Source: a virus. Taken from it: a stretch of 32,501 bases of DNA. Made by a program: the position numbers and the translations under genes. How positions within the stretch are numbered: position 1 is the stretch's first letter; every line of letters begins with the position of its first letter. Of this stretch, positions 1-32,501 are shown in pieces. The stretch lies in IMG/VR virus record IMGVR_UViG_3300044707_000046, positions 1-32,501 of that record; one strand, written 5' to 3'. Below the pieces are notes generated by a model. It was not told the origin of the DNA. It saw nothing but the letters and a program-made list of their open reading frames with translations, and did no database searches.

Positions 1-641
1 TGCTCAGAATGACCAATTCTACCCATAACGCCCATCTTTTCAACCTCTTGGATGCACTCATCCGGTAAGAAAGCATATAGCCCATGCTCAATGTCGAATG
101 CGCCTCCAGTCCTCCACTTGTCATGATGGAGCGCCAAAGACCGTTTCAGAGCTAACTCTAGCACCGACTTGAGAGCACCAGGAATGCCATAGCAGCGAGT
201 CATGAACATATGCGTTGTGCCGCATTGCTCAACCGTGAATCCAGTCCTGATTGCTTGTTTGAACACAAACTTAGACTGATCGTGCGCGTCTGGATTGAAG
301 TCATCCGTCAATTGATAGCGCCCACTCACTTTGTAATTCATGCAATTAGACAGAGAGTCTATTGCACGAATCATCACCCCCATCTCAATTGCATTCTGGA
401 CGTATCCGAGCGGCAATCCACTGTCATGCGCCTCATGGATAAAATTGCAATCCCAGAACGGAACCAGATGCACCCTGCGCGGGATAGCCTCTAGGAAGGC
501 TTTATCGGGCCTATAGCGCGACGATTCTGTCAGGACGATGGAGGACAGCGGGAATCGCTTCCAGATGCTATCAAGCGTTCCTAGAAGCTCATAGCAGCGT
601 CTTTCGTCGTCGTTGATCGCTGATGTGACCAAAAATCTCAT
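1..641 (-). CDS. Glycosyltransferase-like protein, partial (3' end outside window)
   Basis: This open frame starts at ATG 641 and runs off the left edge; about 213 residues are visible. It starts inside the stop of the GT32 gene (ATGA overlap), so the two are translationally coupled. The start MRFLVTSAIN, the segment NYKVSGRYQLTDDF near residue 102 and a later cluster of His, Trp and acidic residues (HHDKWRTGGAFDIEHG) resemble phage and capsule glycosyltransferase-like proteins in which a K-(I/V/L)-SGRY segment is common. No DXD catalytic motif is visible in the part present. The role is inferred: sugar transfer to phage DNA, virion or host envelope. The sugar and acceptor are unknown. Confidence 0.72.
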   Translation of the reverse strand, partial: MRFLVTSAINDDERRCYELLGTLDSIWKRFPLSSIVLTESSRYRPDKAFLEAIPRRVHLVPFWDCNFIHEAHDSGLPLGYVQNAIEMGVMIRAIDSLSNCMNYKVSGRYQLTDDFNPDAHDQSKFVFKQAIRTGFTVEQCGTTHMFMTRCYGIPGALKSVLELALKRSLALHHDKWRTGGAFDIEHGLYAFLPDECIQEVEKMGVMGRIGHSE

Positions 642-1249
642 TTCCAGCCACCTCTTGTGCTTTTCCATTCCTGCGTTGCAAATACCTGTCCTTTGCCCTT
701 GTAGCTGGAGCCAGCAAAGTGTTCAGGCAGGAAATAGTGGCTCGGATAAACAGTGAGATCGCTGAACTCATGCTCGTGCATTGTCTGAGTGATTCGTGCT
801 GGCCCTGAGAACTCCCAGGCCATCCTGTCGCCTGGAGTGTCGGTTTCCAGGTCTTTGATGATCTGACCAATGAACGGATGGCGCGGGACTGATCCAACAA
901 CACCGTTTGCAATCAGTCCTGGACGCTTTGTCTCTGACTCCCAACAGGCAAAGACATCCGGCTCCAGCAGCCAGTCCTCTAGTGGTCTGACGCACAGACT
1001 ATCAGCATCCAGTGCGATCCCACCGTGGTTGTAGAGGATCTCCCACCTCATGCAGTCGGCAACACCGCATAGCTCTCGCTGACTGAAGTGCCGCATATGC
1101 TTGGCAAGGAGCCAGCCTTCTTTCAGGTCGCTGTTGCCCCATACCTTAACCTTGTAGGTTGGATTCTTGTCAATCCAAGACTGGATCTCTGCGTCTGGAC
1201 GTTTGGACTCATCGCCCACCCAGACAAAATGCAATCGTTTTGGTATCAA
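638..1249 (-). CDS. GT32-type glycosyltransferase (DXD motif)
   Basis: This is a 203-residue protein with the signature of the Gly_transf_sug/OCH1-like GT32 family. It has an N-terminal IPKRLHFVWVG segment (residues 2-12), then ADCMRWEILYNHGG (64-77) followed by ALDADS, whose DAD at residues 81-83 is the metal- and nucleotide-sugar-binding DXD. The enzyme should transfer a sugar from a nucleotide-sugar donor; the acceptor is unknown. The start chosen is TTG 1249 because homology begins at once and GGAGG lies 8 bases upstream. The frame stays open to 1615 but that extension overlaps two real genes. The ribosome binding site lies inside a terminator stem. The next gene starts in its stop codon and is also glycosyltransferase-like. 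Confidence 0.85.
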   Translation of the reverse strand: MIPKRLHFVWVGDESKRPDAEIQSWIDKNPTYKVKVWGNSDLKEGWLLAKHMRHFSQRELCGVADCMRWEILYNHGGIALDADSLCVRPLEDWLLEPDVFACWESETKRPGLIANGVVGSVPRHPFIGQIIKDLETDTPGDRMAWEFSGPARITQTMHEHEFSDLTVYPSHYFLPEHFAGSSYKGKGQVFATQEWKSTRGGWK

Positions 1250-1275
1250 AAAAAGTGCCTCCACGCAGGAGGCAC
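1248..1275 (-). terminator. Rho-independent terminator overlapping the next gene's RBS and start
   Basis: On the minus strand GTGCCTCC (1275-1268) pairs perfectly with GGAGGCAC (1262-1255) over 8 base pairs around a 5-base loop, followed by seven T (1254-1248). It lies 45 bases after the stop of the 60-residue ORF. The 3' stem arm contains GGAGG, the ribosome binding site of the TTG-start GT32 gene, and the last two T of the run are the first two bases of that start codon. The stem would therefore both end transcription and hide the ribosome binding site. Confidence 0.88.
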
Positions 1276-1320
1276 AATCGGGGAGACACCCAAGGAAGGA
1301 GCGCCCCAATTGTGCCAGAT

Positions 1321-1503
1321 TTATCTTGCAGACGGAAACAGCAGTTCTGGTTGCTTTTGTGCGCCTTTCACCAGCAACTCTTGCGCTGTCATCTCGACCA
1401 TGTGTTGCCGACCATAACCCGGTGAGACAAACTTTCCAGGCTTCATCCAATGCGGAACCCAGGTGATGCCGCGAAGCACATAGCAGTCGGTTTGCAGTCT
1501 CAT
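1321..1503 (-). CDS. Small phage protein, 60 aa, unknown
   Basis: The ATG at 1503 overlaps the stop of the MazG-like gene in an ATGA junction, which fixes the start and indicates coupled translation. The product begins MRLQTDCYVLRGITWVP and is rich in aromatic and basic residues; no known domain was recognised. A longer frame beginning at 1587 exists but overlaps the MazG gene by 88 bases, so it was not used. The gene is the last before the terminator at 1248-1275. No function can be assigned. Confidence 0.7.
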   Translation of the reverse strand: MRLQTDCYVLRGITWVPHWMKPGKFVSPGYGRQHMVEMTAQELLVKGAQKQPELLFPSAR

Positions 1504-1820
1504 ACAATTGTCTCCTTGATGAATACGCCGTTTGGCATGAGAGTGCCTTTCCGGTCTTTGATCTCGTTGTAAGCACCTTCCAAGCAATCAACCATATCCA
1601 GCCCTGCAAGCTCACAGAAGTTGATCATGCAGACCAGAACATCACCAACAGCATCAGCCGTGAGAGCAACGTCTTTTTTTGCAATACCGTCTGCAAGCTC
1701 ACCCATCTCGCTGACCATTTTCAGGAACTGAGCGTTAGCGGTTGAGTTTGGGATGATCTGTCTGGCCCTAGACCAGCCTACAACTCGGACATACAGATCA
1801 TCGAAAGACATTGTTGGCAT
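1500..1820 (-). CDS. MazG-like nucleotide pyrophosphohydrolase
   Basis: This 106-residue all-alpha protein carries the MazG/dUTPase-2 signature. SEMGELADGI supplies E38 and E41, and DAVGDVLV supplies D56 and D60, together the usual acidic Mg-binding set. Family members hydrolyse (d)NTPs to the monophosphate and pyrophosphate. In phages this is thought to clean or rebalance the nucleotide pool, or to affect host alarmone levels. The ATG at 1820 has AGAAGGAG upstream; an ATG three codons later is possible. It sits 2 bases after the preceding ORF and overlaps the next by 4 bases. Family assignment is good; the substrate is unknown. Confidence 0.85.
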   Translation of the reverse strand: MPTMSFDDLYVRVVGWSRARQIIPNSTANAQFLKMVSEMGELADGIAKKDVALTADAVGDVLVCMINFCELAGLDMVDCLEGAYNEIKDRKGTLMPNGVFIKETIV

Positions 1821-1822
1821 GA

Positions 1823-2323
1823 TCAGACTCCTTCTGGATTTTGAGGAACTGAGACATAAGTCTGGCTTGTGTTGCCATTTCCACCAACAAATTTTGAGCT
1901 TCGTTGTAGTTTTTGCTCAAAAGTTGGATCCACAGATTTCCAGTCATCTGATTCAGGGTCAGCCAATGGCTTGACCAATCCACCGGATTGTTGAGCATCC
2001 CAGAGTCGTTTATTGAACCGGAATGCTCGTCTGTCTTCTGATGTGAATGATCCAATCTTTTTCTCCGTATCATTGTCCATTGCTTTGAGAAGTGCTTTTC
2101 GGAAGTAACTTACCTCGATGTCCAGGTAGTGCAGATAACTTTCCAGTGCATCTGTCCACAGAAAATCGTGAGCGGTTAAGCAGTCAAATGTCAGTTTGAA
2201 GTGTTTTTCTCCGAATGGTTTGAATGGTTTGGTGCAAGCGTCTCGCATTGCAGTGACAACAACTGCTGCGACCAATCGCTGTTCTGGGATGCCTTTGTAG
2301 GTCTGTTCAATTTCTGCTTCCAT
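1823..2323 (-). CDS. Conserved phage protein, 166 aa, unknown
   Basis: The start at ATG 2323 is preceded by AAGGAG at a spacing of 7; the frame extends to 2380 but has no such site there. The N-terminal half (YKGIPEQRLVAAVVVTAMRD, then HDFLWTDALESYLHYLDIEV) resembles a recurring phage family in which an aromatic, acidic helix is followed by a short segment near FRKALLKAM. Those proteins have no firm function. The C-terminal third is polar and looks disordered (Ser, Gly and Asn rich). It lies between the 70-aa ORF, which it overlaps by 17 bases, and the MazG-like gene. The family resemblance is a judgement by eye. Confidence 0.72.
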   Translation of the reverse strand: MEAEIEQTYKGIPEQRLVAAVVVTAMRDACTKPFKPFGEKHFKLTFDCLTAHDFLWTDALESYLHYLDIEVSYFRKALLKAMDNDTEKKIGSFTSEDRRAFRFNKRLWDAQQSGGLVKPLADPESDDWKSVDPTFEQKLQRSSKFVGGNGNTSQTYVSVPQNPEGV

Positions 2324-2519
2324 GAAACAACTCCTTCTTGATTTGTTCTGGGATCTTTGGCAGCGGGAACCAACCGACAAACCATTGGTCTGTCCCGTTC
2401 CACCAGTCGATTGTTGATATGCCAGCCCGGTTCAGCAACTGCACCTTTTTGTTGATAGGACAGGTGTCCATTGTTCTGAAGAACAGTGTGGAATCAGTTT
2501 CTGGATTGTCCTGTTGCAT
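2307..2519 (-). CDS. Small phage protein, 70 aa, unknown
   Basis: The start is ATG 2519, which shares one base with the stop of the preceding ORF (TGATG) and has GAGGG five bases upstream. A longer frame to 2810 would cover two coupled genes and was rejected. The protein has an unusually aromatic middle (TIDWWNGTDQWFVGWFPLP) and a basic C-terminus. The Trp-rich stretch could be a small beta fold or a binding surface, but no family was recognised. Confidence 0.62.
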   Translation of the reverse strand: MQQDNPETDSTLFFRTMDTCPINKKVQLLNRAGISTIDWWNGTDQWFVGWFPLPKIPEQIKKELFHGSRN

Positions 2520-2701
2520 CAGTCCCTCAACAATGCACCGATGGATGTGCGCTGATCTTTCTTGACAAACGCAGCAACAAGCTCCTGCTCCGGCTGCGCC
2601 AGCCTCTCGCGCAGGGCTTTGACCAGTTCGCGCCACTCTTTGCTTGTCATGCCTTCTTCCAGCGCCATCAGCGCCTGCTGCATCAGTTCTCGGTCGGTCA
2701 T
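2519..2701 (-). CDS. Small helical phage protein, 60 aa, unknown
   Basis: The product starts MTDRELMQQALMALEEGM and is almost entirely predicted helix with heptad-like charge spacing (KEWRELVKALRERLAQPEQEL). Small proteins that start this way are common in phage early operons, but none has a proven role. The ATG at 2701 overlaps the stop of the upstream ORF by 4 bases (ATGA), and its own stop overlaps the next ATG by one base. The start is therefore firm; the function is not known. Confidence 0.65.
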   Translation of the reverse strand: MTDRELMQQALMALEEGMTSKEWRELVKALRERLAQPEQELVAAFVKKDQRTSIGALLRD

Positions 2702-2976
2702 ATCTCAAGGCTCTCAATAATGTGGGCAAGCTCATCAATGACGGCTGTTGTTTGCTGCCGGTATTGGTTGATGGACAGGCCAAGCGGTGAAGCAACTGGC
2801 GATACCTCACTAGAGGCTGTACGCATTGGTGCGTCCGCCATAACTGGTTTGAGGCGCATATGCAGCGTTTCCACTGTTGCCTTCAGCAGGTCAATCGTGC
2901 ATTGCATCTCAACGCACTGCCTTTCAATTTGGCTTTTGTATTGCTCTACTTCTGGGTTTTGTTTAACTTGGTTCAT
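2698..2976 (-). CDS. Coiled-coil phage protein, 92 aa, unknown
   Basis: The N-terminal half (VEQYKSQIERQCVEMQCTID and on to about residue 43) is a continuous helix suited to a coiled coil. It is followed by a Ser/Ala/Pro linker (residues 48-64) and a second helix ending in ESLEI. No catalytic motif is present. It is joined to both neighbours by 4-base ATGA overlaps, so it belongs to the same translational chain of small early ORFs. The likely role is oligomerisation or binding of a host protein, but this is inference only. Confidence 0.65.
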   Translation of the reverse strand: MNQVKQNPEVEQYKSQIERQCVEMQCTIDLLKATVETLHMRLKPVMADAPMRTASSEVSPVASPLGLSINQYRQQTTAVIDELAHIIESLEI

Positions 2977-3287
2977 TTCTCTCCCCTTGCTCTGATCATC
3001 GCTGCCGCTGCCAGCGTCCCGTAGCCATCAATCCCAGCCTGCTCACACACCTTCGCACACGCCTCACGCTCGGCAGCAACCGCCTCCTCCAGCGTTTTGA
3101 TGTACTCGTTGATGCGCTCAATCTCGGGCGCATTCAGGGCGATGATTTGCTCACGCTCGGCAGCAACAACAAGGCTGGCAAACCTATCAAATACATTTAC
3201 ATACTCCAGCCAGTCCATGTTTTCAGAATTAAACCATTCGATTGCTTTTGACTCGTGCATCATTTGTTTTATTTGTTGCTTAGTCAT
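2973..3287 (-). CDS. Conserved phage protein, 104 aa, helical
   Basis: The ATG at 3287 has GGGAG seven bases upstream. The C-terminal part carries AAEREACAKVCE followed by a short Gly-rich linker and MIRARGEK, a segment found at the ends of many otherwise unrelated phage hypothetical proteins. The middle is acidic and helical (EIERINEYIKTLEEAVAA). A similar AAERE segment occurs twice (near residues 42 and 71), which suggests an internal duplication. Function is unknown. It overlaps the upstream gene by 8 bases and the downstream one by 4. Confidence 0.7.
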   Translation of the reverse strand: MTKQQIKQMMHESKAIEWFNSENMDWLEYVNVFDRFASLVVAAEREQIIALNAPEIERINEYIKTLEEAVAAEREACAKVCEQAGIDGYGTLAAAAMIRARGEK

Positions 3288-3528
3288 TTTGATACTCCCT
3301 AACGCGATCCATCTGAATGTCGATGTTCATCCAGTCTTTGTCGGTAGCTTTACGCTCCAACCACGGTGCTGGCCTACCTCTGCGGTCACACACTTGATAA
3401 GTTGCATCGCTCCATCCGTAGTAGTCTAGATCCGATGCAGCGTTGCGAGAGAAAGATCCATTGACTCGCTCATAGCTGACCAGCTTGACGATGCATGGGA
3501 TGCCTTGAATCCTGGTTTCAATTTCCAT
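3280..3528 (-). CDS. Phage protein, 82 aa, unknown
   Basis: The start ATG 3528 overlaps the stop of the zinc-ribbon gene by one base (TAATG). The protein begins MEIETRIQGIPCIVKLVSYE, a beta-strand pattern, then has a basic, aromatic region (YYGWSDATYQVCDRRGRPAP) and ends in an acidic helix. Many phage genomes carry a small protein of this build, with alternating strands and a Trp/Tyr core. No enzyme motif is visible and no function is assigned. Confidence 0.68.
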   Translation of the reverse strand: MEIETRIQGIPCIVKLVSYERVNGSFSRNAASDLDYYGWSDATYQVCDRRGRPAPWLERKATDKDWMNIDIQMDRVREYQND

Positions 3529-3719
3529 TATCTTCGCTCCAGTTTTCCATCGGGGTTAGCCGTTTCTGCTGTCAGTGACTGCGCTGGAACCTCGTATGTG
3601 GCCCAGGTTGCTCCGCAGTCCTGACATTTCTTCCTTCTCCAGATCCACCAGTATCGAGTGTCTTTTCTTGTTTCCAGTGTCTTGGATGACCAAGATCCAC
3701 ACTCAACGCAGGTACTCAT
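3528..3719 (-). CDS. Zinc-ribbon protein resembling the NrdR N-terminus
   Basis: This 63-residue protein has two CxxC knuckles: CVEC (residues 4-7) and CQDC near residues 33-36. Between them lie TLETRKDTR and the basic run WRRKKC, and after the second comes GATWATYEV. This order matches the zinc ribbon at the start of NrdR, the bacterial repressor of ribonucleotide reductase genes, where a C-C pair, an (I/L)-(D/E)-x-R segment, basic residues, a second C-C pair and an F/W-T-T-(F/Y)-E end are typical. The ATP-cone domain of NrdR is absent. It may bind DNA or mimic NrdR; this is inference. Confidence 0.72.
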   Translation of the reverse strand: MSTCVECGSWSSKTLETRKDTRYWWIWRRKKCQDCGATWATYEVPAQSLTAETANPDGKLERR

Positions 3720-3882
3720 CCTCGACCTCTACCTGCAAAGATTCCAGAACCACCTTGATGTTGATTTTGGCATCCAGAGTTGCCAAGAACGACAGAGTGT
3801 CTGGCCGATCCTTTGTCATCTGGTTGTTTGCCCACTCGATTGCTTCCAGAGCTTTGGCGAGGGTTGATGCTTTAATCTTCAT
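3703..3882 (-). CDS. Small phage protein, 59 aa, unknown
   Basis: The ATG at 3882 is preceded by AAGGAG at a spacing of 5, and the frame stays open for 59 codons to TGA at 3703. The product begins MKIKASTLAKALEAIEWANN and ends in an acidic strand (VEVEDEYLR). It overlaps the zinc-ribbon gene start by 17 bases. The 83 bases upstream hold no gene and no clear promoter. The coding call rests on the ribosome binding site and position; no function was recognised. Confidence 0.68.
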   Translation of the reverse strand: MKIKASTLAKALEAIEWANNQMTKDRPDTLSFLATLDAKINIKVVLESLQVEVEDEYLR

Positions 3883-3965
3883 TTCTGCTCCTTGGTTGTG
3901 TGTGCTGCTGAGTGAAACTTTACATCAGCCTTTCTTGTTTGTGTTGTGTTTTGCTGAAATATTTT

Positions 3966-4505
3966 TTAATCGACAGCGACAGGTCTATAGATTTCCTTTA
4001 TAGCCAGCAGTTGACCCCTAGCCTCCGGAGTGCAGTCCCGTCCGTCTGTAGCGATGTGGTGATCCCAGATGTCTCTGAGCCTAGTGTCGTCCTTGACACC
4101 TCTACGCAGGAGCCAGATCGCCTGTGCTGACTTTGGATGCTTCGCCCAATGCAGAGGATCGTAGGATGGTGTCCTGATCTGTGCTACAGCAGACTGGATG
4201 AGCTTCTGACCTTCCGGAGTGATCTCTTTAGCCGGTGGTGGTAGCGCAGTCTTGTGTTCTGGTCGGTTGTGATCCCGACAGAGTTTGATCCATTGCGCGA
4301 GTGACGGTGGCCAATCTGGAGGATCTGTCCTGAGATGCTCCAGGACTCGTTTAATGACCTCTGGTGACGTTGATCGAAGCTGATCCTCCCACGCCTCTTT
4401 TGCAGCAGCAATCTCGCCTGGAGTCGATCCAAACTGAGCTAAGACCTTCTGCTTTCCCCAGAGCAGTCCAAACCGCTCGATCAACCGTTCGCTATAGCTT
4501 TGCAT
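3966..4505 (-). CDS. Replication protein P-like (putative helicase loader)
   Basis: This 179-residue protein has the layout of the lambda replication protein P family. The N-terminus reads ERLIERFGLLWGKQK, followed by AAKEAWEDQLRSTSPEVIKR, LEHL and then WPPSLAQWIKLC (around residues 75-86), which matches the family's 'aW...L..lt.eqi..gl......ppsLp.F..lC' pattern. Lambda P brings host DnaB helicase to the origin-bound initiator. The start ATG 4505 has GGAGG seven bases upstream; the frame extends to 4553. It overlaps the upstream replication gene by 25 bases, which fits a paired initiator/loader. Family match is by eye. Confidence 0.72.
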   Translation of the reverse strand: MQSYSERLIERFGLLWGKQKVLAQFGSTPGEIAAAKEAWEDQLRSTSPEVIKRVLEHLRTDPPDWPPSLAQWIKLCRDHNRPEHKTALPPPAKEITPEGQKLIQSAVAQIRTPSYDPLHWAKHPKSAQAIWLLRRGVKDDTRLRDIWDHHIATDGRDCTPEARGQLLAIKEIYRPVAVD

Positions 4506-4765
4506 CGCACATCCTCCAGGTCGATGACATTGCGCCCTGTAAGCTGATCCCACAGGTCTTGCTTCTTCCTCTCAACCCAATCAGCCTTAAAGCCTCTCCA
4601 GCCCATCAGCACCATGTGATCTAGTGCTTGCTCTAGCGTCCATCCTGCTTGGTGAGCTTCTGCCCTGATCATGCTGATCACTCTGGGAGTGACGATCGCT
4701 TTCTTGAACTTCCTGTGTTGTAGGAAGTATTCCCAACACTCTTGTGTAACGTCTTCTGGTTTCAT
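4481..4765 (-). CDS. Replication initiator C-terminal-like protein, 94 aa
   Basis: The sequence contains ECWEYFLQHRKFKKAIVTPR, then a helix with RAEAHQAGWTLEQALDHMV and finally GWRGFKADWV. This is the usual C-terminal region of phage replisome organisers (lambda O-like and related primosome proteins). Here it stands alone, without the N-terminal origin-binding domain, and the upstream frame is closed by TAG. The start is ATG 4765, with AAGGAG upstream; a GTG at 4801 is possible. It comes directly before the P-like loader. It may pair with a host or distant phage initiator, or be sufficient itself; this is inference. Confidence 0.65.
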   Translation of the reverse strand: MKPEDVTQECWEYFLQHRKFKKAIVTPRVISMIRAEAHQAGWTLEQALDHMVLMGWRGFKADWVERKKQDLWDQLTGRNVIDLEDVRCKAIANG

Positions 4766-5126
4766 GTTTGCTCCTTGGAATGCGTAGCATAGATCGTTCA
4801 CTGCTCGATAAGCGATGATATTTTTCTATTGATCTGTGCTTGTCTATAGCTCTATATCTGTTTAGACATAGTTCCCCCAGGGTGGAGCGCAACATTCTTT
4901 GCTCTACCTCTCCCATTCTCAGCATCTAGTGCTAGAACCAGAGTACCCGGAGGCTGCTATTGTTTCGATGCCTGGGTGGTCTACCACCGCTGTCCCAAGC
5001 GTCTACACCAGTCCCTAGCAGACAGGCTGGTCGGCAACAATTCGGGTGAGGATTGGCCGGTGTTTTCTTCCGCGCAGCCCATGCAGGCTCTTGATCTCGC
5101 TCGGAGTGCGGTTGGCCGTAGAAATG
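4766..5126. other. Non-coding stretch with three short palindromes; possible origin or operator region
   Basis: No convincing gene lies in these 361 bases. They contain three inverted repeats, each with a 2-base centre: TATAG-CT-CTATA (4845-4856), TCTAG-TG-CTAGA (4925-4936) and GGTGGT-CT-ACCACC (4975-4988). The part nearest the replication genes (about 4810-4870) is AT-rich. The stretch separates the terminator-like hairpin from the replication genes, so it should also hold a promoter for them, but no good -35/-10 pair was found. An origin or operator role is inferred from position only. Confidence 0.35.
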
Positions 5127-5199
5127 AAAAAACCCTTGCTACTGCACCCTGGTAGGAACCCAGACCGGAGAGACTGGGCAGGATGCATGAGCAAGGGTT
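5127..5199 (-). terminator. Long three-part hairpin with T-run: terminator or structured RNA
   Basis: On the minus strand the outer 10-bp stem AACCCTTGCT (5199-5190) pairs with AGCAAGGGTT (5140-5131). Inside it, across a 3x3 internal loop, an 8-bp stem pairs GCATCCTG (5186-5179) with CAGGGTGC (5151-5144), with one G-U pair. Next comes a 5-bp hairpin CCCAG (5178-5174)/CTGGG (5163-5159), with a 7-base bulge on its 3' side. A run of six T ends the structure. It starts 37 bases after the Cys-rich peptide gene. The T-run supports termination of the minus transcript; the elaborate interior is more than a simple terminator needs. Confidence 0.75.
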
Positions 5200-5236
5200 C
5201 TTCTGTCGGTTTCCACGCCAACAGAGCAATCTTACA

Positions 5237-5383
5237 TCAGAAGCAGGTTGTGTTGCAAATCCCCCCGTAGCAGCAGGTGGTACACATCACCACTCTGCCA
5301 TTGACAAAGTAGGTGGTTGTCATGCAGTTGGCATGAACCAATGTGGAGACAGTCAACAGCAATCCAGCTATCAGCTTCTTCAT
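5237..5383 (-). CDS. Tiny secreted cysteine-rich protein, 48 aa
   Basis: The ATG at 5383 is preceded by AGGAG at a spacing of 7. The first 18 residues (MKKLIAGLLLTVSTLVHA) form a textbook signal peptide: two Lys, a Leu-rich core and a cleavage site after VHA. The mature 30 residues hold six Cys: an early NC, then CTTCC and GICNTTC, a spacing that could form disulphides in the periplasm or outside the cell. It lies 12 bases after the HTH gene and just before the terminator-like hairpin. The role is unknown; envelope modification or superinfection exclusion is a guess. Confidence 0.78.
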   Translation of the reverse strand: MKKLIAGLLLTVSTLVHANCMTTTYFVNGRVVMCTTCCYGGICNTTCF

Positions 5384-5395
5384 CTATCGCTCCTG

Positions 5396-5719
5396 TTATC
5401 GACACATTGCAAAAAACGGGTCAAACGCTTGCCTTGCCTTCTCCTTCTCCCTCCACCGACGCTTGACCAGTGTGTTTGGCTCCCTGGGTGGTCTAGGCAA
5501 GTCTCTGCCCTGTCCAAACCGGTACATAGGCAGCTTTATCCTGCCGTTTAGGACAACTTCCCAATCAGCGATGTAGAGCATCTTTCTCTGGTGCATACGC
5601 CTGAGAATCGACCGACAGAACTCAACAGACAGACCTGTCTGCCTTGCAAGCTCCTTGGCTGTCATAGGCTCCCTCTGCACCAACACAATCAGGTCAAGCA
5701 ATGAGTCCGGCAGACTCAC
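5396..5719 (-). CDS. Helix-turn-helix protein, 107 aa
   Basis: A winged-helix-like HTH is visible at residues 19-44: MTAKELARQTGLSVEFCRS then ILRRMHQRKML, followed by strands and a basic C-terminus (VKRRWREKEKARQAF). This is the form of a small phage DNA-binding regulator. The start chosen is GTG 5719, which makes a GTGA overlap with the DUF1364 stop, like other junctions here. ATG 5770 and ATG 5782 are in frame but would overlap the nuclease gene by 55-67 bases. Lying in the early operon, it may control replication or late genes; the target is not known. Confidence 0.68.
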   Translation of the reverse strand: MSLPDSLLDLIVLVQREPMTAKELARQTGLSVEFCRSILRRMHQRKMLYIADWEVVLNGRIKLPMYRFGQGRDLPRPPREPNTLVKRRWREKEKARQAFDPFFAMCR

Positions 5720-6000
5720 TTTGTGCCTACCAAGTTTTGCTCGAACAACACCAGTATCGTTTTTCTCCATGCTGCTTCCCATAGTTCCTTCCGCTCTCCG
5801 TAGTTGAGTTTCGATCCCTGATCAATGTTGTGGTGACAAGACACACACAGAGCCGCGACATAGCAGTCATGCGCTTTCATTGCCATGCCTTTGCCGTACT
5901 CGCCCCAATTCGCATGAGCAGCTTGAGTCTCGTTCTCCTTGCCGCACAACTGACAAGGCAGACTGGCGACTGCTCTCAACAACGGTTTACTTCTGTACAC
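5716..6000 (-). CDS. DUF1364 (YbcO-like) HNH-type nuclease
   Basis: This 94-residue protein matches the DUF1364 family, for which E. coli prophage YbcO is the model. It begins MYRSKPLLRAV, has a CQLC knuckle (residues 17-20), AAHANWGEYGKGMAMKAHD and then CVSCHHNID, and ends with AWRKTILVLFE. The Cys pairs bind zinc, and the His residues fit a beta-beta-alpha metal nuclease. Family members are found among the nin-region recombination genes of lambdoid phages and are thought to cut branched or single-stranded DNA. Its place two genes downstream of NinB agrees with that. Confidence 0.85.
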   Translation of the reverse strand: MYRSKPLLRAVASLPCQLCGKENETQAAHANWGEYGKGMAMKAHDCYVAALCVSCHHNIDQGSKLNYGERKELWEAAWRKTILVLFEQNLVGTK

Positions 6001-6262
6001 GATGCCACCTCATGATTTCAGCTTGCAACGCTTCTCGACCACCCATTCCGCGAGCCTTCTCCACTAGCTCCAGGTAGGCTCTCCTGCGTTCTTTTTTCAT
6101 CCGCAACACAAACTGAGCCTCGCAAAACAACACATATGCCCTGGAGTGCAGACCGACTATCGTTCCGTCTGGTAAATACTTGGCAACTGCATGATCGTGT
6201 CTCTCTCCACACGCATCGCAGACAAGGATTCCGTCCAAGTCAAGCCTCTCTCCGTTGCCCAT
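5987..6262 (-). CDS. Small phage protein with CxxC, 91 aa, unknown
   Basis: The frame from ATG 6262 begins MGNGERLDLDGILVCDACGERH. A CDAC knuckle (residues 15-18) is followed by a His pair and a later Cys near residue 47, which could make a small metal site. The C-terminal half is a basic amphipathic helix (RMKKERRRAYLELVEKARG). It overlaps the end of ninB by 106 bases in another frame, which is unusually long for this operon. A shorter form from GTG 6133 would remove most of the overlap. I prefer the long form because the CDAC region reads like real protein, but the start is uncertain. Confidence 0.55.
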   Translation of the reverse strand: MGNGERLDLDGILVCDACGERHDHAVAKYLPDGTIVGLHSRAYVLFCEAQFVLRMKKERRRAYLELVEKARGMGGREALQAEIMRWHRVQK

Positions 6263-6591
6263 GCAATCACCTGCTCCACATACTCCGAGAATGCCGCGGT
6301 CGTCATCCCTGTCGTTGTCGGCTCCAGTTCGACCATCTGACCACCTGGAAGCTCTTTCATCCTCCCAGGCAGGAACAGAGTCTTAAAGTAGATGTGCCAA
6401 GTATCAGGATGATGCCCTTGTCCTCCAGGCATGACCTGCTCACTGATCGCTTGCAAGACTGCCCAATAGAGCGAGTTCTGAGCGGTTGAACGGTTGGGTT
6501 TGGAAATCGACACCACCCAACCCGGTTTCGCGGCTTGGACAGCCTCTAAAGCCCTCCTACGGGCATCCTCGTTTGTCAGCGGGATCAGCAT
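6157..6591 (-). CDS. ninB: NinB-like recombination protein
   Basis: This 144-residue protein fits the NinB (lambda Orf) family, whose member in lambda is 146 residues. It carries SKPNRSTAQNSLYWAVLQAI (from about residue 30), where the R-S-x-x-Q-N-x-x-Y/L-W core is diagnostic, and an end segment FSEYVEQVIAWATERGLTW like lambda's C-terminal part. Lambda Orf is a DNA-binding mediator that helps RecA- or Beta-type recombination in place of RecFOR. The start ATG 6591 has GGAGG upstream; the open frame continues to 6657 without one. It should cooperate with the Erf and YqaJ proteins of the plus operon. Confidence 0.85.
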   Translation of the reverse strand: MLIPLTNEDARRRALEAVQAAKPGWVVSISKPNRSTAQNSLYWAVLQAISEQVMPGGQGHHPDTWHIYFKTLFLPGRMKELPGGQMVELEPTTTGMTTAAFSEYVEQVIAWATERGLTWTESLSAMRVERDTIMQLPSIYQTER

Positions 6592-6896
6592 AGTTCCTCC
6601 ACCTTGCACTGCCAGCGGTTGCCTTCCTTGTACCAGCCATGAATCTGGACTCTCCACCCTGCGCGAACCATCTCAGGGTATGCATCAGAGTCCTGGATCT
6701 TGTGTCTGCGGCTGCTCATGTTGGACTTGCTGGTGGTCTGCACTGCCAGCGTCTCACCGTTGCCGATGGCTAGGATGTCGATACATCCAAACAGATCGTG
6801 TTTGCGCTTGGTGAAGCCGTTGTAATGCTCGACGATGGCCACGGTGTAACCGTCACCTTCAAGCTGCCACTTGCTTCGTGCTGTCAGTGTTGTCAT
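6585..6896 (-). CDS. Putative PD-(D/E)XK-like nuclease, 103 aa
   Basis: The protein has an N-terminal WQLEGDGYTVAIVEHYN segment, then RKHDLFGCIDILAI, a short turn and ETLAVQTTS. This places D-x(n)-D before a strand ending in V-Q, which resembles the restriction-like nuclease core with Gln in place of the second acidic residue. It ends AGWRVQIHGWYKEGNRWQC, also typical of small phage Holliday-junction or VRR-like nucleases. The ATG at 6896 was chosen over 6938 to shorten the overlap with the repressor gene to 38 bases. It probably acts in recombination with NinB; the fold assignment is inferred. Confidence 0.62.
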   Translation of the reverse strand: MTTLTARSKWQLEGDGYTVAIVEHYNGFTKRKHDLFGCIDILAIGNGETLAVQTTSKSNMSSRRHKIQDSDAYPEMVRAGWRVQIHGWYKEGNRWQCKVEELC

Positions 6897-7095
6897 TGAA
6901 AAACCCCGGAACAAGCCACTCTTTGCGAACCTTGCCACCAGTCAACTCCTCGATCTGGAGCGCCCTGGGTAGCGGGACTTTGCCAGCCTTCCTCCAGCTA
7001 TAGAGGTTCTGTCGGTGGAGTTTGAGAGCAAGACAGAGCTTGCCTTTGCCGCCCAAGATGGCAGCAGCGTAGTCGAGAGCATTGGGAACGTTCAT
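6859..7095 (-). CDS. YdaS/Cro-like repressor, first gene of the left operon
   Basis: This 78-residue helix-turn-helix protein is of the YdaS/Cro type: ALDYAAAILGGKGKLCLALK then HRQNLYSWRKAGKVPLPRAL and IEELTGGKVRKEWLVP. The pattern 'G...la..lg..r..v..W...g.vP..ra..ie..tgG.v' is standard for these regulators. AGGAGGT lies six bases before ATG 7095, so this start is preferred to 7116. The gene sits immediately inside the divergent promoter pair at 7115-7165, as a Cro- or CI-like switch gene would. It likely binds there and represses one or both operons; operators were not identified with confidence. Confidence 0.82.
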   Translation of the reverse strand: MNVPNALDYAAAILGGKGKLCLALKLHRQNLYSWRKAGKVPLPRALQIEELTGGKVRKEWLVPGFFNDNTDSTKQVAA

Positions 7096-7114
7096 TGTGT
7101 TACCTCCTGTTCGC

Positions 7115-7143
7115 ATTACACCACACTAACAATCGCTTGACAA
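7115..7143 (-). promoter_or_regulatory. Sigma-70 promoter for the left operon
   Basis: Minus strand: -35 TTGTCA (7143-7138, 5 of 6 consensus), a 17-base spacer, and -10 TGTAAT (7120-7115, 5 of 6). The expected transcript start is near 7108, only about 13 bases before the repressor ATG at 7095, so the leader is little more than the AGGAGGT site. The -35 box shares five bases with the opposing promoter's -35. Confidence 0.78.
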
Positions 7144-7165
7144 CTGAAAAAGACTGCCTTACACT
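7137..7165 (+). promoter_or_regulatory. Sigma-70 promoter for the recombination operon
   Basis: Plus strand: perfect -35 TTGACA (7137-7142), a 17-base spacer, and -10 TACACT (7160-7165, 4 of 6). The expected start is near 7172, giving a leader of about 19 bases with AGGAG before ATG 7191. The hexamer TTACAC occurs at both -10 regions (7116-7121 and 7159-7164, same strand) and could be part of an operator; that is a guess. Confidence 0.8.
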
Positions 7166-7190
7166 GGCTTCACCTTAACAGGAGCACACA

Positions 7191-7337
7191 ATGGAAAACG
7201 ATCAAGATCGCTGGGAGTACGAAGTGCAGCGCCACCAGGAGATGGACGACCTGAAGCAGAAGGTGATCGACGCTCTGGGCTGGTCGATTGCGTTCTCGCT
7301 GCTGATGCTGTTGTTCTGGCTGGCACTGGCAGCATGA
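7191..7337 (+). CDS. Small single-span membrane protein, 48 aa
   Basis: This is the first gene of the plus operon, with AGGAG six bases before ATG 7191. The N-terminal half is charged and helical (MENDQDRWEYEVQRHQEMDD). The C-terminal 18 residues are hydrophobic (WSIAFSLLMLLFWLALAA), forming one membrane span with the charged part predicted in the cytoplasm. Its stop overlaps the next ATG (ATGA). Function is unknown; a small membrane protein at the head of an early recombination operon could act on the host envelope or anchor a complex. Confidence 0.7.
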   Translation: MENDQDRWEYEVQRHQEMDDLKQKVIDALGWSIAFSLLMLLFWLALAA

Positions 7338-7549
7338 GCCTGTTGGACCCTAACTTCGTCTGGCGTAGCAGCGCCGCAACAGACGTAACCATTACATGGC
7401 GCAAACACGGTTGGAAACCACTACAGGAAAGGACAGACAATGAAGGTCTATCAAGCAATCAATGCAGTACAGGCAGCACTAGCTCAAACCGGAATCACAA
7501 AGGATCGCAAGAACCAGCAACAGGGATATTCGTTTCGCGGGATCGATGA
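7334..7549 (+). CDS. Small phage ORF overlapping the erf gene, 71 aa
   Basis: It starts at ATG 7334 in an ATGA overlap with the membrane-protein gene. The first 35 residues (MSLLDPNFVWRSSAATDVTI, then TWRKHGWKP) resemble a common small phage protein that starts 'M(S/N)L(L/F)(D/S)P.F.(Y/W)..(A/S)..T(D/N)'. The rest, from about residue 36, runs out of frame through the beginning of erf for 110 bases and has Ser/Asn/Thr-rich composition with no protein-like pattern. The tail may be translated only because the usual stop is missing. The N-terminal part looks real; the true end is uncertain. Confidence 0.5.
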   Translation: MSLLDPNFVWRSSAATDVTITWRKHGWKPLQERTDNEGLSSNQCSTGSTSSNRNHKGSQEPATGIFVSRDR

Positions 7550-8048
7550 TGTCTACAATGCGCTAGCACCGTTGCTTGCAAAACATGGGCTGTGCATTCT
7601 TCCTCGCATCCTTTCGCGTCAATGCGTAGAACGTGCCAGCGCAAAAGGTGGTGTTCTATTCAATGTGACGGTTGAGGCAGAGTTCGACTTTGTTTGCGCT
7701 GAAGACGGAAGCAAGCACATCGTCAGGACATTCGGTGAAGCAATGGACTCTGCTGACAAAGCCACTAACAAGGCAATGTCTGCCGCATACAAATACGCAG
7801 CATTTCAAGCATTTGCTATTCCAACAGAAGGAGATAATGACGCAGACGCGCATCATCATGAGATAAAAAAACATGACGCGCTGAACCCGGATGTGATTGC
7901 TCAGATCATCCTCAACACTCAGTCGATGGATGACCTTAAGTCCTGCTATGCCAAAGCATTCAAACAGTTTCAGGGTGATCAGCAAGCTCTTGCTGTGTTG
8001 GAGGAAGCAAAGAACAAGCGTAAGGCTGAACTGATGGAGATTAAGTGA
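7440..8048 (+). CDS. erf: ERF-family single-strand annealing protein
   Basis: This 202-residue protein shows the ERF superfamily core: KDRKNQQQGYSFRGIDDVYN (about residues 21-40), then ALAPLLAKHGLCILPR, a long strand region (VLFNVTVEAEFDFVC), and FGEAMDSADKATNKAMSAAY ending in KYAAFQAFAIPT. The family, named after P22 Erf, pairs complementary single strands during phage recombination and genome circularisation. AAAGGA lies upstream of ATG 7440. The next gene is its exonuclease partner, and the two overlap by one base (TGATG). An acidic, His-rich linker (DADAHHHEIKK) joins the core to a C-terminal helical domain. Confidence 0.92.
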   Translation: MKVYQAINAVQAALAQTGITKDRKNQQQGYSFRGIDDVYNALAPLLAKHGLCILPRILSRQCVERASAKGGVLFNVTVEAEFDFVCAEDGSKHIVRTFGEAMDSADKATNKAMSAAYKYAAFQAFAIPTEGDNDADAHHHEIKKHDALNPDVIAQIILNTQSMDDLKSCYAKAFKQFQGDQQALAVLEEAKNKRKAELMEIK

Positions 8049-8653
8049 TGGAACAGCGCAGCCCAGAATGGTTTGCTGCGCGACTCGGGTCAGTCACCGC
8101 ATCCAGGGTATCGGATGCTCTGGCTGGCCCAGATACCGCAGCCCGTAGGAACTACCTCGTACAGCTTGTCACAGAGCGTCTGACAGGCCAGCAGCAGGAA
8201 TCGTTCACAAATGCAGCAATGCAATGGGGAACTGATACAGAGCCTCTAGCGCGTGTGGTGTATCAGGCCACACTAGCGGGTGACTCGTTTGTCTCAGACG
8301 CTCCGTTCGTCAAGCATCCAACCATCGATTGGTTTGGAGCATCACCGGATGGCTATGTCGAGGATGGACTGGTCGAGATCAAGTGTCCAAACTCGACAAC
8401 GCACATCGACTACTTGATGGCTGGCAAAGTCCCAACCAAATATCACAAGCAGATGCTTGCTCAACTGGCTTGCACAGGCAGAGAATGGGTGGACTTTGTA
8501 TCGTTTGATCCTAGAGTCCCGGAGCATCTACAGTTGTTTGTAGTGCGGTTCCAACCCAAGAAGGAGGAGATCCAGAAGCTGGAAGAAGGAGTGCAGAAGT
8601 TCTTGGATGAAGTCAACAAAGCAATGGAGAAACTGAATGCCAGCAAAGTATGA
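8048..8653 (+). CDS. YqaJ-type viral recombinase exonuclease
   Basis: This 201-residue protein is of the lambda exonuclease/YqaJ family. It starts MEQRSPEWFAARLGSVTASR, has WGTDTEP (residues 60-66, with catalytic-type Glu 65), FGASPDGYV with Asp 101, and VEIKCP with Glu 110 and Lys 112. It then shows KYHKQMLAQLACTGREWVDF, the usual Y-x-x-Q-x-Q-like helix. The enzyme digests one strand from double-strand ends so that Erf can anneal the other. ATG 8048 is preferred over GTG 8045 for its spacing to GGAG and its TGATG junction. All key nuclease residues appear intact. Confidence 0.93.
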   Translation: MEQRSPEWFAARLGSVTASRVSDALAGPDTAARRNYLVQLVTERLTGQQQESFTNAAMQWGTDTEPLARVVYQATLAGDSFVSDAPFVKHPTIDWFGASPDGYVEDGLVEIKCPNSTTHIDYLMAGKVPTKYHKQMLAQLACTGREWVDFVSFDPRVPEHLQLFVVRFQPKKEEIQKLEEGVQKFLDEVNKAMEKLNASKV

Positions 8654-8861
8654 TGTTGTCGCGGCTACTGGAACCTACACCGCTAAAGACGGTTCAGAGA
8701 AAAAGTCTTGGATGAAGATCGGATCAGTCATCCAGACCCAGAAAGGCTTGAGTCTCAAGCTCAACGCTGTCCCGGTTGGATGGGATGGATGGGCTATGCT
8801 GGCTGAACCGAAAGAAGCACCGAAACCAAAGGCAGACTACGATGACGATCCACCTTTTTGA
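8637..8861 (+). CDS. Small SSB-like protein with acidic DDDPPF tail
   Basis: This 74-residue protein has a strand-rich body (MPAKYDVVAATGTYTAKDGS, then WMKIGSVIQTQKGLSLKLNA), a WDGWAML turn, a Pro/Lys linker and the end DYDDDPPF. The last residues copy the SSB C-terminal tip (usually DDDIPF), which docks recombination and replication enzymes. The body is half the length of a normal OB-fold SSB. GGAG stands before ATG 8637, and the gene overlaps the exonuclease end by 17 bases. It likely binds or coats single strands made by YqaJ; this is inference from tail and context. Confidence 0.72.
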   Translation: MPAKYDVVAATGTYTAKDGSEKKSWMKIGSVIQTQKGLSLKLNAVPVGWDGWAMLAEPKEAPKPKADYDDDPPF

Positions 8862-9009
8862 GCCAGACTGCCAGACACCAGAGCAATCCCTAGAGCTTGC
8901 TTTGGTGTTGGATCAGGCTGAAATCTATCTGTGCAACAAATGCAACTGCTATCACATCCGAGCAATCACGGATGCAGCATCAGCAACGCTTGCCGGCGAA
9001 CATCAGTGA
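8842..9009 (+). CDS. Small Cys-containing protein, 55 aa, end of plus operon
   Basis: The frame from ATG 8842 begins MTIHLFEPDCQTPEQSLELA and contains CNKCNCYHI (about residues 31-39), which could bind a metal with the earlier Cys. It overlaps the SSB-like gene by 20 bases, and its 3' end overlaps the convergent endolysin gene by 44 bases. The ribosome binding site (AAGG, spacing 9) is modest. It is the last gene before a 10-bp hairpin. The frame could extend upstream to 8776 but would lie within the SSB-like gene. Role unknown. Confidence 0.55.
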   Translation: MTIHLFEPDCQTPEQSLELALVLDQAEIYLCNKCNCYHIRAITDAASATLAGEHQ

Positions 9010-9481
9010 CACGGCGCTCCCAACCTCGACCGAATGTGTCCCAGGTTGGGAGTTCCTGCAAAAACTTCAGCCGCGCAGCACAGTAAGCATCGATGACCTG
9101 ACGCGCATCAGCATCGTTTATAGCCTTCATTGTGACCGGCCCGATAGCTCCATCAGCAGTGACACCAATCGCCTCCTGTAGGAACTTTGCAGCCCTCCCA
9201 GGCCCACTGTTGATTGCGGTATCAAACACACAGTAGTCGATCCCGGTTGGCAGATCGTCACCTTTCACCGCATCCCAATATTTCTGTCGGTAGAGCGGCA
9301 TGACATCAGCAGGTGACAGGTTTCTCATGTCTTCTGCGCTGACAGGATGACCACACCACTTCTCCCAGGTTGCCTTTGTGCATCCAAGGTTAGTGATCCC
9401 ACCAGGATCTTTCGGGTGGTCAACGTATCCCCCCTCGTGATGCAGCACAAAATCCAGACACTGCGGAAAGTTTCCCTTCAC
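8966..9481 (-). CDS. GH108 endolysin (N-acetylmuramidase)
   Basis: This 171-residue lysin matches glycoside hydrolase family 108. HHEGGYVDHPKDPGGITNLG places the catalytic Glu at residue 16 in the EGGY motif. Further on come LYRQKYWDAVKGDDLPTGID and FDTAINSGPGRAAKFLQEAI. A C-terminal PG_binding_3-like part follows (TADGAIGPVTMKAI). The enzyme cleaves the glycan backbone of peptidoglycan at lysis. No signal peptide is seen, so release depends on the holin. The ATG at 9481 overlaps the holin stop by 4 bases. The last 44 bases overlap a plus-strand ORF in convergent orientation. Confidence 0.93.
   Translation of the reverse strand: MKGNFPQCLDFVLHHEGGYVDHPKDPGGITNLGCTKATWEKWCGHPVSAEDMRNLSPADVMPLYRQKYWDAVKGDDLPTGIDYCVFDTAINSGPGRAAKFLQEAIGVTADGAIGPVTMKAINDADARQVIDAYCAARLKFLQELPTWDTFGRGWERRVTDVRRQALLMLHP
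9016..9053 (+). terminator. Strong hairpin after the plus operon, inside the endolysin gene
   Basis: CTCCCAACCT (9017-9026) pairs perfectly with AGGTTGGGAG (9043-9052), plus a flanking G-U, around a 16-base loop. It starts 7 bases after the last stop codon of the plus operon. No T-run follows (TTCCTG), so it is not a classic intrinsic terminator. It could still pause polymerase or protect the 3' end. On the other strand it encodes residues near the endolysin C-terminus. Confidence 0.45.
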
Positions 9482-9891
9482 TTTTTAGCCCTCATGTCAA
9501 TGATTTTTTCCAGAGTCCTGCCGCCGAAATAGAAACTCATGATCAGCATTCCCCACTGACCAAGAAGCTCGACATAGTTCTGGTTGGTGTCCTTGCCGAA
9601 TGCACTCATCATCGCAAACGTAAAGTAACCAGCAAGGATGAATATCAACGTCATCGGTCGGATATTCTTGGACAGCCATGAGTCGCTGCCCATATCGGCC
9701 TTGAGCCGTTCTGTCAGATTATTCTGCTCTGCCTTGAACAACTCGGTTTCGTTAGCCATCTTTGCTAACTCACCGTTTTGCTGCATCAGCGCAAGCTCTG
9801 CTTGAGCCTTGGCTTTAGCTTCTGGATCTGGGATGACCTTATCTAGAATCTTCCCTGCAAATGGTAGCAAGGCACTAATTGCTGGCAGCAT
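9478..9891 (-). CDS. Holin of the 3TM (gene-transfer-release) type
   Basis: In this 137-residue protein the N-terminus is partly hydrophobic (LPAISALLPFAGKILDKVIP). A charged helical middle follows (residues 23-72), then NIRPMTLIFILAGYFTFAMM (about 76-95) and WGMLIMSFYFGGRTLEKI (113-130). The 'RP' before the second span and 'FGGRTLEK' at the end are typical of the Holin_3TMs family. Holins oligomerise in the inner membrane and release the endolysin. It lies directly before the GH108 gene with an ATGA overlap, the expected lysis pair. Confidence 0.85.
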   Translation of the reverse strand: MLPAISALLPFAGKILDKVIPDPEAKAKAQAELALMQQNGELAKMANETELFKAEQNNLTERLKADMGSDSWLSKNIRPMTLIFILAGYFTFAMMSAFGKDTNQNYVELLGQWGMLIMSFYFGGRTLEKIIDMRAKK

Positions 9892-10135
9892 TGCGCTTCT
9901 CCAGTGCTGATGACAATGATTTCCGGCCTACAACACCACCAATCGCGCCGATACACAACAACATAATATCTTTCAGGATAGCGAGGAATGCTTCATCAAT
10001 TGGACTGATCCTCTCCATGTCATGCTCGACAAACAGCACACCACCAAGGATCGTCAGCACAGAAACAACAAGGATGCCGGTCAGTGACAGAGTGATAACT
10101 GCCCAAACTCTGACCTCGATTTCTTCGTTGGTCAT
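9875..10135 (-). CDS. Small membrane protein of the lysis block, 86 aa
   Basis: The protein has two clear membrane segments: VWAVITLSLTGILVVSVLTI with following LGGVLF (about residues 9-35), and LKDIMLLCIGAIGGVVG (about 53-70). A basic end follows (RKSLSSALEKRN). It overlaps the holin by 17 bases and the preceding gene by 4. Its build and place suit a second holin, an antiholin or a membrane lysis accessory. No Rz-type lipobox or signal peptide was seen, so a spanin is less likely. Confidence 0.75.
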   Translation of the reverse strand: MTNEEIEVRVWAVITLSLTGILVVSVLTILGGVLFVEHDMERISPIDEAFLAILKDIMLLCIGAIGGVVGRKSLSSALEKRNAASN

Positions 10136-10647
10136 TCCATTTTCTCAACGATGAATGCAATCATGTGATAAATGATGATGCCGCCCATCGCTAAAGCAAT
10201 GCTGATGAAAATACCATCTGCACTCATGCGGATCAGTTTCTTGCGTCTACGAATCTGCTCGTAGATCATCTTTTCACGCTTTTCTTTTATGCCTCGGCGC
10301 ATCATGATGAACTCGTTATACCCTTCTTTTCCGAGCCACCACAGTTCACCCAGAGTGAACATATGCCGGATCTCTTCCTCCATCTGCTGGATCTTGATCT
10401 TGGCAGCATAGGTGTCGAATGCTTCAGCAGTCGCTGATTTCTTCCACACCAGTTTCTTGAAGATCGGAGGAGGCTTGTTGGCATTCTCCTCCTCTGTCCT
10501 GATCCACTCTTGCAGATCAGCAACAGCACCAGCCCATTTCCCTAGCTGACCGAATACATCTTCAGCTTCCCTGCCAATCTCAACTGCTTTTTTAAGACCG
10601 TTGAAAACCGCAGTTGCTGTGGCAAGCAGGGTAACTGGATCAAGCAT
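10132..10647 (-). CDS. Phage protein with C-terminal membrane span, 171 aa
   Basis: The start ATG 10647 shares a base with the upstream stop (TAATG); a TTG at 10659 is in frame but less likely. The N-terminus reads MLDPVTLLATATAVFNGLKK, followed by long charged helices with coiled-coil character (IKIQQMEEEIRHMF; RRGIKEKREKMIYEQIRRRK). One membrane span lies at the C-terminus (GIFISIALAMGGIIIYHMIA). Proteins of this form recur beside lysis genes in podovirus-type genomes, where they are annotated only as hypothetical. A virion or lysis-control role is possible but unproven. Confidence 0.75.
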   Translation of the reverse strand: MLDPVTLLATATAVFNGLKKAVEIGREAEDVFGQLGKWAGAVADLQEWIRTEEENANKPPPIFKKLVWKKSATAEAFDTYAAKIKIQQMEEEIRHMFTLGELWWLGKEGYNEFIMMRRGIKEKREKMIYEQIRRRKKLIRMSADGIFISIALAMGGIIIYHMIAFIVEKME

Positions 10648-10841
10648 TACCTCACCCAATTATCCCAGGCTGTTTTCATGACAAGCAAAGCAGCACCGAT
10701 ACCTGCAAGCCACTTCATGAACGCCACCAGCGTCTGAGCGGTTCTCCAGGCTTCTGCAAGGTCTTTGATACTGTCGTTGAGACTGTCGACCTTCTGCTCA
10801 AGTTTCTCAACGTGAGCGCGGAGTTGTTCTACTTCGCTCAT
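10647..10841 (-). CDS. Small coiled-coil membrane protein, 64 aa
   Basis: The N-terminal 33 residues form a coiled coil (MSEVEQLRAHVEKLEQKVDS, continuing to KDLAEA). One hydrophobic segment follows (LVAFMKWLAGIGAALLVMK), then WDNWVR. The ATG at 10841 was chosen; a GTG at 10850, in a GTGA overlap with the fibre gene, is equally possible. The form, with a coiled coil before a single span, is common for holin-like and XhlA-type lysis proteins. Its neighbours are the second fibre and the lysis block. Confidence 0.72.
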   Translation of the reverse strand: MSEVEQLRAHVEKLEQKVDSLNDSIKDLAEAWRTAQTLVAFMKWLAGIGAALLVMKTAWDNWVR

Positions 10842-10846
10842 GACAA

Positions 10847-11968
10847 TCACTCGTAGATGATGTTAACTGAACCAGCATCAAACGCATCAGTTCCGTTTGT
10901 TGCTGTCAACCTAACGCGATCCAGTGTCGCAGACAAAGTTTTAGATCCAGCACCAGCACCGACAACCTGACCACCTTCAGCGTAGATATTAGAAGCGTAA
11001 ACCCACTCGTTTCCATTTAGATTGACAATAGTAATCACACCGTGTCGAGCATAGGAAGCAACAGCAAGATTGTTGGGATCAAGCAGAAAGCCTGTTGTTG
11101 ATGTAGCAAATGCTCCAGCACTGTCACCGAAAGAAGCTCCGCTCTTGTACCCGGTTGTTTCAACGCCACCAGAATCACCGATCTGCACAAGAACATAACT
11201 CGTGCCATTGGTGCTAACACCACTCAACATAACAGTAATGCGCTTCACCCAAGACGGAATGCTAGTGAAGTCAATAAATGTTCCGCTAGTGGTTGCCTGT
11301 GAGGTAGCACGAACCAACGCACCTTGCCGCAGAGCATCCGGAGTGATTGCCCTGGTAGTATCCGTTCCAGTCTGAACTTCTGCACTGGTGGCAAGCTCTA
11401 CAGCGCCGACATAGGTGGTCGATGCAGACTGCTTCAGCGCATCAAACGCAGCAAGTGCAGTCGTCTGACCAGTCCCACCATTGGCAATAGGCAGCGTTCC
11501 AGCAACCTCAGAACCAAGAGCAACAGTTGCCGATGTGGTGACAGCAGAAGTTCCTGCACCCTTCAAGAACTGACCGGATGCCAGAGTCGTTACCCCGGTT
11601 CCACCGTTAGCAACAACAACAGTGCCGGTGACGTTTGTAGCGTTACCAGTGACATTGCCAACAAATCCAGCACTGGTAAACCGACCGACAGCAGATCCAC
11701 CAGCAGAAACACCGAGTTCATTAGCCGTTACCCGATAAAAACCAGTGTCTGTATCACCGTTGAACGTCCAGGATGGCGCAGCAGCGGTTCCTGCTGGAGC
11801 AATGTAGATGTCCTGTGCGCCAGACTGCCATTCCTTCAGGTCTGACATCAGCGTCCGAATTGCATTGTTGATTCCAGACGGAGCGCAGCCTTCAGCAATG
11901 TTGATGCTGTTGATGTCTGTGTTGAGGTCTGGATCGGTATCGAACTCAGAGATTTTAGTCTTTGCCAT
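10847..11968 (-). CDS. Tail fibre protein, 373 aa
   Basis: The N-terminus (MAKTKISEFDTDPDLNTDIN) is of the kind that attaches small fibres to phage tails. It leads through a DTDTGFYRVTANELGVSAGG segment into repeats typical of fibre shafts: VVVANGGTGVTT near residue 116 and PIANGGTGQTT near 164. The C-terminal half, Ser/Thr/Gly rich with no Cys, probably forms a trimeric beta receptor-binding tip. It is the last structural gene before the lysis block. Host receptor is unknown. No chaperone-peptidase motif was seen. Confidence 0.8.
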   Translation of the reverse strand: MAKTKISEFDTDPDLNTDINSINIAEGCAPSGINNAIRTLMSDLKEWQSGAQDIYIAPAGTAAAPSWTFNGDTDTGFYRVTANELGVSAGGSAVGRFTSAGFVGNVTGNATNVTGTVVVANGGTGVTTLASGQFLKGAGTSAVTTSATVALGSEVAGTLPIANGGTGQTTALAAFDALKQSASTTYVGAVELATSAEVQTGTDTTRAITPDALRQGALVRATSQATTSGTFIDFTSIPSWVKRITVMLSGVSTNGTSYVLVQIGDSGGVETTGYKSGASFGDSAGAFATSTTGFLLDPNNLAVASYARHGVITIVNLNGNEWVYASNIYAEGGQVVGAGAGSKTLSATLDRVRLTATNGTDAFDAGSVNIIYE

Positions 11969-11970
11969 GT

Positions 11971-13575
11971 TTACTGCTCTTTCAGTTGTTCAGATTGATA
12001 AAGCAAATTCAGAATGGCCGGATAGTTTGCTTCTGGAATCATTTGACCAGCACCAAGCAGACCTCGAGTCAATTGACCAGTGCCAAACGCTGCTTCACCA
12101 ACAATTCTTGGAGATGAAATCGCCGCACCAGTGGCAGCAGCAGGAATGCCACCGAGAGAATATAGACCAATGCCACCAATAGGAGCAGTTGCCCTCTGGA
12201 TACCTCTTGGAGTCATTTCACCAAGAGCTTGTCCAGCAAGTGCTGGCAACATCTGCTGACCACCCTGCTGCTCAAGCTGGCGAGCCAAATTCAACCTGTT
12301 GCCGTAGTTCGTCGCAGCATTGTTCCGCATCAGCGATTGCAGTTTACGCATCGCAGTATCAGCAGATGCTTTGTCACCCAACGATAATGCTCGTTCAATT
12401 TCTCTAATTTGGTCTGTTGCCTCAGTATATGCTTGCATAGTCTTAGCATATGTCGGGGCTTGCTTGACGATCTCCGACTTTACGGAGTTGTAGACATTTT
12501 TGACAACCATGTCTGCTTGGGTTCTAGGCTGAACTTTCTCAACCACCTGTCCGATACTTTGCTTTAGAGCATCCAAGCCTTCAGCAGTATGAAAGTCAGC
12601 AGGGTTCTGAGCTTTCCAGTCATCGACCATCGTCTTGATTTCGTTCAATCGATCAACAGCTTCCTGGTTTTTTACTTTGCCCTTAAACATTACCTTGTCG
12701 AATGCATTTTGCAGAGCGTTATCAATTCCGCTAAACGACAACACAGTTTTGTCGCCCTGTATGTTGGCAATGTTTGCTCGATACATCGCACCACGATCTG
12801 CGCGAAACTGCTCTAGGTTCTGTTTTGCAATACCAAGAACATCAGTCATTGGTACTTGACTACGCAAATTCTCAGTGAATTGCTGCGCCCTAGCACCACC
12901 CTCTCGACCGGCTTGAAAAGCCTGTTCAACAGCCTCCCTGCCAGCACCAGTTGTCATGCCAAGAATGTTAGGAACAGCAGAACCAGCGACTCTTAATCCA
13001 GTACCAGCAGCCTTGGCAGTTAGCGACAAAGGGTCAACATAGCTTGCAGCAGTTGATAGAGCGCCAGATACCGCCGGAACCCTACCAGCAGCCATAGCGC
13101 CACCAGTCAACACCGTAGATACGTCTGCCATAAAAGACGCTGGATCTGTTGCAATCACTTTTTTAACAGCATCAACAGACCCATACCGATCAGCATACAT
13201 TTGTGCCACACGGCTTGCGGCTTCTCTAGCTGCGCGATCCTCTCCGATGGCCTGAACCAACCTCTCCGGCAAAATGTTTTGCAACGTACCAGCAGCAACA
13301 TCTAAAACAGCTTTGCCAGTTTGCACTGGACTCATCACCGCAGAAGCAATATCACCAACCATCTTGCCAACAGATCGAGGCAGAGCAGCGACACCACGCA
13401 GCGCAACTTCTCCAAGCCCCATTTCTGCGTAAGACACACGGCTTACATCAACAACTTCTCGATTGGAAAAATCTTTTGATGCTCTCTGCATAACCTGTTC
13501 ACGAGTTACAGACTCAGGAACATTCTCATACAGATGCGTTGATCCGTCTGTGAAGGTAACAGTAATGTCTGCCAT
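11971..13575 (-). CDS. Large internal virion (ejection) protein, 534 aa
   Basis: The start ATG 13575 has GGTGG upstream; the frame reaches 13584. The N-terminus is a small beta domain (ITVTFTDGSTHLYENVPESV then TREQVMQRA), followed by Ala/Val-rich helices with membrane-like stretches (residues 150-215). A long helical middle follows (MYRANIANIQGD... ALQNAFDKV), and the end is Gly/Pro/Ala rich. This mixture, in the row of helical low-complexity proteins that follows the head-tail genes, is typical of podovirus internal or ejection proteins that leave the head with DNA. No transglycosylase motif was found. The function is inferred from position and composition. Confidence 0.68.
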   Translation of the reverse strand: MADITVTFTDGSTHLYENVPESVTREQVMQRASKDFSNREVVDVSRVSYAEMGLGEVALRGVAALPRSVGKMVGDIASAVMSPVQTGKAVLDVAAGTLQNILPERLVQAIGEDRAAREAASRVAQMYADRYGSVDAVKKVIATDPASFMADVSTVLTGGAMAAGRVPAVSGALSTAASYVDPLSLTAKAAGTGLRVAGSAVPNILGMTTGAGREAVEQAFQAGREGGARAQQFTENLRSQVPMTDVLGIAKQNLEQFRADRGAMYRANIANIQGDKTVLSFSGIDNALQNAFDKVMFKGKVKNQEAVDRLNEIKTMVDDWKAQNPADFHTAEGLDALKQSIGQVVEKVQPRTQADMVVKNVYNSVKSEIVKQAPTYAKTMQAYTEATDQIREIERALSLGDKASADTAMRKLQSLMRNNAATNYGNRLNLARQLEQQGGQQMLPALAGQALGEMTPRGIQRATAPIGGIGLYSLGGIPAAATGAAISSPRIVGEAAFGTGQLTRGLLGAGQMIPEANYPAILNLLYQSEQLKEQ

Positions 13576-13577
13576 GA

Positions 13578-14915
13578 TTACCACCGACTCCTTCCAGACG
13601 GAGCCTGAGAAGGTTTAGGAATCTCATAATCAGTTGTAAACGCATCAGCATATGGCCGAGCTTCTTCAGGCAAAATCTTGCGAAGTGCATCAACCTGACG
13701 CCTATGCGAACCAATCGTGAACTGAGAGGTTTTTTCCAGCGCATTCAGCAACGTCTTAACCTCGCCAGAAGTAAACTGCGCAAGGTTGCCACCGGCAGCA
13801 CGAGCAATCAATGAACGCTCATTCTCAGTAATAGCACCCTGTCCTCGCATCGCTTCAGCAGCCTGAAGCTCAAGCCTTGCAAGACCCTGCATGGCTTCTG
13901 ATGTACGGTTCAACAACTCTTGCGTATTACGTCCAGTAACACCAAGAGAGCTTGCCAGTCGCGCAACAACAGTCGCTTGACCACTCAACGGGCCAGAGAA
14001 AACACCTTCTTCGATCAATGGTTTAAGGCCGGCAGTCGTTCGCAAGGTTTGTGCAGCAGCGTCGGCAGCAGTCTGAGTTGCATTTACTCGCTCAATCTGC
14101 GACTTGAGCAACAAACTAGCTGCACCCTCTCCAACCTTAACATCAACAGATGGTCGTCCAGCAGCAGCAACAGCCATCCTCTGGTCTTGTATCAATTGTG
14201 GAATCTGGGCCAACTGTTCTGGATTCAACTTTGTCGGGTCAGCAGTGCCAAAAGTTGACAACGCAATCGTTGCAGCTTCACCAGTAAACTGTGTTGGCTT
14301 TTCAGGTTTTGGCGCAACAACTTGTCTAGGAGCGCCTCCAGAAACGTCATACAACGCACCACCAACCTCACGAAACTCTGGTTTTGGAGCTTGCCCAAGC
14401 TCTACACGAGTCTTAAGAGCAGCCATCAAGTCTTTCTGTGCAGCAGGAGGAAGCAGCGCAAATACTTGATTAAGTGCTTGCTGATTCAACACAGGTCGAT
14501 TTAGCGTCCCTGCCTCGGCAGACTGGATCAGCGCAGCCAACGGATCAGCAGCCTGTGCGCCAGTAGTTAGTGCTTGCTGACGCTCAGTCGTCATCAACTG
14601 CGGCATGATGCCTTGCAAGGCTCGTTGCTGCTGCTGCAACCTCTGCTGTTCAGCCAGCTTCAGCGCCATCTGCTGACCTTGGATCTGCTCTGACAGCGCA
14701 CCTCGATATGCCTGTTGGCCAGCCTGGAGTCCAGCACCGATAGCCTGACCGATGTTGGTTCTCTGTCTACTAGGCCCACCGGCTTGCAACAGACCAGCAG
14801 CCAGACCTAGCAGACCCTGCTGTCGAGCCTGTTGAAGTGCGATCTGCGACTCATCTCCGAGCAACCCAGAGACATACTGAGGTTGCGGAAACAGTCGATC
14901 AAGGATTCCATCCAT
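13578..14915 (-). CDS. Gln/Ala-rich internal virion protein, 445 aa
   Basis: Tandem ATG codons at 14918 and 14915 follow GAGGTGA; the second has the better spacing. The N-terminal 110 residues are strongly helical and Gln-rich (LAEQQRLQQQQRALQGIM), after a phage-typical GLLGLAAGLLQAGGPSRQ. The middle is Ala/Pro/Lys rich, and the rest is a long helical domain (LARLELQAAEAMRGQGAITE, ENERSLIARAAGGNLAQFTS). The protein lies between two similar genes and is probably part of the internal core or DNA-ejection apparatus. No enzymatic motif was seen. It ends 2 bases before the next start. Confidence 0.68.
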   Translation of the reverse strand: MDGILDRLFPQPQYVSGLLGDESQIALQQARQQGLLGLAAGLLQAGGPSRQRTNIGQAIGAGLQAGQQAYRGALSEQIQGQQMALKLAEQQRLQQQQRALQGIMPQLMTTERQQALTTGAQAADPLAALIQSAEAGTLNRPVLNQQALNQVFALLPPAAQKDLMAALKTRVELGQAPKPEFREVGGALYDVSGGAPRQVVAPKPEKPTQFTGEAATIALSTFGTADPTKLNPEQLAQIPQLIQDQRMAVAAAGRPSVDVKVGEGAASLLLKSQIERVNATQTAADAAAQTLRTTAGLKPLIEEGVFSGPLSGQATVVARLASSLGVTGRNTQELLNRTSEAMQGLARLELQAAEAMRGQGAITENERSLIARAAGGNLAQFTSGEVKTLLNALEKTSQFTIGSHRRQVDALRKILPEEARPYADAFTTDYEIPKPSQAPSGRSRW

Positions 14916-14923
14916 CATTCACC

Positions 14924-15466
14924 TCACAGCAGAGACAGTCTGCGCGATTCAATCGGCTCAAGATCTCGCAGGAATGGCACAGGTGGCAACCCAAACCTGC
15001 TTTGCATGGTCATCATCCTGCGATCCATCGGGATAGTGTCGAACATTCCAGCATCGATAGCGCGGATCTGATCGAGTGTGATCGGAACCTGCTGACCAGG
15101 ACGCAGCGGCATAGCCTGTGCCACAGGAGCTTTAGGTTGCATTGCTCCAGCCAACTGAGCGCCAGCCATAAGGCTTGCAGGAGTCGTTGCCTTGGTCATG
15201 AACCCTGCTAGGGGTGACGCAGGAGCAGCAGCCAGTTGCGTTTCTAGCGCCATACCAGGGATGAAAGTTCCTCCAGCAGCAGCACCAGTTCCGGCAGCAC
15301 CTGCGGCTCCAGCACCAGCAGCAGAACCACCCATGAGAGCAGGAGCAACAGAACCACCACCGAAACCGAGAGTCGCTCCAATGAGCGCACCCTTGATCGG
15401 ATCTTTCTTATTAGTGGCAGCACCTGCGACAGCCCCAATAGCGGCAAGAGTTACGGGATCAGCCAT
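14924..15466 (-). CDS. Ala/Gly-rich virion protein, 180 aa
   Basis: The ATG at 15466 is preceded by GAGGTG at good spacing. The first 90 residues are Ala/Gly rich and hydrophobic (LAAIGAVAGAATNKKDPIKG; ALMGGSAAGAGAAGAAGTGA). This composition is seen in phage ejection proteins that enter membranes. The C-terminal part is polar with MDRRMMTMQSRFGLPPVPF. It stands between two larger candidate internal virion proteins. Its role is inferred from composition and neighbours. Confidence 0.65.
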   Translation of the reverse strand: MADPVTLAAIGAVAGAATNKKDPIKGALIGATLGFGGGSVAPALMGGSAAGAGAAGAAGTGAAAGGTFIPGMALETQLAAAPASPLAGFMTKATTPASLMAGAQLAGAMQPKAPVAQAMPLRPGQQVPITLDQIRAIDAGMFDTIPMDRRMMTMQSRFGLPPVPFLRDLEPIESRRLSLL

Positions 15467-15474
15467 GTTTCACC

Positions 15475-16356
15475 TCATGCCGTAGTGTTAGAAGGACTCG
15501 GTTGATTGAATGCAGACACCAGCGCAGCACCACCAAGCAAACTAGCAGCAGGGTTAGTGTAGGAAGGTGCAGCTTGTTGAGCACCAGCAGGGAAACCACC
15601 GAGAAACGCGCTGTACTGCTGAAGTGCCCTGAACGGAGCTTCCTGCTGAAAGTTGTATCGATTGATAGCGTCTTGCAATGCTTGCCGCTGATACTGTTCC
15701 TGCAACTGACCAGCTTGCATCAACCGCTGCGCTCCAAGGTAATCCTGTTCAGCAAGACCAGGAGCAAGCTGCGCTGCCTGAAGCATTGCTTGCTGTTGAG
15801 CCTGTTGTGCCTGGGTTTGCAGTTGACGCTCAAGACCGTAGGTCTGGAATCCTAGACGCTCACCCAAACCGGACAATCCGGATGCCAGAGCTTCCGCTGC
15901 ACCTGCTTGCATCTGCCCCATTGCAGCCGAACCGTATCGTCCTGCGCGAGAGGCTTGCGAGGTGATATTGCCTATCTGCTGCTGGAACTGTTGTTCCAAC
16001 GGTCTTGCCAGGGATGCAAACGTGCCTTGCAGGAACGGGTTATATCCGAGCATTGACCCGCTTGCAGTAGCTGCCAATGGACTCTGACCGGCAGCAAGTT
16101 GCTGGACGGTCTGTTGCGCCTGGGAGACTAGCGGAGATCCTGCCTGTGCGCGTTCAGCAGCAGACTGGATCGCTTGAGTCGTAAAGTCAGAAGGCCCGAC
16201 AAACGTTTGACCAGGAAAAAACTGCGGGACAAACGCACCAGGGATCTGCCCTGTCTGGAACAGACTCTGAGCGCCCTGTAGACCCTGCTCGACAAACGGA
16301 ACAAGTCTAGGATCAATCCTAGTTTCGGTTACTTCCGGTCTGCTTCTGGAACCCAT
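15475..16356 (-). CDS. Gln/Ala-rich internal virion protein, 293 aa
   Basis: The ATG at 16356 has AGAGGTG before it. The N-terminus is MGSRSRPEVTETRIDPRLVP, then comes a long Gln/Ala helix region (QTQAQQAQQQAMLQAAQLAP; LEQQFQQQIGNITSQASRAG). The end is Pro/Ser/Thr rich. Proteins with 'FTTQAIQSAAERA' and 'LGYNPFLQGTF'-like segments occur in many uncultured podovirus-type genomes beside the internal proteins. It probably belongs to the ejection core. Its first 38 bases overlap the end of the GNAT-like gene in another frame. Confidence 0.66.
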   Translation of the reverse strand: MGSRSRPEVTETRIDPRLVPFVEQGLQGAQSLFQTGQIPGAFVPQFFPGQTFVGPSDFTTQAIQSAAERAQAGSPLVSQAQQTVQQLAAGQSPLAATASGSMLGYNPFLQGTFASLARPLEQQFQQQIGNITSQASRAGRYGSAAMGQMQAGAAEALASGLSGLGERLGFQTYGLERQLQTQAQQAQQQAMLQAAQLAPGLAEQDYLGAQRLMQAGQLQEQYQRQALQDAINRYNFQQEAPFRALQQYSAFLGGFPAGAQQAAPSYTNPAASLLGGAALVSAFNQPSPSNTTA

Positions 16357-16753
16357 GTTTCACCTCTGCAATCCATTTGACAGGCTGAAATCCGTATCTG
16401 CCTGCTATCTTCGCCCACCCAGGACGATTGCTGTCGAATGAGATTTTACGCGCTCCACCCGCTAGCGCAATCTCATGGGCATGACGGAAACCATCTCCCA
16501 TCAGAAACTTGCCCCATCCAGCCCAAATGTGCAGAGTGTCACCCATCGGCTGCAAAACTCCAAACCCGACAGGATTTCCGTCCTCTACCATCAACCAGAG
16601 CATTGACCGTCCTTCAAAACAGTCAACGTAAATGTCCTCCGGTATCCACTGATCCCTGCTTGCCCTCTTGACCTCCAGCAGTCCTGGCCGTACAAATTCC
16701 CACACTTCCCGCAACTTCTGCGGCTCCACAAACACTCTAACCGAGGACGACAT
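16319..16753 (-). CDS. GNAT-like acetyltransferase, 144 aa
   Basis: The body shows the GNAT order: an N-terminal strand-helix with VFVEPQKLREVWEFVRPGLL, a strand pair SMLWLMVEDGNPVGFGVLQP (about residues 50-69), THHIW-like DTLHIWAGW, then a helix and ISFDSNRPGWAKIAGRYGFQ near the end, where the R-x-G-W... and 'GF' elements close the fold. GNATs use acetyl-CoA on amines, but the pyrophosphate loop (Q/R-x-x-G-x-G/A) is not clear here. Similar proteins lie among structural genes in other podoviruses. The start ATG 16753 overlaps the jelly-roll gene by 17 bases. Substrate unknown. Confidence 0.65.
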   Translation of the reverse strand: MSSSVRVFVEPQKLREVWEFVRPGLLEVKRASRDQWIPEDIYVDCFEGRSMLWLMVEDGNPVGFGVLQPMGDTLHIWAGWGKFLMGDGFRHAHEIALAGGARKISFDSNRPGWAKIAGRYGFQPVKWIAEVKHGFQKQTGSNRN

Positions 16754-17516
16754 ATCGATACGTCTTATCCGCAGTCGAGTTGGCAAAGTGATTAACTGTG
16801 CATTCGCCTTGCAACTGATTGGATGCGTAAATGTCAGACGAAGATGACTCGTCTACCTTGTTGATCGTGACGATTGCGCTTGGTGTTGTCGGTCGAGTCG
16901 GATTCGTTTGCGCTGCAAGCTGTTCTAGACTTACATCCGTCGAAGTAGTAGACCACATCAACTGAACATAATCACCTGCTGCCATTTCCAAGTAAAAATT
17001 TAGAGCAGCAATCAAATGCCCATCCGTACCACCATGAGAATTAGGCACTGAAAACTTACTGTTTGATCCAGCAATATCCGTACCGTTTTTCCTGAACCAA
17101 ACGTCTACATCTTGGATCGCCACATTAGTGTTGGCAAACTGGAACGAAAACTGAATGTTGTACACACCAGCAGATCGGACAGTAATCTGAGAACTGCTGA
17201 CAATGGCAACACCAACAGCGTAATCCGTCGTGTTGAGCGTAACAGCATAGGCAGCAGTGGTGCTGGCAGCGGTCTGGTCTGTGGTGTCCTGAAATGCCCC
17301 GTATGGGACTGCATCTGCTATGGCAGCAGCAGAGTAGGGGACGAACAGAATAATGCTGTCAGGGCTAATCCTAGCGTCGTACAGGGTCGTTGTCGTAGCG
17401 TTCCCGGTTGCCAGAGTCACCAACCCAACAGAGTTGACTTTGCCATCCAGAACTCGATTGACAACTTCAGCAACCTCTCGCTGACTACCACCCTGCTGAG
17501 GCAACCTGCGAAACAT
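16737..17516 (-). CDS. Virion protein with C1q/TNF-like jelly roll, 259 aa
   Basis: The N-terminus is MFRRLPQQGGSQREVAEVVN, followed by ISPDSIILFVPYSAAAIADA. The C-terminal 160 residues have the strand pattern of a C1q/TNF-like trimer: AGVYNIQFSFQFAN, then VDVWFRKNGTDIAGSNSKFS and FYLEMAAGDYVQLMWSTTS. Such domains are used in phage fibres and head decorations for trimerisation and binding. The ATG at 17516 shares a base with the stop of the stabilisation protein. It may be a tail needle or accessory fibre. The fold match was made by eye. Confidence 0.7.
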   Translation of the reverse strand: MFRRLPQQGGSQREVAEVVNRVLDGKVNSVGLVTLATGNATTTTLYDARISPDSIILFVPYSAAAIADAVPYGAFQDTTDQTAASTTAAYAVTLNTTDYAVGVAIVSSSQITVRSAGVYNIQFSFQFANTNVAIQDVDVWFRKNGTDIAGSNSKFSVPNSHGGTDGHLIAALNFYLEMAAGDYVQLMWSTTSTDVSLEQLAAQTNPTRPTTPSAIVTINKVDESSSSDIYASNQLQGECTVNHFANSTADKTYRYVVLG

Positions 17517-18937
17517 CAGCGCCCACCAACAGGAACGATGTCCACATCCACACCAACAGCAGTATCGTAGTTCCCTGTCGGGGTGATACTTAGCCGATGG
17601 TAGTTTCCCCTGGATCTGAGACTCACCCGGTTCTCGCTATCAGCAGCAACCGCTGTGGAGTAGCTTATAGCCCCATCCAAGCGCTTCCTGCTTGCGACTG
17701 ATACCGTGGCACTACCGTTGTCGATCTGTGGCCTAGCGAGCCGTATAAGCGTTTCCTGGCCCTCTACGGTGATGTCACCTGTGTTGATCGTTCCAGTGAG
17801 ATCAGTTCCAGCAAAGGTCACAATCCTGGCCCCGGATACACCACCCAGGATCAGTTTGCCACCAGTCCACAGACGCGAGTCCAGAGAGGCTGGCAGCGCA
17901 TCAATACTCGCAGAGATGTTGTCCAACTGTTCCAGAGTTGTGGACGCAGTCGCAATGCTGGAAATGTAGTCAGCACCAGAGTCACCGTGTGACCAACGAT
18001 CTGTAGACCAGTTATAGATCAGGAGCTTCTGGACGTTGAAGATGTCCCGGAAGCACCACAGCACCAGTTTATTGACCGGATCGACAGCAGCACTCATCTT
18101 CGTGAACTGAGATGGATCTGCGTTAGCGTAGAACCACCTATCAACCCGCTCTGCACCGATAGGCTTGACCTGCTGACCATCGGTCATGAAGAACCCGTCA
18201 TCGCTCAGGAAGAACGTCATCGGGCCATACTGAGTGATAGATCGAGACTCGTAGCAACCTACGTTTCGAGCAATGTTGTCGAACTGAAAGAACAATGGAG
18301 CGCCGATGTAGGTCATGCGATACAGACCACGCTCCATCAGCACTACACCGAACTCACCACCAGTTATGCCACGGATCTCGCCACCATCAGGGATGTCCTG
18401 CGTGTCGGATTGGCTGGCAGCACCAGGAGTCCAGTCTGTCTCATCGTTAATGTCAGACCAAAACACCCTGTTAGGGTAGGTTGAGGTCTTGCCAGCAACA
18501 ACAAAGTCCCGCACAACAGTCACGAACGATGCTGTAGGAGCAGCAGCGGCAAGGTCAGCAAACCTTGTGCTGGATGCCATGTTCCAGGCTTGCAGTTTGT
18601 CCACACCGTTGGATGCGATCACCTGAGAGCCAAACTGAGTGAACTGCCAGTAATCGGTTGAGGAATAAACTGTAGGAGTCCTGGAGACATCATCCAGATC
18701 AGCATCAGCAGGATCGAACTTGAAAATTTTGGTAGCGCCAGCAGCAAACAGAGTGGTAGCGCCAGCCCATCGACCAGGGAACACCGTCAGCAGATTTTGG
18801 CTTGCAGCATCAGACAGGTTTGCAGTCCCGTTGAGAGACGCATACCCGGATGCTGTAGGGTAGATGTTCTTAGCCTCGGTCAGGTTCCCAGAAACCCCTG
18901 GCCGATCTGGTGTCCACTGACCGAATGCAATCCTCAT
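17516..18937 (-). CDS. P22 gp10-like DNA stabilisation / tail hub protein, 473 aa
   Basis: The start MRIAFGQWTPDRPGVSGNLT and AKNIYPTASGYASLNG are the hallmark of podovirus 'stabilisation' proteins (P22 gp10 and tail-tube B-like beta-propellers), where a list of values enters with 'A.NV.P...GY'. Further matching segments are VFWSDINDETDWTPG, FGVVLMERGLYRMTYIG and FFLSDDGFFMTDGQQVKPIG, then FYANADPSQFTKM and WCFRDIFNVQKLLIYNWSTD. The protein closes the portal-adaptor channel and holds DNA after packaging. Its gene follows the adaptor after the fibre cluster. The assignment is good; the exact family name may vary. Confidence 0.82.
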   Translation of the reverse strand: MRIAFGQWTPDRPGVSGNLTEAKNIYPTASGYASLNGTANLSDAASQNLLTVFPGRWAGATTLFAAGATKIFKFDPADADLDDVSRTPTVYSSTDYWQFTQFGSQVIASNGVDKLQAWNMASSTRFADLAAAAPTASFVTVVRDFVVAGKTSTYPNRVFWSDINDETDWTPGAASQSDTQDIPDGGEIRGITGGEFGVVLMERGLYRMTYIGAPLFFQFDNIARNVGCYESRSITQYGPMTFFLSDDGFFMTDGQQVKPIGAERVDRWFYANADPSQFTKMSAAVDPVNKLVLWCFRDIFNVQKLLIYNWSTDRWSHGDSGADYISSIATASTTLEQLDNISASIDALPASLDSRLWTGGKLILGGVSGARIVTFAGTDLTGTINTGDITVEGQETLIRLARPQIDNGSATVSVASRKRLDGAISYSTAVAADSENRVSLRSRGNYHRLSITPTGNYDTAVGVDVDIVPVGGR

Positions 18938-19077
18938 TCTTTCTGTTCCGTCTGCTGCTGAATCTGCTCACGCAGTTTTTGCCAGATCGCAACAGACACT
19001 TCCAGCGGCAGTTTGCCCAGCCCCATCGCAATGATGTTGGCTTCTTCAACCGTGATTTTGATCGTGAACTCTTGCAT
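18934..19077 (-). CDS. Small conserved phage protein, 47 aa
   Basis: The ATG at 19077 shares a base with the stop of the upstream ORF (TAATG), and its TGA overlaps the next ATG by 4 bases. The product, MQEFTIKITVEEANIIAMGL followed by GKLPLEVSVAIWQKLREQ, is of a small family found beside fibre genes: 'FTI.I...EAN.I...LGKLP...V..L...L..Q'. One strand and two helices are predicted. Its role is not known; the coupling suggests it is made with the fibre proteins. Confidence 0.75.
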   Translation of the reverse strand: MQEFTIKITVEEANIIAMGLGKLPLEVSVAIWQKLREQIQQQTEQKE

Positions 19078-19367
19078 TACCAGGGCACTCCAGTTGCACT
19101 CACCGGGTTCTTCTGCGCTTCGATCTGTGCAGCGACAGCAGCCTCAGTTGCGTCTTTGTCTACGCCAGAAGTCCAGATCCAGCCCAGCACTTCTTCTTGC
19201 GTCAGGTCAGCATAGGGAATCACCGGCTGACCATCGGGCCATGAGCAGGTGGAGTAGACGCGACCAGAATAGTCACCGTCTTGTGCGGAGCAAGACCAAT
19301 GGGCTGTGGTTACAAATCCGTCAGAGGTGCGGCGGTCAAACTGGGAGATTGTCCAAGTGGTGGTCAT
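19077..19367 (-). CDS. DUF7936-like phage protein, 96 aa
   Basis: This small beta protein has MTTTWTISQFDRRTSDGFVT, AHWSCSAQDGDYSGRVYSTC and then YADLTQEEVLGWIWTSGVDK followed by ATEAAVAAQIEAQKNPVSAT. The last part ('DK...E..l..qIe..knPv...G.PW') is a typical end for a widespread tail-fibre-associated phage family (DUF7936-like). The ATG at 19367 has GAGGAC upstream, at the end of the long fibre gene. It may be a fibre assembly or capping protein; no function has been shown. Confidence 0.75.
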   Translation of the reverse strand: MTTTWTISQFDRRTSDGFVTTAHWSCSAQDGDYSGRVYSTCSWPDGQPVIPYADLTQEEVLGWIWTSGVDKDATEAAVAAQIEAQKNPVSATGVPW

Positions 19368-19370
19368 GAT

Positions 19371-20837
19371 TTAGTCCTCGATAAACTCGTGAACAGCGTC
19401 AAGACCGAAATGGTCGTTGACGAATTTCAGCAGACGCTCGACATCGATCTTCAAAACCTTGCCGGTCGGGGTGTGCTTGGAATGGAAGATCCACTCATTA
19501 GTGGTCTGATCGTGCGGAGACAGCAGGGTTGAGTTACCCGCAGCATCCATAACCCGCGCTTCGCCAGACGCTGAGTAAAACGACACGCCGTTGGTGAGTG
19601 TTCCGACAGGAGCTGTTCCGTTAAACAGCACCAGTTGATTTGTCCCTTCAGTCGTAGCACGGTCTGCGCTGCCTCCGATCTTAAAATTCCCCCCGCTGGT
19701 GATACGGGCGCGTTCGGTGGACGATTGAAGGAAGCGCAGCGAGTCATTAGCACCTCGCACAATCCATTCTTCGTTACCGCTTGACAAAAGTGACAGGCTT
19801 GCAGTACGGGCAGTGTTTGACCCAGTACCGCCGCCGCGAACTCGGATTGCCCCCGCGACATCCGCATAAGCGGTCAACTGGAAGCCGCTGTCCGGCGAAC
19901 TCGTCCCAATACCCAAATTCCCACTCGCATCCAGCGTCATGGCTTGGGTGAACGTAATAGCGTTACCTGCGGTGCCGGAGGGGGCGTTGAACCAAGCGTG
20001 AGCGCCTTGCCACTGTCGATACTGCGTAGCGTTGTCAGTTACGATGTATTTGAAATTCCCAAGGGAGTCGTAAAAACTGTTGGAGCCAACATACGCCTGA
20101 TTGTTGTTAAGACCCCAGAAAGTGGCGGCAGTGCTGATTTGCATTGCTTTGGTTGCACTATTCCAAGCACTCGGAGTCACCCCCAAGCCGAGGTTGCCGG
20201 AGGAGTCGATGGTGGCTTTAACCGCAGAGTTTGTCCAAAACTGAAGCGCATGGTTAGTCAGTGTGCCAATAACACCAGCAGAATCAACAGAACGCGCTTG
20301 GATAAAAATGTTGACTGTCCCGTCTTTGATCTGCGCGTATGTTCCACTTCCTCCTTGAACAACCAATTTACTATCAGGCGAACTCGTCCCAATCCCCAGA
20401 CCTGTGGAGGTCAGGCGCATTTGTTCGGTTGAACCAAAAGCCCAATACAGTGAACCAGACAAATAGCCAAAGCGCCCAGACGAATTGACTGTATCCCCCA
20501 TGCGAATTTCAACATCACGCCCAGATGCTTGTGACTCAAGGTTTAGCGCTACGTTTGAGCCGACTGTGGTTCCAGTCAGGGGGGTAGAAATATCAACCAA
20601 ATATCCGGCACTTGAAATGCCTACGCCGAGCCCTGTTCCGTTGTACGTCAGCGCACTCCCCGTAGTCAGGACTTTGGAGCCGTTGAGGTACGGCACACCA
20701 TTAGCAGTGCCAGCCGACAGCGTGAGCGCAGCTGAGAACGCAATGTCCCGAGGGACGACATAGGTGTCGCCAGACTGTGCCGCTTGGATCTGCGGGACTG
20801 CTGTGTTCAGTAACAAAACCTCAAATGCTGGTGGCAT
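19371..20837 (-). CDS. Long tail fibre with GIGTSSP repeats, 488 aa
   Basis: The start ATG 20837 has AGGAG seven bases upstream; a TTG at 20843 is also in frame. The N-terminus carries LLNTAVPQIQAAQSGDTYVV, and the shaft has repeated LGIGTSSPDS units (about residues 147 and 314) and related NLGLGVTPSAWNSATKAMQI units. These repeats occur in phage fibres and spikes that end in a beta-helical or chaperone-type part. The C-terminus is helical (VERLLKFVNDHFGLDAVHEF) rather than a full S74 chaperone peptidase. It likely binds the host surface. Gene order with the HNH gene upstream is unusual. Confidence 0.8.
   Translation of the reverse strand: MPPAFEVLLLNTAVPQIQAAQSGDTYVVPRDIAFSAALTLSAGTANGVPYLNGSKVLTTGSALTYNGTGLGVGISSAGYLVDISTPLTGTTVGSNVALNLESQASGRDVEIRMGDTVNSSGRFGYLSGSLYWAFGSTEQMRLTSTGLGIGTSSPDSKLVVQGGSGTYAQIKDGTVNIFIQARSVDSAGVIGTLTNHALQFWTNSAVKATIDSSGNLGLGVTPSAWNSATKAMQISTAATFWGLNNNQAYVGSNSFYDSLGNFKYIVTDNATQYRQWQGAHAWFNAPSGTAGNAITFTQAMTLDASGNLGIGTSSPDSGFQLTAYADVAGAIRVRGGGTGSNTARTASLSLLSSGNEEWIVRGANDSLRFLQSSTERARITSGGNFKIGGSADRATTEGTNQLVLFNGTAPVGTLTNGVSFYSASGEARVMDAAGNSTLLSPHDQTTNEWIFHSKHTPTGKVLKIDVERLLKFVNDHFGLDAVHEFIED
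19894..20393 (-). repeat. Direct repeat inside the long fibre gene
   Basis: A 17-base block GGCGAACTCGTCCCAAT occurs at 19894-19910 and 20377-20393 (plus-strand notation), encoding the I-G-T-S-S-P unit of the fibre shaft. Related but diverged units lie between them. Such repeats can shift fibre length by recombination. Confidence 0.75.
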
Positions 20838-20839
20838 GG

Positions 20840-21406
20840 TCAAGCTCCTAAATGTTTCCAGACTTTACGGTTTTTCACCATGCTGATCAATGATGGCGAT
20901 ACACCGTATTGTTTAGCCAAAGCGTAGCAAGAACGATCATCTTGCCTAATTGAAATAACTTGATCATCCGTCAGTTTTGCTTGCGCAGCCTTAGACCCAA
21001 CAGCGTAACTGTTAGGCTTTCTTACGGATCGATCAATTGCGTTTTGCTTGTAGTCACCAGCATACAGGTGATGAGGATTTACACATCTTGCGTTGTCACA
21101 ATGATGCAAAACCAGTTTGTCGTTTGGTAAGTCACCATTCAAATACTCATAAGACAATCGATGAGCAAGATAGCTTTTACGATTGATATTTATCCGACCG
21201 TAACCCAAACCAGTCTTCAAAACATTCCCAGTCCACAACCAACACTTATCAGGCTCGTCTACCTCGACAGACTCAGCAAACATCTGAAAAAGGTCTTTCT
21301 TTTGCATCTCAAAAGAGCCGTACCGCCGCTGCCGAGTGTAGTGCGTCCAACAAAGCGTTCTTTGCTTTGCATCTTTGGCGCATCCCGGAGCAGAGCAAAC
21401 GGCCAT
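20840..21406 (-). CDS. HNH homing endonuclease, 188 aa
   Basis: The protein has a zinc knuckle at the N-terminus (C4, C9, C19, H22 in CSAPGCAK... LCWTHY) and NUMOD-like YGRININRKSYLAHRLSYEY. The HNH core LVLHHCDNARCVNPHHLYAG (about residues 98-117) holds H101/H102, N110 and H112/H113. At the C-terminus is a DNA-binding helix-turn-helix (KLTDDQVISIRQDDRSCYAL; YGVSPSLISMVKNRK). This is the standard form of free-standing phage homing nucleases that cut a related genome and spread by repair. It is placed between fibre genes. No intron or intein was seen around it. SD GAGGT stands before ATG 21406. Confidence 0.9.
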   Translation of the reverse strand: MAVCSAPGCAKDAKQRTLCWTHYTRQRRYGSFEMQKKDLFQMFAESVEVDEPDKCWLWTGNVLKTGLGYGRININRKSYLAHRLSYEYLNGDLPNDKLVLHHCDNARCVNPHHLYAGDYKQNAIDRSVRKPNSYAVGSKAAQAKLTDDQVISIRQDDRSCYALAKQYGVSPSLISMVKNRKVWKHLGA

Positions 21407-21414
21407 GATTTACC

Positions 21415-21618
21415 TCAAATTGGGTAATACTCGGTTCCGTCGCTGGTCTTAGCAGACGATGCAACCGTGTAGTCAACACCGGATGAATTTCTCACCGGCA
21501 GACCGATTGAATAGTTATTCCCGGATGAATCCTTCACCACAAACGGTGCGCCAGGAACCGGAATATAGCCACCCATCGACCTAAGATTAGGCAGCTTGAG
21601 ATTGAGTCCGAGCAGCAT
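21415..21618 (-). CDS. Small virion-associated protein, 67 aa
   Basis: The product begins MLLGLNLKLPNLRSMGGYIP and ends GVDYTVASSAKTSDGTEYYPI in pieces that repeat the theme S-x-G-x-x-Y-x-(I/V)-x-x-(P/S) three times: SSGNNYSIGLP, SSGVDYTVASS, SDGTEYYPI. This suggests three beta hairpins. It is linked to the spike-base gene by a TAATG junction. It probably sits on a fibre or spike; no known family was recognised with certainty. Confidence 0.65.
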   Translation of the reverse strand: MLLGLNLKLPNLRSMGGYIPVPGAPFVVKDSSGNNYSIGLPVRNSSGVDYTVASSAKTSDGTEYYPI

Positions 21619-21869
21619 TAGATCAGCCCAACAATGTTGCTGGCAGTCGTTCCGGTAGACCAGACTCTCTTTGCCATCACCGGCAGGATGACTCCAGCAG
21701 GGACATTGCTAAACGTCACCGCTCCGCCACCCGTGTCGCTGATCCGCAGATTGCCTGATCCACCAATGTAGAGCGCACGAACCGGCTGAACAAGATCCGA
21801 GTCAGCAGGAGTGATTGCAATGCAGTTGACAGCGCAACTGTCCGGTGTAGTAGAAAAAGGAGCAGCCAT
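21618..21869 (-). CDS. Spike base protein (RCAP_Rcc01079-like), 83 aa
   Basis: The sequence follows the small spike-base family known from the Rhodobacter gene-transfer agent and many phages: TPDSCAVNCIAITPADSDLV, QPVRALYIGGSGNLRI, then GGGAVTFSNVPAGVILPVMA and KRVWSTGTTASNIVGL. The pattern 'PvRALYvG..Gn......g..vtF.nVp.G..lPV...rV..TGTTA..Iv.L' is distinctive. The protein makes a trimeric base that carries head spikes or fibres. GGAG lies before ATG 21869. It is followed by a small repeat protein that may stand on it. Confidence 0.82.
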   Translation of the reverse strand: MAAPFSTTPDSCAVNCIAITPADSDLVQPVRALYIGGSGNLRISDTGGGAVTFSNVPAGVILPVMAKRVWSTGTTASNIVGLI

Positions 21870-21871
21870 CG

Positions 21872-22852
21872 TTAACTCCAGTAATTTGTTGATTGACTAG
21901 CATTTTGCCATGAATTAGCCACTTCCGCAGTGCTAGACCAAGAGTTGGTTTCGACAGGATCATCTGCCCAATTTAACACCGTGATCACCACCAAACCACT
22001 GCCTTGACCAGCACCCAGAAAACCACCAGCACCCCCACCGTAGTTGGCTCCACTACCACCGCTCTGTAGCCCTCTGGAACCACCACCACCTGCACCTGGG
22101 CCTGCTTGCAAGCCAGTTGCACTGTCAACCCAAATGACTTCCATTGATCCATTGGAACCCCTACGGAAGTCCCCTCCAGTGGATGAAGCATAACTGCCAC
22201 CACCACCACCGCCATTCGTGCCAGCAGACGCTAAAACAGTCTGCGTTCCAGCAGCACCGCCACCAGTGTTCAGTCTGTTGTTCCCGCCATTGCCGCCAGC
22301 TAGAGCAGTCGCAGCTTGACCAACAAACCCACCGTTTGCCGCACCACCACCACCAGAACCATCGACCGTAGAGTTAAATCCGTCCCCACCGTTTGCACCT
22401 GCCCCATTCGGGCCAGCAGCACCACCACCACCACCGCTGCCACCTGTCGAGCCAGTGCCTATCCCGCCATTCCCACCCGAGTAAACAACATCACCAACAC
22501 ACTCAGATGCGTTCCCTCCAGCACCACCGTTCAAACCAGTAGCACCACCCTTGGCAACTAAACCTAAACTCTTGTTGTTTGGAGGCTCGTTGGTTTGTGT
22601 GTTCAGCCAAACATCAAACCCTTGTGTTGCCACTGATTGATACGCAACACACTGATAATAGACCGTCTGCCCAGGAGTGACATTCAGCAGATTTACCCTG
22701 GCATACGCACCACCTCCACCACCATTGGCGCTGCCAGTCGCACCCTGACCAATTGCCTCAACCATGATCTGTCTGACATTTGCAGGAACAGTCCATGTCC
22801 CAGAAAGTGTCTCAATATCGATCCTAGTTGGAGGCAATATGATCGTTGTCAT
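21872..22852 (-). CDS. Glycine-rich adhesin / receptor-binding protein, 326 aa
   Basis: The N-terminal 100 residues are a beta domain (MTTIILPPTRIDIETLSGTW then TVPANVRQIMVEAIGQGATG), the form of the phage glycine-rich domain found in fibres. From residue 100 to 285 nearly half the residues are Gly in clusters of two to six with Ala, Ser and Asn between. This is like the polyglycine-II sandwich in T4-type gp38 adhesins. It ends in the strand VVITVLNWADDP and a Ser/Asn/Trp tail with repeated N-S/Y-W. It probably binds the host receptor through loops between glycine runs. It overlaps the adaptor gene by 4 bases. Confidence 0.78.
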   Translation of the reverse strand: MTTIILPPTRIDIETLSGTWTVPANVRQIMVEAIGQGATGSANGGGGGAYARVNLLNVTPGQTVYYQCVAYQSVATQGFDVWLNTQTNEPPNNKSLGLVAKGGATGLNGGAGGNASECVGDVVYSGGNGGIGTGSTGGSGGGGGAAGPNGAGANGGDGFNSTVDGSGGGGAANGGFVGQAATALAGGNGGNNRLNTGGGAAGTQTVLASAGTNGGGGGGSYASSTGGDFRRGSNGSMEVIWVDSATGLQAGPGAGGGGSRGLQSGGSGANYGGGAGGFLGAGQGSGLVVITVLNWADDPVETNSWSSTAEVANSWQNASQSTNYWS

Positions 22853-23469
22853 CTGGATGCAACGCGCATAGTAATCGGTGAGCCACTAAACTCCGCTCGA
22901 TCATCTGACACAGTAAGAGACTCCAAACCTTTGCTGAACAACGCTGCCCAGGTCTGCAATCGAGCATCGTTCATAAGATACGGTTCTGCCTCTGTTAAAG
23001 ACCCGTAAAGCAGCAAATCAGGACAGTTGGTAGTCCACACATTAGTTGTGTTGGAGTCGCTCAAAAACGCTGGAGCAGCGTAATAGAGCATATACACCTC
23101 ATAGTTCGTATCAGGCACTGGAGACATCTGAATCTCGTTTGCCAGCAGCGTATAGAACTGAGGTCTACCGGACTCAGTAGTCCTAGTGTTGCGAGTAAAG
23201 ATTGATGGTGATTGATACGTTAACGGCTGTTCTGGGTTTGTGGATAAGTACAGATTCCGCATCTCCAGAAAATCTGCTGGCAGTTGAACTGTAGAGTCTC
23301 CACCAACTGATGTGGTGTAAGACAATTTCAGCATCTGACGAATACGAACGTCTCTGCGTAAACGAATCTCTGCAAGCTGGATGAAGTCAGGGATCTGACT
23401 ACTTAGATCGCTTCTTGCGAGATAGTTTGCGACTGCTGTTTTCAGGTCGCTGTAAGTTGCTAGGGCCAT
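22849..23469 (-). CDS. Head-tail adaptor protein (gp11-like), 206 aa
   Basis: The N-terminus ATYSDLKTAVANYLARSDLS and QIPDFIQLAEIRLRRDVRIR is the usual opening of podovirus adaptor proteins ('tail tubular A' or DUF6682-like). The middle includes VQLPADFLEMRNLYLSTNP and YYAAPAFLSDSNTTNVW, then TNCPDLLLYGSLTEAEPYL at about residues 148-166, typical of the C-terminal helices. It binds the portal ring and connects it to the stabilisation protein. Its start lies 71 bases inside the end of the glycosyltransferase gene. No stronger internal start fits, since the first 20 residues are conserved. Confidence 0.85.
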   Translation of the reverse strand: MALATYSDLKTAVANYLARSDLSSQIPDFIQLAEIRLRRDVRIRQMLKLSYTTSVGGDSTVQLPADFLEMRNLYLSTNPEQPLTYQSPSIFTRNTRTTESGRPQFYTLLANEIQMSPVPDTNYEVYMLYYAAPAFLSDSNTTNVWTTNCPDLLLYGSLTEAEPYLMNDARLQTWAALFSKGLESLTVSDDRAEFSGSPITMRVASR

Positions 23470-24115
23470 GTTTTACGTCATCCCATCCAAAGGTCTTGAC
23501 GCCAATATGTCCGATGTGCATTGACAGTTCATGATCAACAAACACCGGAATGTCATTCTCCATGCACCGGACGCAGAATGTAACATCCTCACCGATGACA
23601 TTGCCGTGATCAGTCCAGATGACATCAAACCACGGTCTAGGGATCTTCTCAAACACTTCCCTGTTGACAAGTGTAACCGCAAAACCCACTGCGGTCACCT
23701 GTTCAACACCCTTTTTACCCCTGCTTTCAACCTTGTGCCAGACCTGTTTCGGATCTCCTGGCTTGCCGTTGAGCATCTCCCGCTCAATCTTAAGGTTCAA
23801 CGCAGTCGGCAGAATCGGTTCTCTGCGCGTTGTAGCGTTAACACCGCAGATCGGTACTTGCCTAGCCTGAAGGATCTCCAGCGTGTCAGCAGGGAATCGC
23901 TGATCAGAGTCAATCCACAGAACTTGGTCTGCACCCCATTCCAGAGCTTCCTGTGCCAGCTTCTCTCGCTGAGTGAAGATCAGCGTTCCTGGCATCTGCA
24001 ACAGTTGTATTTCGTTCTGACCCCGTTTTGCCTCGTATCCGACCAACCTTGCTAGGTCAAAACAGAATCCGCTCATCACCTCGTCCCTGCATGGGACACA
24101 GATTGCAACCTTCAT
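23399..24115 (-). CDS. GT-A type glycosyltransferase within the head genes, 238 aa
   Basis: The order is KVAICVPCRDEVMSGFCFDL, then GTLIFTQREKLAQEALEWGA, VLWIDSDQRFPAD with D69-S-D71 as the DXD-like metal site, ICGVNATTRREPILPTALNL, a VGFAVTLVNREVFEKIPRPW segment and GEDVTFCVRCMENDIPVFVD. This matches glycosyltransferases found among the structural genes of many phages, which may decorate virion proteins or host glycans. GGAGGAGC precedes ATG 24115. The last 23 codons overlap the adaptor gene and are basic and Ser-rich, so they may be an extension past the family's normal end. Confidence 0.83.
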   Translation of the reverse strand: MKVAICVPCRDEVMSGFCFDLARLVGYEAKRGQNEIQLLQMPGTLIFTQREKLAQEALEWGADQVLWIDSDQRFPADTLEILQARQVPICGVNATTRREPILPTALNLKIEREMLNGKPGDPKQVWHKVESRGKKGVEQVTAVGFAVTLVNREVFEKIPRPWFDVIWTDHGNVIGEDVTFCVRCMENDIPVFVDHELSMHIGHIGVKTFGWDDVKHGPSNLQRPENSSRKLSRKKRSK

Positions 24116-24123
24116 GCTCCTCC

Positions 24124-24432
24124 TTACACGCTTCCTGGGTAAGTCCTCCAGACTCGGTTATCAGGGTCATTCAACCAAGCCTTAAATCGTTTTTCGTCTG
24201 TCACCATGAATCCACGCATGATGCCCATCTTGTTGAGGACATCGATCACCGTGTCTGGAATCCTGGCAATGTGGGTCATAACATTGTCAACCTTCTTGGT
24301 TGCAGCGTTGACCTGTTGTTTATTTGCTTCGACGATTTCAGACACATCCTGCTTTGTGGTCAGGATAACTTGATCATCTTGCAGTGTCGCTACGGTGTAG
24401 CGAGTCTCGCTAATGCTGAATAAGTCTTTCAT
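24124..24432 (-). CDS. Phage protein after the capsid gene, 102 aa
   Basis: The ATG at 24432 lies 2 bases after the T-run of the capsid terminator and has no clear ribosome binding site. A GTG at 24459 in the stem is in frame as an alternative. The product starts MKDLFSISETRYTVATLQDD with a beta segment (QVILTT), then a helix (DVSEIVEANKQQVNAATKKV), and ends in a DEKRFKAWLNDPDNRVWRTY segment. Small proteins with the 'MKDLF' start follow the capsid in related genomes. Function is unknown. Its expression probably depends on terminator read-through. Confidence 0.68.
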   Translation of the reverse strand: MKDLFSISETRYTVATLQDDQVILTTKQDVSEIVEANKQQVNAATKKVDNVMTHIARIPDTVIDVLNKMGIMRGFMVTDEKRFKAWLNDPDNRVWRTYPGSV

Positions 24433-24434
24433 GC

Positions 24435-24465
24435 AAAAAGAGGGAGCAGGTTTCCCCACTCCCTC
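24435..24465 (-). terminator. Rho-independent terminator after the capsid gene
   Basis: Minus strand: GAGGGAG (24465-24459) pairs perfectly with CTCCCTC (24446-24440) over 7 base pairs around a 12-base loop that can itself form a GG/CC mini-stem, followed by five T (24439-24435). It starts 17 bases after the capsid stop. Partial read-through would give more capsid than downstream products, as in many phages. Confidence 0.82.
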
Positions 24466-24482
24466 CCATCAGTTACTACTGA

Positions 24483-25427
24483 TTAAAGCGCCGGATTCAA
24501 GTCAGCCACGATACCGTGAGCAGCCTCATTCCGCATCTCCAGCGTGAACTCAGCGAGCAACTGAGTCTTCTCAGCATCGCCGGTCTTAGCCAGATCATTC
24601 GTCGCAAACGGACGCAGATACGCAACCGCAGCGTACTCAGGATCGAGCAGCAGTGCATCCCTGGTACGCATGAAGCGATCCGGGGTGACCGACAGCGTTC
24701 CAAAGTCGCTCATGTAGACATCAGCCGCACCAATAATCGTAGTGGGTTGGTCACCAGGAGCCATGTAACGCTGTGCTGCGATACCCGCGAAGCTCGACAC
24801 CTTCTGCTTCAGACCGCTGTTGACCACCAGCAGTTTCGGATTGCCACCAGAAACAAACACCTCGGCAACAACATCCTTCAGCAGCGTCTCGGTGAAGGTT
24901 CGGGTAGCACCATCCGAGCGAGTCGAAACACCAATCGTCGTGGGATCAGTGCCGGACGTACCAGCGGAAGTGTTGGTCTTCAGCCAGGACAGAATCGCAC
25001 CGAGTTTCCGAGCAGTAGACGATGAACCAGCAGTCTGCCCTTGGTTGGCAGTGATGATGGTTTCCATGTCACGCTTAAGCTCAGACGCAGCCTTGGAAAG
25101 CTGATACGCCTTCTCCGACTTCCGGCCAGCCTTGTTAACGGCTTCCAGCGTGTTGGAGATGCTGATCGTCTTTTGCACGATCTGCGTATAGTTGCCAAGA
25201 CGAACAGTAGGACTGATCGTGGTAGCAACCGCGTCTGCACCCTCGACCGCTGCGTTCGCAGTCGTAGCAGCAGCAAGCGAATCACTCTGCCACTCATGGT
25301 ACACAGCAGTCGCTTTGGTGCGAGCCAAAGTGGACAGGATCGGGGTTTCGGTAGGACTGATGTCGTAGATGACATCAATCAGGTCTTCGCGCATACCGAT
25401 TGCGCTGTGTGCGGTAAAAGTGCTCAT
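24483..25427 (-). CDS. Major capsid protein (DUF5309 / SU10-type), 314 aa
   Basis: The sequence follows the DUF5309 (SU10 major capsid-like) pattern. MSTFTAHSAIGMREDLIDVI then YDISPTETPILSTLARTKAT is the diagnostic opening ('...I.P.eTP..s...r..a....hEW..D.L'), and YHEWQSDSLA comes next. Further on are NYTQIVQKTISISNTLEAVN, TITANQ-like METIITANQGQTAGSSSTAR and PKLLVVNSGLKQKVSSFAG, ending LEMRNEAAHGIVADL. The fold is HK97-type. AAGGA lies seven bases before ATG 25427; the frame reaches 25454. A terminator follows, so this is the most abundant transcript of the block. Confidence 0.9.
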   Translation of the reverse strand: MSTFTAHSAIGMREDLIDVIYDISPTETPILSTLARTKATAVYHEWQSDSLAAATTANAAVEGADAVATTISPTVRLGNYTQIVQKTISISNTLEAVNKAGRKSEKAYQLSKAASELKRDMETIITANQGQTAGSSSTARKLGAILSWLKTNTSAGTSGTDPTTIGVSTRSDGATRTFTETLLKDVVAEVFVSGGNPKLLVVNSGLKQKVSSFAGIAAQRYMAPGDQPTTIIGAADVYMSDFGTLSVTPDRFMRTRDALLLDPEYAAVAYLRPFATNDLAKTGDAEKTQLLAEFTLEMRNEAAHGIVADLNPAL

Positions 25428-25437
25428 TTCAAAATCC

Positions 25438-26355
25438 TTACAGGAATCGTTCAAAAATGGCAGCAGCGTCTCGCGCTTTGCCGGTCTTTTTCAGGACTTT
25501 GCGCTGATCCCTGATTGCCATCTCCTCTGTGTTTACCGGCCTACTGGTTCCCGGTTTCAACACTTTCGGAGCTTCTGCAACCTTCTTCTGGACACCCGGC
25601 TTCTGAGACAGAAGTTTGTCGTACTGCGCGGCTTTCCAGAGAGTCAGGACAGCGCGTGAATCGTAAACCTGGGCAAGTTCCTGATCCGTGAAACCGAGTT
25701 GTTTGGCGTAAGTCCTGATCTCGCCTCTAACCGTTTCACCCTTCTGTGGATCTGCAAACTCAGGGATCGCTTGAGCCAGCTTCTGCTGTTCCTCGGCAAC
25801 GATGCTTGCAAGTCTCTGCTGATGCTCCGATTGTTGCTGGTAGGCAATTCGTTGCTGTTCTGCTTGGACTGCTGCTAGTTGCTCTCGGCGCTGCTGTAAC
25901 TCTGCGACTCTGACCGCGTATCCGATTGGATCAGATTCTTTCAGTGCCTCAAGGTTCTCTCCCTTCGACTGTTCTGCCAGAACCTGCTGAATAGCTTGCA
26001 GACGCTCGGCATACTGATCTCGGAGAGTTTTCGCTTGCTCGACAGCTTGTTTCTCTGCTTCCAGAGCTTTACGCTGTTCCGCGAGCGACTGGGTTTTCTG
26101 CGTGTAATCCGTGCCAAGCTGGTAAGACTTGATCAGTTCATCCAAGGTTACTTCGCGTTCCTCACCTGCGGCTTTCACCCGGTAGCGCGGAGTTTCCTCA
26201 ACCTGCTCAGTCTGTTCCTGCTCCTGCTCAACAACCTCTTCCTGCGGTTCCTGCTGGTCAGGCTTTTCGCCTTCAGCATCGCCCATCAGTCCAAGAATTG
26301 CGGCAGCGCCACTGTTTACATCAAGCTGTCCACTTCCTTGCGGAGTAGTGTCCAT
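25438..26355 (-). CDS. Scaffolding protein, 305 aa
   Basis: The protein is acidic and highly helical with abundant Gln and Glu: QEEVVEQEQEQTEQVEETPR in the first 56 residues, then a small beta element (YRVKAAGEEREVTLDELIKS). Long coiled coils follow (LAEQRKALEAEKQAVEQAKT; ELQQRREQLAAVQAEQQRIA). It ends in a basic region near FERFL. This is the usual form of a scaffolding or capsid-assembly protein, and it lies between portal and capsid as expected. GAGGG stands before ATG 26355. The basic C-terminus could contact the capsid protein, as in P22. Confidence 0.85.
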   Translation of the reverse strand: MDTTPQGSGQLDVNSGAAAILGLMGDAEGEKPDQQEPQEEVVEQEQEQTEQVEETPRYRVKAAGEEREVTLDELIKSYQLGTDYTQKTQSLAEQRKALEAEKQAVEQAKTLRDQYAERLQAIQQVLAEQSKGENLEALKESDPIGYAVRVAELQQRREQLAAVQAEQQRIAYQQQSEHQQRLASIVAEEQQKLAQAIPEFADPQKGETVRGEIRTYAKQLGFTDQELAQVYDSRAVLTLWKAAQYDKLLSQKPGVQKKVAEAPKVLKPGTSRPVNTEEMAIRDQRKVLKKTGKARDAAAIFERFL

Positions 26356-26363
26356 TCAAACCC

Positions 26364-26591
26364 TCACAAAATTTTCCATCGTTTCGACCTGATCTCAGTC
26401 GTATCGGCAATCGCTTGGAAATGACTTTTGATCAAATCTATTGCGCGAATCATTCTATAGGAATTTTCTCTAGCGTCAACCTCGTGATCACTAGAGTTAA
26501 CAATCCTGTCAACAAACCCTTGTTTCAGGCTTTCCAGTTCCCTGACAAACTCATCATCCCGGAGCAGATTCGCTGCGCGTTCTGGGTTCAT
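26364..26591 (-). CDS. Small protein between portal and scaffold, 75 aa
   Basis: It begins MNPERAANLLRDDEFVRELE and continues with FVDRIVNSSDHEVDARENSY and RAIDLIKSHFQAIAD, all helical. The ATG overlaps the portal stop by 4 bases. Small helical proteins in this place occur in many podovirus head operons and are often annotated as hypothetical. It may aid portal or scaffold assembly; no motif supports more. Confidence 0.72.
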   Translation of the reverse strand: MNPERAANLLRDDEFVRELESLKQGFVDRIVNSSDHEVDARENSYRMIRAIDLIKSHFQAIADTTEIRSKRWKIL

Positions 26592-28594
26592 CCTGGGATC
26601 TCTACGTTGGCACTAATACCAGCACCGATCTTGGCAGCTTTCAGTTGTGCCTCTGCCTCAAACTCTTGTTGCTTCAACTGGAGTTCAGCAGCAGCCTTCT
26701 CTCTAGCCAACTGAATATCGGCTTGAGCCTTCATCCGTTGAGTCTCGATTGCCGCCATCGCTTTCTGCTGCTCGATCTGGATCTGCGCTTGAGCCTGGGC
26801 AATCATGGCATCGACAGCAGGATTGGGCTGCGGTTGCTGCGGAGGAGGATTGGACAGTTGCTGATCCTGCTCTGGAGTGATGTCCTTGAAGAACTCAGTT
26901 GAGTCCTTGAATCCAGCAGCCTCAACAAACCGACCAAGAGTCGCCCTGTATTGCCCGATACTGACCAACGGGTTAGCTGGCCCTGCCAACTGTAGGATCT
27001 GCTCCTGCTTTGCAAGCACCATCTGAAGCATCGCCATCTGTTCTTGCTTCGTACCAGTCCCAAGACCGACACGGATGCTGACATCGTACTGATTCGACCA
27101 CTCTCGCGGATCCATCGGCACAAACTTGCCGCGCATCCGCATCAGGACTTGCTTGTCCTGATACTTGCAGAGCAGGTGCAGAATGCCCTTGAACAGCGAT
27201 TTAACCCCTGTCTCAGCAAAGATCCTGGCGATCAGTTCAATCTTGCCTTGAGCAGCGTTGGTCACCGCAGCAACAGCAGCAGCAGTGACGTTTTGCAGGA
27301 TGTTTGGATCTAGTCCCTGTTGAGCATCCGACACACCAGTCCGTTTCTGCTGAACCTGATCGAAATAGCCCATCATCGGGAAGATTTGATCACCGATGGA
27401 TGGAACATTGATCGGAGTCATAGCGTTGGGACTCTTCATCCTGACAACACCACCCGGAGTCACATTGAGCAAGTCATCGATGTTGACCTGACCTTCGACC
27501 ACACCCATCCGAGCGTTGTTCGACAGATACAGGTTATCCAGCGACTGACGCACCAGGGTAGACTTGATCAGTTGCAGATCAATCGTCCTGTCTGCTAGCG
27601 ATTGCCCAAAGAACTTATGCGGGATCGGGATCGGGCAGATTACATGGAACGGAACATAGTCCGTCTTCTCGTTGCTCAGAATCTGGCTGTTGCTGTAAAA
27701 AATCTTACGCAACTCAGCAAGACCGTCACCGTCATAGTCCACATAAATGTAGCACTCGAAAACCTCGACCTCCTGCATCGACTCATCCAGCGAGGTGACC
27801 TCGAAAGGCTCCTCTCCAGGTGTGTATCGAGCAAGACGCTCCTCGGTGAAGTCCAGACTGTTGAATGCTGGCAGAGCATCCACAATCTCTTTATTGAACC
27901 CCATCTGGATCAGGATTGACCTGGGAACCAGAGTACGGTGAGCAAGGAATGGCGCATCCTGAACGGTTCTAGCCTTCTTGGAGACGATCAACTCTTCTGG
28001 CGGTACGTTCTCCACGACAACGCGACCGATCTTGTTGCGCTGCTGGACGACAACGCTGCGCGTCTGCATGACCTGACCGTCAACCTCGACTTCCTCGATC
28101 TGCTCTGCAACAACCTGTCTGGTTCCGTCTGCCAGCAACAGTGCAAGCTCGATCTCTGAGAGGTTCTTGTAAACCTCCTCGATCACATCCAGCTTCTCAT
28201 CCCAATACGCTTTGACCGTACCGGTCTTCTGAAGCAGCGCATCCTTGAACCAGTGATGCAGGATGGTGAAACCAGGGTTTTGCTTGTAGAACACCCAGTT
28301 TGCGTAGTCCGTTGCTTGCTTCGCACCTTCCTCATCACCTGGGCCAACAGGATCATATTGGATGATGTCATCAGCGCGAGTGAATACCCGGATCAGATCA
28401 GGCAGAGCACCGTCTACAGCCTCTGCAACCTCTGCGGTGATGATCTGTGAGCGACCTTCTACCTCGTTGCCATAAGGCTTGCGGAGGTAGTAGTCCATCG
28501 CTTTTGCGCGTTCAGCGGAAGTCTCTGTGTCGAGATAGCCAATAGCGTCATCAATCTCAGACGACAGAATGCCCTTGAGCCTACCTTCATCCAT
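26588..28594 (-). CDS. Portal protein, 668 aa
   Basis: The length and order fit large podovirus portals (P22-type, about 650-730 residues). The N-terminus includes AKAMDYYLRKPYGNEVEGRS followed by QIITAEVAEAVDGALPDLIR and VFTRADDIIQYDPVG (about residues 29-76). Then come YANWVFYKQNPGFTILHHWF, KTGTVKAYWDE and PPEELIVSKKARTVQDAPFL, an acidic YIYVDYDGDGLAELRKIFY (about 281-299), and PIPHKFFGQSLADRTIDLQL. The C-terminal 90 residues are a Gln/Ala/Lys coiled coil (IAQAQAQIQIEQQKAMAAIE), likely the barrel. It forms the twelve-fold ring for packaging. It overlaps the neighbouring ORF starts by 4-8 bases. Confidence 0.92.
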   Translation of the reverse strand: MDEGRLKGILSSEIDDAIGYLDTETSAERAKAMDYYLRKPYGNEVEGRSQIITAEVAEAVDGALPDLIRVFTRADDIIQYDPVGPGDEEGAKQATDYANWVFYKQNPGFTILHHWFKDALLQKTGTVKAYWDEKLDVIEEVYKNLSEIELALLLADGTRQVVAEQIEEVEVDGQVMQTRSVVVQQRNKIGRVVVENVPPEELIVSKKARTVQDAPFLAHRTLVPRSILIQMGFNKEIVDALPAFNSLDFTEERLARYTPGEEPFEVTSLDESMQEVEVFECYIYVDYDGDGLAELRKIFYSNSQILSNEKTDYVPFHVICPIPIPHKFFGQSLADRTIDLQLIKSTLVRQSLDNLYLSNNARMGVVEGQVNIDDLLNVTPGGVVRMKSPNAMTPINVPSIGDQIFPMMGYFDQVQQKRTGVSDAQQGLDPNILQNVTAAAVAAVTNAAQGKIELIARIFAETGVKSLFKGILHLLCKYQDKQVLMRMRGKFVPMDPREWSNQYDVSIRVGLGTGTKQEQMAMLQMVLAKQEQILQLAGPANPLVSIGQYRATLGRFVEAAGFKDSTEFFKDITPEQDQQLSNPPPQQPQPNPAVDAMIAQAQAQIQIEQQKAMAAIETQRMKAQADIQLAREKAAAELQLKQQEFEAEAQLKAAKIGAGISANVEIPG

Positions 28595-28754
28595 TTTGCA
28601 CCTCTGCCCTGCGAGTGTATTGACGCTTCGGAGGTGGCTCAGACTGTTTCAGCGCAGCAATCTCCTGCTCTAGCTGGCGAATACGCTCACGAAGCTCATA
28701 GACAACTTGGTCAAAATCTCGACGTAAAACGATGTTTCCCTGCGGAACTAGCAT
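28587..28754 (-). CDS. Small coiled-coil protein between terminase and portal, 55 aa
   Basis: The ATG at 28754 is formed inside the terminase stop (TGATG), and the frame closes with TGA at 28587, 8 bases into the portal gene. The sequence MLVPQGNIVLRRDFDQVVYE continues into a short coiled coil (LRERIRQLEQEIAALKQ) and ends in a basic tail (PPPKRQYTRRAEVQNG). Coupling on both sides argues that it is translated. It could be a DNA- or terminase-contacting cofactor; no family was recognised. Confidence 0.72.
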   Translation of the reverse strand: MLVPQGNIVLRRDFDQVVYELRERIRQLEQEIAALKQSEPPPKRQYTRRAEVQNG

Positions 28755-30010
28755 CAAACCACCCATTTTGCACTATGTTTGATCGGTTTACCCCAATCGT
28801 CATTGGACATCATTTCCAGTGACTCTGCAAGATAACGCCACGCATCAGCAGCGTGAGAATGCTCATCGTGCAATGGTGCGCCAGCCTCTTGCGTCACCTG
28901 ATTGATAGCCCTGCGATACCGTTTTAGATGGTTGACTAGCTCCATCGTTTTGTCAGTATCGAAATAAGCCCTTGGAAAGACCATCCTAGCGATTCTGATG
29001 CCTTCCTCTGGACTACCCCTTGGAAGCACTGTTACGCGCCTCCCAAGCGTTTCTAATAGGTTCTGTGTGGATCTACCGGTCTGGAAGTTTTTATGCGCTC
29101 CATCGTGCGGAATGAAATCTGTACCCCATCGCCATTTTCTTGATTCGATCTCCATGACATAACTGTCAATCGTTCTGTGACTGTCCTCGATAAAGTCAAT
29201 GATCCTAACTTCTGACGCAACCTTCTGGACAAAGATGATCGACATGGAGTCATTCCATCCAAGATCCCAGACAGTGTGGACTTTCAATGTCGGATCGTAT
29301 GGAACAGACCTAATCCGGCCTTCTCGCTGTAGAGCCTCAATCTCACTGGCGTAAATAGCACCATCAACCGCGGGTCTGCATCGACCCTCCCAGACTGTCA
29401 GATAACCCTGCGGATCTCTGTCTAGCCAGTCTCTGCGCTCTTTGTCGAGTTCAGGAGGAAACCAAGGGTTGTCAGACCAATTGACCTCACAGACCCATGA
29501 GTCAGACGGTGGATGCGCGACAAACCGAGTAAAGGTCTCATCCGTATCGAGTTCTGGATTGAAGCTGATCCAGATTTCTGATCCCGGCTTGCGGATGGTT
29601 GGTATCAGAACATCCCAGGACTTGCGGGTGACAACCTGTGCCTCTTCCACCCAACATATGTCAGTCCCTTCGTAGGACTTCATATTTGCCACACCTTGCT
29701 GGCGAATACCTGCAAATGTGAACTCTGTCCCGTTGGAACCTATGATGCGGTTCTCCTGCACCTCATACAGGCTATCTAGGTTGAGCAGACTGATCTGATC
29801 CTTCAGCAGTCTATGCACAGACTCCTGAATGGATTTCTGCGTCTCCCTAGCGCATAGCACCCTGATCTGCTTGGATGCTCCGAGCGCTACCAGTGCTCTA
29901 GCAATCGACCAGGACTTACCGCTGCCTCGACCACCGTGGAGGATCTTGTATCGCGCTGGTTTGAACAGCGGAAGCAGCTTATTCGGTATCTCGACTCTTT
30001 GCCTCGACAC
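28754..30010 (-). CDS. terL: Terminase large subunit (PBSX / Terminase_3 type), 418 aa
   Basis: The ATPase part has Walker A HGGRGSGKSW (GKS at residues 31-33), VLCARETQKSIQESVH and a Walker B ICWVEEA (118-124) with Glu 122 or 123, then a coupling motif SFNP (149-152). The nuclease part starts VWDLGWNDS (Asp 249) and includes FIPHDGAHKN and HDEHSHAADAWRY with Asp 389. It cuts concatemers and drives DNA into the head through the portal. The start is GTG 30010, with GAGG six bases upstream, in an overlap of 32 bases with the small subunit. The portal gene follows. Confidence 0.95.
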   Translation of the reverse strand: MSRQRVEIPNKLLPLFKPARYKILHGGRGSGKSWSIARALVALGASKQIRVLCARETQKSIQESVHRLLKDQISLLNLDSLYEVQENRIIGSNGTEFTFAGIRQQGVANMKSYEGTDICWVEEAQVVTRKSWDVLIPTIRKPGSEIWISFNPELDTDETFTRFVAHPPSDSWVCEVNWSDNPWFPPELDKERRDWLDRDPQGYLTVWEGRCRPAVDGAIYASEIEALQREGRIRSVPYDPTLKVHTVWDLGWNDSMSIIFVQKVASEVRIIDFIEDSHRTIDSYVMEIESRKWRWGTDFIPHDGAHKNFQTGRSTQNLLETLGRRVTVLPRGSPEEGIRIARMVFPRAYFDTDKTMELVNHLKRYRRAINQVTQEAGAPLHDEHSHAADAWRYLAESLEMMSNDDWGKPIKHSAKWVV

Positions 30011-30353
30011 CTGCTACCTCTAAGATCATTGCCGATTGAATAGGCCCACCGTCAGCACCGACAAGCTCATGAGTAGATTTTTCTTTCCACCCTGCGCGAG
30101 TCTTCATCCAAAAGATCATCGCCGCGGTGTTACCTGACTTGGCTTGCTGGAACAGAGTCTGAGCAACCTGAGCATTGGCATCGATCCTACCCTCCTCTAG
30201 CTCCTGCCTGTAATACTTCAGCACAGTGTCATGGCTGATGCCTAGCTTTGTACCAATGTCATCAACCCTTGCACCTACCGCAGCAAGCATCTTGACCAGC
30301 CTACGGTTTTCTTCTGTAGGCTTATGATCCTTCGCCCCTATTTTTCTAGCCAC
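29979..30353 (-). CDS. terS: Terminase small subunit-like DNA-binding protein, 124 aa
   Basis: The N-terminus is a helix-turn-helix: ENRRLVKMLAAVGARVDDIG then TKLGISHDTVLKYYRQELEE. Next comes a helical ANAQVAQTLFQQAKSGNTAA with MIFWMKTRAGWKEK, which is typical of small terminase or packaging-site recognition proteins ('...a...L...A..Gn..A.iF.LK.r.gW.e'). The start is GTG 30353 with AGGA seven bases upstream. It comes directly before the large subunit with a 32-base overlap. It should recognise pac or cos DNA; that site was not located. Confidence 0.85.
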   Translation of the reverse strand: MARKIGAKDHKPTEENRRLVKMLAAVGARVDDIGTKLGISHDTVLKYYRQELEEGRIDANAQVAQTLFQQAKSGNTAAMIFWMKTRAGWKEKSTHELVGADGGPIQSAMILEVAGVEAKSRDTE

Positions 30354-31566
30354 GATTGTTTCCTACTTCATCGAACAATTGACCAGTCGATTCTAGTGTT
30401 GCTTTCTTGCCTGTGAAGTCTTGCCATCGCTTTACGATTACGTCGCAATATTTTGGATCGAGTTCCATCAGCCTAGCCACTCGACCATTCTTTTCGGCAG
30501 CAATCAGGGTAGTGCCGGAGCCACCAAAGGAGTCAAGCACCAAGTCACTACCCTTAGTGTTATTAAGCATCTGATACTCAAACAGCGCCACCGGCTTCAT
30601 AGTTGGATGATCACCGTTGCGGCTTGGTCGATCAAACTCTAAGATTGTAGTTTGCTTGCGATCCGAAGCCCAAAGGTGTCCAGCACCATCCTTCCAGCCA
30701 TACAAACACGGCTCGTGCTTCCAATGGTAGTCCTGTCTACCCATAACCATCGTTTGCTTTTTCCAAACAAGACACTGCCTAACTTTCCATCCAGCATCAT
30801 TAGCAGCACCGCGAAAGTTATATCCCTCCGAGTCAGCATGCCAAATGTAAAACACCGATCCCGGTTTCATTACTGCATCAGCAGCAACATAACAATCACG
30901 CAAAAATTGCCGGAACTCAGAATCTCCCATTGAATCGTTTTTAATAGTCAAAGCATCTTTTGTTTTGCCTTCGTAAGCCACGTTGTAGGGTGGATCTGTA
31001 AGCCACATATCGACCAACTGGTTAGAACAAAGCGTTTCTAATGCTTCGATGCTCGTACTGTCCCCACACATCACCCGATGCTTGCCTAGCAGCCAGACAT
31101 CACCCAATCGTGTGACAGGCTCATCCGGAACCTCTGGAGTCTCATCCTCGTCCGTCAGGCCTTCCGTCACCTCTATTGGCTTCAGCGCATCCATTTCCTC
31201 TTGCGTGAAACCAGTAAGGCTGATGTCAAACCCGCTATTGACAAGCTCATCTAGCTCGACAGATAGGAGGTTGTTCTCCCATCCAGCATTCAGCGCGAGT
31301 TTGTTGTCGGCCAGGATGTAAGCCTTCCGCTGAGTCTCTGACAGATGACTCAACCTGATACAAGGCACTTCTGACAGGTTTAGCTTTCGAGCAGCCATCA
31401 CCCTGCCGTGACCGGCAATGATGCTGTTGTCGTCTGCTATCAAGACAGGGTTGTTGAACCCAAACTCTCGGATGCTGGCAGCAATCTGTGCAACTTGCTC
31501 GTCCGAGTGTGTACGCGCATTCCTGGCGTATGGAATCAGCTTGTCGATTCCAATCTTCTCTATCAT
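30346..31566 (-). CDS. ParB-like domain fused to DNA methyltransferase, 406 aa
   Basis: The first 110 residues are a ParB/Srx-like domain: IDKLIPYARNARTHSDEQVA, QIAASIREFGFNNPVLIAD and GHGRVMAARKLNLSEVPCI. The rest is a beta-type N6-adenine or N4-cytosine methyltransferase. GDS is at 168-170, the catalytic DPPY at 191-194, HPTMKP at 320-325 and the AdoMet-binding DSFGGSGTT at 345-353, in the order IV then I that marks the beta class. It methylates phage DNA, perhaps against host restriction, with the ParB-like part guiding or cutting. GGAGTCGG precedes ATG 31566. All catalytic residues appear present. Confidence 0.92.
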   Translation of the reverse strand: MIEKIGIDKLIPYARNARTHSDEQVAQIAASIREFGFNNPVLIADDNSIIAGHGRVMAARKLNLSEVPCIRLSHLSETQRKAYILADNKLALNAGWENNLLSVELDELVNSGFDISLTGFTQEEMDALKPIEVTEGLTDEDETPEVPDEPVTRLGDVWLLGKHRVMCGDSTSIEALETLCSNQLVDMWLTDPPYNVAYEGKTKDALTIKNDSMGDSEFRQFLRDCYVAADAVMKPGSVFYIWHADSEGYNFRGAANDAGWKVRQCLVWKKQTMVMGRQDYHWKHEPCLYGWKDGAGHLWASDRKQTTILEFDRPSRNGDHPTMKPVALFEYQMLNNTKGSDLVLDSFGGSGTTLIAAEKNGRVARLMELDPKYCDVIVKRWQDFTGKKATLESTGQLFDEVGNNRG

Positions 31567-31574
31567 TCCGACTC

Positions 31575-32267
31575 CTAACGGGTCATCGGTTTTACTCGAT
31601 CCTTAATCAGCCTTTCGATCTCTGGATCACCCATCTGCTCCGGTGTTGGTGCAAACAATGCTCTCTTACGATTGTCTGTGGTTGTTGCCGGTTCAGACAA
31701 ATAGTATACAGCGATTGAGTTTCTGGTTACACCTGCTGGACATTGGATTGGATCAGGCAGTCCATGCCATGAGCCTCTGGTGTCGAAGATCACTGCTCGG
31801 TTGAACTTCGGCTCAATGACCTTTGCAAGAGTTCTGCTGTCCTGGTACAGGCCCAACCCACCACCCCAGGACGATTCCCATGCAGGAGACAGGTAAACAA
31901 TAAGGTTAAGCCTACGTTGTAGATGTAGCTTTGGATGTATGTTGTAGTCCAGGTGAACATTGAGCTTCCCTCCTCTGCTGTGCTGATGCCAACCACCACC
32001 GTGTAGTCCTTGGTCAGCGAACAGATCCTCGTCTACCATCGATTCTAGGTTCTGTGTGAACTTGTCGCTGGTTAACCAAGCAAAGGTCTTGTATGTCTCT
32101 GGTGGGAATCTGTGCCAGTCGTTACAGGTACGCTTGACCTCTAGTGGATTGTCATACCGAAACCAGCATGGATCGTCTGGATCTGGGAACTCTTTTGCTA
32201 GCTGATCTGGATTGGTGAAGAAGTCATCTATCACACAATGCCAGTATGGATCGTGGTTTACGATCAT
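31575..32267 (-). CDS. 2OG-Fe(II) oxygenase (prolyl 4-hydroxylase-like), 230 aa
   Basis: The double-stranded beta-helix core is visible. NVHLDYNIHP gives the H105-x-D107 iron site, WGGGLGLYQ follows, RGSWHGLPDP gives the distal His 168, and RNSIAVYYLS gives Arg 182 for 2-oxoglutarate. The N-terminus (YWHCVIDDFFTNPDQLAKEF) is also typical. Such enzymes hydroxylate proteins, sugars or bases using oxygen and 2-oxoglutarate. They are common in aquatic phages, where substrates are mostly unknown. Overlap by 4 bases with the upstream gene and a gap of 8 to the methyltransferase show shared transcription. The DNA-modification context may hint at a nucleic-acid target, but this is a guess. Confidence 0.85.
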   Translation of the reverse strand: MIVNHDPYWHCVIDDFFTNPDQLAKEFPDPDDPCWFRYDNPLEVKRTCNDWHRFPPETYKTFAWLTSDKFTQNLESMVDEDLFADQGLHGGGWHQHSRGGKLNVHLDYNIHPKLHLQRRLNLIVYLSPAWESSWGGGLGLYQDSRTLAKVIEPKFNRAVIFDTRGSWHGLPDPIQCPAGVTRNSIAVYYLSEPATTTDNRKRALFAPTPEQMGDPEIERLIKDRVKPMTR

Positions 32268-32501
32268 TCGACGTTCAAGATACGCACTGCTTCTTCTTCT
32301 CCAGGAAACACGACAAAATTGCTAGTCCCTTTTCCTGACCCTCGTGATCCTTGGTCTAAATACCGGACACCAGGAATCCCTGCTTGGCGCAGCATATTCG
32401 CAGCCTCTTTGTCACCAATAAGACCACCAAGCGGTTGAATAATATCTGCGCCACCTTTTAGGTCGTCATATTTTCCAATGCCGATATGTTTTTTTACATC
32501 A
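32264..32501 (-). CDS. C-terminal end of a large polyvalent-type phage protein, partial
   Basis: Only the last 78 residues lie in the window; the 5' end is outside. The fragment includes GGADIIQPLGGLIGDKEAAN, MLRQAGIPGVRYLDQGSRGS and GTSNFVVFPGEEEAVRIL. The pattern 'L...GI.GirYLD..SR..g.GT.NfVvFd......il' closes many very large phage proteins (LPD/PolyVal types), where it is taken as part of an ADP-ribosyltransferase-like or related end domain. The stop overlaps the oxygenase start (ATGA). The gene probably encodes an injected virion enzyme, but without the N-terminus this is uncertain. Confidence 0.7.
   Translation of the reverse strand, partial: DVKKHIGIGKYDDLKGGADIIQPLGGLIGDKEAANMLRQAGIPGVRYLDQGSRGSGKGTSNFVVFPGEEEAVRILNVE

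Follow-up and report, generated by a model that had tools for sequence, protein, structure and literature searches.

Does a 48-residue open reading frame in the DNA of an uncultivated virus encode a real, exported protein, and if so, what could a protein of this size do for a phage? The frame lies in a window of 32,501 bases (the whole stretch of DNA analyzed here, an IMG/VR virus record), from which end repeats are absent. A reading of the sequence alone had proposed a secreted, six-cysteine peptide preceded by a ribosome binding site at 5237-5383, and our analysis agrees in coordinates, strand, and length. The product is MKKLIAGLLLTVSTLVHA followed by NCMTTTYFVNGRVVMCTTCCYGGICNTTCF, with the predicted boundary between signal and mature chain falling between the two. 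The features discussed below, all on the minus strand, are as follows:

4868..5222, minus strand: structured RNA, about 355 nt long, in the gap from the peptide gene to the O-like replication gene, with a conserved core at 4991-5126
5129..5200, minus strand: long hairpin ending in a U-run within the structured RNA (fold z-score -6.2)
5237..5383, minus strand: gene for the 48-aa, predicted secreted six-cysteine peptide, stop included (ORF, relatives, dN/dS 0.10)
5240..5329, minus strand: residues 19-48, the mature chain, predicted to form an antiparallel sheet of three strands (AlphaFold2 and register check)
5330..5383, minus strand: predicted signal peptide, residues 1-18, with a predicted signal peptidase I site between VHA and N (sequence and family)
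5390..5394, minus strand: AGGAG ribosome-binding site, 6 nt ahead of the start codon (sequence)
5396..5782, minus strand: winged-helix-like gene, 128 aa, directly upstream of the peptide gene (weak Ren-like match)
5716-6000, minus strand: HNH/DUF968 gene, early block
5987-6262, minus strand: DUF7696 gene, early block
6157-6657, minus strand: NinB gene, early block
6585-6938, minus strand: 117-aa ORF without a family match, early block
6859-7116, minus strand: Cro/YdaS-like gene, early block

The peptide gene starts 12 bp past the stop of the co-directional 128-aa gene at 5396-5782. On its 3' side, a gap of 435 bp is followed by O-like and P-like replication genes, and genes for Erf and a YqaJ-type exonuclease are divergent to the minus-strand early block. 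Judged by gene content (Cro-like, NinB, HNH, O-like, and P-like), the peptide gene appears to sit in an early operon, which fits the position originally proposed for it. The 128-aa gene itself gave weak matches to Ren-like exclusion proteins (phrog_142, E = 0.0097; phrog_16568, E = 0.012), and its winged-helix matches in Pfam were all under the curated cut-offs. As a weak guess, the host may be betaproteobacterial, because the closest cultured portal protein is that of a Methylophilales phage (52.6%).

Evidence for a protein-coding gene

Among 60 dinucleotide shuffles of the window, 2 ORFs in all combined a signal peptide, an AxA-type site, and at least 6 mature cysteines, against 1 in the real window. 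As a comparable ORF is thus expected in about 1 of 30 shuffled windows, these features by themselves are only modest evidence for a gene. The decisive evidence is homology. A search with the single peptide sequence recovered relatives at 26 loci, an alignment of 16 rows extended these to at least 521 IMG/VR contigs, and a more divergent alignment to at least 554. The homologue search and the dN/dS test that the sequence-only reading had proposed thus both came out in its favor: the cysteine spacing is conserved across the family, and dN/dS was approximately 0.10 (0.105) over 226 moderately diverged pairs drawn from 131 distinct genes, indicating purifying selection. By part, the ratio was 0.18 for the signal and 0.07 for the mature chain.

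The starts of the family members also look like those of translated genes. An AGGAG-like ribosome-binding motif precedes 100 of 107 starts, and many show the ATGA overlap typical of translational coupling. At 91 of 104 loci, an upstream frame on the same strand, 50 codons or longer, has its stop close by, with the peptide start at -4 to +20 nt from it, compared with 285 of 2,080 random ATGs (14%) drawn from the same loci. Given the relatives, the dN/dS of 0.10, and the constant cysteine spacing, the ORF is almost certainly a real gene. That it is instead no gene at all, its conservation being due to the adjoining structured RNA or to chance, is extremely improbable; such a reading could point to the conserved RNA that starts only about 15 nt past the peptide stop, but it is already contradicted by the codon-level conservation over the 226 pairs, by the ribosome-binding-site-like motif in 100 of 107 members, and by peptides found with no such RNA nearby, as well as RNAs with no detected peptide.

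A gene of this size was expected to be easily missed, and this is what happened in GenBank. Two of 50,697 phage records contained a relative, both metagenomic genomes from one spring (MW202462.1:33654-33896, our locus L027, and MW202544.1:14777-15019, L028); in both, the annotation under the match is a hypothetical protein on the opposite strand, and the peptide gene is left unannotated.

Distribution, anatomy, and predicted fold of the peptide family

Beyond phages, a scan of prokaryotic genomes covering 84,980 species gave one weak match (L107), and plasmids gave none. Of 48 IMG/VR loci that span 10 kb or more and were selected solely for their Erf gene, 4 carried the peptide. This near-absence from prokaryotes and plasmids, together with the 4 of 48 Erf loci, suggests an accessory, viral family whose members seen so far are environmental. 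Its neighbors vary, and include genes for Erf, YqaJ-type exonuclease, SSB-like, DUF669-like, NinB, HNH, and DUF1376-like proteins, all of them early recombination or replication genes, although several of these names come from reading the sequences rather than from profile matches. At one locus (L166:3976-4337), two different family members occur in tandem, of which the second has an extended and unusual N-terminal region as well as an RWD tail.

The single genomic match was rejected as a sign of bacterial origin. It lies at a contig end (L107:5650-6225), where an AT-rich segment is joined to GC-rich Blastopirellula DNA, which is probably a chimeric assembly. The encoded peptide is of a secreted type, 39 aa long, and has only the four-cysteine C-terminal hairpin, the equivalents of C20 and C37 both being absent. 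A degenerate DNA scan of the viral contigs detected no such minimal four-cysteine form.

No family in PHROGs or Pfam covers the window peptide in a profile search. Over 46 members, the best PHROG match was phrog_27496, a group of 8 members with no assigned function (best E = 0.0015), and a sequence search of the PDB returned nothing better than E = 2.1. The family was not found in the literature searched, though it may be among the unnamed entries of the small-phage-gene catalogue of Fremin et al. 2022. We conclude that this is probably a new, uncharacterized family nearly confined to environmental phages, whose members are predicted to be exported and to carry three disulfides.

The anatomy of the family was studied in 107 distinct peptides. 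Each N-terminus has a lysine-containing start and a hydrophobic stretch, followed in 105 of 107 by an AxA-like site one residue ahead of the first cysteine, in line with the secretion signal proposed earlier; the residue at -3 from that cysteine is Tyr or Trp in 98. A strict lipobox was present in only 1 of 107, and the signal therefore fits signal peptidase I and not the lipoprotein route. From these sequence features, the peptide is very probably exported. The mature chain is mostly 30 or 31 residues long, Thr/Asn-rich (24% Thr and 20% Cys), and carries a net charge of 0 or +1 in 106 of 107 members. Its six cysteines follow the spacing C-x13/14-C-x2-CC-x4-C-x3-C in the 107 peptides, except that some members have a residue more in the first turn; this invariance is partly built in, since the scan patterns held cysteine stretches and extraction required the cysteine motif. 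Among tblastn-confirmed loci that escaped the extraction pattern, the sole cysteine loss was in L048, where Arg takes the place of C37, which speaks against the predicted three-disulfide sheet and against the role proposed below.

AlphaFold2 modeled the full-length peptide with a mean pLDDT of 71.3 (77-84 for the mature blocks), and the mature chain alone with a mean of 91.6, as a three-stranded antiparallel sheet. The predicted strands cover residues 20-27, 30-39, and 42-47 in full-length numbering, and the two-residue turns at 28-29 and 40-41 place C20 opposite C37, C34 opposite C47, and C38 opposite C43. When cysteines were placed at random, all six fell in register in 234 of 200,000 trials. 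On this modeled basis, the mature fold is likely a three-stranded sheet, and from its strand register we infer three cross-strand disulfides, C20-C37, C34-C47, and C38-C43. The earlier proposal of a disulfide-rich mature chain thus stands as a prediction in which the six cysteines are confirmed, while the pairs it had listed by motif (NC, CTTCC, and GICNTTC) are replaced by this cross-strand arrangement. The joint loss of the C20 and C37 equivalents in the L107 peptide agrees with a C20-C37 pair, without amounting to proof.

Solved structures and profile families provided no reliable fold or homology match to a protein of known function. The Foldseek and VIA structure matches (best Z 3.3, best Foldseek E 0.53) were generic three-stranded sheets and were not used, and a local match to Ly6/PLAUR (E 0.34) was dismissed as a chance match to a short CxxCC stretch. 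One family member was present in BFVD/UniProt (A0A6J5M8Q5, 49 aa; 51% identity over 49 columns, Foldseek E = 1.5e-4). It carries the automatic name “Lipoprotein [uncultured Caudovirales phage]” and no function; as 106 of 107 members have no lipobox, this name is probably wrong.

The downstream structured RNA

For the conserved RNA downstream of the peptide gene, an exact 22-nt flank pattern was found in 18 contigs. Their alignment showed a GUUGG/CCGAC hairpin, a hairpin of variable sequence, and conserved blocks that are enclosed by a long-range pairing. The loop of the GUUGG/CCGAC hairpin appears by eye to covary with a downstream segment, suggesting a pseudoknot. The variable hairpin (5129-5200) differs widely in sequence among the window, L001, and L002, while its stem and U-run are kept and its flanks are nearly identical.

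A covariance model of the 137-nt core gave 35, 18, and 5 matches at E<=0.1, down to approximately 20 bits, in three sets of fetched loci that include some redundant contigs. Across 33 sequences, the helices were 93% paired, with a covariation of 0.385 versus 0.123 in shuffles (0/500), in an alignment that was fitted to the model and so favors it; when the helices were slid, the score fell to 0.04-0.07. The RNA recurs in L001, L007, L009, L049, L090, L094, L101, L106, L171, L177, L190, L236, and others. Of 37 peptide-RNA pairs examined, 23 share one strand and have the core beginning 109-172 nt past the peptide stop; in the rest it lies elsewhere, and four loci (L190, L202, L234, and L236) have the RNA with no detected peptide. 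Rfam 15 held no match for it, two hits to microRNA families (E 0.1-0.27) being attributed to chance. We therefore regard the RNA as an element separate from the peptide, and as a candidate for a new phage RNA family in its own right.

Candidate roles and known systems

The explanation that we favor overall, with confidence a little short of even, is that the peptide is an accessory, exported, early periplasmic protein, most likely with a function in the envelope or in superinfection exclusion, as the sequence-only reading had suggested. The peptide would be translated within the early recombination/replication operon, exported by Sec, and cut by signal peptidase I. Oxidation in the periplasm would then yield a rigid, 30-residue, three-stranded sheet, in which three cross-strand disulfides replace a hydrophobic core. 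The mature peptide may bind an envelope target and so alter the surface of the infected cell or the entry pathway, resulting in superinfection exclusion or a related envelope function, similar to Llp and Cor but soluble and non-lipidated. Such a role suits a family that is accessory, seen almost exclusively in viruses, and located in early regions, and T5 Llp (PMC9586334) and T4 Spackle (PMC7650644) provide precedents for phage proteins at work in the periplasm. The periplasmic target and the exclusion or envelope role itself are inferred, and we put them forward more tentatively than the overall explanation: no homologue or reliable fold match has a known function, Llp and Cor are lipoproteins whereas the peptide is not, and many other uses are conceivable for an accessory protein that is exported.

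Among those other uses, inhibition of an enzyme deserves the most weight, though we consider it rather unlikely. Rigid disulfide mini-proteins are classic inhibitors, and the peptide could act in the periplasm on a muralytic or proteolytic enzyme of the host or phage, preventing early lysis or foiling the tail lysozyme of a second phage. T4 Spackle sets a precedent for such inhibition (PMC7650644). A match to the PHROG “spackle periplasmic” was seen in only 1 of 46 members, however, at E = 0.84, which indicates no sequence relation, and the window revealed no tail lysozyme as a target. An anti-defense gene acting on the envelope side, against a periplasmic or membrane-bound host defense or nuclease, would fit the sporadic presence in related early regions and the early location, both seen for anti-defense genes. 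Nothing specific speaks against it, but most known anti-defense proteins act in the cytoplasm, and we consider this reading improbable. Slightly more improbable still is a secreted effector, a signaling or antibacterial peptide released to act on neighboring cells. The small size and the cysteine spacing 34-38-43-47 would fit, but the net charge of 0 or +1 in 106 of 107 members and a composition rich in Thr and Asn rather than Arg do not, and Sec export in a Gram-negative host ends in the periplasm.

The gene occurs in at least 521 public viral contigs, yet has no PHROGs or Pfam family. The constant, predicted 30-residue triple-disulfide fold and the strong purifying selection together suggest that environmental bacteria have one conserved target for it in the periplasm. 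Should the peptide exclude other phages, it would be the smallest protein known to us to do so. More speculatively, and on balance doubtful, the peptide may found a new phage-exclusive class of non-lipidated, triple-disulfide periplasmic mini-proteins that remodel the envelopes of aquatic bacteria during infection, forming a cassette with the downstream RNA in the lineage of the window.

Three known systems invite comparison. Tachyplesin-type antimicrobial peptides are two-disulfide beta-hairpins with the spacing C-x3-C-x4-C-x3-C, strongly cationic and amphipathic. The C-terminal half of the peptide has the same spacing, constant in all 107 members, with cross-strand pairs predicted; unlike the tachyplesin type, the peptide has a predicted third strand and third disulfide, hardly any charge, a Thr/Asn-rich composition, and a phage origin. 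T4 Spackle (gp61.3) is a periplasmic phage protein with a cleaved signal peptide that inhibits the gp5 lysozyme (PMC7650644). In the peptide family, a signal is predicted from sequence in 105 of 107 members, and the product would likewise act in the periplasm; Spackle has 97 aa, two nearby cysteines with a dispensable bond, and a novel, unrelated fold (PMC7650644). T5 Llp acts at the periplasmic face of the outer-membrane receptor FhuA to cause exclusion, and has a Cys11-Cys58 bond (PMC9586334). Llp and Cor are lipidated, while a strict lipobox occurs in 1 of 107 peptides; Llp has one disulfide versus six cysteines in 30 residues, and we saw no relation in sequence or fold to either. What the peptide would share with Llp and Cor, given its predicted export, is that all are small, exported phage proteins.
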